From positions 62,001-126,000 of the forward strand of contig NZ_POYJ01000013.1 of NCBI RefSeq assembly GCF_002895435.1: 64,000 nucleotides of DNA, written 5' to 3'. Position 1 is the first letter of the stretch, and every line of letters begins with the position of its first letter. Position numbers and translations under genes: made by a program. Below are positions 1 to 64,000 of the stretch, piece after piece. This stretch comes from Aquimarina sediminis (lineage in GTDB: Bacteria; Bacteroidota; Bacteroidia; Flavobacteriales; Flavobacteriaceae). The notes under the pieces are model-generated. The model searched no databases and was not told the origin of the DNA. It worked only from the letters and a program-made list of their open reading frames with translations.

Positions 1-716
1 TTGCTAATCAACTCCAATATCTAATATTTAGTGATTTGATGACAGTAGATATTGTTTATAAAAAAACATCCGAGCCTAATTTTTCATCTCAGGAATATTT
101 TTTAGAAAAAGGTTTTGTAAAAATAGAGCTTCCAAAAACACCAATAAACGTAATTCGGAATAGAGAAATCAATAAATGTTTTAAATCAATAATGGGGGAA
201 TTTCAGAATTACATGGACAATTTAATAACTTGTTTAAAATTGAAGTCTACCGAACTGCATTTAGAACCTCCTATATCTGATGAGAGTGTTAACATATTTT
301 TAAAGGAGAAATTTCAAGAAGTATTGTTAGATGTTTCAACAGACAGATCATTGAATGTTCCAAAAAAATTAAATCTTTTGCTTGATGAAAATGTTTTATA
401 TAAAGAAGTAGTTCAAAGTTTCTTTAATATTCGTAATGGGTTTGAACACCATAAAAGTAAGTCTAAAAAACACAATAAAATTTGTTATAAACGTCTTGGT
501 TTTGCCTCAACTTCCGGATACGAAGTGACTCAACCTGGACCATTAGGTGTTAATGAGGGGTTAGTAATAAGAGTTTTTAATGAAGAATTAATATACGATC
601 AAGGAAGTTTAATAGTTATTACAAAGGATCAACTAAATGATATTGCGTTTAATTTTGTTCATTTTATTATACCATATTTTCAAAAAACTATCAAAGAGGA
701 ATTTCAAAAAACATAA
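1..716 (+). CDS. HEPN-like hypothetical protein, 5' end outside window
   Basis: The frame is open to the left edge of the window, so the true start may lie upstream; the first in-window ATG is at 39, giving 225 residues. The C-terminal half contains FFNIRNGFEHH, an R-x4-H arrangement like the catalytic or RNA-binding motif of HEPN domains, which are common in toxin-antitoxin and defence proteins. The stop lies against the first junction repeat (716-735), making this the first visible gene of the array. HEPN assignment rests on this motif and a helical look only; no specific family is recognised. Confidence 0.6.
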   Translation, partial: ANQLQYLIFSDLMTVDIVYKKTSEPNFSSQEYFLEKGFVKIELPKTPINVIRNREINKCFKSIMGEFQNYMDNLITCLKLKSTELHLEPPISDESVNIFLKEKFQEVLLDVSTDRSLNVPKKLNLLLDENVLYKEVVQSFFNIRNGFEHHKSKSKKHNKICYKRLGFASTSGYEVTQPGPLGVNEGLVIRVFNEELIYDQGSLIVITKDQLNDIAFNFVHFIIPYFQKTIKEEFQKT

Positions 717-735
717 AGTTAAATAAACCAATGAA
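716..735 (+). repeat. Array junction repeat, copy 1
   Basis: AAGTTAAATAAACCAATGAA. It begins on the last base of the preceding stop codon and contains TAA and ATG in the same relative places as the other copies. Confidence 0.7.
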
Positions 736-751
736 TTTTAGATAAATAGTT

Positions 752-1045
752 ATGAATGAGTTTAATTATATAATATCAGAATTAGAAGTTGATTTTTATA
801 AAGATTCTAAAGTTGAAGTATCTAAAGATGATGAATTGCTGCTCGAAGTTGATAAAATAGATGATTCCTTGTGGCTAGTTCAAACATCATGGGTTGAAGA
901 TAATTTAATTCTAATTAGGAAAGAGTTAGCGGATGAATTAGTCAAATTTTTAGAGTATAAGATTAATGAAAGACATAATACTGAGTTACCAGTCATCTTA
1001 CATCCAAACTTTTTTATGTCAATAGATGCATCTAACTCTAATTAA
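752..1045 (+). CDS. Small acidic hypothetical protein (immunity-like)
   Basis: A 97-residue acidic protein with no signal peptide or membrane segment. It lies alone between two junction repeats. Alternating beta-type segments (LLLEVDKIDDSLWLVQTSWV) followed by a helix (KELADELVKFLEYKINER) resemble the compact alpha/beta fold of many polymorphic-toxin immunity proteins, but no named family is recognised. The immunity role is inferred from size, charge and context only. Confidence 0.6.
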   Translation: MNEFNYIISELEVDFYKDSKVEVSKDDELLLEVDKIDDSLWLVQTSWVEDNLILIRKELADELVKFLEYKINERHNTELPVILHPNFFMSIDASNSN

Positions 1046-1076
1046 ACAACATTAAACTCTAAGGATAATAAATTAA

Positions 1077-1096
1077 AAGTTCAATAAAACGATGAA
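1077..1096 (+). repeat. Array junction repeat, copy 2 (consensus form)
   Basis: AAGTTCAATAAAACGATGAA. The ATG inside the repeat opens the 21-codon ORF at 1092. Confidence 0.75.
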
Positions 1097-1157
1097 GCAA
1101 ACTAAAATCAAATTTAACCCTAACAAAGAAGGTGAATTAAGAAAAGTTTTTAAGTAG
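1092..1157 (+). CDS. 21-residue ORF starting inside repeat 2
   Basis: It reads MKQTKIKFNPNKEGELRKVF plus a final K and then stops. Its ATG is the one in junction repeat 2, and another repeat follows 6 bases after its stop. It may be a truncated cassette gene or chance; no family is recognised. Confidence 0.25.
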   Translation: MKQTKIKFNPNKEGELRKVFK

Positions 1158-1163
1158 AATAAA

Positions 1164-1180
1164 AAGTTTAAATAGATGAA
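1164..1180 (+). repeat. Array junction repeat, copy 3 (shortened)
   Basis: AAGTTTAAATAGATGAA. Three bases shorter than the consensus but with the same AAGTT start and ATGAA end, directly downstream of the 21-codon ORF. Confidence 0.5.
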
Positions 1181-1211
1181 TTAATAATTAATTTACTAAA
1201 TAAAGCATATC

Positions 1212-1493
1212 ATGAATATAGAAGTTATTTGTCTTGATTCAGAAGCGTTATTTCATCTGATAGATAGAGTTGTAGATTATTTGAAGGAAAAAGAAAATAA
1301 GACCAATGGTAGCTTCCCTTGGATACCAATAAAAGAAGCAAAGAAAATGCTAGGTGTTAAAAGTGATACTACTATGCAAAAACTTAGAGATGAAGGAGAA
1401 ATAAGGTACTCTCAACCCTCTCGAAAAATTATTTTATATGATTTGAATTCGATTAATGCTTATTTAGAGAAACATGCAAGAAACACATTCTAA
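1212..1493 (+). CDS. Excisionase-like helix-turn-helix protein
   Basis: A 93-residue protein. Residues ~37-88 (WIPIKEAKKMLGVKSDTTMQ, then an RDEGEI turn and a Tyr-rich strand ending in INAYLEKH) follow the HTH_17/MerR-like DNA-binding domain used by excisionases and small regulators on Bacteroidota mobile elements. The N-terminal ~35 residues are a helix. Such proteins bind repeated DNA sites and set the direction of site-specific recombination. Its place in a repeat-punctuated array and near tRNA-derived att-like sites fits that role, but no recombinase gene accompanies it. Confidence 0.75.
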   Translation: MNIEVICLDSEALFHLIDRVVDYLKEKENKTNGSFPWIPIKEAKKMLGVKSDTTMQKLRDEGEIRYSQPSRKIILYDLNSINAYLEKHARNTF

Positions 1494-1786
1494 AAAACAA
1501 CTATCTAAATGGTATAAATAAATTACGAGTAGTAATAAAGAAAAAACCTGGACAAAGTAGTGAAGGGAATCAACAATTCTTTCTTCGTCTGAACAAAGAA
1601 AGAAGCAAACTATATATCCTGTAACAAATATGTTGGAATTCGATAAAGCTGATACAGGATAAAATAGAATGTCATGTATTGGAATATAAAGAGAAATCGA
1701 TCAATTAGTGCTTGTGGAAAAATCCAGATATGTTTACTTATATAGAAAAATATTTACTTCAAGGGATAATTCCTTGATTAGATGAA
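1494..1786. other. Gene-poor stretch with possible integrase N-terminal remnant
   Basis: No intact gene. A short open stretch on the + strand (about 1519-1623) reads KLRVVIKKK, then FFLRLNKERSKLYIL, and stops. This vaguely recalls the arm-binding N-terminus of Bacteroidota tyrosine recombinases (RKSKK...PIYLRI). It could be the ghost of an integrase, but the match is short and may be chance. Confidence 0.25.
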
Positions 1787-1806
1787 AAGTTCAATAAAAC
1801 GATGGA
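1787..1806 (+). repeat. Array junction repeat, copy 4
   Basis: AAGTTCAATAAAACGATGGA. 19 of 20 bases match copy 2, 710 bases away. Confidence 0.75.
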
Positions 1807-1886
1807 AATATAAGGGCCATATGTCATTTATTTCATTGTTGCGTGCCATTAGGAGAGACTGTTTACACATCATAAGGATATGAAAA

Positions 1887-2975
1887 ATGTTTAGACTAGG
1901 AAGAAAACAACTTGATATTAAAGAAAAGAACAAAACATCTGTTGAGACAGAAAATGCTCGATTAAAAGACGCCACAAATCCCAATAATGGGACACTTAGA
2001 TTTTCTGCTATAGAACTACATATAGCTATTGCTCGTTGCATATTATCAAGAGATTTAACCAATTTAGACTTAGTTTTTGAATCCATTTCAAGCTTCTTCC
2101 GATATCAAACTATCATTAACACAGCAAAGATGAATTTGACCCTAAATAAATCTAATTTTGAGTTGCTTCGTGATTTTTCTAAAAAAACAAGAATAGGAGA
2201 ACTGGCTCAAGGAATTACATATTTATTAGCTCAAGAGCATTTAAACTTCCCGATTGTTGTAGATTTTGAAGGATTTGTAAAATACAAAAACTCAAATGCT
2301 TCAATAAATGGAAAAACCCCAGATTTTATTTTACAAAAAGCAACAGATTTCAACTATTCATTAATTGAGTCAAAAGGACATTATGTTTCCACAAGTGGTT
2401 CAACTAAAGGAAAATTGAATAAAGCCTTACAACAATGTGATAGTGGAGAGCAGATTTTAAATACTGAAATTCCAAAGTACTCTTTAAATAAGTCTTTTGG
2501 AGTTTGTTTAAAATTATTCAACGAACAAGATTCTAATAAAAGTGAGATTCAATTTGTTGACCCCACAAGAAATAGCAGGAATGATAATTTTAATATTGAA
2601 ATAATCAGATACCATTATGCTTCTTGGTTTCTTTTAATGGGTAATATGCAGATTTATGAAAAACTTTTAGGACAAAAGGATTTGGACGAAAAGGATTTGA
2701 GAGAAACCAACATCAAAGAAATAAACGGAACGAAATATTATATGTTCGACATATTTTCATCACGATTCTTCTTTCAGTTCGACTTTTTATTTCATATGCA
2801 CTATAGACGTGAGTTTCGGAACTATGGAATAAGAGAGGATATTGTACGTTTGCTGATGGGAAAATCTAAAGAATTGCCAAAAATGAATGACTATGAATCT
2901 AAAAATAATGAGAACAAAAAGTTTGAAATATTTAATGATGGAACAATAATTAACGGCACACAACAATTTGTGTAA
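1887..2975 (+). CDS. PD-(D/E)XK nuclease-like hypothetical protein
   Basis: A 362-residue soluble protein, no signal peptide. Around residues 148-170 it reads GKTPDFILQ, then ~10 residues, then YSLIESKGHYV: the spacing of the PD-(D/E)XK nuclease core, with a preceding acidic beta-strand (VVDFEGFVKY). The rest is mixed helix and strand with a Phe-rich segment near 295-310 (SSRFFFQFDFLFHMHYRREF). Restriction-endonuclease-fold proteins of this size are common defence effectors. The nuclease call rests on the motif; the family is unknown. The start at 1887 is the first ATG after junction repeat 4. Confidence 0.6.
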   Translation: MFRLGRKQLDIKEKNKTSVETENARLKDATNPNNGTLRFSAIELHIAIARCILSRDLTNLDLVFESISSFFRYQTIINTAKMNLTLNKSNFELLRDFSKKTRIGELAQGITYLLAQEHLNFPIVVDFEGFVKYKNSNASINGKTPDFILQKATDFNYSLIESKGHYVSTSGSTKGKLNKALQQCDSGEQILNTEIPKYSLNKSFGVCLKLFNEQDSNKSEIQFVDPTRNSRNDNFNIEIIRYHYASWFLLMGNMQIYEKLLGQKDLDEKDLRETNIKEINGTKYYMFDIFSSRFFFQFDFLFHMHYRREFRNYGIREDIVRLLMGKSKELPKMNDYESKNNENKKFEIFNDGTIINGTQQFV

Positions 2976-3040
2976 TGCATATGCTTCCTTCGGGCAGCAA
3001 ACGCACCATAAAAGAGACGTTATAAAAATTTAATAAAAAT

Positions 3041-3505
3041 ATGGGTTGTTTTTTAATGAAAATAAAGATGCGTACTAAACAAATCATTCAAATAATTGGA
3101 GTAATAGGTTCAATAGTGGCTATTCTGACATATCTCTACGAAATTTATCCTTGGCCATTTGTGTTGAATCCAGATTTTGTAAAAAAAATAGATGATCGAA
3201 CAACCTGGACTCAACATGGTAGCATTGATCCTGGGACTTACAAAGGAAAACAAAAGAAAGGAGGAAACTATAAAGGAAGTCTTGCAACAATTGTTAAAAT
3301 CGATAGTGGAATTGTTTATTTCAGTAATAACGGAGGCTCTAGATATTTTTTTAATGAAACCGTAAAGCTAAACACCTTCAAGAACGATTCACTTGGAGAA
3401 CTAATAGAATTTGTATCGGTGAAAAAAGCGTTTCAGAAATATTGTAGTGATTCATCACTAAAGTGTGGTGATCGTGGAACTCTTACATTAAAAAAAGTTG
3501 ATTAA
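3041..3505 (+). CDS. Single-pass membrane hypothetical protein
   Basis: 154 residues. A membrane segment (IIQIIGVIGSIVAILTYLYE) near residues 15-34 anchors a ~115-residue polar domain with two Cys (YCSDSSLKCGDRG). ATGs at 3041, 3056 and 3068 are all possible; 3056 (MKIKMRTK) puts basic residues directly before the membrane segment and is the more typical start. Function unknown. The stop falls inside junction repeat 5. Confidence 0.65.
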   Translation: MGCFLMKIKMRTKQIIQIIGVIGSIVAILTYLYEIYPWPFVLNPDFVKKIDDRTTWTQHGSIDPGTYKGKQKKGGNYKGSLATIVKIDSGIVYFSNNGGSRYFFNETVKLNTFKNDSLGELIEFVSVKKAFQKYCSDSSLKCGDRGTLTLKKVD

Positions 3506-3514
3506 AATGATGGA
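3495..3514 (+). repeat. Array junction repeat, copy 5 (divergent)
   Basis: AAGTTGATTAAAATGATGGA. It overlaps the last codons and stop of the upstream gene and ends one base before the next ATG. Confidence 0.5.
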
Positions 3515-3715
3515 ATGAGTAAACCGAAAAGTAATAAGGGATGTTTAATTCTGTTCTTGGCAATAGGAGTTCTTATTATGTGGGGATTACCAGAAGTATT
3601 AAGAGGAGGAAACTTTTTTGATGCGATTGAAGGAAGTATTAAAGCTATTCCTTACGTGTTAGGAGTTGTTGCCGTGGGGTATTTGATAATAAAATATTTA
3701 GATAATCAAAACTAA
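3515..3715 (+). CDS. Two-TM small membrane protein
   Basis: 66 residues with two hydrophobic segments (CLILFLAIGVLIMWGLPEVL and YVLGVVAVGYLIIKYL) linked by a short loop (RGGNFFDAIEGSIKAI). It starts 10 bases after the previous stop, so it is probably co-transcribed with it. Two-TM proteins of this type occur among immunity proteins to membrane-targeting toxins, but no family is recognised. Confidence 0.6.
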   Translation: MSKPKSNKGCLILFLAIGVLIMWGLPEVLRGGNFFDAIEGSIKAIPYVLGVVAVGYLIIKYLDNQN

Positions 3716-3720
3716 TTAAT

Positions 3721-3736
3721 AGTTCAATAAAACGAT
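3721..3736 (+). repeat. Array junction repeat, copy 6
   Basis: AGTTCAATAAAACGAT, then TAAG instead of GAA. The next gene uses an ATG 14 bases further on. Confidence 0.65.
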
Positions 3737-3749
3737 AAGTTAAGTAAAT

Positions 3750-4028
3750 ATGACTGATGAAGAATTCGAGTTAGAAGCATTAAATTTTTTCAGAGAAAAT
3801 GCAAAATATTATTCTGCGAGCTATCCAATAGATTTTAAATCTGACGCTCTTAATTATGTAAAAAAAAGCCGCTCCTTTAAATATAAAGATGATGTTGAAG
3901 CCGGAGTTTTAGTAACTTGTTTAGTCGACTTAGGTTACATAGAATTTGTGAAAAAGGAAAATAATATTAGATATCACTCCTTAACAGAAAAAGGGCAAGG
4001 TTTTATCAATAAGCTAAAGTTCAGATAA
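3750..4028 (+). CDS. Winged-helix-like hypothetical protein
   Basis: 92 residues. The C-terminal half (VLVTCLVDLGYIEFVKK, then YHSLTEKGQGFI) looks like the recognition helix and wing of a winged HTH domain. Alternatively it is a small immunity-type protein. The last three codons and stop (KFR-TAA) are encoded by junction repeat 7, so its C-terminus is fixed by the repeat. Confidence 0.6.
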   Translation: MTDEEFELEALNFFRENAKYYSASYPIDFKSDALNYVKKSRSFKYKDDVEAGVLVTCLVDLGYIEFVKKENNIRYHSLTEKGQGFINKLKFR

Positions 4029-4036
4029 ACGATGAG
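4017..4036 (+). repeat. Array junction repeat, copy 7 (encodes stop and start)
   Basis: AAGTTCAGATAAACGATGAG. The TAA ends the upstream gene and the ATG, three bases later, starts the downstream gene: the clearest case of the stop-start arrangement. Confidence 0.75.
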
Positions 4037-4412
4037 AACAAGTGGTATTGAAATATTAGAAGCTTATGGCTTTGAAAAAAAACTGGATAAAATAGGTCGA
4101 TATTGTAATAAGAATAGGTGGGTGTATTTCCTTGAATCAAGGAACAAAGGTGAATATCTTGTTTTCAGCTCCAATTGTTTTGATAAGAAATTACAACCCA
4201 AAAACTTTGATTCTTGGATTGATACGTATAACAGTGTGAAACAAATAGGCACTACTCCACCTTTAAAAAGTAAAATATTAAAGTTTAGTTTTAATTTTTG
4301 TGAGGATATTGATCTTTTGAAAAAAATAATGCCAATCAAATCACCAAAAAAGATATCTCGGAAATTGGGACTATCTTTAAAAGATATAAAAGAAAAACAT
4401 AAATCTGAATAA
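4032..4412 (+). CDS. Hypothetical protein
   Basis: 126 residues, basic (many Lys), no signal peptide or membrane segment. It starts at the ATG inside junction repeat 7 and stops immediately before repeat 8. Contains WVYFLESRNKGEYLVFSS (beta hairpin) and a C-terminal basic helix (ISRKLGLSLKDIKEKHK). Not recognised. Confidence 0.6.
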   Translation: MRTSGIEILEAYGFEKKLDKIGRYCNKNRWVYFLESRNKGEYLVFSSNCFDKKLQPKNFDSWIDTYNSVKQIGTTPPLKSKILKFSFNFCEDIDLLKKIMPIKSPKKISRKLGLSLKDIKEKHKSE

Positions 4413-4431
4413 AGTTCAAATAAACGATGAA
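4412..4431 (+). repeat. Array junction repeat, copy 8
   Basis: AAGTTCAAATAAACGATGAA. It begins on the last base of the upstream stop. Its ATG opens only a five-codon frame (MNCNK). Confidence 0.75.
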
Positions 4432-4444
4432 TTGTAATAAGTAA

Positions 4445-4558
4445 ATGGTCATATTAGAAAAAATAACTTTTGTCCTCATATTCACTAATTTTATATATTT
4501 CTGGAATAAATATGTAGTAACAAAGTTGATTCAGAGTGTTGTAAAAAAAATCAAATAA
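4445..4558 (+). CDS. Possible 37-residue single-TM peptide
   Basis: Starts 13 bases after junction repeat 8. It has a hydrophobic core (FVLIFTNFIYFW) and a basic tail (VVKKIK). It fits the pattern of one short gene per junction repeat, but could be chance in AT-rich DNA. Confidence 0.3.
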   Translation: MVILEKITFVLIFTNFIYFWNKYVVTKLIQSVVKKIK

Positions 4559-4677
4559 TAAATGGTTATCAAGGAATCAAGAGACAATTATTAAGATATA
4601 TCAAGGTTTCTTTCGGTCATCACTTTTATTGTTAATTATTAGCTTGTTATTTAGTAATTAATCTTAGGTTTCTTAAA

Positions 4678-4697
4678 AATTTAAATAATCGATGGAA
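4678..4697 (+). repeat. Array junction repeat, copy 9 (divergent)
   Basis: AATTTAAATAATCGATGGAA. The ATG at 4692 inside it opens the frameshifted gene downstream. Confidence 0.5.
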
Positions 4698-4989
4698 AAC
4701 TATATTCAATACGCTGGAGGATATCAAAAAGATAATATCGATTTATCTGATATCAAAAGCCATAAAAGATGTTCAGCAAGCAGATGATGAGCACGGTGCT
4801 TTTTGGGTTTCTGTAATAATAGAAAATGAAAATATAATTGAAACCAATAAAGATTTAAATCTTTCAATTATTCTGGATGAAGAACAAATGAAGTTTCAAG
4901 CTACCAACTGGACAGAAGTTGAGGAGCTTTTCATATTATTATTGGATGAAAAATTCATCGATATAAAAAATAAAATAAAAGTTCAATAA
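4692..4989 (+). pseudogene. Immunity-like small protein gene, frameshifted
   Basis: From ATG 4692 the frame reads MENYIQYAGGYQKDNIDLSD, then IK, and is lost after the AAAA run at 4755-4758. In the +1 frame it resumes as IKDVQQADDEHGAFWVSVI and runs to the stop at 4987, which lies in junction repeat 10 (KVQ-stop). Joined, it would be ~98 residues, acidic and alpha/beta, like small immunity proteins such as the Imm1-type group (resemblance only). A one-base change in a homopolymer may be a real mutation or a sequencing error. Confidence 0.6.
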
Positions 4990-4997
4990 ACTGATAC
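4979..4997 (+). repeat. Array junction repeat, copy 10
   Basis: AAGTTCAATAAACTGATAC. It provides the final codons and stop of the frameshifted gene. The ATG is changed to ATAC, and no gene starts here. Confidence 0.65.
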
Positions 4998-5127
4998 ATA
5001 AAGTACTTTTCTAATTTGGAATAGTGAATTCTTTAAAAAATAAGAAGTTATAAAAAAATGGAGGTAACATTTTCTTGTTTTAAGACATAGACCTTAAAGC
5101 ATTAACGATACTCTAAAAACAAGCCTA

Positions 5128-6378
5128 ATGAAAAAACAAATTCTATTAATACTTACATTAACTATTTTTTATAATTATTATACTTTTTCCCAAGATAAAA
5201 TTAAGGCAGATATAAAAACAATGTTATTCCTGGGAAGAATTCCCGAAAAGACAAAGAGCAATACTTTATCTGATAATTTATTGAGGGTTTTATACTATAA
5301 TATTCAATCTAATAATAGCCAAAAAATTGGATATATGAATAAAAAAGGAAAAATTTTGATAAAACCAAAGTATTCCATGTGTTCTGATTTTTATGGTAAT
5401 TATGCTAATATAATTAGGGACTCAATATTTGGATATATAAATAAAGAAGGTGAAGAGGTTTTGTTAAAACAATATGATACTACTTTTTTCTATTATGGGG
5501 ATACAGGGGTTGCCAAAAAAAATGGTAAATATGGTTTGATCAATAGAAAAGGAGATTCTTTAACTGGTTTTAACTATACAATGATAGATTTTTTCGGATT
5601 TAACTATTTTAAAGGCCATACAGAGGATAGAAAAAGTCAAATTTTGGATGAAAAAGGAAATATTATTTTCAATAAAAATTTAGTTTTCAATATAAGAAGT
5701 GATTATTTTGAATCAGAATCAGTATTTGTTTATCAAGAAATAATTGAAGGTAAGGAACTTAAAGGCCTTGTGAATTTAGACGGAAAAATTATACTTAAGC
5801 CTACATATCAAGAGATATACTTTATCGATGATAAAGATTATTATGTGGTAAAGCATGAAAATAAATGGGGATTTATTAATAAAACAGGGGATGAAGCAAT
5901 TCCGTTAATTTATGATGAAGTTAGTTTTAATATTAATGATGATTTAATTCCTGTTAAGAAAAAAGATAAATGGGGGTATGTTAACAGAAAAAATGAAGTA
6001 GAAATTCCATTTATCTATGATAAAGCTTATGCTTTTTTGGAAGACTTGGCTTTTGTTAAAAAAGGAAACTACTATAAGTGTATAGATAAGCATAATAAGA
6101 TCAAAGTCAATACTGATCTGAAAACAACCGATTTCCCATTCTTCGTAAATAGTTTGGCATTATTTAAAAAAGAAAATAAATATGGTTTTTTGAATAAAAA
6201 AGGAAAAATTAAAATCCCTGCTATGTATGACTTAGCTTATCCATTCATTAATGGATTGGCATATGTGGAATTAAATGGAAAAGTTGGCTATATTAATACT
6301 AAAGGTAATGAGGTAATACCTATTAAATATGGACAACTTTGGTTTGAAAGTGAGGGAATAATAAGGTTTGTAGAATAG
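5128..6378 (+). CDS. Secreted WG-repeat protein
   Basis: 416 residues. The N-terminus (MKKQILLILTLTIFYNYYTFSQ) is a signal peptide. The mature part is built of ~10 WG-type repeats (KYGLINRKGD, KWGFINKTGD, KWGYVNRKNE, KYGFLNKKGK, KVGYINTKGN), each followed by a beta strand ending in (I/L)P-x3-YD. WG repeats form beta-propeller-like extracellular or periplasmic domains in many Bacteroidota; partner unknown. Such proteins often accompany polymorphic-toxin or immunity arrays. It has a longer leader than its neighbours (no junction repeat at its start) and is probably transcribed separately. Confidence 0.85.
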   Translation: MKKQILLILTLTIFYNYYTFSQDKIKADIKTMLFLGRIPEKTKSNTLSDNLLRVLYYNIQSNNSQKIGYMNKKGKILIKPKYSMCSDFYGNYANIIRDSIFGYINKEGEEVLLKQYDTTFFYYGDTGVAKKNGKYGLINRKGDSLTGFNYTMIDFFGFNYFKGHTEDRKSQILDEKGNIIFNKNLVFNIRSDYFESESVFVYQEIIEGKELKGLVNLDGKIILKPTYQEIYFIDDKDYYVVKHENKWGFINKTGDEAIPLIYDEVSFNINDDLIPVKKKDKWGYVNRKNEVEIPFIYDKAYAFLEDLAFVKKGNYYKCIDKHNKIKVNTDLKTTDFPFFVNSLALFKKENKYGFLNKKGKIKIPAMYDLAYPFINGLAYVELNGKVGYINTKGNEVIPIKYGQLWFESEGIIRFVE

Positions 6379-6490
6379 AATTATATTTTATGGAAAAGTT
6401 AAAGATAAATTTTCGGAAAGTTATGTCTGAAAATTAGAAATAAACTCTTAAAATAATAAACTATTTTTGCACTTTTTTACTAATTTAGAA

Positions 6491-6745
6491 ATGAGACTAC
6501 AAAGAAGTATTCTAATATTATTGATATCGATATTTTCAGCTCAAGCTTATTCTCAAAAAGAAAGATTAATCTGGTATTTTGGTAGATTTTCTGACCTAGA
6601 TTTTGGAGCAGGAACTCCAACTTTACTTAATGATGGACAAATGCGTACAACCGAAGGTTGTTCTTCAATTGCCGATTCTGATGGAAATTTATTGTTTTAT
6701 ACAAATGGAAATAAAGCCTGGAATAAAAACCATCATTTTTTATAA
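6491..6745 (+). pseudogene. N-terminal fragment of a gliding-motility/T9SS-type surface protein
   Basis: From the ATG at 6491: signal peptide (RSILILLISIFSAQAYSQ), then WYFGRFSDLDFGAGTPTLLN, DGQMRTTEGCSSIADSDGNL and LFYTNGNKAWNKNH. This is the hallmark start of very long gliding-motility-associated, C-terminal sorting domain (T9SS type B) proteins of Flavobacteriia, which are usually over 1000 residues. Here it stops at 84 residues, ~36 bases before the first att arm boxes (6781), so the rest of the gene was probably removed when DNA was inserted or deleted at this site. Confidence 0.75.
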
Positions 6746-6780
6746 ACACTAGAGCAAAGTAAATAGTAGTTTTTAAATAG

Positions 6781-6846
6781 GTACTTCATAAAAAAGTACC
6801 TATTTTAAGTACCCATTTGTAGGTATTTGCAAGTTTTTAGGTACTT
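6781..6846 (+). repeat. att-like left arm boxes, site 1
   Basis: Four boxes: GTACTT at 6781, AAGTAC at 6794 and 6807, GTACTT at 6841 (offsets 0, 13, 26, 60). They precede the tRNA 3'-half repeat by ~56 bases. A nearly identical block lies at 31384. Proposed recombinase arm-binding sites. Confidence 0.65.
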
Positions 6847-6896
6847 CAAAAAAGTTAAGTAATTGATAATCAATAGGTGTTAAGATGTACCGAATT

Positions 6897-6942
6897 GGCT
6901 CATAACCCGAAGGTCACAGGTTCGAGTCCTGTTCCCGCTACT
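6897..6942 (+). repeat. tRNA-fMet 3'-half direct repeat (att core), copy 1
   Basis: 46 bases that read as the anticodon loop (CTCATAA), 3' anticodon stem, variable loop (AGGTC), T arm (ACAGGTTCGAGTCCTGT) and 3' acceptor (TCCCGCTA) of an initiator tRNA-fMet. The 5' half is missing, so this is not a working tRNA. Repeated at 18704 and 31500; integrating elements that target tRNA 3' ends leave such copies. Confidence 0.85.
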
Positions 6943-6946
6943 GGGT

Positions 6947-6976
6947 AACCTCTTCATTTTGAAGGGGTTATTTTTA
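6947..6976 (+). terminator. Hairpin terminator after tRNA repeat 1
   Basis: AACCTCTTC pairs with GAAGGGGTT around an ATTTT loop, followed by ATTTTT. The counterpart at site 3 is a perfect stem with compensating changes. Confidence 0.7.
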
Positions 6977-7022
6977 TTTATAGACGTTTTTTCTTCTCGA
7001 AAATTGTCAGTTTTTCCACTTA

Positions 7023-7040
7023 GAGTACTGTTTGGAGTAC
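7023..7040 (+). repeat. att-like right arm boxes, site 1
   Basis: GAGTAC at 7023 and 7035, 12 bases apart, ~80 bases past the tRNA repeat. The same 12-base spacing occurs after site 2, and one box at the same distance after site 3. Confidence 0.5.
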
Positions 7041-7210
7041 TGAGTTTTGGATTTTTTTTGTCTGAAAGCTATAAATTACTCTCCTTTTTACTTCAAATAT
7101 ATTATTCAATAAAATTCTTTTTTAGTTAAGTATCCCTTGTATATACTAATGTTTTTAATGGTTTTGTGAGTTCTAAGAAAATTATATTCTCAAAGCTGTA
7201 TGAAATTGAG

Positions 7211-7234
7211 CTCTTCGGGTGAGATACCCGAGAG
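7211..7234. other. Strong hairpin in intergenic DNA
   Basis: CTCTTCGGGT and ACCCGAGAG pair around GAGAT with one bulge. It lies ~190 bases beyond the stop of the - strand gene that ends at 7428; it may be a terminator or part of the recombination region. The rest of 7041-7427 holds no gene. Confidence 0.4.
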
Positions 7235-7427
7235 GACTCTGGGAATTATTTTTACAGACAAATTTTGAATGTTTTTATGCTTATTAGGTAATAAGTATGG
7301 AAATATTGAATTTGTAAGACAAACTTCCAATATATTCTCAGTTAATTTGATAGTCTCAATTTGTATTCTGGTGTTACTTTAGTTTGTTTATAGATTTATT
7401 AATTAACTTTTTAGTACTATTTAAGTG

Positions 7428-9431
7428 CTAACTTAGCCCACTAATGATGTACTCATAAATCTCATTATTTTGATAATCAGTAGGGTGTTCAAAACTTTTC
7501 GTTATGTACTTTGGTTTTGCTATAATTTCTCTTTCAATCATTTCATTGATGGTATTGTAGAAATCCATAGAGGTTTTACCAATCAATAGAGGAGAAAGAT
7601 TTACATCCGCTTTCCATAGTTTCAAAATTTTCTCAAATCCACTTAAGTATAGATAGTCTTTGGTAAATCCACCACCCCTAAATATCCTTGTCACAATTGT
7701 ATATGCATCATTAGTTGAAACACCATGTCGATTAACTAGGAAATTGAAGCATTCAATGAAATCAGCTCCATTACACATCATATCTGTAATAACTACTCTG
7801 AATGCTATTTTTTTTAATCTTTTCAAGGTAATGTTTCCACTCAGGTATTCTGATAAAATTGCTAATCCTTCTTGAGTCAAGGTATTCACGGGCAGGCCAA
7901 GATTGAAAATATTCAGTTTCTCATCTGAGGAATTTTGTGTGGTAACCATGTGTACACCGATTTCATGTTCTATGAGTGCATTGGCTTCTTTTCTCGTAAA
8001 TTTTGCATCTGGCCGAATTAAAATTGTTTTCTTTGAGTTGAGTACCATTACTTGAGAAATCACTCGCTTACTCAATTCGATTTTACAATCGATTCCGTAT
8101 TCATCCAATGCATTTCTAAATCTACCCATAGCATCATCCATAGACAGAAATGGTACTCTTTTCGGTTCACTTGGGATAGCTGGTAAGTGAAGAATATATT
8201 GAGCATTGGTTAAGTCTTTCTTACTTGGTCTTCCGAAATATCGGAGGGAGTTGTATAAAAACTTCTTTGTACCTAGTGCTGATAATAGATCAATCTTATC
8301 AAAGTAACTATTGATTACAGATTCATATAATTGACGAATAGAAACATCTGATATATCTTGTGTTCTTAGTGTGCTTAATTGCTGTTTTAGCTCAAATGGA
8401 TTAATCTTAATGGGTGCATATTTGAACTTAGGAGGTTTAGCGTATTTATTTTTAATAAACCGCTTTTGTTCAGAGTTCGTATTTATTGGGTTGACATAAG
8501 CTAATAATTCAAATCCTTTTAACAATTTGAAAAGCTTTTTATCTACAGAAACAATAGCTGGATCGGTTTTTTTATCTAATAGATGTACCCTGTTTTTCGA
8601 TCTCCAATTGGTGTTTTCCTCACTGAAATATTGCGCATTATTAAGAATAGCTCGTTTTAGTTTTTGCTGTAGTTCTCGTATCAATTTAGGATAATCTTCA
8701 CCTGTTAATTCATTACTATAGACTTTTTTAATTTCTGTAGCTAACACAAGTGTATTGGAAAAGTTCTGGGTAATAAATTCAAGATTATAACCTCTACCAA
8801 AGAAAACATCATTGATTGTCGTCTGATTCTCTATACCTGTTAACGAAATAGCACTTAATTCGGTTACCCAGTTTTCAATAAATTTTTCATATTTCGAACT
8901 ATCAATGCGCTCTGTACCTATATTAAAAAGTGGCACAATTCTATCCCAACGTTGGTAATTATAAGAGTGTAAATCATAAACGATGCAAGAGTCATACAGC
9001 TCTTCTAGCTTCTGAATCAATGCATGGACGACTTTGTAAAAGTTATGATGTTTTTGAAGGCTTGCTTGTTTTTCTGCAGGCGTAAGTGGACGTTTCCATA
9101 CTTTTTTGCCCCATGCTTCGTCATAGATGCAATCTTCTGCCTTTCTATTGAGGTCATACTCAAAACGGGAGTCCAATCCAACTAATGTAATAGGTAAAGA
9201 GTCTATAAATTCACCTGTATGTGGATCTTCTTCATACCATCGGTTATAATCATCGATGGCAATTTTGTTTTTTAACCGATCTCGAAGGTTACCGCCATCA
9301 TGAATGGCCATGCAGCAATATGGCACATACTTATTGATTTTTATGCTGAAAGAATTATCCGAAACTATAGCTTCAAAGGTCTTCTTTTGCTCTATTAACT
9401 TAATTATCTCACTAATTTTTAACTGCTGCAT
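7428..9431 (-). CDS. N-formylglutamate-amidohydrolase-like / MATCAP (DUF1704) fusion protein
   Basis: 667 residues, two parts. Residues ~1-270 match the N-formylglutamate amidohydrolase fold (IHDGGNLRD, DSRFEYDLNR, VYDLHSYN). Residues ~350-660 are the DUF1704 or 'flavohemoglobin expression-modulating QEGLA motif' family, with HEIGVH at ~490 and TQEGLA at ~518, the metal ligands of a zincin peptidase; eukaryotic MATCAP tyrosine carboxypeptidases belong to this family. Known family chemistry is hydrolysis of acyl-amino acids and of C-terminal residues; the bacterial substrate is unknown. The start overlaps the end of the ATP-grasp gene by 20 bases, so the two are one transcription unit. Inference: the pair makes and trims a small peptide or amino-acid tag. 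Confidence 0.85.
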   Translation of the reverse strand: MQQLKISEIIKLIEQKKTFEAIVSDNSFSIKINKYVPYCCMAIHDGGNLRDRLKNKIAIDDYNRWYEEDPHTGEFIDSLPITLVGLDSRFEYDLNRKAEDCIYDEAWGKKVWKRPLTPAEKQASLQKHHNFYKVVHALIQKLEELYDSCIVYDLHSYNYQRWDRIVPLFNIGTERIDSSKYEKFIENWVTELSAISLTGIENQTTINDVFFGRGYNLEFITQNFSNTLVLATEIKKVYSNELTGEDYPKLIRELQQKLKRAILNNAQYFSEENTNWRSKNRVHLLDKKTDPAIVSVDKKLFKLLKGFELLAYVNPINTNSEQKRFIKNKYAKPPKFKYAPIKINPFELKQQLSTLRTQDISDVSIRQLYESVINSYFDKIDLLSALGTKKFLYNSLRYFGRPSKKDLTNAQYILHLPAIPSEPKRVPFLSMDDAMGRFRNALDEYGIDCKIELSKRVISQVMVLNSKKTILIRPDAKFTRKEANALIEHEIGVHMVTTQNSSDEKLNIFNLGLPVNTLTQEGLAILSEYLSGNITLKRLKKIAFRVVITDMMCNGADFIECFNFLVNRHGVSTNDAYTIVTRIFRGGGFTKDYLYLSGFEKILKLWKADVNLSPLLIGKTSMDFYNTINEMIEREIIAKPKYITKSFEHPTDYQNNEIYEYIISGLS

Positions 9432-10458
9432 TTTCTACTAGTGTTTCAGGTCTAAATTCCTCTTTTAATTCGTTGCTACTTTTTACTACTTTTTCCAAAT
9501 AGTCCAAAATCTTTTCTTGCAATTTAACTTTATTAAGTCTATTTATATCTGTGATAGTGCCTGGACTCATTACATTGACCTCGATCAATTTACCATTAAT
9601 CAAATCAAGCCCTGCAAAGTAAATACCATCTCTAACTAATTTTTCACCAATCTTCCTGCACAATATTTTGTCTGCTTTTGTCAATTTGTATTTTTCGATT
9701 GCCCCTCCTGCTGAAATATTAGACCTTACATCACCTTGTACAGGTCTTCTTCTTAATGCTCCAATAGGCTTTCCGTTTAACATCAAAATCCGAACATCAC
9801 CCTCTTCAGCACCTTCAACGTATTCTTGAAGAATTACATAGTTGGAGTGATCCTTGCCATGATTAATATAAAAGTCTAACAAAGAACGAATGTTTTGCAT
9901 AGCAGCCCTTTCAATAATGATAACGCCACTACCTCCATAACCATCCAATGGCTTCATAATCATCTTGTCATTCTCTGATTCTTTGATTATACTTAAGAGA
10001 TAATCAATATTTTTAGAGACATATGTAGCTGGTATAAGCTCATGATCCGGATCGAAGTAGGCAGCTGTATAAATCTTATTATTGGCCTCTCGTAATCCAT
10101 CAATTGCATTGATAATAAAAACGTCATCTTTTATGGAGTCCAGGAAATTCAGAACTAATCCGTCCAATGGAGGGTTATCACGCATAAATATTACATCAAA
10201 CTCGCTTAACGCTCTCATTTCAGACTCAAATTCTACCGTCTTATAAAAAGAAGTCATACTTTTAGAGAGTTTTTCCTTGAGTGATATGTTCTTACAGAAA
10301 CTAAGAGTAATACTATTTCTAATAGTCAAGTTAGAAGAGTCGGTAATTGAAACATCATGGCCTCTTTTAACAGCTTCATGTATGATTCTTAGTGTAGAAT
10401 CTTGAGCTGGACGTACTTCTTTCCAAGGGTACATGATGAAGCATATTTTTATTTTCAT
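9412..10458 (-). CDS. GshB-like ATP-grasp ligase
   Basis: 348 residues, resembling prokaryotic glutathione synthetase from end to end: N-terminal domain (ICFIMYPWKEVRPAQDSTLR), substrate segment DVIFMRDNPPLD, ATP-binding KPLDGYGGSGV (~168) and EGDVRILMLNGKP, and metal-binding GLDLINGKLIEVNVMSPGTI near 290-305. GshB joins glycine to gamma-Glu-Cys using ATP. No gshA is nearby and many Bacteroidota lack glutathione, so the product may be another peptide. It is translationally coupled to the downstream amidohydrolase/carboxypeptidase fusion, which suggests a common product. Confidence 0.85.
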   Translation of the reverse strand: MKIKICFIMYPWKEVRPAQDSTLRIIHEAVKRGHDVSITDSSNLTIRNSITLSFCKNISLKEKLSKSMTSFYKTVEFESEMRALSEFDVIFMRDNPPLDGLVLNFLDSIKDDVFIINAIDGLREANNKIYTAAYFDPDHELIPATYVSKNIDYLLSIIKESENDKMIMKPLDGYGGSGVIIIERAAMQNIRSLLDFYINHGKDHSNYVILQEYVEGAEEGDVRILMLNGKPIGALRRRPVQGDVRSNISAGGAIEKYKLTKADKILCRKIGEKLVRDGIYFAGLDLINGKLIEVNVMSPGTITDINRLNKVKLQEKILDYLEKVVKSSNELKEEFRPETLVENAAVKN

Positions 10459-10511
10459 ATTTTTTTGTGATTAAAGAAGCAAATTTTGCCTTTTATAAAA
10501 GTATTTTACAT

Positions 10512-10712
10512 TTACTGTTCTAACAATTCTAAACCAATAATAGTTCTAATTATATACTCTTGTTCGTCACCATCTTTCTCAATTTCGATTTTAGAATTAA
10601 AAACAATGTTAAAGGTTTTTCCCACATATTTATTATTACATAAGTTATATTTTTTAAGCATTTTAAGGGATAATTCTAGGAAAAGAAATGGTATCTTCTT
10701 TATTATGTCCAT
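10512..10712 (-). CDS. Small hypothetical protein
   Basis: 66 residues; a basic, hydrophobic N-terminal helix (MDIIKKIPFLFLELSLKMLK) then a polar strand-rich part ending in an acidic patch (EIEKDGDEQEY). It starts 5 bases after the stop of the 49-residue secreted ORF upstream, so they form a pair. Not recognised. Confidence 0.45.
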   Translation of the reverse strand: MDIIKKIPFLFLELSLKMLKKYNLCNNKYVGKTFNIVFNSKIEIEKDGDEQEYIIRTIIGLELLEQ

Positions 10713-10717
10713 TTAGA

Positions 10718-10867
10718 TTAGGTAAAAGTGAAATTTTCCTCATCAAAATTATCAAAAAAATCTTTAATAGTTTCAGTGCCTTTGTCAATATCTTTTTGTG
10801 CTTGTACTGTATATATGCCAAGAAGCATTGTAAATATTACGAACCCTACTTTTTTTAAGTTTTCCAT
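10718..10867 (-). CDS. Small secreted peptide (49 aa)
   Basis: MENLKKVGFVIFTMLLGIYT then VQAQ: a convincing signal peptide with an AQ cleavage site, followed by a 24-residue acidic tail (KDIDKGTETIKDFFDNFDEE). It lies directly upstream of the 66-residue gene on the same strand. Function unknown; possibly a stress-induced periplasmic peptide. Confidence 0.5.
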   Translation of the reverse strand: MENLKKVGFVIFTMLLGIYTVQAQKDIDKGTETIKDFFDNFDEENFTFT

Positions 10868-10965
10868 TGTATTAAATTATAAGTTTTTAATCATTTTGTA
10901 GTCCAAAATTTTAACCTCCTATCTAGATAAAAATCTTGTTTAATACGTCTATTATTTTTGGGGCA

Positions 10966-11089
10966 ATACCAACTAAAACTTATAATGTCGCGCATCATCT
11001 TGTTCTTTTTTAGCCTAAATTCTTTATTCATATTTAGCATAGCTATAGCTATGCTAAATAATCACAGCCTTATCAATTCAAATTGGTAT
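10966..11089. mobile_element. MITE-like element with 28-bp palindrome
   Basis: Bounded by inverted ATACCAA (10966) and TTGGTAT (11083-11089). The centre (11032-11059) is a perfect 28-base palindrome whose left half is ATTTAGCATAGCTA. A read-through on the - strand from the palindrome (NKEFRLKKNKMMRDIISFSW) suggests it includes the degraded end of a transposase gene. 124 bases, no gene of its own. Confidence 0.5.
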
Positions 11090-11097
11090 AATAAACT

Positions 11098-11274
11098 TTA
11101 AGCCAGTTCTAATTTTTCAATCGTATATGTGATAAAATCGTCATCGTCATCATTTCTATATTCTGAATAGGTGATTTCAAAACTTTTACCATGAAATTTA
11201 TCTGTTTTTAGATCGAATTTGTTAATCGCAAACTTTGTTATTTCTTCAAATATTAAAATATCTCCATTATCCAT
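11098..11274 (-). CDS. Small acidic hypothetical protein, probably 5'-truncated
   Basis: 58 residues from the first ATG (MDNGDILIFEEITKFAINKF, ending EYRNDDDDDFITYTIEKLEL). The frame continues upstream for another 26 sense codons (NSIINQSVEYGVFKKYYNGY) to a stop near 11351, without a usual start codon, so the gene probably lost its N-terminus. It lies 90 bases after the Nudix gene. Not recognised. Confidence 0.4.
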   Translation of the reverse strand: MDNGDILIFEEITKFAINKFDLKTDKFHGKSFEITYSEYRNDDDDDFITYTIEKLELA

Positions 11275-11363
11275 TATAAATTGATAATAACCGTTATAGT
11301 ATTTTTTAAATACACCATACTCAACACTTTGATTAATAATAGAGTTTTTTATCTACACGTTTT

Positions 11364-11780
11364 TTAGTGATTAAGTTTACAAGGGTTAAAAAGTTCTTTT
11401 ACTACCTTCTTATCTGATTTACCAAGAAATTTAGCAGCTTCTTTCCAATGTACCCATTTTATATTTTTAAACTTATGGGGTTCTGCAAGTGCAAATGGTT
11501 TATAATAATCGTCGCAAATGAAATAATGTTTGGAGACTCTTTTCATATCCTTTAAGTCAATTGTGACTGAACAATGATATATCAAATCTTCTTCAGCTAA
11601 TTCAACAGCAGTTTCTTCAAGTGTTTCTCTAATAAGTGCTGCTTCTGGTGATTCTTTACCTTTTAAAAATCCACCAATAAGTCCGTATTCTAACTTGTCT
11701 TTAAGTTTTTGGAAAACCAGAATTTTTTCTCCTTGAAACACGATTAATCTGGATTTCTCTTTATGCTTTTTTATACGCAT
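11364..11780 (-). CDS. Nudix hydrolase
   Basis: 138 residues. The Nudix box is complete: GGFLKGKESPEAALIRETLE followed by ETAVEL matches G-x5-E-x7-R-E-x2-E-E-x-[x]-U at residues ~36-58. Nudix enzymes cleave nucleoside diphosphates linked to another group, with Mg2+ held by the box glutamates. The N-terminus starts the usual beta strand (KSRLIVFQGEKILVFQKL). Substrate cannot be told from sequence. Confidence 0.85.
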   Translation of the reverse strand: MRIKKHKEKSRLIVFQGEKILVFQKLKDKLEYGLIGGFLKGKESPEAALIRETLEETAVELAEEDLIYHCSVTIDLKDMKRVSKHYFICDDYYKPFALAEPHKFKNIKWVHWKEAAKFLGKSDKKVVKELFNPCKLNH

Positions 11781-12042
11781 ATCTGGTTATTTAATCTTTG
11801 TTAATTTTAAAAATAATTTACTTTCTCTTTAACCATATGATAATTCGTTAAAACGGAATCCACTTCTTTTTCTCTTTTTTCAATTTGCAACGTAAATTGT
11901 CATAGATCTTCGTCAATTAATTGAAAATAAGGTTTAGATGCTTTTTGTATTTTAATTTTTTACAATTGACAAATCCGGAATATTTTTTGCTTTAGCTAGT
12001 TTACGTTCTTCACTTCTTATTATTCTTAATTTGTTGAATGTG
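11781..12042. other. Intergenic region with no gene seen
   Basis: AT-rich spacer between the RMD1-family gene and the Nudix gene, both on the - strand. Contains T-rich runs only; no convincing ORF or repeat. Confidence 0.5.
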
Positions 12043-12825
12043 CTATTTTATAAATTTGAGTATGAATAAAACTAAGATCACGATGACTATAATAATCCAT
12101 ATAAGTTTACTACTTTTTCTATGTACCATAATATGCTTAAAGAATTCTAGGTTTTCTTTTACAATGTTTAGTTTCTGGCTTATAGTTTTATGCTTATCAT
12201 TTACCTCAAATTTTTTCTTGAGTTCAGTATTTAGCTTAGTAAGCGTTTCATCATCCGAAACAGCACTAGGAGAATCAAATATGTAAAGATTTTCAGAAAT
12301 CTTATTTTTAGAATTTAAAACCTTTTCAACGAAATGTTTATGTTTTTTATCATCTGTATATAGTCTTGTCCCTTTTGCCTCTATAAAATTAGTGTATTGT
12401 GCTGTGTCTTCAATAAGTTGCTCTGCAATGCCTGTATAATAGTCTAATAGTACTGATTGCGATACATTATACATTACCAAGCGTATTTTTTCAATATTAT
12501 TATCTATTAGATGAACACTTTCAAAATCTATACGAAAGGACTCGGCATCTATAATTATATCTATAGATTGGGTTAAAGAACTATCTATAAGCTTAGCATG
12601 TGTAGTAAATTTAAATAACTGTTGTCTCAGCTGATCCAGTTCGTTTGAAGCGAAATTAAAAACACAAAGAATACCATATTTAAAAATATAAGCATATTTC
12701 TGGTTTTCAAAATCGAAAAACAATTCATCTCTATTAGAAAATAAAAGTGTTTGTTTAAAGTGATTTTTGCAGGCACTTATGTCTATGCTTTCGGAAATTT
12801 GTAGCGCAAAGGTGTTTTTTTTCAT
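12043..12825 (-). CDS. RMD1/DUF155-family membrane protein
   Basis: 260 residues from ATG 12825 (MKKNTFALQI); the longer frame from 12864 would overlap gdhA, so the shorter start, 10 bases past the gdhA stop, is preferred. The core (YAYIFKYGILCVFNF, IEKIRLVMYNVSQSVLLDYY) matches the RMD1/RMND1 family. A C-terminal membrane helix (LIWIIIVIVILVLFILKF) is the family's tail anchor. Mitochondrial members support translation; the bacterial role is unknown. Close downstream position suggests co-transcription with gdhA. Confidence 0.75.
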   Translation of the reverse strand: MKKNTFALQISESIDISACKNHFKQTLLFSNRDELFFDFENQKYAYIFKYGILCVFNFASNELDQLRQQLFKFTTHAKLIDSSLTQSIDIIIDAESFRIDFESVHLIDNNIEKIRLVMYNVSQSVLLDYYTGIAEQLIEDTAQYTNFIEAKGTRLYTDDKKHKHFVEKVLNSKNKISENLYIFDSPSAVSDDETLTKLNTELKKKFEVNDKHKTISQKLNIVKENLEFFKHIMVHRKSSKLIWIIIVIVILVLFILKFIK

Positions 12826-12835
12826 GATAAATATT

Positions 12836-14179
12836 TTATATAACTCCTTGAGCAAGCATTGCATCTGCCACTTTTACAAATCCAGCAATATTTGCACCTT
12901 TTACATAGTCTACATATCCTGTATCATCCATTCCATATTCCAAACAAGAAGCATGAATACTAGACATTATTTGTTGTAGTTTTTGATCAACCTCCTTACG
13001 AGTCCAATTGTAGCGTAATGAATTCTGAGTCATTTCTAATCCAGAAGTTGCTACTCCTCCTGCATTAGATGCTTTACCCGGTGCAAAAAGAATTTTTGCC
13101 TTATGAAACTCAGCAATAGCCTCTGGAGTACTTGGCATATTTGCACCTTCACTTATACAAATACAACCGTTTTTGATTAAAGCTTTAGCGTCTTTGCCAT
13201 TAAGTTCATTTTGGGTTGCACAAGGTAGAGCAATATCACAAGGAGTATTCCAGGGTGTTTCACCTTCAAAGAATGTAGCAGAAGGGTATTTTTTGACATA
13301 TTCATTGATCCTGCCTCTGACAACATTTTTAAGATGCATTACATATTTTAGTTTTTCCAAATCGATACCATTTTCATCATAAATGTATCCTGAAGAGTCA
13401 GATATAGTTACCACTTTTCCACCTAACTGAATTACTTTTTCGGCTGCGTACTGAGCTACATTACCCGAACCAGAAATAGAAATTATTTTTCCTTTAATAG
13501 AATCTTTTTTAGTGGTTAACATGTTTTCGGCAAAATATACGATTCCGTATCCTGTTGCTTCTGGTCGAATTAATGAGCCACCCCAGCTTAATCCTTTTCC
13601 AGTTAAAACTCCAGTAAATTCATTTCTAATTTTACGGTACATACCAAATAAGAACCCAATTTCACGACTTCCTACGCCTATATCTCCAGCAGGCACATCT
13701 GTATTTGATCCTATATGTCTATAAAGTTCTGCCATAAAGTTGTGACAAAATCTCATAATTTCTGCATCAGATTTGCCTTTGGGATCAAAGTCAGATCCTC
13801 CTTTTCCTCCACCCATTGGTAATGTAGTCAAACTATTTTTGAATACCTGTTCGAACGCCAAAAATTTCAGAATACTCAGATTTACAGTAGGATGAAAACG
13901 TAGTCCTCCTTTATATGGTCCAATAGCAGAATTCATTTGAATACGATATCCTCTGTTTACGTGAATTTCTCCATGATCATCTACCCAAGAAATACGAAAA
14001 GTAATTACTCTCTCTGGCTCTATCATTCTAAGAAGGATATTTTTACCATTGTAAATCTCCTGAGATGAAATAAATGGGATTACAGTTTCTGCAACTTCTT
14101 GTACGGCTTGTATGAACTCAGGCTCGTATGTATTTCGAGCTCTTACTTCTGCCATAAATGTTTCTATCTTTTCTTTCAT
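12836..14179 (-). CDS. gdhA: NADP-specific glutamate dehydrogenase
   Basis: 447 residues, the usual length for hexameric GdhA. It reduces 2-oxoglutarate plus ammonium to glutamate with NADPH. Visible hallmarks: substrate-binding PMGGGKGGSDFDPKGKS (~122-138), DVPAGDIGVGSREIGF (~162), and the nucleotide-binding SGSGNVAQYAAEKVIQLGG near 235-253. It starts 80 bases after the end of the small acidic gene upstream. It supplies glutamate next to a polyamine operon and a glutamate-linked ligase; the link is inference. Confidence 0.95.
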   Translation of the reverse strand: MKEKIETFMAEVRARNTYEPEFIQAVQEVAETVIPFISSQEIYNGKNILLRMIEPERVITFRISWVDDHGEIHVNRGYRIQMNSAIGPYKGGLRFHPTVNLSILKFLAFEQVFKNSLTTLPMGGGKGGSDFDPKGKSDAEIMRFCHNFMAELYRHIGSNTDVPAGDIGVGSREIGFLFGMYRKIRNEFTGVLTGKGLSWGGSLIRPEATGYGIVYFAENMLTTKKDSIKGKIISISGSGNVAQYAAEKVIQLGGKVVTISDSSGYIYDENGIDLEKLKYVMHLKNVVRGRINEYVKKYPSATFFEGETPWNTPCDIALPCATQNELNGKDAKALIKNGCICISEGANMPSTPEAIAEFHKAKILFAPGKASNAGGVATSGLEMTQNSLRYNWTRKEVDQKLQQIMSSIHASCLEYGMDDTGYVDYVKGANIAGFVKVADAMLAQGVI

Positions 14180-14259
14180 TTAATATTTAATATTAAAATA
14201 AACGTAAAAAGAGTATCCACATTATTGTGCAGGTACTCTAACCCCAAGTTGAGTTTGAA

Positions 14260-14565
14260 TTATTCTTCTAGAGATAGTTTATCTGTTTCTTCTTTGAATT
14301 TTTCAATTTCAATTTCTTTATCTTGGTCATCGTGATCTTCCATTGCACCAATTAAGCGTTTACTTACTTTAACCAGATATAAGGTATCCTCAGTTTTTAC
14401 TTCTACACATTCTACGATTTCGTTTTGTGCATTTCTAAACGTAATAATATCTTTATCATCATATCCATCAGGATACTTTATTATCAATAAATCTAGAATA
14501 GTATTGGTTAACTTTTTAAAGTCAACAAGAACCTTTTTTAAATGGTTGTTTTTTGAAGTTTTCAT
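14260..14565 (-). CDS. Small acidic hypothetical protein
   Basis: 101 residues, strongly acidic C-terminus (EDHDDQDKEIEIEKFKEETD). It begins 5 bases after the stop of the deoxyhypusine-synthase-like gene, so it is probably the last gene of the polyamine operon. Strand-rich centre (QNEIVECVEVKTEDTLYLVK). No family recognised. Confidence 0.65.
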   Translation of the reverse strand: MKTSKNNHLKKVLVDFKKLTNTILDLLIIKYPDGYDDKDIITFRNAQNEIVECVEVKTEDTLYLVKVSKRLIGAMEDHDDQDKEIEIEKFKEETDKLSLEE

Positions 14566-14570
14566 ATCTT

Positions 14571-15551
14571 TTACATATCTAATAAATAAGCAAATATTAA
14601 TGGTGCTACAATGGTGGCATCTGACTCAATAATAAATTTCGGGGTATCAATATCTAACTTACCCCAAGTGATTTTTTCATTAGGTACCGCTCCGGAATAA
14701 GATCCATAACTTGTGGTTGAGTCACTTATCTGACAGAAATAATTCCAGAATGGAGTATCTGTACGCTCCATATCCTGATACAACATTGGTACAACACAAA
14801 TAGGAAAATCTCCTGCAATACCACCACCTATCTGGAAGAATCCAATACCATTTTCAGAATTATCAGTATACCAATCTGCTAAAAATGTCATATATTCTAT
14901 GCCAGATTTCATAGTACTGGCTTTAAGCTCTCCTTTCATTACATAGCTAGCAAAGATGTTTCCCATGGTACTATCTTCCCATCCTGGGACTACCATTGGC
15001 AAGTTGGCTTTTGCCGCAGCGTACATCCAACTATCCTTAATATCAATTTCATAGTACTGTTCTAATACACCAGATAACAACATTTTGTACATAAACTCGT
15101 GTGGAAAATAACGCTCTCCTTTTTCTTCGGCATCTTTCCAGATCTTAAAAATATGTTGCTGTAGTCTTCTAAAAGCTTCTTCTTCTGGGATACACGTATC
15201 TGTAACTCGATTTAACCCTTGTTCTAATAGATCCCACTCTTCTTTTGGGGTTAGATCACGATAATTAGGCACACGTTTATAGTGGTTATGTGCTACTAAA
15301 TTCATAATATCTTCTTCTAAGTTTGCTCCTGTACAAGAGATAATATGTACTTTGTTTTGGCGTATGATTTCCGAAAAAATCTTACCTAACTCGGCAGTAC
15401 TCATTGCTCCAGCGAGAGATACTAACATTTTTGAGCCATTATTAATTTGGGCTTCATACTCTTTGGCTGCATCTACCACAGAAGCAGCATTAAAATGTAA
15501 ATAATACTTCTCTATAAATTGTGAGATAGTTCCTTTATCCTTCATACTCAT
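14571..15551 (-). CDS. Deoxyhypusine-synthase-like protein
   Basis: 326 residues. Full-length match to the deoxyhypusine/homospermidine synthase family: GAMSTAELGKIF and SCTGANLEEDIMNLVAH (NAD site), GGGIAGDFPICVVPM, and the active-site lysine in TWGKL near residue 295. These enzymes move a 4-aminobutyl group from spermidine to a lysine (eIF5A) or to putrescine. Bacteria have no eIF5A, so a polyamine product such as homospermidine is more likely. Its start overlaps the end of speB by 17 bases, and speA lies upstream, giving arginine to agmatine to putrescine to a larger amine. Confidence 0.85.
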   Translation of the reverse strand: MSMKDKGTISQFIEKYYLHFNAASVVDAAKEYEAQINNGSKMLVSLAGAMSTAELGKIFSEIIRQNKVHIISCTGANLEEDIMNLVAHNHYKRVPNYRDLTPKEEWDLLEQGLNRVTDTCIPEEEAFRRLQQHIFKIWKDAEEKGERYFPHEFMYKMLLSGVLEQYYEIDIKDSWMYAAAKANLPMVVPGWEDSTMGNIFASYVMKGELKASTMKSGIEYMTFLADWYTDNSENGIGFFQIGGGIAGDFPICVVPMLYQDMERTDTPFWNYFCQISDSTTSYGSYSGAVPNEKITWGKLDIDTPKFIIESDATIVAPLIFAYLLDM

Positions 15552-16482
15552 CGTCAGAAAATTTTAAGTGGCTAGTTTTATCATTGCCTTTAAGGGTATA
15601 TAAATTTTCATTTGCGTCATCAACATCTAGTTCAGTAAATTTGTAACTCAACATTTTATAGTAGAGTTTAGCAGCAGCAAAATCAGAAGATTTATCATCT
15701 TTATTTGGACATAATTCTACAATATCAAATCCAACTACATTTTTTTCTTCAAATATTTTCTTAAGAAATTCAAGTGTTTCATACCATAACAATCCTCCCG
15801 GTTCTGGTGTTCCAGTTGAAGGTAAAATAGAAGGGTCTAAAGCATCCAGGTCAAAAGTGATATAGACATTATCAGTCATTAATTCGGTTGCATTGTCCAT
15901 CCAATAATTATCGGTTGCCATTTCATGAGCGAAAAAGACATTTTCTTTGTTCATTACTAATTGTTCTGAAGCATCCATGCTGCGAACCCCAACTTGAATA
16001 AGATTGGTATTTTGATTGGCTTCGTATAATGCACAAGCGTGATTGTATTTAGAACCTTCATATTCTCTTCTGAGATCCGCATGAGCATCTATTTGAACTA
16101 CTGTTAAATCATTAAAACACTCATCAAAAGCACGTATGGCTCCTATAGAAATGGAATGCTCACCACCAAAAAGAGTTACAAATTTGTTACGCTTAATATT
16201 GGATTTAACAATATCATGTACGGCGGTAACCATAGCTTCTGGAGAGGTATTTTCGTTCACAGGTTCTGTAAGGTAAATACCTTGCTTGTATACTTCACTA
16301 TCGGTTTCTATGTCATAGAATTCCATATTTTCAGAAGCATGTAAAAATGCTTCAGGTCCTTTATCAGCCCCCTTACCCCAAGTACTTGTCCCATCATAAG
16401 GAACAGGGATCAATACTACTTTTGATGTATCATAGCCAGCATATTGTTCTGGGATTCCGGCATATGTTTTAACGGTTTTCAT
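15535..16482 (-). CDS. speB: Agmatinase
   Basis: 315 residues, ureohydrolase family. The Mn2+ ligands are present: GGEHSISIGAI, DAHADLR and FDLDALDPS, with EPGGL typical of agmatinases. It hydrolyses agmatine to putrescine and urea. It lies 19 bases after the arginine decarboxylase gene and overlaps the next gene, so the three are one operon. Confidence 0.9.
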   Translation of the reverse strand: MKTVKTYAGIPEQYAGYDTSKVVLIPVPYDGTSTWGKGADKGPEAFLHASENMEFYDIETDSEVYKQGIYLTEPVNENTSPEAMVTAVHDIVKSNIKRNKFVTLFGGEHSISIGAIRAFDECFNDLTVVQIDAHADLRREYEGSKYNHACALYEANQNTNLIQVGVRSMDASEQLVMNKENVFFAHEMATDNYWMDNATELMTDNVYITFDLDALDPSILPSTGTPEPGGLLWYETLEFLKKIFEEKNVVGFDIVELCPNKDDKSSDFAAAKLYYKMLSYKFTELDVDDANENLYTLKGNDKTSHLKFSDDEYEG

Positions 16483-16501
16483 TTTAAAAGATATTAATGG
16501 T

Positions 16502-17953
16502 TTAAATTGTGTTTTCTAAAGTTTGAGTTTCAAAGGGTTCAGATGCTCTTTCAGACTTTTTTTGATATCCTAGAATTGATAATAACTGTTCTGAAGTTTG
16601 CTGTTCTGCAAAAACAGAAGTGATTAGATTACTTTCTTCATCCTGGTCAATTATTATATGTTTGGGCTGTGGAATCAGGCAATGCTGTAACCCTCCAAAA
16701 CCACCAATAGTTTCTTGGTACGCACCAGTATTGAAAAAACCAATATATAATGGTTTGTCTTTTTTGTATTTTGGTAGATATATGGCATTCATATGTTGTT
16801 CGGAGTTGTAATAATCATCACTATCACAGGTTAATCCACCAAGTAGTACGCGCTCATACTCATCATCCCATCTGTTTACGGGCAACATCACAAAACGTTT
16901 GTTTATTGCCCATGTATCTGGCATTGTTGTAATGAAAGATGAATTGATCATATTCCATTTTTCACGATCGTTTTGTTGTTTTTGATATAGTACTTCGTAA
17001 ATAGCACCGCCACTTTCACCAACTGTAAAACTGCCAAATTCTGTAAAGATATTAGGTGCGTCAACTCTTGCTTCTTCGCAAGCAATTTGGATTTGATTAA
17101 TAATTTCATTGATTATATACTGATAGTCATAATCAAAGGCCAGAGAGTTTTTTATCGGGAAACCTCCACCTATATTTAAGCTATCTAATGATGGGCATAT
17201 TTTCTTAAGATTTATGTATACTTTTAGACATTTTTGTAATTCATTCCAATAGTAAGCAGTATCACGAATGCCCGTGTTGATAAAGAAGTGAAGCATTTTT
17301 AGTTTCACTTTTGGGTTATTCTTGATCTGATTATTATAAAAAGGTACAATATTACGATACCCGATTCCTAATCGAGAAGTATAAAACTCAAACTTTGGTT
17401 CTTCTTCAGAAGCAATGCGGATACCCACCTGAAAATCTTTATCAATTACATCACTTAATAGATTCAGTTCTTCGTAATTATCAATGATAGGAATACAATT
17501 ATGATGTCCATTATTGATTAATCGGGCAATATTTTGTATGTATTGATCACGTTTAAAGCCATTACTAATCACATAGGTGTCGTTAGTGATTTTACCCTGC
17601 ATCTTTAGATTTTCAACAATATCAATATCAAAAGCTGATGAAGTCTCAATATGGATATGATTCTTTAGAGCTTCATTTAATACGTGTTTAAAGTGTGAGC
17701 TTTTAGTACAATAACAATAGTTGTAGTTACCTGCATAGTTATTTTCTTTTATAGCATTGTCAAACCACCCTTTAGCTCTATTGATGTTTTCAGATATTTT
17801 GGGTAGGTACGTGAATTTTAAAGGTGCGCCATATTGAGCAATCAATTTCATAAGGTCAATGCCGTGAAACTGTAATTGGCTATTCTGGAGCGAAAACTCT
17901 TCCTGTGGAAAATGGAAGGTTTGCTCGATCAAATCGATATATTTTGTTTTCAT
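16502..17953 (-). CDS. speA: Arginine decarboxylase (biosynthetic, PLP group IV)
   Basis: 483 residues, shorter than the ~630-660 of proteobacterial SpeA but of the compact flavobacterial type. The PLP lysine is in YCTKSSHFKHVL (~85); GIGYRNIVPFY, NIGGGFPIKNS and the active-site cysteine in GGLTCDSDDYY follow the alanine-racemase-fold decarboxylases. It makes agmatine from arginine and heads the speA-speB operon. A leader of at least 145 nt with pairing potential precedes it, suggesting control before or during translation. Carboxynorspermidine decarboxylase was considered, but the agmatinase partner favours arginine. Confidence 0.85.
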   Translation of the reverse strand: MKTKYIDLIEQTFHFPQEEFSLQNSQLQFHGIDLMKLIAQYGAPLKFTYLPKISENINRAKGWFDNAIKENNYAGNYNYCYCTKSSHFKHVLNEALKNHIHIETSSAFDIDIVENLKMQGKITNDTYVISNGFKRDQYIQNIARLINNGHHNCIPIIDNYEELNLLSDVIDKDFQVGIRIASEEEPKFEFYTSRLGIGYRNIVPFYNNQIKNNPKVKLKMLHFFINTGIRDTAYYWNELQKCLKVYINLKKICPSLDSLNIGGGFPIKNSLAFDYDYQYIINEIINQIQIACEEARVDAPNIFTEFGSFTVGESGGAIYEVLYQKQQNDREKWNMINSSFITTMPDTWAINKRFVMLPVNRWDDEYERVLLGGLTCDSDDYYNSEQHMNAIYLPKYKKDKPLYIGFFNTGAYQETIGGFGGLQHCLIPQPKHIIIDQDEESNLITSVFAEQQTSEQLLSILGYQKKSERASEPFETQTLENTI

Positions 17954-18097
17954 TATAATATGCTTGAAAAATTAGAAATTGATACATAAGAAATTGCGAA
18001 AGCAATTAGTTTCAATCTAATCTCATACACGAAAAATAAAAACAGTGTAGGGCGCGAACTGTATTCGTTCCAATAATCTAAGTGTTGTATATACTTT

Positions 18098-18176
18098 AGA
18101 AGTCAGCCTGAGAATTCGGTTCCCCATCCCTGAGGCAGCTTTTGGAGTAGACTTCTTTATGCTCCTAAGCCCGAAT
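18098..18176 (-). promoter_or_regulatory. Structured leader upstream of speA (candidate riboswitch)
   Basis: In the - strand transcript ATTCGG (18176-18171) can pair with CCGAAT (18119-18114), enclosing a hairpin GGAG (18165-18162) / CTCC (18147-18144). The hairpin loop contains AGAAGTC (18156-18150), perfectly complementary to GACTTCT (18104-18098) beyond the outer stem: a pseudoknot. The block is GC-richer than its surroundings and ends ~145 bases before the speA start. I do not recognise it as a named riboswitch class. Confidence 0.5.
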
Positions 18177-18428
18177 CTGAAAAACGTTTTCATTTATATA
18201 GGCAATACGTTCTTTATATAAAACGCATTATTATTTAATCAAATGTAATAAAAAAATGATATTAAATGTTTTTTTTAATTTTTTCCATGGTTTTATTATT
18301 AAGAATAACTTAATTTAATTATAGAAAACAAAAAAATATGATACTATTCTTCTAAGGATATTATTACAAATTACAAGAAGATATTATCTAGTGCAGGAAC
18401 CAGTTATAAAGATCTGCAAAATTACTTT

Positions 18429-18569
18429 TTAGCTATTGTCTTTAATTACTGGTGAGAGTTGGTAACCAGCACACACACAAGCCCTTTTAAAACTTTTATA
18501 GTTTTTTGAAGATAGAGGAGGAGTCTCTGTCTTTCTTTTTTTATTATAAATTGGATTATTCTTTTTCAT
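18429..18569 (-). CDS. Possible 46-residue Cys-containing peptide
   Basis: MKKNNPIYNKKRKTETPPLS, then SKNYKSFKRACVCAGYQLSP and VIKDNS. A basic leader followed by a CxC segment recalls ribosomal peptide precursors, but no modifying enzyme is near and it may be chance. It starts 17 bases before the att arm boxes of site 2. Apart from this, 18177-18428 holds no gene. Confidence 0.25.
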   Translation of the reverse strand: MKKNNPIYNKKRKTETPPLSSKNYKSFKRACVCAGYQLSPVIKDNS

Positions 18570-18585
18570 GAAAATTTATAAATCA

Positions 18586-18650
18586 GTACTCCACCGCAGA
18601 GTACTGATTTTAAGTACTGAAATGCACGAAATGCACGTATTTATGTACTC
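18586..18650 (+). repeat. att-like left arm boxes, site 2
   Basis: GTACTC at 18586, GAGTAC at 18599, AAGTAC at 18612, GTACTC at 18645: offsets 0, 13, 26, 59, as at sites 1 and 3, although the bases between the boxes differ completely. Confidence 0.65.
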
Positions 18651-18703
18651 CGTAAATTAATAAATCCCTTATAAACAAAGGGTTATGTTGTTGCTCATTT
18701 AGC

Positions 18704-18747
18704 CTCATAACCCGAAGGTCACAGGTTCGAGTCCTGTTCCCGCTACT
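18704..18747 (+). repeat. tRNA-fMet 3'-half direct repeat (att core), copy 2
   Basis: 44 bases identical to copy 1 from the anticodon loop to the 3' acceptor. It is followed by an unrelated terminator, so the flanking DNA is of different origin. Confidence 0.85.
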
Positions 18748-18754
18748 AATAAAG

Positions 18755-18792
18755 GCTAAAACATTGAATTTTAATGTTTTAGCTTTTTTTTG
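18755..18792 (+). terminator. Hairpin terminator after tRNA repeat 2
   Basis: GCTAAAACATT pairs perfectly with AATGTTTTAGC and is followed by a run of nine T. Confidence 0.8.
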
Positions 18793-18911
18793 TTTTATAA
18801 GAATTTCTATGCTTTTCTACCCTAGGGTTCCCTACAATCATTCTTGCAATTTATTTTTAATGATTTGATTTTTAGGTGTTTATGAATATTGAAATTCCCT
18901 ATTTTAATCTG

Positions 18912-18929
18912 AAGTATCTTTTGGAGTAT
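18912..18929 (+). repeat. att-like right arm boxes, site 2
   Basis: AAGTAT at 18912 and GAGTAT at 18924, 12 bases apart as at site 1, but further from the core (~165 bases). Weaker matches than sites 1 and 3. Confidence 0.35.
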
Positions 18930-19186
18930 CTTTTTGAACTTGATAGCTATGCTCTCAGATTATTTTTTTGAGAAGGAATTGTTCAATAAACTACAGAAAG
19001 TATACCTTGTCAATGCAAGAAAGCGAAAAAAACTTCTAGGGAGATCAAAAGATCCTAAAAAAAGAAACCATAGAAAAATACCAATACACCAAACATCTCT
19101 ATGATAATATGAATATTCCTATAGATCAAGCCTGTAAAAGGACAGGGGTGATCAAGGCTACTTTGGATCAAGATCAATTGTTGTGT
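18930..19186. other. Degenerate region, no intact gene
   Basis: Short broken + strand frames (for example NIPIDQACKRTGVIKATLDQ near 19112-19170) suggest remnants of former genes. Nothing is intact. Confidence 0.3.
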
Positions 19187-19369
19187 TTATGCAAATATTC
19201 TAGTTAATCTAAACAAGAAGAATTCTACATTTTTGACTCCTCTGAATTGTGCTCTAAAGGCTTTTATTTTTGCATTAAATGATTCTGCTGAAGCGTTTGT
19301 GCTTCTATTGATAAAGTAGTTTAAGATAGATCTGTAGGGTTCTGTCGCATTAATCCCTTCACCAATCAA
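19187..19369 (-). pseudogene. ISL3-type transposase C-terminal remnant
   Basis: 60 residues. NYFINRSTNASAESFNAKIK followed by AFRAQFRGVKNVEFFLFRLT is the conserved C-terminal end of ISL3-family DDE transposases, including the catalytic Glu in SAESFN. The N-terminal and central domains are missing (full-length ~400 residues), and stops interrupt the upstream frame. A dead insertion sequence. Confidence 0.8.
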
Positions 19370-20062
19370 ATCATTATCAGTTTAGAAATTCTAAGCAGCC
19401 AGAGAGCAGAAGGTTTTAAATGCAGAATTCTTAGAATTCAATATTTGCCCTTTTCTAATAATATTTATGATTTCTATTCCTGCTAGTGTTCTTTGTGCTG
19501 ATTCAAATTCTTTAAAATCTGCTGTAATTGTAATTTTTTGAATTGCAAACTTCAAAATATTTAAAAGAAAAGAATTAATGCGATAGAGCCATTTTAAGTT
19601 GATATATGGGTTTGTTTTAAATTACGAAATACTGTATCTCGGTATTTAACATATGATTTGGGAATAGCAATCAAATTAAAGGTATCTTTATCATGTTAAA
19701 ATTCTGAAAGCTCCAATTTAATCTTGTTTTCTCGGATTCAATTTTCTTTTTCTGCTCTCTTTTTTTCTCGGCAATAGTGCAAAAAACATTTTTAAGCTAA
19801 ATGTAAGGATAGCAACATCAGTTTGGACGCTGTTTTCAATGTAGAACAAGTCCTCGCAATTGAATATTTCTGTTTGTTTCTCAATCTTTTTATGCTTATA
19901 CATCGTCCTCAAATTATACCTGGACAGGCTTAAAACAAAAAGCTGGTAGTATCAAAAATCTATTTTTTTTCGAAAGAACAAATTCTAACTTCTCAAAAAA
20001 AACGCTAAGAAGCGGAGTGAATAATTATAACAAACATTAAATAGAATAATAAATACAAAGTA
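19370..20062. other. Decayed mobile-element DNA and cold-shock gene leader
   Basis: No intact gene. A 64-residue - strand frame (19718-19912) is unrecognised and may be more insertion-sequence debris. The last ~130 bases are the untranslated leader of the cold-shock gene; such leaders often fold to sense temperature. Confidence 0.4.
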
Positions 20063-20257
20063 ATGAAAGAAGGAACAGTAAAATTTTTCAATAGTGCCAA
20101 AGGATTTGGCTTTATTAAACTCAAGGATTCCGATGAGGATGTCTTTGTACATCAAAGCGGTATTATAGATGAAATTCGTGAGAACGACAACGTAAAGTTT
20201 ACGATGGAAATAGGTCAGAAGGGAATGAACGCGGTCAATGTTGAATTGGTCAAATAA
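20063..20257 (+). CDS. Cold-shock domain protein (CspA family)
   Basis: 64 residues, a complete cold-shock domain: RNP1 KGFGFIKL and RNP2 VFVHQSGI are both present, with GTVKFFNSAKG at the start. These proteins bind single-stranded RNA/DNA and open mRNA structure in the cold or under stress. Monocistronic: an AT-rich leader upstream and a strong terminator 27 bases after the stop. Confidence 0.95.
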   Translation: MKEGTVKFFNSAKGFGFIKLKDSDEDVFVHQSGIIDEIRENDNVKFTMEIGQKGMNAVNVELVK

Positions 20258-20283
20258 TGAGTCACGTATTTTTAAAACTGTTG

Positions 20284-20311
20284 AAAAGCCATCTATTGAA
20301 GATGGCTTTTT
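20284..20311 (+). terminator. Intrinsic terminator of the cold-shock gene
   Basis: AAAAGCCATCT pairs perfectly with AGATGGCTTTT around a 5-base loop and ends in T residues. Confidence 0.9.
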
Positions 20312-20458
20312 ATGTCTTATTTCCTATACTGATGATATACTTAAACTTTAATTAGCTAAAATCCAAGTTCAAGGATAATTGAAATATTTAGATTGTCTGA
20401 GGATACTTAAATATAAATTCTTAAAGTAAAACTCCTTACAAAGGACAAAAAAAGAACA

Positions 20459-20803
20459 ATGAGAATAAAATTATTCCTAATGATGCTAATTTCATATGTT
20501 ATTTCCCCTTCCCAAGAAATAAATCAGATAAGACAATTAGATGGGGTTTATCAAGGACAGGTTGAGGGCGGTTATTCGTTTTGTTATAAAACTGCACCTG
20601 GATTTGAAAGAATATTGGTTTTTAACGAAATTTTTTCCGTTATACTTGAAAAATATCCATTACATATTGATAAACATGTCGGAGAAAATTTTATCATATC
20701 GTTTATTAAGAATATAATTATTGAGGGAAGAAGAATAGAGAAGTGTCAACCGTACTACGCTTACAGAAGCTTGTGCCTGGACAGTATCTTCGGAATGATA
20801 TAA
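20459..20803 (+). CDS. Hypothetical protein with hydrophobic N-terminus
   Basis: 114 residues. The N-terminus MRIKLFLMMLISYVISPSQE resembles a signal peptide. LDGVYQGQVEGGYSFCYK and a following FNEIFSVILEKYPL segment look like a small Bacteroidota beta-rich family of unknown function, but the C-terminus (YRSLCLDSIFGMI) seems degraded. May be a decaying gene. Confidence 0.5.
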   Translation: MRIKLFLMMLISYVISPSQEINQIRQLDGVYQGQVEGGYSFCYKTAPGFERILVFNEIFSVILEKYPLHIDKHVGENFIISFIKNIIIEGRRIEKCQPYYAYRSLCLDSIFGMI

Positions 20804-20849
20804 AATTCTAATTCTTAACAAAAAACAAATACTTCGTCAAAATATAGAC

Positions 20850-21416
20850 ATGAGTACAAAATTATTCATTAAATACATGGTCAGTTTACGATGCAAACTC
20901 ATGGTGAAAGAAGAGTTAAAAAAACTTGGATTGCATTATGTCGTTTTGGAGTTAGGTGTTATAGAACTCTTGGAAGATATAACTAAAGAGCAACATATTC
21001 AACTGAAGAAAAATCTAAGTAAATCTGGCTTAGAATTATTAGATGATAAGAAGAGCATTCTAATTGAAAAAATCAAAAATATCATTATAGAAATGATCCA
21101 TTACACAGATGAATTGCCTTTAGTGAATTACTCAGATTATATCAGTAAAAAGGCAGATTATAACTATACATATCTGGCTAATATATTTTCAGAAGTGAAG
21201 GGGATTACTATTCAGCAATTTATTATTATTCATAAAATTGAAAGAGTCAAAGAATTGCTTATTTATGACGAATTAAACCTTACAGAGATTGCTTATAGAC
21301 TGCACTACAGCAGTGTTGCTCATTTATCTAATCAATTCAAAAAAGTTACAGGTTTGACACCTACATTTTATAAAAAATTGAAAGAAAAGCGCAAAAAGAA
21401 CCTGGAAGATTTATAA
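20850..21416 (+). CDS. AraC-family transcriptional regulator
   Basis: 188 residues. Residues ~95-180 form the two HTH motifs of AraC/XylS proteins (LANIFSEVKGITIQQFIIIH; LTEIAYRLHYSSVAHLSNQF; KKVTGLTPTFYKK). The N-terminal part (LFIKYMVSLRCKLMVKEELK, then LGLHYVVLELGVIELLE) is a small HMA-like alpha/beta domain instead of a cupin, a pattern seen in flavobacterial regulators found beside stress genes. It lies between the cold-shock gene and the SPFH/MscS genes and may control them. Confidence 0.8.
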   Translation: MSTKLFIKYMVSLRCKLMVKEELKKLGLHYVVLELGVIELLEDITKEQHIQLKKNLSKSGLELLDDKKSILIEKIKNIIIEMIHYTDELPLVNYSDYISKKADYNYTYLANIFSEVKGITIQQFIIIHKIERVKELLIYDELNLTEIAYRLHYSSVAHLSNQFKKVTGLTPTFYKKLKEKRKKNLEDL

Positions 21417-21677
21417 CCAATTATATCCTGTTAGCCTGATCTTAAACATATAAACCAATCTTTTATACCAATTTACAGGATACCACTTTTTCAATTTTGC
21501 ATCATTTAGATAAACAGATATATTGTTTTGATACTTACATACCACAAAATGCCCTGCATTAAGCTCAATGATAGCTGTTTTACTAGTCACATTTCTTATC
21601 CTAATAGGTAAACCCATTGATAAAATTATTTTTTTATTCATAACCATAAAGGTGACCTGTTTTTTGCCAGAAACCAT
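21411..21677 (-). CDS. Small hypothetical protein on the opposite strand
   Basis: 88 residues, basic, strand-rich (IRIRNVTSKTAIIELNAGHF). It overlaps the end of the AraC gene by 6 bases, tail to tail. No signal peptide. Plausible by composition but unrecognised. Confidence 0.45.
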   Translation of the reverse strand: MVSGKKQVTFMVMNKKIILSMGLPIRIRNVTSKTAIIELNAGHFVVCKYQNNISVYLNDAKLKKWYPVNWYKRLVYMFKIRLTGYNWL

Positions 21678-21735
21678 GCTTATTGAAGGTTATTTTTATA
21701 CTAAATAATCTTTTGCTGTATTGATATTTGAGAAT

Positions 21736-21801
21736 GTGTGATATATGTAATATGGATTTAATGTAGTATAACACAATGTATATTTAATTATCCCATTTTT
21801 G
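21736..21801 (+). promoter_or_regulatory. Shared 66-bp promoter module, copy 1 (SPFH gene)
   Basis: Begins GTGTGATATATGTAAT and ends ATTTTTG, a Bacteroidota -7-like element. An equally long, partly identical block lies at 23842-23907. It ends 18 bases before the SPFH start codon. Confidence 0.6.
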
Positions 21802-21819
21802 TAGTAAAATAAAAGTAAA

Positions 21820-22674
21820 ATGGATGATCAAGATATAAATCAAATAAAGAATGCATTGAAAAATGGCAAATGGAAGAAATTATTCATTTTGGCATTTGTA
21901 TTTATACTACTAATAGCATTTAAGCCATGGGCTCAAGTAGGAGCAGGTGAAAGAGGAATTGTTCAAAATTTTGGGGCAGTTCAAGATGTTGTACTAGGGG
22001 AAGGGATTCACTTTAAAGTACCAATAATGCAAACAGTGATTCTAATGGATGTAAAAATCCAAAAAACAATGACTGATGCTGCATCCTCTTCCTCAGACCT
22101 TCAGGATGTAGATTTATCAGTAGCCTTGAATTATCATATTATACCGGATAAAGCAAATTTAGTGTACCAAACCATTGGAGTAGAATTTAAAGAGCGTATT
22201 ATTGATCCAGCCATTCAAGAGGTAATGAAAGCTGTTTCAGCCAGATATACTGCAGAAGAATTAATTACCAAAAGACCAGCCGTTAGCACCGAAATGCAAC
22301 AAGCACTTACCTCAAGATTACTTGCATCAAATATATCAGTTGATGCATTCTCTATTATCTCTTTCAGCTTTTCCCAAACTTTTACTGATGCTATTGAGGC
22401 AAAACAAACTGCAGAACAAAATGCATTAAAGGCAAAACGAGATTTGGACCGTATAAAAGTAGAAGCAGAACAAACAATCACCGCTGCGAAAGCTGAAGCT
22501 GAGGCATTGCGTTTACAAAAAATGAATATTTCACCCGATCTAATCGAACTCAGAAAGATAGAAGCAAACCTTAAAGCTATAGAAAAATGGAATGGAGTTT
22601 TACCACAAGTAACAGGCGCAGGTGCTATACCCTTTATCGGAGTAAGTGATGTTGCTAAAAAGCTAAAACAATGA
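21820..22674 (+). CDS. SPFH/Band-7 (prohibitin-like) membrane protein
   Basis: 284 residues. One N-terminal membrane helix (KLFILAFVFILLIAF, ~20-35), then the SPFH domain starting at VGAGERGIVQNFGAV and a long alanine/glutamate coiled coil (~185-235, EAKQTAEQNALKAKRDLDRI). Prohibitin-type proteins form large membrane rings that organise lipids or regulate membrane proteases. The protease partner is not here; a mechanosensitive channel gene follows, so a membrane-stress role is likely. Confidence 0.9.
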   Translation: MDDQDINQIKNALKNGKWKKLFILAFVFILLIAFKPWAQVGAGERGIVQNFGAVQDVVLGEGIHFKVPIMQTVILMDVKIQKTMTDAASSSSDLQDVDLSVALNYHIIPDKANLVYQTIGVEFKERIIDPAIQEVMKAVSARYTAEELITKRPAVSTEMQQALTSRLLASNISVDAFSIISFSFSQTFTDAIEAKQTAEQNALKAKRDLDRIKVEAEQTITAAKAEAEALRLQKMNISPDLIELRKIEANLKAIEKWNGVLPQVTGAGAIPFIGVSDVAKKLKQ

Positions 22675-22834
22675 TAGGGTAATCTTATGGGATCAATCTT
22701 TAGCTTATGATAATTTTATTTGTAATGATTCATTTGATTTCTTTTAAAACAAAAAAAAAAGTTAACATATAACTGTTTTTAATATAATCAAAATTAGTAT
22801 TTAGCTTCATATTGGGTTTGATAAAAACAGGTCA

Positions 22835-23731
22835 TTGCCTATGAAAATAATAGATTTCATAACTAAATGGAGCAACAATTACATCATAATTGTTGTTTTA
22901 GTCATTTTGGTGACAATGGCACTTATCAAAGTATCAATATGGGTACTCAATAAGTACATTCTGCATACTTCAAAAAAATCTCAAATAGCTCCTACGCATT
23001 ATCATTTTTTAAAAAACGCTGTTGCTTTTCTATTTTGGCTAATTGCCTTGGTTACTATTACTTTTCTAATTCCTCCCCTTAAAGCCTATGCTCTTACGGT
23101 TTTTGCAAGCGCGGGTATTTTTCTAGCTATTCTTGGATTAGCTGCACAACAAGCCTTATCTAATATTGTTAGTGGAACTTTTATTGTTATTTTCAAGCCA
23201 TTTAGAGTTGGTGATTTTATCACAATTGCTAATCAATATACAGGGACAGTAGAAGATATTACTTTAAGACACACAGTAATTGTCAATTTTGAAAATAGAA
23301 GGATCATTATCCCAAACTCAATAATAAGTGGTGAAACAGTTATCAATAGTAGTATTGCAAATGAAAAAATATGTCAATCAATTGAGATTGGAATAAGTTA
23401 TGAAAGCAATATTGATACCGCCAAAACCATTATGAGAGAGGAGGCAGAAAAACACCCTTTTTGTATTGACAACCGATCTAAGAAGGAAAAAAATAAAGAC
23501 CTAGAAATTGTTCGGGTTTTTCTTATTGGTTTTGGTGAGAGTAGTGTAAACCTGAAAGCTAGAGTATGGTGTGATAATCCATACAAAGCTTTTGATATGC
23601 ACTATGATATTAATCAATCTATTAAAAAAAGGTTTGATAAAGAAAGTATTGAAATCCCATATCCACACCGTACAATTGTTTATAAGGAGCCTTTTAAAAA
23701 GGGGAGTGATATAATGCCTTCTTCTTTATAA
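22835..23731 (+). CDS. Small-conductance mechanosensitive channel (MscS family)
   Basis: 298 residues (or 296 from the second ATG at 22841). Three membrane segments at ~15-37, 57-80 and 88-115; the third, FASAGIFLAILGLAAQQALS then NIVSGTFIVIFKPFRVGDFI, is the MscS pore helix and beta-domain entry. It releases solutes on hypo-osmotic shock. It is 160 bases downstream of the SPFH gene on the same strand. Confidence 0.9.
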   Translation: MPMKIIDFITKWSNNYIIIVVLVILVTMALIKVSIWVLNKYILHTSKKSQIAPTHYHFLKNAVAFLFWLIALVTITFLIPPLKAYALTVFASAGIFLAILGLAAQQALSNIVSGTFIVIFKPFRVGDFITIANQYTGTVEDITLRHTVIVNFENRRIIIPNSIISGETVINSSIANEKICQSIEIGISYESNIDTAKTIMREEAEKHPFCIDNRSKKEKNKDLEIVRVFLIGFGESSVNLKARVWCDNPYKAFDMHYDINQSIKKRFDKESIEIPYPHRTIVYKEPFKKGSDIMPSSL

Positions 23732-23841
23732 TTAGACTCTTTTGTTTATGATTAATAAGAAAAACCTCAAAAGGAGAATTACTATCTAATCATATCCTAA
23801 TAAATTATTAATCTGACAAATAGGCTGTTTAATATTCAAAA

Positions 23842-23907
23842 GTGTGATATATGTAATGTAGACCTAAACTAGTGTAACGCATTAAAGTATTAATTAACTG
23901 ATTTTTG
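23842..23907 (+). promoter_or_regulatory. Shared 66-bp promoter module, copy 2
   Basis: Begins with the same 16 bases GTGTGATATATGTAAT as copy 1 and ends ATTTTTG at exactly the same distance. It precedes the 38-residue basic protein gene and probably the cupin gene. Confidence 0.6.
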
Positions 23908-23968
23908 TATACGTATCAAACTCTTTTTTATACTTGAAAGGGTGTTAATAATCTAAAAATAGAAAATC

Positions 23969-24085
23969 ATGTCAAAAGAAAAAGAAGGTAAATCCAAGTC
24001 AGGTAAAAAAGCACCTGCAAAAAATTTGAAAGAAAAAAGGGCCGCAAAAGCTGCAAAAAGAAAGGAGAAAAGGAGTGGTGAATGA
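23969..24085 (+). CDS. Small lysine/alanine-rich basic protein
   Basis: 38 residues: MSKEKEGKSKSGKKAPAKNL then a KEKRAAKAAKRKEKR helix. Low complexity and very basic, probably nucleic-acid- or membrane-binding and partly disordered. It sits ~60 bases after the second promoter module, the best evidence that it is expressed. Confidence 0.6.
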   Translation: MSKEKEGKSKSGKKAPAKNLKEKRAAKAAKRKEKRSGE

Positions 24086-24150
24086 ACGTTATGTAAAAAA
24101 TCGTGATCATCTTATTCTAGTTTAGCATTAATCTTCTATCCTATTTATCC

Positions 24151-24501
24151 ATGAAAAACCAAGAATTAGAAAAATCCTTTAAACTTAAGTTGGTTGATAC
24201 TATTGATTATGAACCTAGATCTGTGATTATGAAAGCTATCCTGAAGAAAAAAACAGGAACTGTAACTATATTATCATTTGATAGTGGAGAAGCGTTGCCC
24301 TCTAAAATATCTCCTTTTGACAATCTTATTCAGATTATAGACGGAGAAGCTGAAATTATTATTAATGAAGAATCAAATACGATTGAAACTGGTCACGTAA
24401 TCATTATCCCAGCTCATACAAGAAATGTAGTAAAGGCTAATAAACGGTTTAAAATGATGTCGATCATCATTAAAAGCGGTTATGAAGATGTGAGCATTTA
24501 G
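24151..24501 (+). CDS. Cupin-domain protein
   Basis: 116 residues. One conserved cupin barrel: GEALPSKISPFDNLIQIIDG and GHVIIIPAHTRNVVKAN follow the two cupin motifs, though the first lacks the usual HxH metal pair (SPFD), so it may not bind metal in the standard way. Small single-domain cupins of this kind occur in stress gene groups. Substrate unknown. Confidence 0.8.
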   Translation: MKNQELEKSFKLKLVDTIDYEPRSVIMKAILKKKTGTVTILSFDSGEALPSKISPFDNLIQIIDGEAEIIINEESNTIETGHVIIIPAHTRNVVKANKRFKMMSIIIKSGYEDVSI

Positions 24502-24519
24502 AATTTAAATATAAAGGAT

Positions 24520-24687
24520 ATGGAAGGACAAGAAAATAAATTCAAACTAGGTGATACTGTTTACGCCAAAGCAAATCCTGAAGTTAAATTGATTGTACGA
24601 TTATACTACCGCCGAATCTATTACTGTACGTTTGCAGAAGATCCTAAGAAAAAGGAAGTAGTGTTTTTTGAAAGAGAGCTTTTATAA
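24520..24687 (+). CDS. Small conserved protein, paralogue of the 30535 gene
   Basis: 55 residues: FKLGDTVYAKANPEVKLIVR then LYYRRIYYCTFAEDP. The layout GDTV-x4-(I/N)P-x5-IV-x3-Y-x2-(I)YYC-x2-(D)P is shared with the 60-residue protein at 30535-30717. Probably a small beta-barrel (SH3/KOW-like) domain. It starts 18 bases after the cupin stop and belongs to that operon. Confidence 0.6.
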   Translation: MEGQENKFKLGDTVYAKANPEVKLIVRLYYRRIYYCTFAEDPKKKEVVFFERELL

Positions 24688-24736
24688 TGATTACTTAAAA
24701 TGACTAAAGTTAAGAACAAGATAACACATCCATAAA

Positions 24737-25783
24737 ATGACACAAGAATTAGGCATAACAAAAAAGCAAAGTTTTCATTTTAACATTCCAAAAAAGAAGC
24801 CGAAGATTGCCTACTTCATATTGGTTCACCGTTTTCCTGAACAGTTCAAACGATTGTTTAAAGCTATTTACCATCCAGAAAACCACTACTTAATACAGAT
24901 CGATCAAGAGATTGATATAAACACTGAAAAGAGCGTTAAAACATTTTTGGCAGATTACTCCAGCGTTTATCTTTTAAAAAGTAAAAATGTAGAGAGGAGA
25001 GGATATAGTATGGTACAGTCTCAAATTAATGGGATGAAATACCTTCTAAATCGTTGTCTTAAATGGGATTTTTTTATTAATCTAAGCGATCAGGATTTTC
25101 CTTTGAAATCTCAAGATTTTATTTTTGATTTTTTGAGCAGGAATAAAGAAAAAAACTTCATAAAAATAGTCAATCAAATTGAGAAGAAACCTGATACGCT
25201 AAACCGCTTTGAAAACCATTTTCAGGAGATAGATATTGGCTTTTCGGGCATACCCTATAAAAGATCTTTCATGAAAAATATGACTTGGTATGTCGGCGGG
25301 CAATGGATGATCTTGACCAGAGCATGCTGTGAATTTATTTGTTACAGTCCCGAAATGAAAAAGTTTGAAGATTTCTATCGTAAGATCCTATTTGCTGATA
25401 AATCATTTTTTCAAACTGCATTAATGAATACTTCATTCAAAGAAACGATTATAAACGATGATAAGAGAGTTGTTGTAAGGGTAGTTGATGGTGATATAAC
25501 ATTGAAACCAGAAACTTTGACAAGAGCGGATATCGATTTCTTAACACTAGGAGACAACTTATTCGCCAGAAAATTCGACGAAAGGGTTGATGAATCTATA
25601 TTGGGTATTTTGGAGGAAGCTTTAAGAAGACCATATCAAATAACAAATAATGCTAATAATATTGATTTTAACCTTCTTCCAACGCTTAGTATTAATGCGA
25701 AAAAAAGTCTCCTATTAGATCCAGAAACAATCATAAATCCTCCAACTCAATTAACTAAACAAATGCTTAATGGAAACAAATAA
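24737..25783 (+). CDS. Core-2/I-branching-type glycosyltransferase (GT14)
   Basis: 348 residues. IAYFILVHRFPEQFKRLFKA, HYLIQID near 50, and INLSDQDFPLKSQDFIFDFL near 112-131 are the standard landmarks of the beta-1,6-N-acetylglucosaminyltransferase family; GGQWMILTR is the acceptor-side motif. Bacterial members modify surface polysaccharides. No other polysaccharide genes are near, so it probably adds a single sugar. It follows the small gene by ~50 bases on the same strand. Confidence 0.85.
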   Translation: MTQELGITKKQSFHFNIPKKKPKIAYFILVHRFPEQFKRLFKAIYHPENHYLIQIDQEIDINTEKSVKTFLADYSSVYLLKSKNVERRGYSMVQSQINGMKYLLNRCLKWDFFINLSDQDFPLKSQDFIFDFLSRNKEKNFIKIVNQIEKKPDTLNRFENHFQEIDIGFSGIPYKRSFMKNMTWYVGGQWMILTRACCEFICYSPEMKKFEDFYRKILFADKSFFQTALMNTSFKETIINDDKRVVVRVVDGDITLKPETLTRADIDFLTLGDNLFARKFDERVDESILGILEEALRRPYQITNNANNIDFNLLPTLSINAKKSLLLDPETIINPPTQLTKQMLNGNK

Positions 25784-25791
25784 ATAGTAAA

Positions 25792-25986
25792 ATGGCTAAA
25801 ACAAATATTACAAGAAGTTGGAGAGAGCAAAAGGTAATGCTCAAACGGAGATTCACTTTTTTATCTGATAAAGATTTTGAATTTGAAAATGATCAAAAAG
25901 AAATGATGCTTGATAATCTTGCTATTAAACTTAAGAAAACCAGAGCAGAGTTAGAGTTGCTTTTCATTGAGCTACAAACCTATTGA
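25792..25986 (+). CDS. Small conserved basic protein
   Basis: 64 residues: SWREQKVMLKRRFTFLSDKD, then FEFENDQKEMMLDNLAIKLK and KTRAELELLFIELQ. A two-helix, CsbD-like layout found in many Bacteroidota general-stress loci. It starts 8 bases after the glycosyltransferase stop. Role unknown. Confidence 0.7.
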   Translation: MAKTNITRSWREQKVMLKRRFTFLSDKDFEFENDQKEMMLDNLAIKLKKTRAELELLFIELQTY

Positions 25987-26008
25987 ACTACACTTAACAA
26001 AAATAATC

Positions 26009-26311
26009 ATGCATAAATCTAAAATATAACCACTTGCTGATAGAGTACTGGTAAAAGTTGACATTGAAGAAGAAAAATCAAAAGGAGGTATTATTATACC
26101 AGATACAGCTAAGGAGAAACCTCAAAAAGGTGTCGTATTGGCTGTAGGAAAGGGTAAGAAAAATGAACCCATGACTGTAAAGGTTGGTGATGCCGTATTA
26201 TATGAAAAATATTCTGGAACAGAAATTACTATTGAGGGTATTGATGCACTTATTATGAAAGAGTCGGATATCTTTGGCATTATTCGAGCAGTCAGCTTAG
26301 AACGTATATAA
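26009..26311 (+). pseudogene. groES: groES (GroEL co-chaperonin) with in-frame stop
   Basis: Encodes a nearly full-length Gro[22 protein letters not shown], the [11 protein letters not shown] mobile loop, and the family's C-terminal strands to SLERI. But codon 7 is TAA (26027), where family members have a polar residue before PLADRVLV. No usual start codon follows before the domain, so the copy is probably dead unless the stop is read through. A main groESL operon presumably exists elsewhere. No groEL is adjacent. Confidence 0.85.
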
Positions 26312-26459
26312 AAATGTAAAAACAAGAGGGATTAAATGGCTGTAGCGATTACTTCTAAGATTGCTAACCTTTTTTTTGGGAGGGTAACAGAATTATTATT
26401 GTTATGAGTGCTAGCATAGGCAAACTACAAAGTGTGACAGCAAATATAAAATCTATGAA

Positions 26460-27581
26460 TTACAGTTTAATTCTTTTTTTTCCCGGTTTATTGATTGACT
26501 TCTTCATCAAAATAGTGAATCGGGTACCATTTATTGTATCACTTTCTAAGTTAACATAACCTCCATGGGCTTCTGCCACAATCTTAACTAATGTAAGTCC
26601 CATTCCCCAACTATTTAATTGAATAGAATCATTATCTTTCTTTAGGAATTGAAAAATTTGACCTTGTCGTTCCTTGGGAATTGGCTTTCCATAGTTATGG
26701 ATGGATAACTCCACAGCTTCACCTAGATCTTTAATATTAATAGTGATGGGTGATTTGTATAATCCATATTTAACTGCATTGGATATAAGGTTTTCTATTA
26801 ATCTTCGAATAGCAGTTCCATCAAATATTCCCACTATATTATCTGAAGTGTATTTAAATTCAAATTCATTAAAATAAATTGTTTCAGAATCTTTGTATAT
26901 CTCATTAATAATTTTAAAGATATTGATTTCAGCAAACTCCAACATTATACCTTGACCTGCCTTTACTGTAATTGCATCCATCAAACTTTCTATAAGTCCA
27001 AGTGATTTGGTGACACTTTTTATTGCAATGTATTTCATTGTACTTACTAAATCTTCCCCTTCTTGACAATCTAATAATTCTAAGGAGGTTTTAGCAGTAG
27101 AAAGGGGGTTACGGATATCATGTGCTAATGTGCCCACAAGTTTTTCTTGCATATCCTGAATAGATTTCGAAAATGCTTCCACAGATTTAAGTGTAGCCAT
27201 TTCCATAAAGTATTTTAATAATTCACCTACATCCAATGTATATACATTGTTTAAGATTAAAACCTCTGTTAAGACTCTATTAAAAATAATATACTCCAGA
27301 ATGATCTGGTCTACAGTATAATTGGAAGATAAAGCTCTGTGTTTTCCATGTTGTGAACAGTTTTCAAAAATTTCGATGTATTTTTCATCAGGACAAGCAT
27401 ATATAGGATTACTATATCTTGTCATCACATCCGAAATATCTTTTGTAAAATAGCGTAAATGATCCTGTAAGATAACAACATCCATGTTTTTTGAAGAGAG
27501 AATTTCTTTTTTAACTTGTTCCTCCCAGGTTTTGATTATTAAACTAATATTCTGAGCTATAATTTGACCTGTCTTCTTCAT
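26460..27581 (-). CDS. Sensor histidine kinase with RsbRD-like N-terminus
   Basis: 373 residues, no membrane segment. Residues ~1-135 resemble the RsbRD_N sensor domain (IIKTWEEQVKKEI, DHLRYFTKDISDVM). The H box is TLAHDIRNPLSTAK with His ~154; the N box is NLISNAVKYG (~260) and the G box GMGLTLVKIVAEAHGG (~330). A soluble kinase phosphorylating an unknown partner; no response regulator is adjacent. In the stress-related segment it may sense a cytoplasmic signal. Confidence 0.85.
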   Translation of the reverse strand: MKKTGQIIAQNISLIIKTWEEQVKKEILSSKNMDVVILQDHLRYFTKDISDVMTRYSNPIYACPDEKYIEIFENCSQHGKHRALSSNYTVDQIILEYIIFNRVLTEVLILNNVYTLDVGELLKYFMEMATLKSVEAFSKSIQDMQEKLVGTLAHDIRNPLSTAKTSLELLDCQEGEDLVSTMKYIAIKSVTKSLGLIESLMDAITVKAGQGIMLEFAEINIFKIINEIYKDSETIYFNEFEFKYTSDNIVGIFDGTAIRRLIENLISNAVKYGLYKSPITINIKDLGEAVELSIHNYGKPIPKERQGQIFQFLKKDNDSIQLNSWGMGLTLVKIVAEAHGGYVNLESDTINGTRFTILMKKSINKPGKKRIKL

Positions 27582-27622
27582 CGTAGTTATTCTAATCCGA
27601 TAGCTAAAATTTATTAATTCAT

Positions 27623-29416
27623 TTACAGATAAAAGAACACTTTATTCGGATAATTAAGAGCTGCTGACTGTACAAACGATTCCTTTAAAACACCATAGTT
27701 AGCATATTCCTTATTCTTTTCTACTGCCCAACCAATATTGCCATAGTCAAAATGCCAATACTCTTTATGATCACACACAAAATCTTCATCCTCGAAAAGT
27801 TTTATCAGAAGTTTGCGATTTTTCTTTGCTTCTTCACTAATGTCAGGATGTTTAGGGTAGCATTTTTCATTTAGATCAATATGTAGCCCATCATTGGTTC
27901 CAAAATCAAGTACACATTTCTTTCGCAAATCATAAATCAGGGCATCAACAGCACCTCCTGTCGAATGGGTAGATTTTCTTTTGGGAGCAACAAAATTTGA
28001 TAAAATTTTATTTATTTCTTCTATTGATTTTTTCGGATATTTATTTTTCAAAAAACTGGCCTTTTGTTCTAATAGTTTTTGCTGATGCTTAAATGACCTC
28101 CAGGCTGATCTAATAATTAGTTTTTTGCCCTGATTATTCAGAAGTTCACTAATTCGCCCTATTTTTTTATACACTTCTTCTCTAACCAAATAACGATAGT
28201 TTTTTTGAATGGACTTTTCAAATATTAGATTAAAATCCGAATCCTGAAGACTTATCAATGGAGAGTGATCTTCCTTGACAGTCATAACTGCTGTTTTCTT
28301 TTTGTGCAAGCTGTCTTTTTCTTCTACAATAGCACAATACTCTTCCCCATTGATAGGAGTAATGATATTTTTAAAAATGTAGGATGAGTTCATGGCTGTA
28401 ACCAACGCCCCATATTTTAATGTAAATGATACATCACTACCAACTTTTAAGTTCTCTTTTTTGGCGTTTATAATAATGTGATCGCCACCTGCTCCCAAAA
28501 TTTCAATATCCAATTTAGGAGTTAATCCAGCCACCATTACATCCTGAACACCCATAGCTAGGATAGCTCGCCGTATTATGCCTTGGTCTTTGAATTTTGG
28601 TTTGTTACCAAAGGCGTTTAGACCAATCTCGCCATCTGGCATCGATGATTTGTTTTTCAATTCTATAACTTCAGCTACGAGCATAAAAGCGTCTTGATAA
28701 AGTTTTGGAATCGGTTTTCCTGTTAAGGGTTCATAACCCAAAAATATAGATTCTCCTAATCTCAAATTATTTATCCTGCCAACATCTTTTGTAGTGCTGA
28801 ACCAATTATAATTAGCCGAATTTCCTCCTGAAATTACAGATAGTTTGATATGAAATTTTTTTTCAATACTAACAGCAATAGTAGAGAGCATGTTCATCTT
28901 TTCTGTTGTGGGTTTAACTCCGGAAAAACAAGCAAGATTTGTGCCTATCCCTTTAAGCTCAATGCCTTTAAGTATTAGCACCTTTTTGATAGTGTTTTCT
29001 AATTGTGATGGGAGAATACCTTCGCGCAAATCTCCTAATTCTACCATAATTATGATTTTATGGATCTTACCATGTAAGACAGCAAATTCTGAAAGTTTTT
29101 TTATGACAGATAACTCCGAATTTAGACTCATATCGGTATCTAACACTACTGATTCTGCCTGACTTATCATAGGTGTCCTAATCAATAAAAAAGTAGCTTT
29201 CACCCCAGCGTTACGCATTTTTTTGATATTTGCTATTCTTGAGTCAGCAAGAATTTTTACTCCGCTCTTTACCAAAATATTAGCAATATGCGGATGCGCA
29301 CAAACTCCTTTCGTAACAACGATTATATTGATGCCTTTTGACTTAAAAAGGGAGCTTAAAACCTTAACGTTATGAGCAATTTTTTTAAGATTAATATCTA
29401 TTCTTGGGGTTGGCAT
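27623..29416 (-). CDS. Fused alanine-racemase-fold enzyme and VanX-like D,D-dipeptidase
   Basis: 597 residues. Residues ~1-360 are an alanine/ornithine racemase-type PLP barrel with PLP lysine K36 (IIVVTKGVC) and GNSANYNWF near 200. Residues ~415-585 are a VanX/M15 D-Ala-D-Ala dipeptidase with the zinc motif STHSTGGAVD (~482) and EYWHFDYG (~555). Racemases interconvert L and D amino acids; VanX-type enzymes cleave D-Ala-D-Ala. One chain carrying both suggests recovery or remodelling of D-amino-acid dipeptides. It overlaps the DUF1611 gene end by 19 bases. Confidence 0.85.
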   Translation of the reverse strand: MPTPRIDINLKKIAHNVKVLSSLFKSKGINIIVVTKGVCAHPHIANILVKSGVKILADSRIANIKKMRNAGVKATFLLIRTPMISQAESVVLDTDMSLNSELSVIKKLSEFAVLHGKIHKIIIMVELGDLREGILPSQLENTIKKVLILKGIELKGIGTNLACFSGVKPTTEKMNMLSTIAVSIEKKFHIKLSVISGGNSANYNWFSTTKDVGRINNLRLGESIFLGYEPLTGKPIPKLYQDAFMLVAEVIELKNKSSMPDGEIGLNAFGNKPKFKDQGIIRRAILAMGVQDVMVAGLTPKLDIEILGAGGDHIIINAKKENLKVGSDVSFTLKYGALVTAMNSSYIFKNIITPINGEEYCAIVEEKDSLHKKKTAVMTVKEDHSPLISLQDSDFNLIFEKSIQKNYRYLVREEVYKKIGRISELLNNQGKKLIIRSAWRSFKHQQKLLEQKASFLKNKYPKKSIEEINKILSNFVAPKRKSTHSTGGAVDALIYDLRKKCVLDFGTNDGLHIDLNEKCYPKHPDISEEAKKNRKLLIKLFEDEDFVCDHKEYWHFDYGNIGWAVEKNKEYANYGVLKESFVQSAALNYPNKVFFYL

Positions 29417-30489
29417 AGTAATGGATTGACACGAATTAAATCGGGGAATATTTTATAAAGTTTTTCTATCAGCTTGCTGCAATCATTTTTTAAGACATCA
29501 GTGACAGGTAATTGGTACTTTTCTTCATAAATCTTTGTTATACTTTCAACTTCTTGGTCATTCATCTCTTCATGATTGATTGTAATTGCAATTACTTTGG
29601 ATCCAGAGAAGGCTTCTAACATTTTTATTTCACTCTCAAGTGTTGGCATGGGGATTTTGGGAAAATCACATCTGTTACGCCTTTTTGGCGGATGCTGAAG
29701 AATAATTGCCTTAGGCATTGCACCTCTAATGATTGCACTCGATGAGGTAAATGCCGGATGACTAAGTGCGCCCTGTCCCTCTACTACAATAATATCGGGT
29801 TTTTCTTTGAGTGCTTCCATAATAGCATTTTCAACTTCTCCAGTCGCAAAGCCAGAACTGAGAACATCTATCGCAATACCATATTTAGAACCCTGAAGTA
29901 TCCCTGTCTGACCTGTAGTTATAAAGATAGCTTTCAAACCTTCTTTTTGCAGAGCTTCTACCAATTTAAGTGCTGTAGTTCGTTTACCAACAGCACAATC
30001 TGTACCTGATACTGTTATGATAGGAGTTTGAACATCTCTTATCTTGCCGGTGTAGTGGTGAAGATTTTCTTTTAGAGGTGGTTTTCTTACATCAAATATG
30101 GATACATTGTATTTTTTTGCGAGGTTCATACAAACTTCATCATCAGAAAGAAACTCCGGAAGCCCATTTACAATATGAATTCCGGCTTTAATGGCAGTGT
30201 AAATGATTTTTTTCTCCTCATCGCTAAGTAACGGCTCGAGAGGAGCAATGCCGTAGATAAAATATTCTGGAATACTATCCAACATTTCGATAGCTTGATT
30301 AAAATTTCGGAATATGGGTATCCCATTTTTGATTCCATCTAAATATTCTCCTGCATCAAGACCTGATTTTGTACTATCAATAATACCAACAATTTTATAC
30401 TTGTCAGAATGCCTTACAAGACCGTTTGCTGTTTTACCATCCAGTTTGCCATATTCATTTTCGCAGTAGACAATTGCTGATGTTTTCAT
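29398..30489 (-). CDS. DUF1611-family P-loop protein (D-glutamate N-acetyltransferase-like)
   Basis: 363 residues. N-terminal Rossmann-like domain (~1-140) and a C-terminal P-loop domain with VSGTDCAVGKRTTA (~161) and IIVVEGQGALSHPAF. DUF1611 members include DgcN, reported as a D-glutamate N-acetyltransferase in marine bacteria, usually beside an enolase-family partner (DgcA). Here the partner is a racemase-VanX fusion whose start overlaps its end, so the pair probably works on D-amino acids, possibly D-Glu. The exact substrate is inference. Confidence 0.8.
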   Translation of the reverse strand: MKTSAIVYCENEYGKLDGKTANGLVRHSDKYKIVGIIDSTKSGLDAGEYLDGIKNGIPIFRNFNQAIEMLDSIPEYFIYGIAPLEPLLSDEEKKIIYTAIKAGIHIVNGLPEFLSDDEVCMNLAKKYNVSIFDVRKPPLKENLHHYTGKIRDVQTPIITVSGTDCAVGKRTTALKLVEALQKEGLKAIFITTGQTGILQGSKYGIAIDVLSSGFATGEVENAIMEALKEKPDIIVVEGQGALSHPAFTSSSAIIRGAMPKAIILQHPPKRRNRCDFPKIPMPTLESEIKMLEAFSGSKVIAITINHEEMNDQEVESITKIYEEKYQLPVTDVLKNDCSKLIEKLYKIFPDLIRVNPLLCQPQE

Positions 30490-30534
30490 ATTTTTAGTGA
30501 TTTTAGATAAAAAGAAATTGATTTTAGAAAGGGT

Positions 30535-30717
30535 TTAACTTCCTACCAATGCTCTTGCAGACAAACCCAATTCCCATCTGTCTGGATCATTTTGAAATCC
30601 ACAGTAGTAGATTCCATCAATATATCGCTTTACTATCAGCGAAATGCTGGGGTTTATTTTAGTAAATACCGTATCCCCTACTTCATATTTTAGAATTACA
30701 TTTTTATTTAGTTTCAT
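30535..30717 (-). CDS. Small conserved protein, paralogue of the 24520 gene
   Basis: 60 residues: VILKYEVGDTVFTKINPSIS then LIVKRYIDGIYYCGFQNDPD. It shares the GDTV...P...LIV...YYC...DP pattern with the 55-residue protein at 24520. It lies 45 bases upstream of the DUF1611 gene on the same strand and may be co-transcribed. Function unknown. Confidence 0.6.
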   Translation of the reverse strand: MKLNKNVILKYEVGDTVFTKINPSISLIVKRYIDGIYYCGFQNDPDRWELGLSARALVGS

Positions 30718-30980
30718 AATTAATATTAGAAGAGGTTTGTTTTTTTTATTTTTTTTTGACCCCAGAGAATTAGTTAATAAGTAAATAACCTCTGAGGATA
30801 AAAAGAATCAGCAAGAAAAATGACGATTTTAAAAAATCTATTCGAATGGCTTTAAGAGTTAGACTAATTATGTGTCGTCATTTTATATTAAAATTGATCT
30901 ATTAATATTGATTTGTGTATTGTTTTAATACTTGCTTACTAAAGAATATTTGTTTTGTAAGGTTTTATTCAACTTTATTA

Positions 30981-31012
30981 AAAAAGGCAGAGTTTTGAAT
31001 TTCTGCCTTTTT
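30981..31012. terminator. Strong bidirectional-looking hairpin
   Basis: AAAAAGGCAGA pairs with TCTGCCTTTTT and is flanked by an A run and a T run, so it can stop transcription from either side. The rest of 30718-31383 holds no gene. Confidence 0.75.
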
Positions 31013-31303
31013 TTTACCTGAAAATGTTTTGTAGTATATATCAAATACTCCGCATGCATTATCATTTTGGTAATTCTAGGTCGTTCAAGATTCATTTTTT
31101 GAAAACGATTATATTCTCATTTTATAATATTTATTACAAAGATCTTTATAATTAATCGATGCAAGGTTATACAATAGGAATTCAATGTTACATAAATCAT
31201 AGGTTTTAGGTTTTTACGGAAAATCTATTCTAAACATTTGGTTATCTACAAGTAATTTTTTGAATATGATAATAATTTAATGAATCATTAAAAGGAAAAA
31301 GCT

Positions 31304-31336
31304 AAAAACTGTATGCAGCAATTGTGTACAGTTTTT
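31304..31336. terminator. Hairpin before att-like site 3
   Basis: AAAAACTGTA pairs with TACAGTTTTT around a 13-base loop. A terminator-like stem ~50 bases before the arm boxes. Confidence 0.5.
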
Positions 31337-31383
31337 ACGTATTTGTTTGTTTCTATATGTTGGTGTTTGCATACGTTAAATAG

Positions 31384-31449
31384 GTACTTCATAAAAAAGT
31401 ACCTGTTTTAAGTACCCATTTGTAGGTATTTGCAAGTTTATAGGTACTT
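31384..31449 (+). repeat. att-like left arm boxes, site 3
   Basis: GTACTT at 31384, AAGTAC at 31397 and 31410, GTACTT at 31444: offsets 0, 13, 26, 60. Nearly identical to site 1 across the whole block, about two differences in ~75 bases. Confidence 0.65.
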
Positions 31450-31499
31450 CAAAAAAAATAAAGTACTGACATTCAGTATGGTTATAGTGCGACCGAAAT

Positions 31500-31545
31500 G
31501 GCTCATAACCCGAAGGTCACAGGTTCGAGTCCAGTTCCCGCTACT
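31500..31545 (+). repeat. tRNA-fMet 3'-half direct repeat (att core), copy 3
   Basis: 46 bases differing from copy 1 by one base (CCTGT to CCAGT) that breaks the T-arm stem. Flanks match site 1 on both sides. Confidence 0.85.
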
Positions 31546-31548
31546 ACG

Positions 31549-31579
31549 ATAACCACTTCATTTTGAAGTGGTTATTTTT
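31549..31579 (+). terminator. Hairpin terminator after tRNA repeat 3
   Basis: AACCACTTC and GAAGTGGTT form a perfect stem around ATTTT, followed by ATTTTTG. Compared with site 1, both stem sides changed and pairing is kept. Confidence 0.75.
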
Positions 31580-31626
31580 GTTTATAAACGTTTTTTCTTC
31601 TTTAAAATTATCAATTTGTCCACTTA

Positions 31627-31632
31627 GAGTAC
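31627..31632 (+). repeat. att-like right arm box, site 3
   Basis: GAGTAC ~82 bases past the tRNA repeat, the same distance as at site 1 (~81). The second box of site 1 is absent here. Confidence 0.4.
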
Positions 31633-31745
31633 TGATTTTTTTTCAAGTAAAATCTTCTGATCTATAGCTATTTATAATCTATGAACTGATAATGATTTGG
31701 TTGTTGTAGGGTGATGAGACAGAACCAAATAAATATATTAAGGAG

Positions 31746-32978
31746 CTAAAGCATTCTAGATTTTATGAGTTTAATATTTGCTTTTGTTACCCCATAATTT
31801 ATTGCTAAGTTTTCCCATTGGGCAAGAGCATGACTAGTTTGTTCAATGATTTCATTAATTTGAGGGCGTTTTAAATTGGCTTCCTTACCAAGTTTGATAA
31901 GATGTTCTATAGAAGGAGATTGCCCTTCTCCCATCACCATCATACTTTGATGCCCTCTAGGGCCAGAAGAAAATGTTAAATCATACGCAGGAGAAAGTGC
32001 CCATTCGCCAGTCTCGTTCATAAGAAATGAAAAGTTCTTAGCATGATCATCACGATTATGAGACAATATATTAAAGACGGCAAGACGATACATTTTCTCC
32101 ACTTCTCGAATATCTTGTGTTAAAGCTCCTGTAAGTGTAATTAAATCTTCATAGTCTAATGAAGGCATTCTAAAATCGGAATGTAATAATCCGCTTGCTG
32201 TATGCATGTGTAATCTTTGATTTTTGTTTCTATCAAAACGCTTTGTAGCAAAATATCCAGCACCTTTTGAAGCTTCAAATAGATGTACAGGCATCATTTC
32301 AAGATTTGCCTCTTTTGCCATAAGTGCGTATACATATTCAATAGCTCCTGCATCCATACCATCTGAGCCGTTGGCAAATTTCACTAGCCAATGTTCATAA
32401 CCTTCAGCAAGTGTATCAGTTCCTGAAATAATATGATTTTTACTCTCATTGATACCAATTAGTGCTTTTGGGCGTGCACCAGCAGAAGAACCGTTTAGGT
32501 CAATAAGTTCTTGTAAAACCTCATTCGCCTCTCCATCCAATACGTCTTGTGTCTGCTGCGAAAGTATATCGAGATTGATATCTTCTTGTTGTGTTCCCAC
32601 ATCGCTATAATCAGGTTCATAAACCAGAGCGCCAAGTCCTGTCATACCAATATGAGCTAAACGGTCTAAAGGAGAAAAATCTTCTGGCAATAAATTCTGA
32701 CTTCTTACATATCGATCAAAGAGTAGTCTTCCCCAACCATCAGGGAGACTGTCATTAAAAACACCAGGCAATCCTTCAAACGGTCGGTAGTCAAACACCT
32801 GTAGTCCTGTAGTTAAAGGAAGCTTTATAGGAGATATTTCTAATCCTCTGCTGATAAAATTTTGTTCATATTCAAAATAGATGCGATTATCTCGGGTTGC
32901 TAAACGCCCAACAGGGATAATTTCTTCATTAAAACTTATCCCAACTTTTAATTCGTTTATAGAAATGTAATTACTCAT
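31746..32978 (-). CDS. hipA: HipA-like serine/threonine kinase toxin
   Basis: 410 residues. The N-terminal subdomain (GLPGVFNDSLPDGWGRLLFD) and kinase core are typical; the catalytic segment HNRDDHAKNFSFLM is at ~304-317 and the metal-binding AYDLTFS follows. HipA kinases phosphorylate translation factors such as GltX and cause dormancy until neutralised by HipB. Its start overlaps the antitoxin stop by 4 bases (ATGA). It lies just outside the third att-like site, a usual place for stabilising toxin-antitoxin genes. Confidence 0.9.
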   Translation of the reverse strand: MSNYISINELKVGISFNEEIIPVGRLATRDNRIYFEYEQNFISRGLEISPIKLPLTTGLQVFDYRPFEGLPGVFNDSLPDGWGRLLFDRYVRSQNLLPEDFSPLDRLAHIGMTGLGALVYEPDYSDVGTQQEDINLDILSQQTQDVLDGEANEVLQELIDLNGSSAGARPKALIGINESKNHIISGTDTLAEGYEHWLVKFANGSDGMDAGAIEYVYALMAKEANLEMMPVHLFEASKGAGYFATKRFDRNKNQRLHMHTASGLLHSDFRMPSLDYEDLITLTGALTQDIREVEKMYRLAVFNILSHNRDDHAKNFSFLMNETGEWALSPAYDLTFSSGPRGHQSMMVMGEGQSPSIEHLIKLGKEANLKRPQINEIIEQTSHALAQWENLAINYGVTKANIKLIKSRML

Positions 32979-33283
32979 TTACGCCAACCTCTTTTCCGTT
33001 TTTTATCTTCTTTACTTTTTAATACATCATCTATGGATGAAAAATTATTTTCCAAAGGCTTTGTTGCTTCAATGAGTTTTTCGAGACACCCCAATGCCAT
33101 TGCTAACTTGAAAAAAGATTCAAGTGAAAGCACTCCTTTTTGTTCAAATTTTCGCAAAGAAGATAAGCTTACGCCTGAACGTTCAGACAATCCTGTTTGA
33201 GTAAGCCCTTTCTCAAGACGCAATGCTCTCATATTTTGCGCTACTATCTTTTGAGCTTTTATCGATGTAATAAGTGATACCAT
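32975..33283 (-). CDS. hipB: HipB-like HTH antitoxin
   Basis: Start chosen at 33283 (MVSLITSIKA); a longer frame from 33301 adds only six hydrophobic residues. 102 residues with a Cro/XRE HTH (MRALRLEKGLTQTGLSERSG, VSLSSLRKFEQKG) and a Lys/Arg-rich tail. It binds its own promoter with HipA and keeps the kinase inactive. Translationally coupled to hipA. Confidence 0.85.
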   Translation of the reverse strand: MVSLITSIKAQKIVAQNMRALRLEKGLTQTGLSERSGVSLSSLRKFEQKGVLSLESFFKLAMALGCLEKLIEATKPLENNFSSIDDVLKSKEDKKRKRGWRK

Positions 33284-33301
33284 AATGATAATTAAATACA
33301 A

Positions 33302-33633
33302 ATATAATAAATAATTACTACTATAGTGGTACTTAAATTGATATGTCTGATTAATTCTTTTCTTTTACATATTTTTAAATTCACAGTTTGCAAAATTAGT
33401 TCATCTACAAACATTGTTGGTATCTAAAGATCATCATACAACAAACGATATAGAGATGTAGAAAGAAGATATCATTCTGATTATCAGTAAAAATAAAGAT
33501 TACGTCTTGATACTGTATACGAAGGTTTATGTAGAGTTACCCTCTCTAGGATAAATCAAAAAAACTCAATTAAATAGCCAAAACTAATTAAGTATTAAAT
33601 TTTTAGTATATTTCTATTAAACCATTTAGTTAT
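33302..33633. other. Divergent intergenic region between hipBA and xdh
   Basis: Contains the promoters of the leftward hipBA pair and the rightward xdh operon. No ORF or clear operator seen. Confidence 0.5.
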
Positions 33634-35037
33634 ATGATCCAATTTATTTTAAATAACCAGATTATAAGAACTGCTGTAAACTCTGGTGTTACGTTGCTGG
33701 ATTTTGTGAGAGATCACAACCAGCTAAAAGGAACAAAAATTGGTTGTAGAGAGGGAGATTGCGGTGCTTGTACCGTATTAGTTGGAGAATTAAAAAACGA
33801 TGCAGTATCCTATAAAAGTATTACTTCCTGTATTTATCCACTAGGAAATGCTAACGGAAAACATATTGTAACTATAGAGGGCATTAATTTATCAAAAGAA
33901 CTTAATATAGCCCAGAAAAGTATGAGTGAGAGCTATGCAACCCAGTGTGGATTTTGTACTCCTGGTTTTGTAGTATCTCTAACGGGGTATACATTACAAA
34001 AAACAGCAGGAGCAAATACGGTTACTGATGCTATAAGTGGAAATATTTGTAGGTGCACAGGGTATAAGTCTATAGAAAAGGCAGCTAAACTAGTTGATGA
34101 TAGGCTAGCTAATAATAAAGAGGTCAATAAACTTGGTTGGCTAATAAAAGAAAAATTTATACCTAATTATTTTAAGCACATTCCCGAAAAACTAAAAACA
34201 CTGGAATTAAAAACTTTGAAAAAGGAAGGAGTAATAGTTGCTAATGGTACAGATATTTATGTGAGACACGCTGATAGGTTATCAGAAGTTGCGGTACATT
34301 TAATAGTCGAAGATGAGTCATTAAAAGGAATTGAAATGAACGAAGATATATGTACGGTTGGAGCAAATACTACAGTTTCAGAAATCTTAGATAATTCACA
34401 AATAAGATCTTTTTTTCCAAAGCTAAAATCTTTTTTAAAATTAGTATCCTCAGAACAGATAAGGAACATGGGGACATTAGGTGGAAATTTTGTTAATGCT
34501 TCACCTATTGGAGACATGTCGGTGTTTTTTCTAGCCTTGGATAGCACTCTGGTGATAAAGAATAAAGCAGGGATCAAACGAAGCATTCAATTTAAATCCT
34601 TTCATTTAGATTATAAAAAATACGATTTAAAAGAAGATGAGCTAATTGAGTCTATCTCATTTAAGATACCTCTAAAGGACACCAGGTTCAATTTTGAAAA
34701 AGTTAGTAAGAGAACACATTTGGACATTGCAAGTGTTAATTCGGCATGTAAAATTACTATGAAAAAAGATGTGATTTCTGAGGCTTGTATTGCTATTGGA
34801 GGCGTTGCTCCAATACCTAAGTATTTATCTAAAACTAGTAGTTTTTTGAGTGGAAAAATAATGAGTACAGAAATCATTAAGCAAGCAGAAGCGATTTTAC
34901 AATCAGAAATAACTCCAATTAGTGATGTTAGAGGTGCATCAGGATACAAGCGATTATTGGCAAGACAGTTATTTTTTACTCATTTTATAGAATTATTTCC
35001 GACCAAAATTAAACCAGAAACTCTTTTAGACTTATGA
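33634..35037 (+). CDS. xdhA: Xanthine dehydrogenase, [2Fe-2S]/FAD subunit
   Basis: 467 residues. The N-terminal ferredoxin domain has GCREGDCGACTVL (~37) and the second cluster domain has QCGFCTPGF...NICRCTGY (~108-148). The FAD domain has VANGTDIYVR and MGTLGGNFVNASPIGDMS near 280-297. It passes electrons from the molybdenum site to NAD+. It starts 330 bases from the divergent hipBA genes and overlaps xdhB by 4 bases, so the operon is tightly coupled. Confidence 0.95.
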   Translation: MIQFILNNQIIRTAVNSGVTLLDFVRDHNQLKGTKIGCREGDCGACTVLVGELKNDAVSYKSITSCIYPLGNANGKHIVTIEGINLSKELNIAQKSMSESYATQCGFCTPGFVVSLTGYTLQKTAGANTVTDAISGNICRCTGYKSIEKAAKLVDDRLANNKEVNKLGWLIKEKFIPNYFKHIPEKLKTLELKTLKKEGVIVANGTDIYVRHADRLSEVAVHLIVEDESLKGIEMNEDICTVGANTTVSEILDNSQIRSFFPKLKSFLKLVSSEQIRNMGTLGGNFVNASPIGDMSVFFLALDSTLVIKNKAGIKRSIQFKSFHLDYKKYDLKEDELIESISFKIPLKDTRFNFEKVSKRTHLDIASVNSACKITMKKDVISEACIAIGGVAPIPKYLSKTSSFLSGKIMSTEIIKQAEAILQSEITPISDVRGASGYKRLLARQLFFTHFIELFPTKIKPETLLDL

Positions 35038-37289
35038 GAAATATAGATTCTTATGGACATGTAAGAGGGGAGTCTCTTTTCGTAGACGATATCATCGTAA
35101 GACAAGACACATTATATGGGTTGACATTTGATTCTCCTATAGCACATGGAAAAATTAAGAATATTAATTATGATAAAGCAGCCCAGGTAGATGGTGTCAT
35201 TAAAATATTTACTCATAAAGATATAAATGGCGAAAATCAGATTGGAGGGATACTTCCAGATGAACCATTATGGGCAGAGGATGAGGTGCATTTTATGGGG
35301 CAGCCTATTGCCTTTATTGTTGCGATCTCAGAAAGTATTGCAAAAAAAGCAAGAGCTTTAATAACTATTGAAATTGATGAATTACCCGTCATAACAACAG
35401 CAAAAGAGGCAAAAGAAAAAGGTAGTTATATAAATGCGCCACGCTCTTTTATGTTAGGAGATACCGAAAAGGCATTTACAAATTGCGATTATGTCTTTGA
35501 GGGAGAATCTTTTTCTAATGGGCAAGAACATTTGTATTTAGAAACTCAAGGTTGTTATGCCGTTCCTATGGAAAATGGAAATATTAAAATCACGTCATCA
35601 ACACAGGGACCAACTGCCGTTCAGAAAATTGTAGCACGTGTTTTAGGTGTTGCGATGCATACAATAGAAATAGATGTTATTAGATTAGGAGGTGGTTTTG
35701 GCGGAAAAGAAGATCAAGCTACCCCGTGGGCAGTAATGGCAGCAGTAGCCGTACAACATCTTAAAAAACCAGTTAAATATATTTTAAATAGACATGATGA
35801 TTTGAGGATGACAGGTAAACGCCATCCTTACGAATCAACCTTTAAAATAGGATTAACAAAGGATTTAAAAATAAAAGCTTTTGATGTAGAGTTTTTGCAA
35901 AATTCTGGAGCCGCAGCAGACTTATCCCCTGCTGTTGCAGAACGAACATTGTTTCATGCTACCAATAGTTATTTTATTCCCAACGTATCATCAATAATAC
36001 GTAGTTGTAAAACAAATTTACCTCCAAACACAGCTTTTAGAGGATTCGGAGGACCCCAAGGTATGTTTGTCATAGAATCTGCTATTGCTCATGCAGCATA
36101 TAAATTGGGGGTAGATAAAAGTGAAATTCAAGAAGCAAATTTATTAACAGAAGGTGATGAGTTTTCATATGGTCAAATAGCAACTCAGGTAGAAGCAAAA
36201 GCATGCTGGCGTATGACCAAAGAAGCATTTCAATTTGATAAACTACAAAAGGAAGTAGCATTGTTTAACAAAGAAAATACTGTTCTCAAAAAAGGATTGT
36301 CTTTAATGCCCATTGCTTTTGGGATATCATTTACCAATACACAAATGAATCATGCAAGGGCATTAATACATATATACCAAGACGGTAGTGTTGGAGTTAG
36401 TACAGGCGCCGTAGAAATGGGACAAAGTGTCAACACCAAAATGTTGCAAATAACTGCAAATACACTCGGTATTCATCCCTCAAAAGTAAAACTAGAAACA
36501 ACAAATACCACACGGGTAGCAAATACATCACCATCTGCAGCAAGTTCAACAGCAGATTTAAATGGGAATGCTGTTTTAAAGGCCTGTAGTGCTCTGATTA
36601 AGAGATTAACCAAAGTCGCAGCAACCATGCTTTCTGTTGAAGAAGAGATTATATCTTTTAAAGATGATAAAGTTTTTGTGAATAATAATAAATCAGACCT
36701 GTTTTGGGAAAAGGTTGTGGAGCAAGCTATGAGCCAACGTGTTGCTTTGTCTGAAAATGGACACTATGCAACACCAGTAATTCATTTTGATAAAACAAAG
36801 GAGAAAGGGCATCCATTTGCATACCATGTGTATGGTACAGCTATAACAATGGTGACCGTAGATTGTTTACGAGGAACTTACAAGTTTGATGCCGTAAAAA
36901 TAGTTCATGATTTTGGAAAAAGTATGAACTTAGGTATTGATATTGGTCAGGTTGAAGGGGCATTGGCTCAAGGAATAGGTTGGATGACAATGGAAGAAAT
37001 AGCATTTAATGAAAAAGGGAAATTACTTTCTAATACATTATCAAGTTATAAAGTTCCAGACATTTTTTCTGTACCAAAAGAAATTGATATTATTCCATTA
37101 GAAACATTAGGAAACCACATGGCTGTTTTAAAATCTAAAGCTGTAGGAGAGCCTCCGTTAATGTATGGTATTGGGGCTTATTTTGCGATACAAGACGCTG
37201 TTAAAGCATTTAATAAAAATTATCAACCAAAATTTCATGCACCATTTACTCCAGAGAAAGTTTTAATGAGTTTATATGCTGATAAATGA
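35034..37289 (+). CDS. xdhB: Xanthine dehydrogenase, molybdenum-binding subunit
   Basis: 751 residues. Moco contacts LGGGFGGKEDQ (~222), the substrate arginine in NTAFRGFGGPQG (~340) and the catalytic glutamate in KAVGEPPLMYGIG (~706) are all present, as in true xanthine dehydrogenases rather than CO or aldehyde dehydrogenases. It oxidises hypoxanthine and xanthine to urate. Starts with an ATGA overlap with xdhA and ends with one at the next gene. Confidence 0.95.
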   Translation: MRNIDSYGHVRGESLFVDDIIVRQDTLYGLTFDSPIAHGKIKNINYDKAAQVDGVIKIFTHKDINGENQIGGILPDEPLWAEDEVHFMGQPIAFIVAISESIAKKARALITIEIDELPVITTAKEAKEKGSYINAPRSFMLGDTEKAFTNCDYVFEGESFSNGQEHLYLETQGCYAVPMENGNIKITSSTQGPTAVQKIVARVLGVAMHTIEIDVIRLGGGFGGKEDQATPWAVMAAVAVQHLKKPVKYILNRHDDLRMTGKRHPYESTFKIGLTKDLKIKAFDVEFLQNSGAAADLSPAVAERTLFHATNSYFIPNVSSIIRSCKTNLPPNTAFRGFGGPQGMFVIESAIAHAAYKLGVDKSEIQEANLLTEGDEFSYGQIATQVEAKACWRMTKEAFQFDKLQKEVALFNKENTVLKKGLSLMPIAFGISFTNTQMNHARALIHIYQDGSVGVSTGAVEMGQSVNTKMLQITANTLGIHPSKVKLETTNTTRVANTSPSAASSTADLNGNAVLKACSALIKRLTKVAATMLSVEEEIISFKDDKVFVNNNKSDLFWEKVVEQAMSQRVALSENGHYATPVIHFDKTKEKGHPFAYHVYGTAITMVTVDCLRGTYKFDAVKIVHDFGKSMNLGIDIGQVEGALAQGIGWMTMEEIAFNEKGKLLSNTLSSYKVPDIFSVPKEIDIIPLETLGNHMAVLKSKAVGEPPLMYGIGAYFAIQDAVKAFNKNYQPKFHAPFTPEKVLMSLYADK

Positions 37290-37774
37290 AATTAAAATAT
37301 ACAAAATCAAATATCATTAGAGGAGCTATTATCTATAGTATCGGAGATACAATAGCTGCAATAATTTTAAATGAATTTTTATGGACAAGAATAGTAGGAA
37401 TTGTTTTTATTGGAGCGACTGTTTATGCTTTCGAAATACCAAATTATTTTAGTTGGATCGATAGAAAAACAAAAGCACTAAAAAAATCTAAATTGACTTT
37501 AACCAAAACCGCTTTAGCTATTTTGTATTTTAACCCTTTTTGGATTGCACGTCATTTATTATTCATTAAACTGTTTTCGGGTAATGTAAACCATATAGGC
37601 TGGCAATTAGTATACATCTCTTTTTGGTCGTTTTTGGTGAATATTCCGATCTCATTTGTGGCAAATTACGTTATTCAAAATAGAATTCATCTTAATTGGC
37701 GTTTTTTGGCAAGCGCGATTTTTTCTGCAATAATGGCTATTTATTATGCGCTAAGCGAAACCATTTTTAAGTAA
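37286..37774 (+). CDS. Four-TM membrane protein in the xdh operon
   Basis: 162 residues with about four membrane segments (~10-25, 32-48, 78-95, 105-125, plus a C-terminal one near 140-158). Charged residues in the first segment (GDTIAAIILNEF) and TRIVG recall the small AlaE exporter, but the match is too weak to name it. It starts in an ATGA overlap with xdhB and ends 6 bases before xdhC, so it is translated with them. Likely a transporter or a partner for the dehydrogenase; purine or urate movement is only a guess. Confidence 0.7.
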   Translation: MKLKYTKSNIIRGAIIYSIGDTIAAIILNEFLWTRIVGIVFIGATVYAFEIPNYFSWIDRKTKALKKSKLTLTKTALAILYFNPFWIARHLLFIKLFSGNVNHIGWQLVYISFWSFLVNIPISFVANYVIQNRIHLNWRFLASAIFSAIMAIYYALSETIFK

Positions 37775-37780
37775 TGTTTT

Positions 37781-38731
37781 ATGAAATTTTGGAAGCAAAT
37801 ATTACAAAAACTAAAAGAAAATAAAAAAGTATGTCTTCTTACTGTGGTACAACATTATGGGAGCTCCCCGGGGAGAAAAGGATTTAAAATGTTTGTATCT
37901 GAAGATGATTTTATATATGGCTCTATTGGAGGCGGTATTATGGAGTTTAATTTAATAGAAGAAGCAAAAATTCTATTAAAACAGAAAACCCAATCAATAT
38001 GTATAAAAAAGCAAATTCACAAAGGAAAGATCGAACAGGGATCAGGTATGATATGTTCTGGAGAACAAACAGTTGTATTTCATCCTTTATGCAATCAAAA
38101 TATATTATTGATAGAAAGGATAGTCACTAGCTTAGGTAACAATAAAAAAGGGGTTTTAACCTTGTCTTCTAACGCAATCAAGTTTGAGCAGAATTTAATG
38201 AACTCAAAATACCAATTTGATTTATATGATTTTGAAAATTGGTGCTTTAAAGAGCAGTTGGGTAATGCAGAAACCATATATATTGTTGGTGGCGGACATG
38301 TTGGGTTGGCTGTTTCTAAACTATTTAACATGCTTAACTTTTATGTTGTAGTTTTTGATGATAGAGACAACTTGAACACATTTGAAGACAATGAATTTGC
38401 AAATGAAAAACATACAATAAACTATTCTAAAATTTCTGAATACATTCCGCCTGGTAGTGATAGCTATGTGGCTATTATGACAAATAAGTATACCGATGAT
38501 AAATTGGTTTTAAGCACATTAATTGAAAATCAATATAGGTTTTTAGGAGTCTTAGGAAGCAAGGCTAAATTAGAAACAATGTATAAGGTTTTAGAAGAAC
38601 AGGATGGGATTTCTAGAGAAAAACTCAGCAAAATTAAAGCACCTATTGGCGTACCTATTTCTAGTCAAACTCCCGAAGAAATAGCTGTAAGTATTGCTGC
38701 TCAAATAATAGAAATTAAGAATAGAGTATAG
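37781..38731 (+). CDS. xdhC: XdhC-family molybdenum cofactor maturation protein
   Basis: 316 residues. XdhC/CoxI motifs: VQHYGSSPGRKGFKMFVSED, SIGGGIMEF near 48-56, then a C-terminal Rossmann part (IYIVGGGHVGLAVSKLF ~168) and GVLGSKAK. XdhC binds Moco, helps its sulfuration and inserts it into XdhB. Last gene of the operon; two hairpins follow at once. Confidence 0.9.
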   Translation: MKFWKQILQKLKENKKVCLLTVVQHYGSSPGRKGFKMFVSEDDFIYGSIGGGIMEFNLIEEAKILLKQKTQSICIKKQIHKGKIEQGSGMICSGEQTVVFHPLCNQNILLIERIVTSLGNNKKGVLTLSSNAIKFEQNLMNSKYQFDLYDFENWCFKEQLGNAETIYIVGGGHVGLAVSKLFNMLNFYVVVFDDRDNLNTFEDNEFANEKHTINYSKISEYIPPGSDSYVAIMTNKYTDDKLVLSTLIENQYRFLGVLGSKAKLETMYKVLEEQDGISREKLSKIKAPIGVPISSQTPEEIAVSIAAQIIEIKNRV

Positions 38732-38766
38732 CCTAAATTGCTTAGGCACTCCTTTCTAGAAGGAGG
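38731..38766 (+). terminator. Double hairpin after xdhC
   Basis: GCCTAA-ATTGC-TTAGGC starts on the last base of the xdhC stop, followed by CTCCTT...AAGGAG. Without a clean T run; an operon-end structure. Confidence 0.6.
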
Positions 38767-38959
38767 TGAATGATTTTTCATTTAATTCATTTAATTCTTT
38801 TTGTTTTCCTAAAAAACACTTCTGTTAAAGAGCATTTGAAATATGAAAAAATTGATGTTATAAGCAAGGTGTATTTTGATGATTGTTGTTAAATAATTAG
38901 ATATTCACTTTGTGTATCAGGTTTTTTTAGCTGTATATTTGTTGTAAAAATGTTAAAAT

Positions 38960-39523
38960 TTGAATATTTCTAGAATTTCAAGACTTTCTGTTAAAATTAA
39001 AAAAGGGTCAGAAAAGCATTTTAAACTTTTTTTTGATGATACTCATGCAATGGTTTATAAAACCTGTGTGAAGATGGGACTTACCCAAGAAGATGCAGAA
39101 GAAATAGTGCAAGATACCTATGTGCAGTTTTGGAAACAACGGGATGCTATTGATGAAAATAAAGGAGTTCTAGGATTGTTAAAGCTAATTGCAAAACGAT
39201 TAGTTCTAAAAAAAATAAATAAGAAGGATGTATCATTTGTATCCGGAGATCAAGATAAAACAACTGAAGACGCAAAAGAACAACCTCAGAAGTTAAATTC
39301 TGATCTTTTATTAAAAAATATAGAAAAATTACCCTTTTCTCAGCAGCAAATCATTAAGCTTTTTTATCTTGAAGGGCTCTCTACTATAGAAATATCTGAT
39401 TTTCTAGAGGTTTCAGGAAGAACAGTAGAGAATAATTTGTATCGGGCAAAAAAAAACCTGAAACAAATACTGGAGCAACAAAATATAACAAAAGGAACGT
39501 TTTATGATTTTTTTAATGAGTAG
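38960..39523 (+). CDS. ECF-type RNA polymerase sigma factor
   Basis: 187 residues. Region 2: MVYKTCVKMGLTQEDAEEIV, QDTYVQFWKQR (~31-62); region 4: LPFSQQQIIKLFYLEGLSTI, then HTH (SDFLEVSGRTVENNLYRAKK). The start must lie before residue ~14 to keep region 2, and the only start in frame is TTG at 38960, an uncommon choice. It pairs with the FecR-type anti-sigma gene 44 bases downstream. Confidence 0.85.
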   Translation: MNISRISRLSVKIKKGSEKHFKLFFDDTHAMVYKTCVKMGLTQEDAEEIVQDTYVQFWKQRDAIDENKGVLGLLKLIAKRLVLKKINKKDVSFVSGDQDKTTEDAKEQPQKLNSDLLLKNIEKLPFSQQQIIKLFYLEGLSTIEISDFLEVSGRTVENNLYRAKKNLKQILEQQNITKGTFYDFFNE

Positions 39524-39567
39524 TTAACTTATTAATTAGTAATATCTTAAAAAGAAGAACAGTCATA

Positions 39568-40503
39568 ATGTCAAAAACAGAAAAAGACATATTATTAGAA
39601 CAAAAATTTGATCAACTCTGGGATGAAACAACAGAGCTGGATAAATTGGATGAAAAAAAGTCTGAGAAAATATATAAAGGAATTGCAGAAGAATTAGAGT
39701 TTAAAACAAATACTTCTGATAAAACAATTACTCTAAGAGAGGTGTTGAAGTATGCTGCAGTTTTTTTAATATTGTTTTCAGGGGTAGCTTATATGTTTTG
39801 GGATAAAGGGAAACAGCCTACGATTCACACAGAAGAAAGTGCTTTGATATCTCTTAAAGCCGAGATCGAACCTCAGCACGTAACTCTGGATGATAAGTCC
39901 AAAGTAGCCCTGTTTTCGCATAGCACATTGACATATCCCAATGTTTTTAATGACAGTATAAGAGAAGTGTATTTAGATGGATCTGCAAAGTTTACTATTT
40001 CTGAAAATAAGGAAAAGGCCTTTTTGGTTCATGTCGATGAACTTACCACAGAAGTATTAGGTACTTCCTTTACAATTAAAGAAGACACCATATCTAAACA
40101 GATAAGAGTGTATCTCCATACAGGGAAAATAGCCATCTATAATAAAACAAAAAGTTTCAGTAAAATCTTATACCCAGGAGATTCATTGGTATATAATGGT
40201 CTAAAAGGAAAAGAGATCAAAGAAGAGATTATTACAGAAAAAGCTGTTAAAATTGATGCTAATACAGCCATTGATAATCGGATCTCTATGACTTTTGTCA
40301 ATGTTAAAATTAAAGATGCTTACCAACGAATACAGAACCAAACTGGAATACCTATAGACTATACAAACATTGGTATTGGAGGGGATTTGATTATTACACT
40401 AGATTATACAGATCAAACAGTTGATAAAATATTAACGGACCTCAACTCTTTTAGTGGGTATTCTTATGAAATCAAAAACAACAAGGTCTACATTAATAAA
40501 TAA
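39568..40503 (+). CDS. FecR-family anti-sigma factor
   Basis: 311 residues. Cytoplasmic N-terminus, one membrane helix (YAAVFLILFSGVAYMFW, ~62-78), the FecR domain (HVTLDDKSKVALFSHSTLTY; EVYLDGSAKFTI; EVLGTSFTI) and a C-terminal DUF4974/STN-like domain (MTFVNVKIKDAYQRIQNQTG). Such proteins hold the sigma factor until a TonB-dependent receptor signals. No receptor follows; the next candidate lies 15 kb away. Confidence 0.9.
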   Translation: MSKTEKDILLEQKFDQLWDETTELDKLDEKKSEKIYKGIAEELEFKTNTSDKTITLREVLKYAAVFLILFSGVAYMFWDKGKQPTIHTEESALISLKAEIEPQHVTLDDKSKVALFSHSTLTYPNVFNDSIREVYLDGSAKFTISENKEKAFLVHVDELTTEVLGTSFTIKEDTISKQIRVYLHTGKIAIYNKTKSFSKILYPGDSLVYNGLKGKEIKEEIITEKAVKIDANTAIDNRISMTFVNVKIKDAYQRIQNQTGIPIDYTNIGIGGDLIITLDYTDQTVDKILTDLNSFSGYSYEIKNNKVYINK

Positions 40504-41395
40504 AAGTATAACACAAATACTAAGTTTGTTATAGTATATTAAATATCGCATCAAAGAAATAAAAATGTTGTTTATAATTTTTGATCTGGTATCTGTAGAG
40601 GTAGTTAATCATAAAAACTTTCTAGGTTACTTGTTGAGTCTTGTTAATAATTCATTGCATATCCTGTTTGGGTAAATATTTCCTTATTTTTAGTGGTTAT
40701 ATAAGTGGTATGTATTGTTTTTTAACTTTTTTTATAAAAATATGGCGATTGTTGTGAGTAGTTCTGGATGTTTTTGTCAATATATGAATGTGTGATAAAA
40801 ACGATACATCATGAAGCTACTAGATTCGAGATTTTTTTTAGAAAGAAAAACGTCTTTAATTACCTATTTTAGACTATTATTTATGAACTGGAGATATTCT
40901 TTCTTTTCCAGCAATATGATTTATTTAATCATCAGTATTCATCATATCCTACTAGGATATAAAAAGAACACCTTTTTAATAACTACTTCTGAGATTAAAA
41001 AAAGGTAAAACAGTAGATGAAACATGGAATAAACTTGAAGTATATTTTGTTTTAATATAAAAAAGATGAGAAATAATCATTTTTAGTTTATTTTATTAAC
41101 TTTAATGGTGACTTATTAACATAAAACGTTGTAAATCCTTAGGTGGTTAGGATGTTTTGTTGAATACTTATAGATTTAAATGTTTGTTAGTAAGTGATAT
41201 GTCTACGTTACAGGTAGTTATAATTTATTACAATATCCCCAAAATATTTTGAAGTAGTACACTTCAGCTTTTTTAGTAAATGACCTTCTCTATTTCGAGT
41301 TAAATTTCGAAATATTAACTCAATAGCACAAGTAAAATAAGCAGTATACACTGGTCAGTAGTGATAACAAGCGAAAAACAACAACAATATAAATT
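40504..41395. other. ~890-bp intergenic region before the pyrimidine operon
   Basis: No convincing gene. A 65-residue frame (40811-41008, MKLLDSRFFLERKTSLITYF) is hydrophobic and basic but unlike any family and probably chance. The last ~100 bases hold the dyad described separately and the operon's promoter. Confidence 0.5.
41297..41321 (+). promoter_or_regulatory. Palindromic operator-like dyad upstream of the pyrimidine operon
   Basis: GAGTTAA and TTAACTC flank ATTTCGAAAT plus one base: a nearly perfect 25-base dyad 75 bases before the first start codon. Its size and symmetry suit a homodimeric repressor or activator; no regulator gene is adjacent. Confidence 0.5.
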
Positions 41396-42862
41396 ATGGA
41401 ATTAGTAAAATCTCAATCAAACGTTCAAAACTTCATTAATGGAAGTTTTGCAAATGGAGAACAAGAATCATTGGATGTGATTAGTCCAATAGATGGAAGT
41501 GTGATCTCCAAGGTGCCTTTATCTACTTCTCAGGATCTTAACAATGCCGTTATTTCTGCAAAAGAAGCATTTGTAGATTGGTCAAGCACGACCATAAAAG
41601 AAAGAGTTCAGGTTTTCTTTAGATACCGATCTCTTTTAGAAAAAAATATAGATGAGTTATCTAAGTTGGTTCAAGCAGAAAATGGTAAAACCTATGGAGA
41701 AGCCAAAGCTGAAGTAGAAAAAGGAATAGAGTTATGTGAATTTGCAGTATCGCTTCCTCAGATTATCGCTAATGAAATTCAGGAGGTTAGTAAAGGTGTA
41801 GAGTGTAGAACAGAACGAAAGCCTCTGGGAGTGGTAGCTTCAATTACCCCATTTAATTTTCCAAATATGGTACCGCACTGGACCATTCCCAACGCATTAG
41901 TCCTAGGAAATACAATGGTAATGAAACCATCAGAAGTAGTGCCATTGAGTGTAGTAAGAATAGCAGAACTACTCAAAGAAGCAGGACTCCCTGATGGAGT
42001 ATTTAATGTGGTCAATGGAGGAAAAGAAGTCGTAGAGGCAATCTGTGATCATCCAGATATAGCAGCAGTCTCTTTTGTAGGGTCTACCAAAGTAGCCAAG
42101 ATTGTATATAAACGAGCAACATCTACTTTGAAAAGATGCGTAGCATTAGGAGGAGCAAAAAATCATTTGATAGTACTACCAGATGCTAATTTGCAAATGA
42201 CAGCTTCTAATGTAGTAGCGTCAATGTCTGGTTGTGCTGGGCAGCGTTGTATGGCAGCTTCAGTAATGGTAGGAGTGGATAAAGTAGATCCTATTATCGA
42301 AAGAATGGTGGAAGAAGCAAAAAAAATTACGCCAGGAGATAATCTGGGAACCGTTATTAGTGCTGAAGCAAAACAGCGAATAGAAGGATATATTGATCAG
42401 GCAGAAGCTGCCGGAGCCAAAATTATTTTGGATGGAAGAAATACTACCGTAAAAGGAAAAGAAGGAGGTTTCTATGTTGGCCCCACAATTATTGATTATG
42501 TAACACCAGATATGTCAGTTGCCAAAGAAGAAATTTTTGGTCCCGTAATTAGTATCATTAGAGCCAAAGATGTAAATGAAGCTATTGCCATAGAAAATGG
42601 CTCAAACTACGGAAATGCAGCAGCAGTATTTACACAAAGCGGTGGATTTGCCAAAAAAGTGATGGAAGAAGCTAGCGCAGGAATGATAGGAGTAAATATT
42701 GGAGTTCCAGTGCCAAGAGAGCCATTCTCTTTCGGTGGGTGGAATGAATCCAAATTTGGAGTAGGAGATATTACTGGAAAAAGCTCGATAGAATTCTGGA
42801 CACAGATAAAGAAAACAACTACCAAATGGAATCCAGAAGCGCAAGTAAATTGGATGAGTTAA
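41396..42862 (+). CDS. mmsA: CoA-acylating methylmalonate/malonate-semialdehyde dehydrogenase
   Basis: 488 residues, MmsA type of the aldehyde dehydrogenase superfamily. NAD site VSFVGSTKVAKIVY (~226), catalytic cysteine in SGCAGQRCMAASV (~281-287) and GVNIGVPVPREPFSFGGWNE near 438 mark this branch. It makes acetyl-CoA (or propionyl-CoA) and CO2 from malonate (or methylmalonate) semialdehyde. First gene of the operon; the aminotransferase next door supplies its substrate from beta-alanine or 3-aminoisobutyrate. Confidence 0.9.
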   Translation: MELVKSQSNVQNFINGSFANGEQESLDVISPIDGSVISKVPLSTSQDLNNAVISAKEAFVDWSSTTIKERVQVFFRYRSLLEKNIDELSKLVQAENGKTYGEAKAEVEKGIELCEFAVSLPQIIANEIQEVSKGVECRTERKPLGVVASITPFNFPNMVPHWTIPNALVLGNTMVMKPSEVVPLSVVRIAELLKEAGLPDGVFNVVNGGKEVVEAICDHPDIAAVSFVGSTKVAKIVYKRATSTLKRCVALGGAKNHLIVLPDANLQMTASNVVASMSGCAGQRCMAASVMVGVDKVDPIIERMVEEAKKITPGDNLGTVISAEAKQRIEGYIDQAEAAGAKIILDGRNTTVKGKEGGFYVGPTIIDYVTPDMSVAKEEIFGPVISIIRAKDVNEAIAIENGSNYGNAAAVFTQSGGFAKKVMEEASAGMIGVNIGVPVPREPFSFGGWNESKFGVGDITGKSSIEFWTQIKKTTTKWNPEAQVNWMS

Positions 42863-42872
42863 TACTGAAAGA

Positions 42873-44219
42873 ATGATGATTACAGAAACAAAAGACGAAA
42901 TCGTAAAAAATAATCTAGAGTATACCTTGTTTTCCTGGGCAAAACAAGGAGGGTTAAATCCCATAAATGCATCCCATGCAAAAGGATCATATCTCTACGA
43001 TAGAGAAGGAAAAAAATACCTCGATTTTTCTTCTCAATTGATGAATGTTAATATCGGTCATGGTGATCAACGAATTACCAAAGCGGTTACCCGGCAGATG
43101 GAAGCAATGAGTTATGTCTATCCCGGGATGGCTACTGAAGTAAGAGGAGCCTTGGGAGAAAAAATAGCAGCAATTACACCAGGAAACCTCACAAAGTCAT
43201 TTTTTACATTAGGAGGAGCCGAAGCCGTAGAAAATGCTATGAAATTAGCGAGAATATATACAGGTAGGCATAAGATAATAACGCATTATCGTTCCTATCA
43301 TGGAGCTACCTATGGTGCTATTTCTGCAGGAGGAGATCCTAGAAAATTTCCTGTAGACGTACAAGGAGTTCCAAATATTGTACATGTAGAGAATCCATAT
43401 GCCTATCGTTGCCCATGGAATTCCTCCTCTCCAGAGGAGTGTGGAGAACGTGCCTTGGCTCATCTGGAGCGTGTTGTGCAATTTGAAAACCCAGAAGCCA
43501 TAGCCGCTATTTTATTTGAAGGAGAATCTGGATCCTCAGGCTGTATTAAATACCCTCCCATGTATTTAAAAAAAGTACGGAAATTGTGTAACAAATACGG
43601 GATATTACTCATTGATGATGAAACCATGAGCGGTTTTGGAAGAACAGGAAAAATGTTTGGAATTGATCATCATGATGTGACTCCGGATATTATGTGTATG
43701 GCCAAAGGATTGACCTCGGGATATCTGCCTTTGGGAGCGATGGTAGTTACAGATACTATAGCAAACTATTTTAATGACAAACCGATGCTACTAGGGCTCA
43801 CATATTCTGCTCATCCAGTGTCTTGTGCCGCAGCATTAGAGAATATAAAAATTATAGAAGAAGAAGGTTTGGTAGAAAGAGCTGCCAAAATGGGAGAGTA
43901 TATCGAGCAGGAAGTAGAAAAATTAAAAGAAAAACACCCTTCAATAGGAGATTTTAGAAACACAGGGTTATTAGGGTGTATCGAGTTAGTAACCAATAGA
44001 AAAAGTAAGAACCCGGTAACTCCATGGAACGCAAAACCCGAAGATATGCAGGTTACTAATCAAATGGCAGCAAAAATCAGAGCCTTGGGGATGTTCACCT
44101 TTGTCCGATGGAACTGGATTTTTATAGCGCCTCCATTAACTGTTACCAAAGAAGAAATAGACGAGGGATTAGCCATAATTTCTCAGGCAATTGCAATTGC
44201 AGATCAACAGTACAGCTAA
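42873..44219 (+). CDS. Class III aminotransferase (beta-alanine / 3-aminoisobutyrate type)
   Basis: 448 residues (start MMITET, second ATG also possible). PLP lysine in MAKGLTSGYLPLGAM (~279), cofactor-binding GGAEAVENAMKLAR (~111), and LLIDDETMSGFGRTG. The neighbourhood points to beta-alanine (from uracil) or 3-aminoisobutyrate (from thymine) as amino donor, giving the semialdehyde used by the first gene. It begins 10 bases after that gene. Confidence 0.85.
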   Translation: MMITETKDEIVKNNLEYTLFSWAKQGGLNPINASHAKGSYLYDREGKKYLDFSSQLMNVNIGHGDQRITKAVTRQMEAMSYVYPGMATEVRGALGEKIAAITPGNLTKSFFTLGGAEAVENAMKLARIYTGRHKIITHYRSYHGATYGAISAGGDPRKFPVDVQGVPNIVHVENPYAYRCPWNSSSPEECGERALAHLERVVQFENPEAIAAILFEGESGSSGCIKYPPMYLKKVRKLCNKYGILLIDDETMSGFGRTGKMFGIDHHDVTPDIMCMAKGLTSGYLPLGAMVVTDTIANYFNDKPMLLGLTYSAHPVSCAAALENIKIIEEEGLVERAAKMGEYIEQEVEKLKEKHPSIGDFRNTGLLGCIELVTNRKSKNPVTPWNAKPEDMQVTNQMAAKIRALGMFTFVRWNWIFIAPPLTVTKEEIDEGLAIISQAIAIADQQYS

Positions 44220-44222
44220 TCT

Positions 44223-45959
44223 ATGAATAAGAATCGTGTGACTAAGAAAGATACCATTGCTAAGTCGTCTCTGTATAGCGAAGACTTAGCGCCGATTCCT
44301 GGAGCAAAAAGAAACTGGAATCAATGGCACCTGGCAGCTATTTGGGTTGGGATGGCAGTGTGTATTCCAACCTATTTATTAGCCTCTTATATGATCAAAA
44401 CAGGGTTAAACTGGTATGAAGCCTTAATGATTATTGGAATTGCCAATTTGTTGATTACAATTCCAATGGTAATAAATGGACATGCCGGGGTAAAATATGG
44501 ACTTCCTTTTCCAGTAATCGGAAGAACAGCTTTTGGGATTAAAGGGGTGCATCTCGCTTCAGTTACACGTGGAATTATTGCTTGCGGATGGTTTGGCATA
44601 CAAACCTGGGTTGGGGGTCTTGCCGTTTATGCCATTTTTAATGCACTTGCAGGGGTAGAAGGAACTGTAGGGTTGTCTGTAGGGAAATTTGTAGGATTTG
44701 GAGTGTTTTGGTTGATCAATATGTATTTTATATGGAAAGGTACAGATAGTATTAAATGGCTAGAAACCTATTCTGCACCGATTCTGATTCTAATGGGAAT
44801 TGTTCTTATCGGGTGGGGATATACTAAAGCAGGTGGATTTGGAATCGTATTAGAACAAAGCGACCAATTAAAAAAAGTTGCCGCTACAGTTTCTACTGAA
44901 GGAGCTGAACAAATACTGACGCTTCAGGTGCTTCATAATAAAGAAGGCGAACCAAAAGCGAATCAATACAAGATGATACATGCCAATGGAGAGACTGAAT
45001 GGACTAATATACCTAGAAATGGTGAAGTAAATATTACCAATTTTATTGTAGAAAAAAAAGCTACAACCATATCTGATATCAGTATACAGTTTAGAAATAC
45101 AACTGGAGATAAAATAAGTCTGTCCAGTGTAGTAAAGGCTTCTCCCGCATCATTACCAGGTAAAAAAGAATCTAAAGTATGGAAGTATATCGTATGGCTG
45201 ACTGCAATGGTTGGTTTTTGGGCTACGATGGCTATTAGCATTGCCGATATTACCCGATATGCCACCAGCCAAAAGGCACAAGTGTCAGGTCAGTTTATGG
45301 GGCTTCCCGGAACGATGATGTTGTATTCTTTTGTAGGGATTTTTGTTACCTGTGCAGCACTTTTAAATTTTGAAGATATTTTAATTGCCGAAGATGCTCC
45401 CTGGGATCCAGTGTCGTTATTGGCAAAATTCAAAAACCCATGGGTAGTTGTTGTAGCTCAGGTATTTATGCTGATAGCTACATTGAGTACCAATATCGCT
45501 GCCAATGTGATTGCACCAGCAAATGCATTTTCTAATATGATCCCTAACAAAATAAACTTTAGAACAGGGGGGATGATTACAGGTATTTTGGGGATTGTAA
45601 TAGCTCCCTGGTGGCTACTTGATGAAATTTCGGGAGTATTAATCTTTGTAAGTGGGCTATTAGGACCTGTATTAGGAATATCTATTGCAGATTATTTTCT
45701 GGTTCGAAAAAAAGAATTGAACCTAGAAGAATTGTATAAAGAAAAGGGGAAATACTTCTACTCTAGAGGATTCAATAAAGAAGCAATGATTGCTTTATTT
45801 GTAGGAGTTTTTGTGGCACTAGTAGGATATTGGGTTCCGCAGTTACACTTTTTATATGCGCTATCCTGGTTTTCTGGATTTGCAACCTCACTGCTTTTAT
45901 ACTATTTGTTGATGAAAAAACCAGCAATTCCTCTAGAAGGAAATGATACTACGAATTGA
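44223..45959 (+). CDS. NCS1-family nucleobase:cation symporter with large insertion
   Basis: 578 residues; NCS1 proteins are usually ~480. Family signatures: NWNQWHLAAIWVGMAVCIPT, GRTAFGIKGVHLASVTRGII near 100-120 and SIADITRYATSQ near 340. Between residues ~211 and 315 a ~105-residue polar beta-rich segment (for example QILTLQVLHNKEGEPKANQY) is inserted between membrane helices. It takes up uracil, thymine, allantoin or hydantoins; the operon favours pyrimidine bases. It starts 3 bases after the aminotransferase stop. Confidence 0.9.
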   Translation: MNKNRVTKKDTIAKSSLYSEDLAPIPGAKRNWNQWHLAAIWVGMAVCIPTYLLASYMIKTGLNWYEALMIIGIANLLITIPMVINGHAGVKYGLPFPVIGRTAFGIKGVHLASVTRGIIACGWFGIQTWVGGLAVYAIFNALAGVEGTVGLSVGKFVGFGVFWLINMYFIWKGTDSIKWLETYSAPILILMGIVLIGWGYTKAGGFGIVLEQSDQLKKVAATVSTEGAEQILTLQVLHNKEGEPKANQYKMIHANGETEWTNIPRNGEVNITNFIVEKKATTISDISIQFRNTTGDKISLSSVVKASPASLPGKKESKVWKYIVWLTAMVGFWATMAISIADITRYATSQKAQVSGQFMGLPGTMMLYSFVGIFVTCAALLNFEDILIAEDAPWDPVSLLAKFKNPWVVVVAQVFMLIATLSTNIAANVIAPANAFSNMIPNKINFRTGGMITGILGIVIAPWWLLDEISGVLIFVSGLLGPVLGISIADYFLVRKKELNLEELYKEKGKYFYSRGFNKEAMIALFVGVFVALVGYWVPQLHFLYALSWFSGFATSLLLYYLLMKKPAIPLEGNDTTN

Positions 45960-45972
45960 TAAAAACACAGAT

Positions 45973-47355
45973 ATGTCGATACTCATAAAAAATGGAACAG
46001 TAGTTACTGCTGCTGAAACCTATATAGCAGATGTCTATGTAGAAGAAGAGAAAATTGTAGCCATAGGAAAAGCTTTATCATATACAGCAGATATAATCAT
46101 AGATGCAACCGGTAAGATGATTTTCCCGGGGGGAATAGATCCTCATGTACATCTGGATATGCCGTTTATGGGAACCTATTCCAGTGATGATTATGAAACA
46201 GGAACCAGAGCGGCTCTATTCGGTGGGACGACAATGGTTATTGATTTTATTTTGCAAACCCAGGGAGATACCTTGTATAATGCGCTAAACACCTGGCAGA
46301 AAAAATCAAAAGGAAAAGCAGTAGGGGACTATTCTTATCACATGGCTGTTACAGATTTTAATGATGATGTAGCAAAAGAAGTAGTGCAATTTATTACCGA
46401 AGAAGGAATATCATCTTTTAAAACATTTATGGCTTACAAAGGAGCTTTGATGATAGATGATGGGCAGATGGTACAATTGATGAAAGTAGTCAAAGAACAT
46501 GGCGGTTTGGTAACAGTACATGCTACAAATGGAGATATGATTGATTCGCTAGTTGCCAAAAATAAAGCATTGGGGAATACAGCTCCTTTATATCATTATT
46601 TATCACAGCCAGAGGTTACAGAGGCAGAGGCATCAGCCCGGTTTACCGATATGTTAGCGTATACTGATTGCCCAGGCTATATTGTACATATGACTTGTGA
46701 AGGAGCACTCAATGCTGTTCGCAGATCCACACTGCGCAATCAAAAAATATTTGTAGAAACCTGCATACAATATCTGATGTTAGATGCTTCTTTATATGAG
46801 AATGATTTTGAAGGAGCAAAATGGGTGATGAGCCCTCCATTAAGAGAAAAAAAAGATCAGGAAGCATTATGGTCAGGAATTAATCAGGGATTAATACAAA
46901 CCGTGGGGACAGATCATTGTCCGTTTATGTGGGAACAGAAAAAAATGGGAAAAAATGATTTTTCAAAAATTCCAAATGGTCACCCGGCGATCGAACATCG
47001 AATGGAATTGTTGTTTTCTGAAGGAGTACATAAAGGAAAAATATCCCTCAATAAATTTGTAGAAGTAAGTGCTACCAATGCTGCAAAAATATTTGGAATG
47101 TATCCGAAAAAAGGAACTATAGCGATTGGCTCTGATGCCGATTTGGTCATTTTTGACCCTCAAAAAGAACATGAGATATCTTCAAAAACACATCACATGA
47201 ATTGTGATTATTCTGGATATGAAGGACAAAAGGTAACAGGAAAAGTAAGTACTGTTTTACTTAGAGGGAAAATAGCAATACAAGATGAGAAATGTCACTT
47301 AAAACCTGGCTTTGGAAAATTTATTAAGAGAAAAACAACAACTAAAATAATTTAA
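45973..47355 (+). CDS. hydA: Dihydropyrimidinase
   Basis: 460 residues from the chosen ATG at 45973 (MSILIKNGTVV); the longer frame from 45943 overlaps the transporter and lacks family sequence. Metal site GGIDPHVHLDMPF (~56), carboxylated lysine in FKTFMAYKGAL (~155), HATNGD, HMTCEGA and GTDHCPF. It opens dihydrouracil to N-carbamoyl-beta-alanine. It starts 13 bases after the transporter gene. Confidence 0.95.
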   Translation: MSILIKNGTVVTAAETYIADVYVEEEKIVAIGKALSYTADIIIDATGKMIFPGGIDPHVHLDMPFMGTYSSDDYETGTRAALFGGTTMVIDFILQTQGDTLYNALNTWQKKSKGKAVGDYSYHMAVTDFNDDVAKEVVQFITEEGISSFKTFMAYKGALMIDDGQMVQLMKVVKEHGGLVTVHATNGDMIDSLVAKNKALGNTAPLYHYLSQPEVTEAEASARFTDMLAYTDCPGYIVHMTCEGALNAVRRSTLRNQKIFVETCIQYLMLDASLYENDFEGAKWVMSPPLREKKDQEALWSGINQGLIQTVGTDHCPFMWEQKKMGKNDFSKIPNGHPAIEHRMELLFSEGVHKGKISLNKFVEVSATNAAKIFGMYPKKGTIAIGSDADLVIFDPQKEHEISSKTHHMNCDYSGYEGQKVTGKVSTVLLRGKIAIQDEKCHLKPGFGKFIKRKTTTKII

Positions 47356-47359
47356 GAAA

Positions 47360-48226
47360 ATGGCGAGAAAAATTAAATCAGGATTGATTCAGATGAGCCT
47401 TCCGATGACAGAAGGAGAAGGGACAATTCAGGAAATCATGGATGCAATGTATGATAAACATCTCCCGTATATTGAAAAGGCAGGAAAGCAAGGAGTGCAG
47501 ATTTTATGTCTACAAGAGATTTTTAATACCCCATATTTTTGCCCCGGACAGGATAAAAAATGGTATGAATCGGCAGAAGCTGTTCCCGGTCCCACAGTAG
47601 CAAAACTACAAAAGATTGCTCAGAAATATGATATGGTTATTATCGCTCCTATCTATGAGAGAGAACAAGCAGGAGTTTTTTATAATACCGCCGCAGTAAT
47701 AGATGCAGATGGTAAATATCTCGGGAAATATAGAAAAAATCATATCCCGCATACCAGTGGGTTCTGGGAAAAATTCTTCTTCAAGCCAGGAAATATGGGA
47801 TATCCGGTTTTTCAGACCAAATATGCTAAGATCGGAGTATATATCTGCTACGATAGACATTTTCCTGATGGAGCCAGAATATTAGGAATAAACGGAGCAG
47901 AGATCGTGTACAACCCTTCTGCTACAGTAGCTGGATTGAGTGAGTATTTATGGAAACTAGAACAACCAGCACACGCAGCAGCTAATGGATATTTTATGGG
48001 ATGTATTAATAGAGTCGGAGAAGAGAAACCTTGGGATTTAGGGAAGTTTTATGGGCAATCTTATTTTGTAGATCCCAGAGGGAAAATATTTGCAGAAGCT
48101 TCTCGTGATAATGATGAATTACTAGTATCAGAATTTGACTTAGATCTTATTGAAGAAGTAAGAGCAACATGGCAGTTTTATAGAGATAGAAGACCAGAAA
48201 CGTATGGAAAATTAACAGAATTATAA
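47360..48226 (+). CDS. Beta-ureidopropionase (N-carbamoyl-beta-alanine amidohydrolase)
   Basis: 288 residues, nitrilase superfamily. Catalytic Glu in LCLQEIFNTPYF (~50), Lys in KYRKNHIPH (~128) and Cys in VYICYDRHFPDGAR (~164). It releases CO2 and ammonia from N-carbamoyl-beta-alanine to give beta-alanine. It begins 4 bases after dihydropyrimidinase. N-carbamoylputrescine amidase is close in sequence, but the neighbours decide for the pyrimidine route. Confidence 0.9.
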   Translation: MARKIKSGLIQMSLPMTEGEGTIQEIMDAMYDKHLPYIEKAGKQGVQILCLQEIFNTPYFCPGQDKKWYESAEAVPGPTVAKLQKIAQKYDMVIIAPIYEREQAGVFYNTAAVIDADGKYLGKYRKNHIPHTSGFWEKFFFKPGNMGYPVFQTKYAKIGVYICYDRHFPDGARILGINGAEIVYNPSATVAGLSEYLWKLEQPAHAAANGYFMGCINRVGEEKPWDLGKFYGQSYFVDPRGKIFAEASRDNDELLVSEFDLDLIEEVRATWQFYRDRRPETYGKLTEL

Positions 48227-48257
48227 AATATCCTTTTTTAAGACTAAAAGATAAGAT

Positions 48258-49583
48258 ATGGGAGAATATAAAAGACCAGTTACAGAAGAGGATTTTGAGA
48301 AAAATTTTAAGCTCAAAAAGCCCTTGATGAATGCTACAGAAGTATATTACGAAAGTTCAAGATGCTTATATTGCTATGATGCGCCCTGTATTCAAGCATG
48401 TCCTACAGGAATTGATATTCCATTGTTTATAAAACAACTCCAGACTAAAAATACCGAAGGAGCAGCAAAGACAATTTATGACTCTAATTGGTTAGGAAAC
48501 GCATGTGGAACCGTATGTCCTACAGGAGTGTTGTGCGAAGGGGCTTGTGTATATAATCATCAGGATGTGCCTCCTTTGCAGATAGGGAGATTGCAAAATT
48601 ATGCCACTACCCAGGTAATTTCGAAAGAGAAACAGTTGTATACTCCTGGAGATGATAATGGAAAGAAAATAGCAATAATTGGTGCAGGACCAGCAGGAAT
48701 TGCCTGCGCTTGCGAATTGAGGGTATTAGGATATCAAGTAACTGTTTATGAAGCCAAAGAGAAACCTTCGGGATTAACAGTATATGGGATTGCTCCCTAT
48801 AAAATAACTAATGAAGAGGTATTAGAAGAAATAAATTACCTGCAGAACCAATTAGGATTTGTTGTTAAATACAATTCTCCGATAACCAAAAAAGAACAAT
48901 TAGAACTCCTTGAAAGAAGCTATGATGCGATTTTTTTGGGAGTGGGATTGGGGAAAACTTCAGTGTTAGGACTACCGGGAGAAGATAAAAAAAATGTTAT
49001 TGGAGCGGTAGAGTTTATAGAAGAATTACGGATGAAACACCACTTGTTAAAAGTCCCTAATAAAGTGATCGTTATTGGAGGAGGAAATACAGCGATGGAT
49101 GCAGCCTCTGAAGCCGCTAGAATGGGAGCAGATGAAGTAATATTGGCGTATAGAAGATCTAAAGAAGAAAAAGGAGCCTATACATTCGAGTATGATTTGG
49201 CATTAAGTGCCGGAGTAAAAGGTATGTTTAATATAGCTCCGGTAGAAATCACTGGAGAAGAAAGTGCCACGGGAGTAAAATTTAGCAAAACACACGTAGT
49301 TAATGGAAAACTTGAAGAAATTGAGGAGAGCGAATTTGTTATCTCTTGCGATTTAGTAATAAAAGCAACTGGTCAGGCAAAGCAAAAATCATTTTTTGAT
49401 CTCATACCTGATTTAGAGATAGATGCTAAATCTAGAATTATAGTAAAAGAAGATACTAACCAAACCAGTAACCCAAAATATTTTGCAGGGGGTGATGCTA
49501 TTAATGGAGGAGCAGAAGTAGTAAATGGAGCTTATGACGGAAAACTTGCCGCCAAAGGAATTCATCAATGGTTAACAAAATAA
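48258..49583 (+). CDS. preT: NADPH-dependent dihydropyrimidine dehydrogenase, oxidoreductase subunit
   Basis: 441 residues. The N-terminal Fe-S domain has SRCLYCYDAPCIQACPTGID and NACGTVCPTGVLCEGACVYN; FAD-binding IAIIGAGPAGIACA is at ~138 and NADPH-binding VIVIGGGNTAMDAA at ~272. It delivers electrons to PreA. It corresponds to the N-terminal half of mammalian dihydropyrimidine dehydrogenase. Confidence 0.95.
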   Translation: MGEYKRPVTEEDFEKNFKLKKPLMNATEVYYESSRCLYCYDAPCIQACPTGIDIPLFIKQLQTKNTEGAAKTIYDSNWLGNACGTVCPTGVLCEGACVYNHQDVPPLQIGRLQNYATTQVISKEKQLYTPGDDNGKKIAIIGAGPAGIACACELRVLGYQVTVYEAKEKPSGLTVYGIAPYKITNEEVLEEINYLQNQLGFVVKYNSPITKKEQLELLERSYDAIFLGVGLGKTSVLGLPGEDKKNVIGAVEFIEELRMKHHLLKVPNKVIVIGGGNTAMDAASEAARMGADEVILAYRRSKEEKGAYTFEYDLALSAGVKGMFNIAPVEITGEESATGVKFSKTHVVNGKLEEIEESEFVISCDLVIKATGQAKQKSFFDLIPDLEIDAKSRIIVKEDTNQTSNPKYFAGGDAINGGAEVVNGAYDGKLAAKGIHQWLTK

Positions 49584-49592
49584 GAAAAAAAC

Positions 49593-50945
49593 ATGGCAGA
49601 TTTATCAGTAAACTTTGCAGGAATAAAAGCACCTAATCCATTTTGGCTGGCGTCGGCACCACCTACAAACTCAGGTTATCAGATTATGAAAGCATTTGAA
49701 GCAGGATGGGGAGGTGCTGTATGGAAAACACTAGGAGTACCTGTAATTAATGTATCCAGTCGATATGGAGCAATAAACTACAGAGATACCAGGATGGCTG
49801 GTTTTAGTAATATAGAGTTGATTACCGATCGCCCACTGGAAGATAACCTTAGAGAAATGGAAGAGGTTAAAAAATATTTTCCTGATCATGCAGTAATTGC
49901 TTCGCTAATGGTAAACTCTAAAGACGAGTGGCATCAGATTATTAAAGATGTAGAAAATGCAGGAGCAGACGGGATAGAGTTAAATTTTGGTTGCCCGCAT
50001 GGGATGTGTGAACGTGGTATGGGATCAGCAGTAGGACAAGAACCAGCAGTGTTAAAAACCATTGTAGAATGGGTGATGGAAGTCGCTAAAATTCCGGTTA
50101 TTACTAAGTTGTCTCCGAATATTACACATATTGTAGACCCTGGAGTAGCAGCTGTACAGGGAGGAACAGATGCAATTTCGTTAGTAAATACCTTTAAAAG
50201 TATTGTTGGGATTGATCTCGATCAATATGCCCCGTATCCAGTAGTAGATGGAAAAGGATCTAATGGAGGGTATTGTGGTCCAGCCGTAAAACCGATTGCC
50301 TTACATATGCTCAAAGACTTGGCTCAGCATGAAGATATTTCAAAAACTCCCTTGTGTGGGATCGGCGGAATAGAAACATGGAGAGATGTGGTAGAGTTTA
50401 TTTTACTGGGAGCAACTTCTGTACAGGTATGTACTGCAGTGATGCATTATGGTTTTGGAATTGTACGTGAGATGGAAGCTGGCTTAACAAGATTTATGGA
50501 TGATAGAGGATATAAAACCATCTATGACTTTGCAGGAAAAGCACTCCCTAATGTGACAGAATGGAAAAATCTAAACCTGAAGTATGATGTAAAAGCTACA
50601 ATAGATGAAGACAAATGTGTTGGTTGTGATTTGTGCTATATTGCTTGTGATGATGGAGCACATCAAGCAATTGCATTACCTGAAGATGGAAGTAGAATCC
50701 CTAGTATTATAGAAAAGAATTGTGTCGGTTGTAATCTGTGTTCTCTGGTATGCCCGGTAGAAGATTGTATTACAATGGTACGCAAGGATGAAGGGAAAGA
50801 GCATGTAACTTGGCAGGAAAAAACAGAAGCATATGAAATTCCAGTGGCTTTTAATGATGAAAGAGCAGGAGGAAGAGGACATTATGTGCCAAATCCGTTT
50901 GAAGCCGTTAAACATTTCAAAGACCAAAAGAAATGGCAGGAATAG
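49593..50945 (+). CDS. preA: Dihydropyrimidine dehydrogenase, catalytic subunit
   Basis: 450 residues. An FMN TIM barrel (~1-330) with active-site Cys in NFGCPHGMCERGMGS (~134), then two 4Fe-4S motifs at CVGCDLCYIACDDG (~348) and CVGCNLCSLVCPVEDC (~378). It reduces uracil and thymine with electrons from PreT, the first step of the pathway. It starts 9 bases after preT. Confidence 0.95.
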   Translation: MADLSVNFAGIKAPNPFWLASAPPTNSGYQIMKAFEAGWGGAVWKTLGVPVINVSSRYGAINYRDTRMAGFSNIELITDRPLEDNLREMEEVKKYFPDHAVIASLMVNSKDEWHQIIKDVENAGADGIELNFGCPHGMCERGMGSAVGQEPAVLKTIVEWVMEVAKIPVITKLSPNITHIVDPGVAAVQGGTDAISLVNTFKSIVGIDLDQYAPYPVVDGKGSNGGYCGPAVKPIALHMLKDLAQHEDISKTPLCGIGGIETWRDVVEFILLGATSVQVCTAVMHYGFGIVREMEAGLTRFMDDRGYKTIYDFAGKALPNVTEWKNLNLKYDVKATIDEDKCVGCDLCYIACDDGAHQAIALPEDGSRIPSIIEKNCVGCNLCSLVCPVEDCITMVRKDEGKEHVTWQEKTEAYEIPVAFNDERAGGRGHYVPNPFEAVKHFKDQKKWQE

Positions 50946-52267
50946 CATTGGAGATTATTCCGAGTGGCGGTTTCACGCTAACCTCTTTATATCGAGGAGG
51001 GATCGGAATGATATGCTTGATCTTTATCTGCTATATATTTAGTTCTAATAAAAAGGCTATTCGTTGGAAAACGGTAGGCATTGGACTCGCAGCACAATTA
51101 CTGGTAGCGGTGGGAGTATTAAAGGTTCCTATGGTGCAAAAGGTAGTAGAATTTTTTGGAAGCCTGTTTGTTAAAGTATTGGATTTTACAAGAGTGGGAA
51201 GCGAGTTTTTATTAGGAGGCATGATGAGTGTAGAGAATTATGGGTTTATTTTTTTATTTCAAGTATTACCTACGATTATCTTTTTTTCTGCTTTGACCTC
51301 GGTATTGTTTTATTTGGGAATTATTCAAATTGTCGTTAAAGGAATGGCTTGGATATTAACCAAACTTCTGGGAATATCAGGAGCAGAAAGCTTATCTGTT
51401 GCCGGAAATATTTTTCTGGGGCAAACAGAAGCTCCCTTAATGATAAAAGCATATTTGGAGCAAATGACCCGTTCAGAAATGTTATTAGTAATGATCGGAG
51501 GAATGGCTACCGTATCTGGAGGAGTATTAGCTGCATACATTGGTTTTTTAGGAGGTGAAGATCCGGTGTTGCGATTGCAATTTGCTAAGCATTTGCTAAC
51601 AGCCTCTGTAATGGCTGCTCCGGGAGCCATTGTAGTTTCTAAAATACTATACCCTCAGCAAGAACCTATCGATAATAATATCTCTGTTTCTAAGGAAAAA
51701 ATAGGAGAAAATATATTAGATGCCATTGCAAATGGAACAACAGAAGGTTTAAAACTAGCAGCAAATGTAGCAGCAATGTTACTGGTGTTTATTGCCTTTA
51801 TTGCGATGATTAATTTTGGGTTTTCAAAAATAGGACACTACATGGGACTTAACGAAAGTATTGCAATGAATACTCCTTACAAAAGCCTATCCTTAGAATT
51901 TTTATTAGGGTATATTTTTGCTCCTGTGATGTGGCTTATTGGAGTAGCAAAAGAAGATGTTGCCCTAATGGGACAACTGGTAGGAATAAAATTGGTAGCT
52001 AGCGAGTTTGTAGGATATATACAACTGGCAGAATTGAAAAACCCTGAAAAAACAATTCATTTTATGTATAACAAATCCATTATTATGGCAACATACATGT
52101 TATGTGGTTTTGCAAATTTTGCTTCTATCGGAATTCAAATAGGAGGAATAGGTTCTCTGGCACCCAAGCAACGTAAAACACTTTCAGAATTAGGAATGAA
52201 AGCATTATTGGGAGGAACTATTGCATCCTTACTTTCTGCAACCATTGCCGGTATGATCATAGGATAG
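50933..52267 (+). CDS. nupC: NupC-type concentrative nucleoside transporter
   Basis: 444 residues, CNT family, about ten membrane segments. GQTEAPLMIKAYL (~163) and MATVSGGVLAAYIG (~190) are the substrate-binding motifs, with FANFASIGIQIGG near 400. It imports nucleosides with Na+ or H+. Its start overlaps preA by 13 bases, linking nucleoside uptake to pyrimidine breakdown. Confidence 0.9.
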   Translation: MAGIALEIIPSGGFTLTSLYRGGIGMICLIFICYIFSSNKKAIRWKTVGIGLAAQLLVAVGVLKVPMVQKVVEFFGSLFVKVLDFTRVGSEFLLGGMMSVENYGFIFLFQVLPTIIFFSALTSVLFYLGIIQIVVKGMAWILTKLLGISGAESLSVAGNIFLGQTEAPLMIKAYLEQMTRSEMLLVMIGGMATVSGGVLAAYIGFLGGEDPVLRLQFAKHLLTASVMAAPGAIVVSKILYPQQEPIDNNISVSKEKIGENILDAIANGTTEGLKLAANVAAMLLVFIAFIAMINFGFSKIGHYMGLNESIAMNTPYKSLSLEFLLGYIFAPVMWLIGVAKEDVALMGQLVGIKLVASEFVGYIQLAELKNPEKTIHFMYNKSIIMATYMLCGFANFASIGIQIGGIGSLAPKQRKTLSELGMKALLGGTIASLLSATIAGMIIG

Positions 52268-52458
52268 CTTTGTAGAAGATAATTCTTTGAGCTGAACGGT
52301 TTCAAAAAAGAGAAAAATAATAATTAGATGAAAACTTGATGTATCGTCAGGTTCAGAGTTGTATTGCTTTAAAATCAAAGTGTAAATGGTAATAGAAATA
52401 TAATTGAAATACAAACGATCTGAACATGCATGTAAAAAACTAAACACAAAAAAAGTAT

Positions 52459-53628
52459 ATGAAAGTAGTAATATTGGTTTTAGATAGTGTAGGTATTGGA
52501 GAGCTACCAGACGCACATTTATATAATGATACAGGTAGTAACACTTTAGGAAATATTGTAAAAGCATTACCAGATTTAAAACTTCCGAATATATCCCGAT
52601 TAGGAATGGGAAATATTGATAAGAATATAGGTTTACGCCCAGATAGTGATCCTTTGGGAGCATATGGCAAAGCTATAGAAATGTCTAAAGGAAAAGATAC
52701 AACAACCGGACATTGGGAGATAAGCGGTATTGTTTTGGATAAACCATTTCCCACATTCCCCAAAGGATTTTCAAAGGAACTAATTGAAATAATAGAAAGA
52801 AAAATAGGGGTTTCTATAATAGGAAATGTTGTAGGTTCAGGAACTAAGATTATAGAAAACTACGGAGAGGAACATCTACAAACTGGAAAACCTATTGTAT
52901 ATACTTCTGCAGACAGTGTTTTTCAGATTGCAATGCATGAAGACGTAATCCCTATTGCCCGACAATATGAAATTTGTGAAGATATCAGATCGCTGCTAAA
53001 AGATCCTTATGAGGTAGGTAGAGTTATAGCAAGACCTTTTGTGGGAACTAAAGATAATTTTACTCGAACGGCAAATAGAAAAGATTTTTCGATTAAACCA
53101 ATCTACAATACGATTCTTGATAATGTAAAAAATGAAGGTAAAGAGGTAGTAGCTATTGGAAAAATTAATGACATTTTTTCTGGTTCCGGGATTACCCAGT
53201 GGAAGAAAACAACAGATAACAATCACGGAATACAAGAAACTATCACTTATATAAAACAAGATTTTGATGGATTGATTTTTACTAATCTGATAGATTTTGA
53301 TATGCATTATGGGCATAGAAGAGATGTAGAGGGATATGGGAAGTGTTTGATGGAGTTTGATCGTCAGTTACCCATGTTAATGAAGGAATTAAAAAGTGAA
53401 GATGTCTTAATAATTACAGCAGATCACGGTAATGACCCTACCGCTTCAGGAACAGATCATACCAGAGAGCATATTCCTATTTTGGTATATGGGAAATCTA
53501 TTAAAAAGGGTGTAAATATTGGTACTAGAGCTTCTTTTGCAGATATAGGAGCGACCATAACAGATATGCTCGACATATCACGCCCAATTCATGGTACCAG
53601 TTTTTGGAGAACTATACAAAAAGAATAA
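52459..53628 (+). CDS. deoB: Phosphopentomutase
   Basis: 389 residues, alkaline-phosphatase fold. Metal motifs VLDSVGIGELPDA at the start and TADHGNDPTASGTDHTREH near 317, plus KDTTTGHWEI with the phosphorylated Thr (~85). It converts (deoxy)ribose 1-phosphate to the 5-phosphate, continuing nucleoside salvage. It starts 190 bases after nupC and may have its own promoter; phosphorylase and GapN genes follow. Confidence 0.95.
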   Translation: MKVVILVLDSVGIGELPDAHLYNDTGSNTLGNIVKALPDLKLPNISRLGMGNIDKNIGLRPDSDPLGAYGKAIEMSKGKDTTTGHWEISGIVLDKPFPTFPKGFSKELIEIIERKIGVSIIGNVVGSGTKIIENYGEEHLQTGKPIVYTSADSVFQIAMHEDVIPIARQYEICEDIRSLLKDPYEVGRVIARPFVGTKDNFTRTANRKDFSIKPIYNTILDNVKNEGKEVVAIGKINDIFSGSGITQWKKTTDNNHGIQETITYIKQDFDGLIFTNLIDFDMHYGHRRDVEGYGKCLMEFDRQLPMLMKELKSEDVLIITADHGNDPTASGTDHTREHIPILVYGKSIKKGVNIGTRASFADIGATITDMLDISRPIHGTSFWRTIQKE

Positions 53629-53706
53629 TATCAAGTACTATAACCAAGCGTGAAAGGCATGAAGAGAACTTGAAAGAAAAACAAAACACAAATAATATTA
53701 AAAATC

Positions 53707-55299
53707 ATGAAAACACCATATTTAGAAATTCCTTCAGCTTATAGAATCACAAGTTTATTTAAACAAACTACTTATCTAGTAGGAGGAGAATTAAAGCCCT
53801 GGTCGGGGGATACTTTAGATGTATTTTCTTCGATTTCTACAACAGAAACATATCAGCCTACAAAGTTGGGAGTTATTCCACTATTAGGAAAAAAGGAAGC
53901 CTTAGAAGCAGTAACTGCTGCTGATGAAGCTTATAATAATGGAAGAGGAACTTGGCCAACCATGAAGGTGTATGATCGCGTAGCGTGTATGGAAAAGTTT
54001 GTAGATCAGATGAAAACCAAGAGAAACGAGATTGTAAAATTGTTGATGTGGGAGATAGGAAAAAATTTACCCGACTCAGAAAAGGAATTTGACAGAACAG
54101 TAGAATATATCTATGCAACTATTGAGGCATTTAAAGAAATAGATAGGGCTTCTGCAAAGCTGGAAAAACATGCAGGAGTATATGCACATATTAGAAGAGG
54201 ACCTCTGGGAGTAGTACTATGCTTGGGACCATACAACTACCCCCTGAATGAGACGTTTTCTTTGTTAATTCCTGCATTGATGATGGGGAATACTGTGATT
54301 TTTAAGCCAGCAAAATATGGAGTTTTGCTAATTACCCCTCTATTAGAAGCGTTTAGAGATAGTTTTCCTGCAGGAGTGGTTAATATTCTTTTTGGAAGAG
54401 GGCGTGTGGTAGCAACTCCAATTATGGAAACAGGAAAAGTGACAGTTCTGGGACTGATAGGTAATAGTACATCTGCTAATGCATTGCAGGATAAGCATCC
54501 AAAACAGAATCGTCTCAGGTTGGTATTGGGACTGGAAGCTAAAAATCCTGCTATCATATTGCCTGATGCAGATTTAGATTTGGCAATTGAAGAATGCCTA
54601 ATAGGAACCTTGTCGTTTAATGGGCAACGTTGTACTGCTTTAAAAATACTGTATGTACATACAGATATTGTAGAAGAGTTTAATAGACGGTTTGTCAGAA
54701 GAGTTGATGAATTACGTTTTGGAAACCCATGGGAAGATGGCGTAACACTTACTCCGTTGCCAGAACCCGGAAAACCAGATTATATTCAAGAACTGATTGA
54801 TGATGCAAAGAAAAAGGGAGCAAGTATTATAAATGCAAGAGGAGGAGAACGCCTGGATAATTTTATTTTTCCAGCGGTCTTATACCCTGTAAATACTCAA
54901 ATGAGGGTTTTAAAAGAAGAACAATTTGGTCCTGTAATTCCTGTTGTTCCTTTTTCAGATATAGAAACACCTCTACAGCAGATGGCAGCCTCTAATTATG
55001 GACAGCAAGTAAGTGTATTTAGTAAGGGTGCAGAGCGTATCGCTCCATTGATAGATGTATTAGTAAATCTGGTTTGTAGAGTTAACCTCAATAGCTCCTG
55101 CCAGCGTGGTCCTGATGTATATCCCTTTACAGGAAGAAAGGATTCTGCCTTCAGCACTTTGAGTGTACATGATGCATTACGATCATTCTCAATAAGAACC
55201 TTTGTAGCATCAAAAGATAGTGAAGAGAATAAAATTATCTTAAAAAAATTACTAGCTTCAGAAGCATCTAATTTTATGAATACAAATTATGTTTTATAG
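53707..55299 (+). CDS. gapN: NADP-dependent glyceraldehyde-3-phosphate dehydrogenase (non-phosphorylating)
   Basis: 530 residues, aldehyde-dehydrogenase superfamily. Catalytic Cys in [11 protein letters not shown] (~309), Glu in [10 protein letters not shown] (~276), and [20 protein letters not shown]. It oxidises glyceraldehyde 3-phosphate to 3-phosphoglycerate and makes NADPH. Deoxyribose 5-phosphate breakdown yields this aldehyde, and PreT needs NADPH, which fits its position 78 bases after deoB. Confidence 0.85.
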
Positions 55300-55315
55300 A
55301 TAGAAAAAATATTTT

Positions 55316-55352
55316 AAAACCTTCCTATATTAATTGTATTAAGGTTTTCTTC
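55316..55352 (+). terminator. Terminator after gapN
   Basis: AAAACCTT pairs with AAGGTTTT around a 17-base loop, 16 bases after the gapN stop. Confidence 0.6.
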
Positions 55353-55530
55353 CTTACCAAAAAAAACGTAAATTACTTGTATGCCGAATGCAAATTGCAA
55401 ATAGTATAGTAATAAGTTATGTGTATTTTGTTTGTAATAAAATGATATGTAAAAACATGATAGTTTTTATTATAAATGTTAAATTAATGAAGGTTTAGTA
55501 AAAAAAATGTCAGAAAAGTGAGTAGTTCTA

Positions 55531-55546
55531 AATTGGTTAGTCAATT
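55531..55546 (+). promoter_or_regulatory. Small dyad before the TonB-dependent receptor gene
   Basis: AATTG and CAATT separated by six bases, about 30 bases before the start at 55578. Possible operator or promoter element; short enough to be chance. Confidence 0.3.
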
Positions 55547-55577
55547 GTATAGTATATAATAACTAAATAATTTAAAC

Positions 55578-58500
55578 ATGGTTAGAAAGAATTACCTCTT
55601 ATTTTTGTTATTTCTCTTTACTTCAGTAGCATTCTATGCACAAGGTGTTACTAGTGGTTCTATTTCGGGAGTTGTATCAGATATTAATGTACAACCTATT
55701 GGTGGTGCCAATGTAATAGCAGAACATGTTCCATCAGGGACAAGATATGGAACGATAACGAATTTTGATGGAGAGTTTAGATTTCCTAGTGTTCGTATCG
55801 GTGGTCCCTATAAGGTTTCTATAACTTATTTGGGGTTTAAGGATAGTTTTTCAGAGAATATTACAATCTCGCTAGGAGAAACATACTCTTTAAATGTAAC
55901 ATTATATGATGATACTACCCAACTAGAAGATGTTATTGTTACAGCAAATTCTAATTCTATTATAAGTAGTAGTGCAACAGGAGCAACCTCCAAATTTAAT
56001 TCGGTAATAATAAATCACTTACCTAATTTGGATAGGTCTACAGAGGGTTTTTTAAGACTCACTCCTCAGGCAGGAAGTAATGGGTTTTTAGGACAGTCGA
56101 ATAAACAGAACTTTGTAACAGTTGATGGAGCATCTTTTAACAATGCTTTTGGTCTGGGAGGAGCAAATCTACTGCCAGGAGGGAACACCAATGCACAACC
56201 TATTAGTATCGAAGCCATACAGCAAGTTCAGGTAAGTTTATCTCCTTTTGATGTGAGACAAGCAGGGTTTACCGGTACAGGAATAAATACAGTTACAAAA
56301 AGTGGAGAGAATGAGTTTCATGGTTCTGTATATTCTTTTTATAGAAATGAGGGATTGATGGGATATAAGGTAGAAGATGAAGAGATTAATAAAACTAAGG
56401 TTTTAAATATTGTGAGTGGAGTAACCATAGGAGGACCAATTATTAAAGACAAGTTGTTCTTTTTTGCGAATTATGAGACTGCCAGAAATACAGCACCTGC
56501 CGTTACTACCATTGCCGGAAGAAATGGATTAAGTGGTGATAATGTATCCTCAATTCAGGCGAGTACTCTTGATGCGATTAGTGGACATTTGGTAAATCAA
56601 TATGGATATAATCCTGGCAGATATGAAGGGTATGATAGAGAAACTGATTCAGACAAATTTTTGATAAAGTTAGATTGGAATATAAATGACCATCATAAAG
56701 CATCTATACGATATTCTCAATTACAATCCTCATTGTCTCATGTAGATGTTGGTTTTGGAAATACATCTGTAAATTTTGAAAATTTTGGATGGACTAGAAA
56801 CCTGGATACATATTCTATTGTAGGAGAATTAAACAGTACACTTAGTGGTAATGTAACCAATAGGTTTTTTATCTCGTACAACGATTTACCAGAATATAGA
56901 GAACCACAAGGTGGGCAGGTAGCACCATTTACTATTATAAATGATAATGGGTTGCGCTATACACTTGGAACGCACCCCGCAGCATTAGGAAATCGAGTAA
57001 ATCAACGCTTTTTGCAAATTCAAAATGACGTATCATGGTTTTTAAATAAAAATAAGATAACAGCTGGGGTTAGTTATGAGCAGATGAATTTTAAGAATGA
57101 ATTCACTTTGTTTAACAACGGGTTTTATATTTTTAATTCCTTAGATTCTTTTTATAATAATGCTGTAGCTGGAACAGCGATACCTACGGGGACAAGTACT
57201 GGAACAGGGCAGCCGGCATTATTTCAATATCGTTACCCATTAGATGAAAGTAAAATTGCAACAGCGACAGAACCTAAATTTTCTCAATTAGGATTTTATG
57301 TACAGGATGAGATAGATGTTAATGAAAATTTTAGAGTTACTGCTGGTGTACGTTTAGATGTAACTTCCTTTTTGAATGATCCTGGAGATAATACTACTGT
57401 TTCTAGCTTGAGTTTTCAAGACCCGGATGGTAATATAGAACAATATAGTACATCCAAATTGCCTGATTCTAAACTACTGGTATCACCCAGACTTGGTTTT
57501 AATTGGAAATTATTAAGTAATAGATTACAAATTAGAGGAGGTACAGGAATATTTACCGGGAGAGTTCCTTTTGTATTTATAGAAAAACAGTTTTCGCAAA
57601 ATGGTCTGGTAGAAGGAGAACTTATAGAATTAAATTTTGATGGAGCCAATACAAATATTCAAAATTTCCCCTATACCGCAGATGTATCTCAATACAGACC
57701 TAGTAGTTCTGCTCCTATTCCTAATTTTACATTAGCGTTGGTAGATCCTGATTTTAAAATGCCTCAAGTTTGGCGTTCTGATGTAGGACTAGACTATAGA
57801 CTTCCTGGAAACGTAATAGCTTCGGCTGATTTTATTTATAGTAAAGATATTAATGCACCGTATTATAGAAATGTAAATCTGGATCACACAAATCCCGGGG
57901 CAGATGCAAATGGGCGATATGTGTTTTCTGATAATAGGATAAATGATAACATAACGGGTGCATATGTATTGGATAATACAAACAAAGGATATGCGTATTC
58001 AATTACGGGTAAATTAGAAAAGCAGTTTTCAAATAACTGGTCTGCTTCATTGGCATATAGTTATAATGAAGCAAAAAATGTAAATGATCTTAACAGTTCA
58101 TTACCAGATAGAGCATATGACCGTAATCCAGTGGTAGGAAATGGAGATCTTGAGGTACTCAGTAATAGCTTATATGGACCTAGACATAACATAATTGGAT
58201 CTGCATCTTACATAGCAGATTGGGCAGATTGGACTTCAACCACATTTTCACTGTTTTTTAAAGGAACTCAGGATACCCGCTTCTCATACACGTATTCTGG
58301 AAGTGATGTAAATGGAGATGGAAGTAATAGAAATGATTTGATTTTTGTACCAGAAAATGCAAACGATATTAATCTGGTTCAGAATGGAGATTTTACACCA
58401 CAAGAACAATGGCAGGCTTTGGATAGATTTATTGAAAACTCTGATTACTTAAGTTCTGTTAGAGGTCAATTTGCCGAGCGTAATGGTTTAGAATTGCCTA

Positions 58501-58781
58501 CTTATTTTCAAATGGATTTTAAATTATTGCAGGATTTTAATTTAATGATACAGGATAAAGAACATAAACTACAGCTAAGTTGGGATGTTTTTAACCTTAC
58601 AAATCTATTAAATAACGATTGGGGAATTATTAAAACTCCAAGAACAACAACACCAATTAATGCAGTGTCTGCTACAGAATTTACGGTAAACCCTACCTTA
58701 CTAAGTGAATCAGAATTTATAAATAATACGTCAGAGCTATCCAGATGGAGAATGCAATTGGGTCTAAAATATAGCTTTTAA
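55578..58781 (+). CDS. TonB-dependent outer-membrane receptor (Oar-like)
   Basis: 1067 residues. Signal peptide (LLFLLFLFTSVAFYAQG), CarboxypepD_reg-like domain (~25-115, GSISGVVSDINVQPIGGANV), plug (~115-250, FLGQSNKQNFVTVDGASFNN), and a long barrel ending WRMQLGLKYSF with the expected terminal Phe. It moves large or scarce substrates across the outer membrane with TonB energy. There is no SusD partner. The surroundings (transporter, phosphorylase, pyrimidine catabolism) suggest nucleosides or nucleotides as substrate, which is inference. Confidence 0.85.
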   Translation: MVRKNYLLFLLFLFTSVAFYAQGVTSGSISGVVSDINVQPIGGANVIAEHVPSGTRYGTITNFDGEFRFPSVRIGGPYKVSITYLGFKDSFSENITISLGETYSLNVTLYDDTTQLEDVIVTANSNSIISSSATGATSKFNSVIINHLPNLDRSTEGFLRLTPQAGSNGFLGQSNKQNFVTVDGASFNNAFGLGGANLLPGGNTNAQPISIEAIQQVQVSLSPFDVRQAGFTGTGINTVTKSGENEFHGSVYSFYRNEGLMGYKVEDEEINKTKVLNIVSGVTIGGPIIKDKLFFFANYETARNTAPAVTTIAGRNGLSGDNVSSIQASTLDAISGHLVNQYGYNPGRYEGYDRETDSDKFLIKLDWNINDHHKASIRYSQLQSSLSHVDVGFGNTSVNFENFGWTRNLDTYSIVGELNSTLSGNVTNRFFISYNDLPEYREPQGGQVAPFTIINDNGLRYTLGTHPAALGNRVNQRFLQIQNDVSWFLNKNKITAGVSYEQMNFKNEFTLFNNGFYIFNSLDSFYNNAVAGTAIPTGTSTGTGQPALFQYRYPLDESKIATATEPKFSQLGFYVQDEIDVNENFRVTAGVRLDVTSFLNDPGDNTTVSSLSFQDPDGNIEQYSTSKLPDSKLLVSPRLGFNWKLLSNRLQIRGGTGIFTGRVPFVFIEKQFSQNGLVEGELIELNFDGANTNIQNFPYTADVSQYRPSSSAPIPNFTLALVDPDFKMPQVWRSDVGLDYRLPGNVIASADFIYSKDINAPYYRNVNLDHTNPGADANGRYVFSDNRINDNITGAYVLDNTNKGYAYSITGKLEKQFSNNWSASLAYSYNEAKNVNDLNSSLPDRAYDRNPVVGNGDLEVLSNSLYGPRHNIIGSASYIADWADWTSTTFSLFFKGTQDTRFSYTYSGSDVNGDGSNRNDLIFVPENANDINLVQNGDFTPQEQWQALDRFIENSDYLSSVRGQFAERNGLELPTYFQMDFKLLQDFNLMIQDKEHKLQLSWDVFNLTNLLNNDWGIIKTPRTTTPINAVSATEFTVNPTLLSESEFINNTSELSRWRMQLGLKYSF

Positions 58782-58824
58782 CAGCATCCTTTATACTGTT
58801 TTGTTTATTTGTTTTAACCAAAGA

Positions 58825-58847
58825 AAAGAGGTGGTTTCCACCTCTTT
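58825..58847 (+). terminator. Hairpin between receptor and phosphorylase genes
   Basis: AAAGAGGTGG pairs perfectly with CCACCTCTTT around TTT. No T run beyond the stem; a partial terminator or mRNA-stabilising hairpin. Confidence 0.7.
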
Positions 58848-58880
58848 CAACTACCTTAAATTTTTATAATACTATACGTA

Positions 58881-59756
58881 ATGATATTAGAATCTGAATT
58901 AATATTAAATCCAGATGGAAGTATTTTTCATTTACATCTTAAGCCAGAACATGTGGCGGATATTGTCATTCTGGTAGGAGACCCTAGTAGAGTAGATGTT
59001 ATAGCATCTTTTTTTAGTGAAATAGAATTTAAAATTGCCAATAGAGAATATGTAACGATAACAGGAATCTATAATAAGACGAGGATTACTATAGTCTCTA
59101 CAGGAGTGGGGATTGGTAATATTGATATTGTAATGAACGAACTTGATGCTTTGGTGAATATTGATTTTGATACCCGAGAGGTGAAAAAAAAGCATAGAAG
59201 ATTGCAATTCATTCGCATAGGTACTTCAGGAAGTCTTCAGAAAGAAATTCCGGTTAATGCCTTTGTACTTTCAAAAAAATCTATAGGGTTTGATAATTTA
59301 TTATACTTCTACGCAGACGATGAAAGCGTTATGAATAAAGAGTTTTCGGTAGCTTTTAAATCTCATTTGGGAAAAGATTCATTGTTCTTTTCGCCTTATG
59401 TAGTAGATGCTTCAGAAAATCTAATTCAGGTTTTGGAAAGCGATGAGGTACATTCAGGAATAACAATTACCTCACCGGGATTTTACGTACCACAAGGAAG
59501 AGAACTACGACTTGATGCAAAACTCAGAAGTATGAACGATAAGCTTTCAAGTTTTCGACATAAGGGATATACGATCAATAATTATGAAATGGAAAGCTCT
59601 GCCATTTATGGTTTGTCGAAGATGCTGGGACATGATGCTGTAGCGATTTGTTTAATTATTGCAAACAGATTAAATAAAACAGCAAACAAAAACTATAGAG
59701 ATAAAGTTAAAGATCTTATCCAGTATGTGTTGCTTAAAATAACAAACGATGCATAG
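58881..59756 (+). CDS. Uridine-phosphorylase-like nucleoside phosphorylase
   Basis: 291 residues, PNP/UDP family. VGDPSRVDVIASFF (~31), STGVGIGNIDIVMNEL (~72), IRIGTSGSLQKEI (~112) and NNYEMESSAIYGLSKMLGHD (~233) carry the phosphate, base and ribose contacts. It splits pyrimidine (perhaps other) nucleosides to base and ribose 1-phosphate for DeoB. The C-terminus overlaps the next gene by 8 bases. Confidence 0.85.
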   Translation: MILESELILNPDGSIFHLHLKPEHVADIVILVGDPSRVDVIASFFSEIEFKIANREYVTITGIYNKTRITIVSTGVGIGNIDIVMNELDALVNIDFDTREVKKKHRRLQFIRIGTSGSLQKEIPVNAFVLSKKSIGFDNLLYFYADDESVMNKEFSVAFKSHLGKDSLFFSPYVVDASENLIQVLESDEVHSGITITSPGFYVPQGRELRLDAKLRSMNDKLSSFRHKGYTINNYEMESSAIYGLSKMLGHDAVAICLIIANRLNKTANKNYRDKVKDLIQYVLLKITNDA

Positions 59757-60615
59757 GATATTTTTTTCCCTGTTGTTGATGTTATGTTTTTTAGCAGCTT
59801 CTTGTTCAAAAGATAAAAAACAATTACCCAATAAGTTTACTTCTATAATGAAAACCCGAGATGTGTTAAAACCATTACTTATGGTACATAGAGGGCGATT
59901 AGGAGATTCTATGCCAGAAAATGCAATTTCATCTTTTGACAAAGTATATGAGTTATCTGATGCGTTACTGATAGAATTTGATGTTCGTATGACCAAAGAT
60001 AGTGTGCATGTATTGCTGCATGACTCTACATTGGATAGAACAACAACTGGAGAAGGAGTGCTGTCTGAAAAAAAGTATGAAAGCATAAAAGAGCTAAATT
60101 TAATTACCAATATAGGGGATACTACAACTAGCCATATTCCTAAATACTCTGAAGCAATACGTTGGTCAAAGAACAAAAATTTTGTATGTATTGATGCAAA
60201 ACCAGGTTGTGATCTAAAAGAGATCGTTGCACAAATAACAGAATCAGGAATATTGGATAGTAGTATGGTTATTTGTTATAGCATTGCAGATGCTATGAGA
60301 TATTATGATTTGAGTCCAGATATTATATTGGCAATTGGTTTTAATAGTTGGGATGATTTAAATAAAATTAAAAAGTCAAAGATTCCTTTTCAAAATCTGG
60401 TGGCCTTAACTCCTCATTCTTTACAAGACGAAAGGTTTTATAAAGAAATCAGAAAACTCCAAATTCCAATGATATATGGAACTTTTGGCACTTTGGATCT
60501 TAAAGAGTTAGATCTAGTAAAAGATATTTATAGACAACATGCTCTACGGTTTAATGTTTTGACTACTGATCGTGCAGGAGAGGTTTTCACTCTTTTATCA
60601 AAAAAACAAAATTAG
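59749..60615 (+). CDS. Glycerophosphodiester phosphodiesterase-like lipoprotein
   Basis: 288 residues. Lipobox LAASC follows a hydrophobic signal (RIFFSLLLMLCFLAASC), so it is a periplasmic-side lipoprotein. Catalytic elements of GDPD: MVHRGRLGD (~45), LIEFDVRMTKD and LLHDSTLDRTTTGEG. It should cut glycerophosphodiesters or related phosphodiesters; a non-lipid target is possible. It overlaps the phosphorylase gene by 8 bases and is 6 bases from a paralogue. Confidence 0.85.
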   Translation: MHRIFFSLLLMLCFLAASCSKDKKQLPNKFTSIMKTRDVLKPLLMVHRGRLGDSMPENAISSFDKVYELSDALLIEFDVRMTKDSVHVLLHDSTLDRTTTGEGVLSEKKYESIKELNLITNIGDTTTSHIPKYSEAIRWSKNKNFVCIDAKPGCDLKEIVAQITESGILDSSMVICYSIADAMRYYDLSPDIILAIGFNSWDDLNKIKKSKIPFQNLVALTPHSLQDERFYKEIRKLQIPMIYGTFGTLDLKELDLVKDIYRQHALRFNVLTTDRAGEVFTLLSKKQN

Positions 60616-60621
60616 AAGCAT

Positions 60622-61557
60622 ATGAAAAGTATAGTGTATTTATTGCTCTCACTATTTCTTATCGGTTCTTGTAAGAAAGAAGCTAAAAAAGATGTTCAAC
60701 CTCTTAAAGAAAGATTAAAAAATATTGAAGATTTAATTATAGAACTAGATGATTCGAGATCAGATAAAATAATGGTAATAGCGCATCGAGGAGATTGGCG
60801 TAATGCACCAGAAAATTCTTTACGAGCTATTAAAAACTGCATAGATATGGGTGTAGATATGGTAGAGTTGGATGTTAGAAAAACTCAAGATAATCAATTG
60901 ATAGTAATGCATGATGCTACATTGGATAGAACGACAACCGGACACGGAAAAATTTCAGAAACCACTTTGGATTCTATTAAAAAGCTAGTCCTCAAAAATG
61001 GATTAGGATCGCCTACCTCTCATAAAGTGCCTACGTTAAAAGAAGCACTAAATCTTGCAAAAGGAAAGATATTAATCAATTTGGATAAATGCTATGATTA
61101 TTTTGAAGATGTATATCAGGTTTTAAAAGAAACCAATACAGAGAACCAGGTTATATTAAAAGGATTTAATAAAACGGTTAATGAGGTACAGAATGACTTA
61201 GGAAGCAAGCTAGATACTATCATTTTTATGCCAGTAATCAATTTGGATAAAGAAACAAATGCCACACAAGTAATAGAAGAGTATCAAGATCAAATAAATC
61301 CAGTGGCAGTCGAACTGGTATTTTCAAAAGAAAATTCTAAGGTGTTATATGATTTTGATAAAATTAAACAAAAAGGAGCTCGTATTTGGGTAAATTCTCT
61401 TTGGGGATCACTTAATGCGGGTTATGAGGATGATAAAGCAACAAACGATATAGAAGGGATTTATGGATGGTATGTAAAAAAAGGAGTGAATATGATCCAG
61501 ACAGATCGCCCTGAGTTGTTACTAAAGTATTTAAGAAGCAAAAAACTTCATAATTAG
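60622..61557 (+). CDS. Glycerophosphodiester phosphodiesterase lipoprotein
   Basis: 311 residues. Lipobox LIGSC after the signal MKSIVYLLLSLFLIGSC. Motifs IAHRGDWRNAPENSL (~53), MVELDVRKTQDNQ and MHDATLDRTTTG are closer to textbook GDPD than the preceding paralogue (APEN intact). It gives glycerol 3-phosphate plus an alcohol. The transporter after it belongs to the family that imports glycerol 3-phosphate. Confidence 0.9.
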   Translation: MKSIVYLLLSLFLIGSCKKEAKKDVQPLKERLKNIEDLIIELDDSRSDKIMVIAHRGDWRNAPENSLRAIKNCIDMGVDMVELDVRKTQDNQLIVMHDATLDRTTTGHGKISETTLDSIKKLVLKNGLGSPTSHKVPTLKEALNLAKGKILINLDKCYDYFEDVYQVLKETNTENQVILKGFNKTVNEVQNDLGSKLDTIIFMPVINLDKETNATQVIEEYQDQINPVAVELVFSKENSKVLYDFDKIKQKGARIWVNSLWGSLNAGYEDDKATNDIEGIYGWYVKKGVNMIQTDRPELLLKYLRSKKLHN

Positions 61558-61592
61558 TAAGCTTTATATAGTTATTTGAATTAGCTAGAAAG

Positions 61593-61620
61593 ACGCAGTT
61601 ATATTACTGCGTTTTTCTTT
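61593..61620 (+). terminator. Terminator after the GDPD genes
   Basis: ACGCAGT pairs with ACTGCGT around TATATT, followed by TTTTCTTT. Confidence 0.8.
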
Positions 61621-61633
61621 AAACGAAATAAAA

Positions 61634-62938
61634 ATGTTAGATTCTTTTAAAAAATTACCAGCCAGAGAAGTAATTGCAACGCCAGAAAACCAAAAAAGTA
61701 TTTATAAAATATTAAAGTGGCAGGTATTTATGTCGGCTACAATAGGGTATGGATTGTATTATGTATGCAGATTAAGTTTAAATGTAGTTAAAAAACCTAT
61801 CGTTGATAGTGGTTTTTTGACCGAATCTCAATTAGGACTTATCGGATCTGCTTTATTTTTTTCTTACGCTCTGGGAAAGTTTGTCAACGGTTTCTTGGCA
61901 GACTATAGTAATATAAAGCGATTTATGTCTACCGGCTTATTGATTTCCTCATTAATAAACTTAATGTTAGGTTTTGTAGATGGGTTTTTATTTTTTGCTA
62001 TTTGTTGGGGAATTAATGGTTGGGTTCAATCTATGGGAGCTCCTTCTAGTGTAGTATCTCTATCTCGATGGTTTAAAGATAAAGAACGAGGAAGTTTTTA
62101 TGGATTTTGGAGTACCAGTCATAATATTGGAGAAGCTTTAACTTATATCTTAACAGCTGTTGTAGCTTCCTATTTTGGGTGGCAGTGGGGTTTTAAGATA
62201 GCTGGGATTATAGGGATTGTTGGCGCTATTATTATTGCCGTTTTTTTTCATGACTCTCCAGAAAGTAAAGGATTACCTACTGTTAGTAAAGAAGAGAGTA
62301 TGTTAAAATTAGCTACCCGAGATCAACAATTAGCGGTTTTAAAGAACCCATATATATGGATCTTAGCATTATCAAGTGCTTTTATGTACATTTCGAGATA
62401 TGCAGTAAATAGTTGGGGACCATATTATTTTGAAACAGCCAAAGGGTATAGTTTAACACAAGCAAATACCCTAATTTCTATTAGTGCTATTTGTGGGATA
62501 TTAGGGACAGCGTTTTCTGGATTTATTTCGGATCGATTTTTTCATGGAAAGCGAAATATCCCTGTAGCCTGCTTTGGTCTTATGAACATTACATCCCTAT
62601 CTCTTTTTTTATTAGGACCAAAAGATATGTGGCTATTAGATGCAATTAGCATGGTTCTTTTTGGATTAGCAATAGGAGCCTTGATATGCTACCTAGGAGG
62701 CTTAATGGCAGTGGATTTAGCGTCAAAAGAAGCCTCTGGAGCAGCGTTGGGTATTGTAGGGATTATGAGTTATGCAGCAGCAGGAATACAGGATATCACC
62801 AGTGGTATTTTGATAGAAAATAATAAAACAGTGATTGCCGGAGAAATTATTTATGATTTTAGTTCTATAACTATATTTTGGATCGCATCTGCGGTGATTT
62901 CTATGTTGTTGGCATTATTAGTCTGGAAAAAAGTATAG
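61634..62938 (+). CDS. MFS transporter, organophosphate:phosphate antiporter type (GlpT/UhpT-like)
   Basis: 434 residues, about twelve membrane segments. GYGLYYVCRLSLNVVKKPIV near 38-57 and FFSYALGKFVNGFLADYSN with APSSVVSLSRWFKDKERGSF are the OPA-branch signatures. OPA carriers exchange glycerol 3-phosphate or sugar phosphates for phosphate. The two GDPD lipoproteins just upstream make glycerol 3-phosphate the likely substrate, although a terminator separates them. Confidence 0.85.
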   Translation: MLDSFKKLPAREVIATPENQKSIYKILKWQVFMSATIGYGLYYVCRLSLNVVKKPIVDSGFLTESQLGLIGSALFFSYALGKFVNGFLADYSNIKRFMSTGLLISSLINLMLGFVDGFLFFAICWGINGWVQSMGAPSSVVSLSRWFKDKERGSFYGFWSTSHNIGEALTYILTAVVASYFGWQWGFKIAGIIGIVGAIIIAVFFHDSPESKGLPTVSKEESMLKLATRDQQLAVLKNPYIWILALSSAFMYISRYAVNSWGPYYFETAKGYSLTQANTLISISAICGILGTAFSGFISDRFFHGKRNIPVACFGLMNITSLSLFLLGPKDMWLLDAISMVLFGLAIGALICYLGGLMAVDLASKEASGAALGIVGIMSYAAAGIQDITSGILIENNKTVIAGEIIYDFSSITIFWIASAVISMLLALLVWKKV

Positions 62939-63035
62939 ATATAGTCTATATACTGCTAAATAGAAATAAGAATTAGAGGTCATTTTAGCAAATTTCTTTA
63001 AAAAACTAAGCGTAAACTATAATTGATTTTCTCGC

Positions 63036-64000
63036 ATGATTATGAAAGATATAATAAGACATACTCACATTAGAAAAAACATACTTACCGGCGCTCAGGT
63101 ACTGGTGTCCCCTCATCGTACAAAACGCCCTTGGCAAGGAAAGACAGAAACGATAACAAAAGAAGAAAAGGTAGGCTATGATAAAAAATGTTATTTGTGT
63201 CCAGGGAATAGTAGAATCAATAAAGATAAAAATCCTTTGTACACAGACACTTTTGTGTTTACTAATGATTTCGGAGCATTAACACCAGATTCGTCTTCAA
63301 AAAAGTATAAAAAAGGACTATTTGAAGCCAATCAAGAGAGAGGGATTTGCAAAGTAATTTGTTTCTCTCCCAATCACTCTCTGACACTATCGCAATTGCC
63401 AGTTGAAGCTATAGAAAAGGTCATTACTACCTGGCAATCAGAATATGAAAACTTATCAGAGATTTCTTATATAAATTCGATCCAGATATTCGAAAACAAG
63501 GGTGAGATTATGGGGTGTAGTAACCCTCATCCTCATGGACAGATATGGGCTCAGGAATCGATACCTAATGAGATCTTAAAAAAAACAGCCAATTTTTCAC
63601 AACATTTTAGAAAGCACAAAAATACTTTGCTAGAGGCATATTTAACTCAAGAACAACAAGAGCAAGAACGGATAGTATATGAGAATGATCATTTTATTGT
63701 AGTAGTTCCTTTTTGGGCTGTTTGGCCTTTCGAGACTATGATTATTCCAAAAAGAGGAAAAGAGAATATAATGTTAATGAGTAAAGGTGAAATCTCCTCT
63801 TTTGCTAAAGCTATTCAAACGATTACTTCTGTTTATGATCAATTGTTTGGAGTCCAGTTCCCGTATTCTTCTGGGATTCATCAGGCACCTGTAACTGGGA
63901 AATCATTTATGGGATGGCATTGGCACATGATTTTTTATCCTCCACTTTTGCGATCGGCTTCCGTTAAAAAATTTATGGTTGGTTATGAGATGTTTGCAAT
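63036..64000 (+). CDS. galT: Galactose-1-phosphate uridylyltransferase, 3' end outside window
   Basis: At least 321 residues in frame to the right edge; two ATGs (63036, 63042) are possible starts. Visible: zinc Cys pair CYLCPGNSR (~50), VFTNDF, GCSNPHPHGQIWA with the catalytic His of the HIT-like motif (~165), and HQAPVTG...WHWHMIFYPP. It exchanges UMP between UDP-glucose and galactose 1-phosphate. A galactokinase or GalE gene may follow outside the window. Start chosen for the N-terminus IRHTHIRKNILTGAQVLVSP, typical of GalT. Confidence 0.9.
   Translation, partial: MIMKDIIRHTHIRKNILTGAQVLVSPHRTKRPWQGKTETITKEEKVGYDKKCYLCPGNSRINKDKNPLYTDTFVFTNDFGALTPDSSSKKYKKGLFEANQERGICKVICFSPNHSLTLSQLPVEAIEKVITTWQSEYENLSEISYINSIQIFENKGEIMGCSNPHPHGQIWAQESIPNEILKKTANFSQHFRKHKNTLLEAYLTQEQQEQERIVYENDHFIVVVPFWAVWPFETMIIPKRGKENIMLMSKGEISSFAKAIQTITSVYDQLFGVQFPYSSGIHQAPVTGKSFMGWHWHMIFYPPLLRSASVKKFMVGYEMFA

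Follow-up and report, generated by a model that had tools for sequence, protein, structure and literature searches.

We found a sharply bounded site of 18–19 bp, AAAGTTCAAATAAACGAT(G), at the boundaries of successive co-directional genes near the start of the window (the whole 64-kb stretch of DNA that was analyzed), and in many marine Flavobacteriaceae (46 assemblies by an exact scan) it punctuates arrays that run in one direction and consist mostly of single-gene cassettes. These arrays likely form a cassette system that resembles integrons but is run by a small serine recombinase, and the array in the window is an orphan. This reading draws on the distribution of the site, the sharing of site-bounded cassettes between species and the linkage of the arrays to one type of resolvase gene.

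The cassette site and the array in the window

A position-weight scan recovers nine clear same-strand sites in the window (Table 1), with scores of 13–31 bits from a matrix trained partly on these same sites; the full 19-bp consensus of the array sites is AAAGTTCAAATAAACGATG. The first-pass annotation had described at least ten copies of a repeat lying between successive genes in one orientation, beginning at 716. The pattern is real and broader than was claimed; nine of the copies are borne out by the matrix scan, whereas the tenth, near 1162, is degenerate and was recognized by eye only. The 20-mer given in that annotation, when up to three mismatches are allowed, matches five times in the 64-kb window, all within 716–4431 (shuffles expect 0.06). 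Four further sites are found by the position-weight scan just upstream of the window on contig C4 (60924, 61177, 61474 and 61699), so the array extends leftward beyond 716.

Table 1. Features of the cassette array and its surroundings, in window coordinates.
Feature	Position	Strand	Details	Basis
Cassette ORF	1..716	+	Starts upstream (L031:17959-18717, 252 aa); in-window part without Pfam family	
Cassette site	715..733	+	Weak, 13 bits	Position-weight scan
Cassette ORF	752..1045	+	97 aa, unknown	ORF list, Pfam
Cassette site	1076..1094	+	AAAGTTCAATAAAACGATG, 28 bits	Position-weight scan
Cassette ORF	1212..1493	+	HTH_17 (PF12728, 4.3e-7)	Pfam
Cassette site	1786..1804	+	28 bits	Position-weight scan
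Cassette ORF	1887..2975	+	362 aa, no Pfam family	ORF list, Pfam
Cassette ORF	3041..3505	+	154 aa, stop within following site	ORF list, site scan
Cassette site	3494..3512	+	Weak, 14 bits	Position-weight scan
Cassette ORF	3515..3715	+	66 aa	ORF list
Cassette site	3719..3737	+	21 bits	Position-weight scan
Cassette ORF	3750..4028	+	92 aa, stop within following site	ORF list
Cassette site	4016..4034	+	27 bits; TAA of one gene, ATG of next	Scan, ORF list
Cassette ORF	4032..4412	+	126 aa	ORF list
Cassette site	4411..4429	+	Full consensus AAAGTTCAAATAAACGATG, 31 bits	Position-weight scan
Two-cassette block	4413..4990	+	Common to C6 array, 97%	Sequence comparison
Cassette site	4676..4694	+	Inside common block, 19 bits	Position-weight scan
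Last clear cassette site	4978..4996	+	18 bits	Position-weight scan
WG-repeat protein	5128..6378	+	PF14903, 4.8e-60; past last site, within island	Pfam
Duplicate of tRNA-Met 3′ end	6897..6942	+	46 bp; island right end	Sequence comparison

A genome-wide spread of the repeat, or a gene order held in common by all relatives, had been named in the first-pass annotation as findings that would speak against a cassette-exchange array. Across the genome, nine of the ten matches with zero to two mismatches fall in two clusters (C4, 61.7–66.4 kb, and C6, 31.0–35.4 kb), the tenth being a stray on C22, and the site is therefore not a genome-wide signal; with three mismatches, background dominates outside the clusters (39 matches in total vs 20 for the reversed pattern). 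The site matrix gives 138 matches vs four in the reversed sequence over 573 kb, a count in which the matrix was trained on the regions scanned, and 367 vs two over 503 kb of other loci, each of which was chosen by one exact match and a few of which come from training contigs. The plain pattern gives 262 matches vs 13 for its reversal in 12 whole genomes. In other families of the class, the site is at control level (at most one mismatch; six of 148 genomes with one match each vs seven for the reversed pattern). Conservation around the array sites is confined to about 18 nt, with no conserved accessory subsites. The site is A/T-rich, and genes read through it in more than one frame. We rejected a hairpin of the attC kind, as there is no folding signal at 80 sites sampled from 415 site-to-site intervals (mean folding z −0.30 for one strand and −0.28 for the other).

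The window array is part of a genomic island of ~10 kb between an intact tRNA-Met gene (L031:14948-15021) and the 46-bp copy of its 3′ end, and the locus of a relative (L215) is empty; a direct repeat of a tRNA 3′ end and an empty counterpart are the two hallmarks of a tRNA-gene genomic island. Gene order is not the same among relatives: they differ, and one lacks the whole island. The TolC/tRNA-Met side of the locus is present in six more Aquimarina; the 14–18 kb examined there contain no sites, and the downstream flank has no match in them. In the same search, G330 is cut by a contig end and G344 has a different island. The two-gene block common to the window array and the C6 array (counterpart at about L032:12617-13199) is 97% identical, with homology that starts and ends inside sites and with frame-breaking indels in the window copies.

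Cassette organization and sharing among marine Flavobacteriaceae

Across the 415 intervals, the main ORF runs in the array direction in 369 and in the opposite direction in 17, with 29 having none. The stop–start overlap noted earlier is real at the copies read (e.g., the stop of ORF 3750–4028 and the start of ORF 4032 in the site at 4016–4034) but is not universal: the stops of the 369 array-direction intervals fall inside the next site in 97, at most 60 bp before it in 201, further up in 70 and beyond it in one, and in 100 the gene starts where the preceding site ends. Most of what the arrays carry is unknown genes plus scattered enzymes, with a ParDE pair (L120) among the contents. For 100 cassette proteins drawn at random outside this genome (ORFs of 50 aa or longer), Pfam finds 51 scattered families, with Beta-lactamase the commonest among the first 25 listed (4/100), and PADLOC models match two. 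A defense or immunity array, as initially proposed, hence finds no support in these scans as a general description; the 27 proteins of this genome's own arrays include five PADLOC model matches of three kinds (PD-Lambda-1, PDC-S57 and PDC-M28C).

Cassettes that are 92–100% identical lie between unrelated neighbors in different species. Sixty-three of the 415 intervals belong to 27 DNA families with more than one member; after the removal of F1 (five members; the head region), F13–F18 (12 members; a single array found in near-identical genomes) and F26 (recurring inside one array), 19 families are common to different arrays or genomes. Among the pairs reported (identity at least 70%), cassette F24 (701 bp) is 99–100% identical in two species with unrelated flanks, and F0 occurs in five arrays, with 92–97% identity among the four compared. 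Array heads of G315 and G301 are 96% identical over 911 bp, and those of G308 and G306 92% over 1545 bp, up to a first site, after which the arrays are unrelated. Leaving out homologies that are shorter than 120 bp, touch sequence ends or lie outside arrays, 139 of the 362 query ends of 181 in-array homologies fall at a site (shifted-site control mean 9.1, maximum 24); 110 ends fall at sites in both partners and 20 are two-ended (control maxima four and zero). This supports exchange of cassettes at the repeat, by which recombination between copies would swap whole ORFs, as had been suggested, and homology between arrays indeed starts and ends at sites.

The earlier proposal to look for strains that differ by exact insertions yielded no pair in which a single cassette had been gained at one and the same position: G316 and G318 have whole blocks that are 100% alike, while the overlap between their other two arrays is limited to one cassette and a 96-bp piece. 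For shared cassettes with at least 95% identity, differences fall at positions 10–19 of the right site and at positions 1, 2, 10, 11, 17 and 19 of the left site; since these are incompatible, they fit no one crossover position, and we rejected the mapping of a single exchange point from shared cassettes. At neighboring sites, the central positions 10–11 match no more than by chance, and several arm positions match slightly above chance.

The head serine recombinase and its predicted action

Head-type small serine resolvases (PF00239) are present in 16 of the 25 array genomes searched, generally encoded upstream of the arrays and in the same direction. Head genes match PF00239 at 3.2e-41 and 1.6e-42, and their aligned proteins display Y(A/V)RxST and KLDRxARS-type motifs, which we take to be the catalytic Ser and Arg motifs. 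The nearest solved structures are a DNA-invertase (1e-36) and the gamma-delta resolvase (2.5e-31); the NCBIfam listing includes the Mpi invertase family, with a score far short of that family's cut-off. An array site in inverted orientation is found at −106 to −111 (about 108 bp upstream) in 16 of 19 readable head-clade genes vs none of six of another clade. It is mostly a GGT variant and is followed by a middle block and, in some heads, by a further copy at about −25; the inverted site, as the most distal of these repeats, is presumably the crossover-like site, as in the anatomy of res. All seven head-type loci tested have downstream array sites (32 co-directional, none opposite; in two of the seven, sites had been seen before the test) vs none of six loci of another resolvase type.

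These counts derive from 45 PF00239 rows, 30 of which became loci, with the motif filter reading ORFs in 25 (19 of the head clade and six other). L183 was missed by the filter, yet its locus shows the inverted site; L184 and L185 are large serine recombinases, and L186 and L187 stand outside both clades' counts. The 15 rows not taken as loci include a 216-aa gene (G308:C1:906853) and G314:C204, which later became L240. Heads lie 3–14 kb from the first strong site in G258a, G302, G306, G310, G303:C14, G311:C67, G304:C52 and G172:C3. No intact head-type resolvase was recognized in nine of the 25 array genomes: the present genome (G000), G138 and G217 have head remnants, the last having also a 202-aa resolvase (L186) with no sites; G179 has one site only; and G120, G289, G300, G312 and G313 have arrays.

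In the present genome, the C4 head remnant retains a protein start recognized by eye and an inverted site at −106, and matches the A. algiphila head region at 84% over 152 bp; the C6 remnant is matched at 6e-9 and has no recognizable inverted site. Judged by these comparisons, the window array is an orphan member of the cassette-array family, its own recombinase gene being reduced to a remnant.

We posit that the array sites most likely serve as crossover subsites for a small serine recombinase of the resolvase/invertase type. The region before the head gene, with the inverted site at ~−108, the middle block and in some cases the copy at ~−25, is res-like. Against this reading stand the inverted orientation of the head site relative to array sites, the several arrays that lack a nearby resolvase and the lack of conserved accessory subsites at array sites, while resolvases usually need a full res site. 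The head enzyme is predicted to recombine directly repeated sites such that cassettes would be excised as circles, which would then be inserted or exchanged at array sites, with new cassettes potentially captured by the same route. Whole genes would thereby be swapped, with a stop codon and the A/T-rich start region both preserved by the site.

Alternative explanations, known systems and implications

It is unlikely that the cassettes are instead moved in trans by Xer- or phage-type tyrosine recombinases, or by RecA or short-repeat recombination after DNA uptake, with the resolvase as a passenger. A tyrosine integrase does adjoin this genome's own C6 array, others lie near the G258a and G289 arrays, some arrays are without a recognized head-type resolvase, and in Acinetobacter XerCD is reported to mobilize gene modules through 28-bp sites (PMC13141974). 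However, the tyrosine integrases examined accompany just a subset of the arrays and sit at differing ends of them (downstream for C6 and G258a, upstream for G289); they are not the general answer, and we rejected the C6 integrase as the general array enzyme. The resolvase, on the other hand, has a copy of this very site upstream of its own gene and accompanies arrays in seven of seven head-type loci vs none of six others. A length of 19 bp is also short for RecA recombination. We regard as quite unlikely, too, that the enzyme is mainly an invertase or an autoregulated resolvase that uses the head site and an array site to flip the head segment and switch expression, with cassette movement a side effect or achieved by other means. 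The orientation of the head site opposite to the array, the DNA invertase as the best solved relative by sequence and the sub-threshold Mpi family match agree with such a role, but all 32 sites found downstream at the seven head-type loci are co-directional, and long one-direction arrays with site-bounded sharing of single cassettes across species need movement beyond inversion.

A tyrosine-recombinase cassette array (integron, CALIN or a Flavobacteriaceae version of rAID) would share the logic of short genes that run in one direction and are separated by conserved sites, and TIGR02249 matches tyrosine recombinases in all eight carrier genomes at E 1e-5. Nevertheless, the best of these reaches 135 of the 265 bits of the cut-off, which none of the eight exceeds, and we thus rejected an integron integrase; with the sampled sites free of hairpins, a serine recombinase tied to the arrays and contents that are mostly not defense genes, this explanation is very improbable. 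The least credible proposal is that the repeat does no more than signal translation starts or gene ends for neighboring operon genes. Its A/T-richness and frequent overlap with stop and start codons would suit such a signal, but its clustering in two places of the genome refutes it; furthermore, genes read through the site in more than one frame, other families of the class show it at control level, and stretches of shared DNA end at it.

Integrons, as defined in PMC8618304, are one-direction arrays of mostly single-ORF cassettes with one site per cassette, and orphan arrays exist. The arrays described here resemble integrons and CALINs in this organization (369/415 intervals), in their largely unknown genes with some toxin–antitoxin pairs, in a conserved head with a variable array, in orphan arrays without the enzyme and in cassettes common to several species, with exchange between genomes at site boundaries (139/362 homology ends). 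They differ in that the site is an 18–19 bp sequence rather than a folded attC hairpin, and in that they are tied to a serine recombinase in place of the tyrosine integrase IntI (none above the cut-off in eight carriers), with a co-directional head gene and an inverted site upstream of it. The rAID arrays of Bacteroidales feature a tyrosine recombinase upstream of orphan T6SS immunity genes (PMC12247911). Co-directional short genes, the presence of a conserved intergenic motif, a recombinase at the array and Bacteroidota hosts are common to both, but the likeness drawn in the first-pass annotation fails on the recombinase, which is of the PF00239 serine type here, and the contents sampled are mixed; among the arrays compared, one (G289) has a tyrosine recombinase (203-aa frame) just upstream. 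The Acinetobacter plasmid dif (pdif) modules (PMC13141974) are moved by the XerC/XerD tyrosine recombinases at 28-bp sites that alternate in orientation. They are likewise gene modules between short double-stranded sites shuffled between replicons, whereas here all array sites have one orientation and many arrays carry a recombinase gene of their own. Tn3-family resolvase/res systems (e.g., gamma-delta TnpR) share the small serine recombinase and the ~110-bp upstream region with several site-like repeats; in the cassette arrays, by contrast, the sequence of the distal subsite is found again many times downstream, where it bounds cassettes.

To our knowledge, platforms that gather single-gene cassettes are known mainly with tyrosine recombinases (integrons, Xer modules and rAID). 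Among the open-access matches listed (titles and abstract openings, a scope outside which most subscription literature falls), none describes serine-recombinase cassette arrays, and the literal site sequence has no match in the open-access papers searched. We find it rather likely that these arrays are a second, independently evolved integron-like solution, combining a res-like head with a 19-bp double-stranded site and serving a pool shared by marine Flavobacteriaceae. The site together with the head enzyme provides a simple search rule for such arrays, and a short double-stranded site would suit engineering use. If this reading is true, gene-cassette capture would have evolved more than once, and the Flavobacteriaceae, which are prominent in marine polysaccharide niches, would possess an unrecognized shared gene pool.

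The site and two orphan arrays in Aquimarina sediminis

The first-pass annotation had placed a short repeat between successive genes, and the repeat is borne out: its 20-mer has five matches in the window at up to 3 mismatches, as against 0.06 expected, and a weight-matrix scan recovers nine same-strand sites within window 715-4996. The array had been taken to span 716..4997; the repeat is present there, but the array starts earlier than the window, which corresponds to 62001-126000 of contig C4, with further weight-matrix sites on this contig at 60924, 61177, 61474 and 61699. Conservation of the site spans ~18 nt and ends abruptly (AAAGTTCAAATAAACGAT). Across the genome the repeat is localized, with nine of the ten matches at 0-2 mismatches falling in the C4 cluster and in another array built on this site, on contig C6 (~26.7-35.7 kb), and one on C22; at 3 mismatches there are 39 matches in total versus 20 with the reversed pattern, the remainder being mostly background. 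A two-gene block (window 4413-4990) is 97% identical over 584 bp to its C6 copy (~12617-13199 of locus L032). This alignment ends inside sites at both borders in both copies, the flanks beyond the sites are unrelated (identity over 40 bases of 0.20 upstream and 0.33 downstream), and the window copy carries frame-breaking indels.

Both arrays are orphans. The C4 head, i.e., the small serine resolvase (PF00239) gene found near the start of many arrays, lies at C4 60473 (window coordinate -1527), opening with MLFGYARISTPS and then breaking off; tblastn did not report this remnant. Over 152 bp, the sequence around the remnant matches the A. algiphila head region at 84% identity, and an inverted site (opposite to the array direction) lies 106 bp upstream of it (C4 60367). 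C6 26543-26704 is a degraded head fragment that matches the A. algiphila protein at 6e-9 and has no recognisable inverted site. The sole PF00239 match in the genome is a 536-aa protein. Separately, tblastn with other resolvase loci (L166, L168-L170, L188, L191) revealed a remnant of a small serine resolvase of the other, non-head clade at window 18790-19165, with no cassette site of at least 12 bits nearby.

The C4 array sits inside an island of ~10 kb bordered by a tRNA-Met gene and a copy of its end. The locus differs among relatives: the whole island is absent from Aquimarina genome G365 at the window's locus. A close relative, G344, has a different island, devoid of sites, at the same tRNA-Met locus; that island (L216, G344:C1:87000-106500) bears a tRNA-Gln and one more tRNA-like gene.

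Features of the island holding the C4 array
Feature	Coordinates	Role
tRNA-Met	L031:14948-15021	island border
46-bp copy of tRNA-Met end	window 6897-6942	other island border
DDE transposase	L031:15438-16259	within island

Array anatomy, contents and distribution

Across 66 regions (1.19 Mb), 515 sites delimit 415 site-to-site intervals (median 550 bp); the main ORF follows the array in 369 of these, runs against it in 17 and is lacking in 29. Among 367 sites in loci picked by one exact match each, 13 by our count show the minority orientation of their locus: ten are at heads or head-type pairs (L099, L118, L120, L138, L142, L152 and L154, with L118 included because it is homologous to the heads of L099 and L154) and the remainder in L134, L153 and L158. 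The site is read in more than one frame; therefore, selection acts on the DNA. Maribacter arenosus (G258:C20; L055/L065-L067) displays two divergent arrays, with their head resolvase genes ~27 kb apart.

The defense or immunity content previously proposed finds no support as a general rule: PADLOC matches two of 100 random cassette proteins, which represent 51 Pfam families, the commonest among the first 25 shown occurring in four proteins. L120 features a ParDE pair. The arrays look like a mixed gene store. The clearest defense candidate of the two A. sediminis arrays is a PD-Lambda-1-type gene; because of its DUF4041/T5orf172 domains, this PADLOC match is likely the gene at L032:9396-10820, in a cassette position of the C6 array.

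Recurring intervals form 27 DNA families covering 63 of the 415 intervals, with 19 left after removing F1 (head region), F13-F18 (one array in near-identical genomes) and F26 (a within-array repeat). Cassettes that are 92-100% identical have unrelated neighbors in F24 (701 bp, 99-100%), F23 (96%), F20 (96%) and F0, the last found in five arrays (92-97% among the four compared). A site coincides with 139 of the 362 ends of in-array homologies, versus a mean of 9.1 (maximum 24) with shifted sites; when a site is required in both partners, there are 110 such ends and 20 two-ended cases, against maxima of 4 and 0 in a lenient control that shifts the partners independently.

A degenerate exact pattern is present in 8 of 299 family genomes, A. 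sediminis included, and its reverse has no match. An exact 20-mer scan of a public genome collection yielded 65 stretches, in 46 assemblies by our count, 43 being Flavobacteriaceae by title and the other three loosely labeled MAGs. The carriers include Flagellimonas/Muricauda, Maribacter, Aquimarina, Pricia, Euzebyella, Pseudozobellia and Pelagihabitans, all of which we take to be Flavobacteriaceae. The weight matrix finds 138 sites versus 4 in reversed sequence in the regions on which it was trained, and 367 versus 2 in further loci, each picked by one exact match, some of them sharing sequence with training contigs or nearly identical to one another. Twelve whole genomes sum to 262 pattern matches versus 13 reversed, and 19 of 66 genomes of the genus, by our count, have totals above 8, the maximum reached by the control. 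Elsewhere in the class, outside this family, site frequency is at control level. Three IMG/VR viral contigs (L162, L163 and L164) have one exact site apiece.

Head resolvases

A PF00239 search of 25 genomes uncovered small resolvases that precede arrays and share their direction, with the first strong site ~0.1-7 kb away (both G258 arrays, G299, G301, G302, G305-G310, G314 and G315); by our count, 16 of the 25 genomes contain at least one intact gene of the head type. An inverted site lies 106-111 bp before the start codon in 16 of 19 readable ORFs of the head clade, the exceptions being one locus truncated at the edge of its contig and two whose sequence there has diverged, versus 0 of 6 in the other small-resolvase clade of these genomes. 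Most head copies have GGT versus GAT in array sites. In several heads a third copy occurs near -25, and a conserved block lies in the intervening sequence, a layout reminiscent of the res of Tn3-type resolvases.

When 3-16 kb downstream of 13 resolvase loci was searched, all seven head-type loci had co-directional sites (2, 2, 1, 4, 7, 3 and 13; opposite 0), as against none of the six others, one of which was covered by 3.3 kb only. This test, though good, is not entirely blind, because the genomes were chosen as array holders, sites at two of the seven loci had been seen beforehand, and at four loci the first strong site lies at a distance of 3.2-14.3 kb. Head sequence is conserved up to the first site and divergent thereafter (G315/G301, 96% over 911 bp; G308/G306, 92% over 1545 bp). 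One contig, G300:C10 (L199/L200), has two head-type res regions, one at ~8.2 kb and one at ~20.7 kb; 23 intervals follow the latter, yet no resolvase gene adjoins it, a pattern that would fit loss of the enzyme gene from a head.

A putative serine-recombinase cassette system

On this sequence evidence, we consider it likely that these are integron-like cassette arrays, with the head serine recombinase acting on the sites; its action on all of them would be the most economical reading. From the observed sites, arrays, sharing, heads, remnants and island, we infer catalysis, circles and cassette capture. Against the head-recombinase reading, the head site is inverted, accessory subsites are missing in the array and the exchange point is not mappable. 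Our confidence is also slightly lowered because arrays exist in genomes with no recognised head-type resolvase (G120, G289, G300, G312 and G313, plus the remnant carriers G000, i.e., A. sediminis, G138 and G217).

The arrays fail the tested defining features of integrons but are alike in working logic. They also fail the recombinase feature of the Bacteroidales recombinase-associated arrays (rAID) to which they had been likened, which have a tyrosine recombinase upstream (PMC12247911). They are placed under neither for these reasons, and no account of serine-recombinase cassette arrays came up among the papers listed for the open-access literature. The machinery would be new and its logic familiar, with a putative recombination activity. 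With somewhat less assurance than for the head recombinase itself, we think it probable that marine Flavobacteriaceae possess a second, independently evolved integron-like cassette system driven by a serine recombinase.
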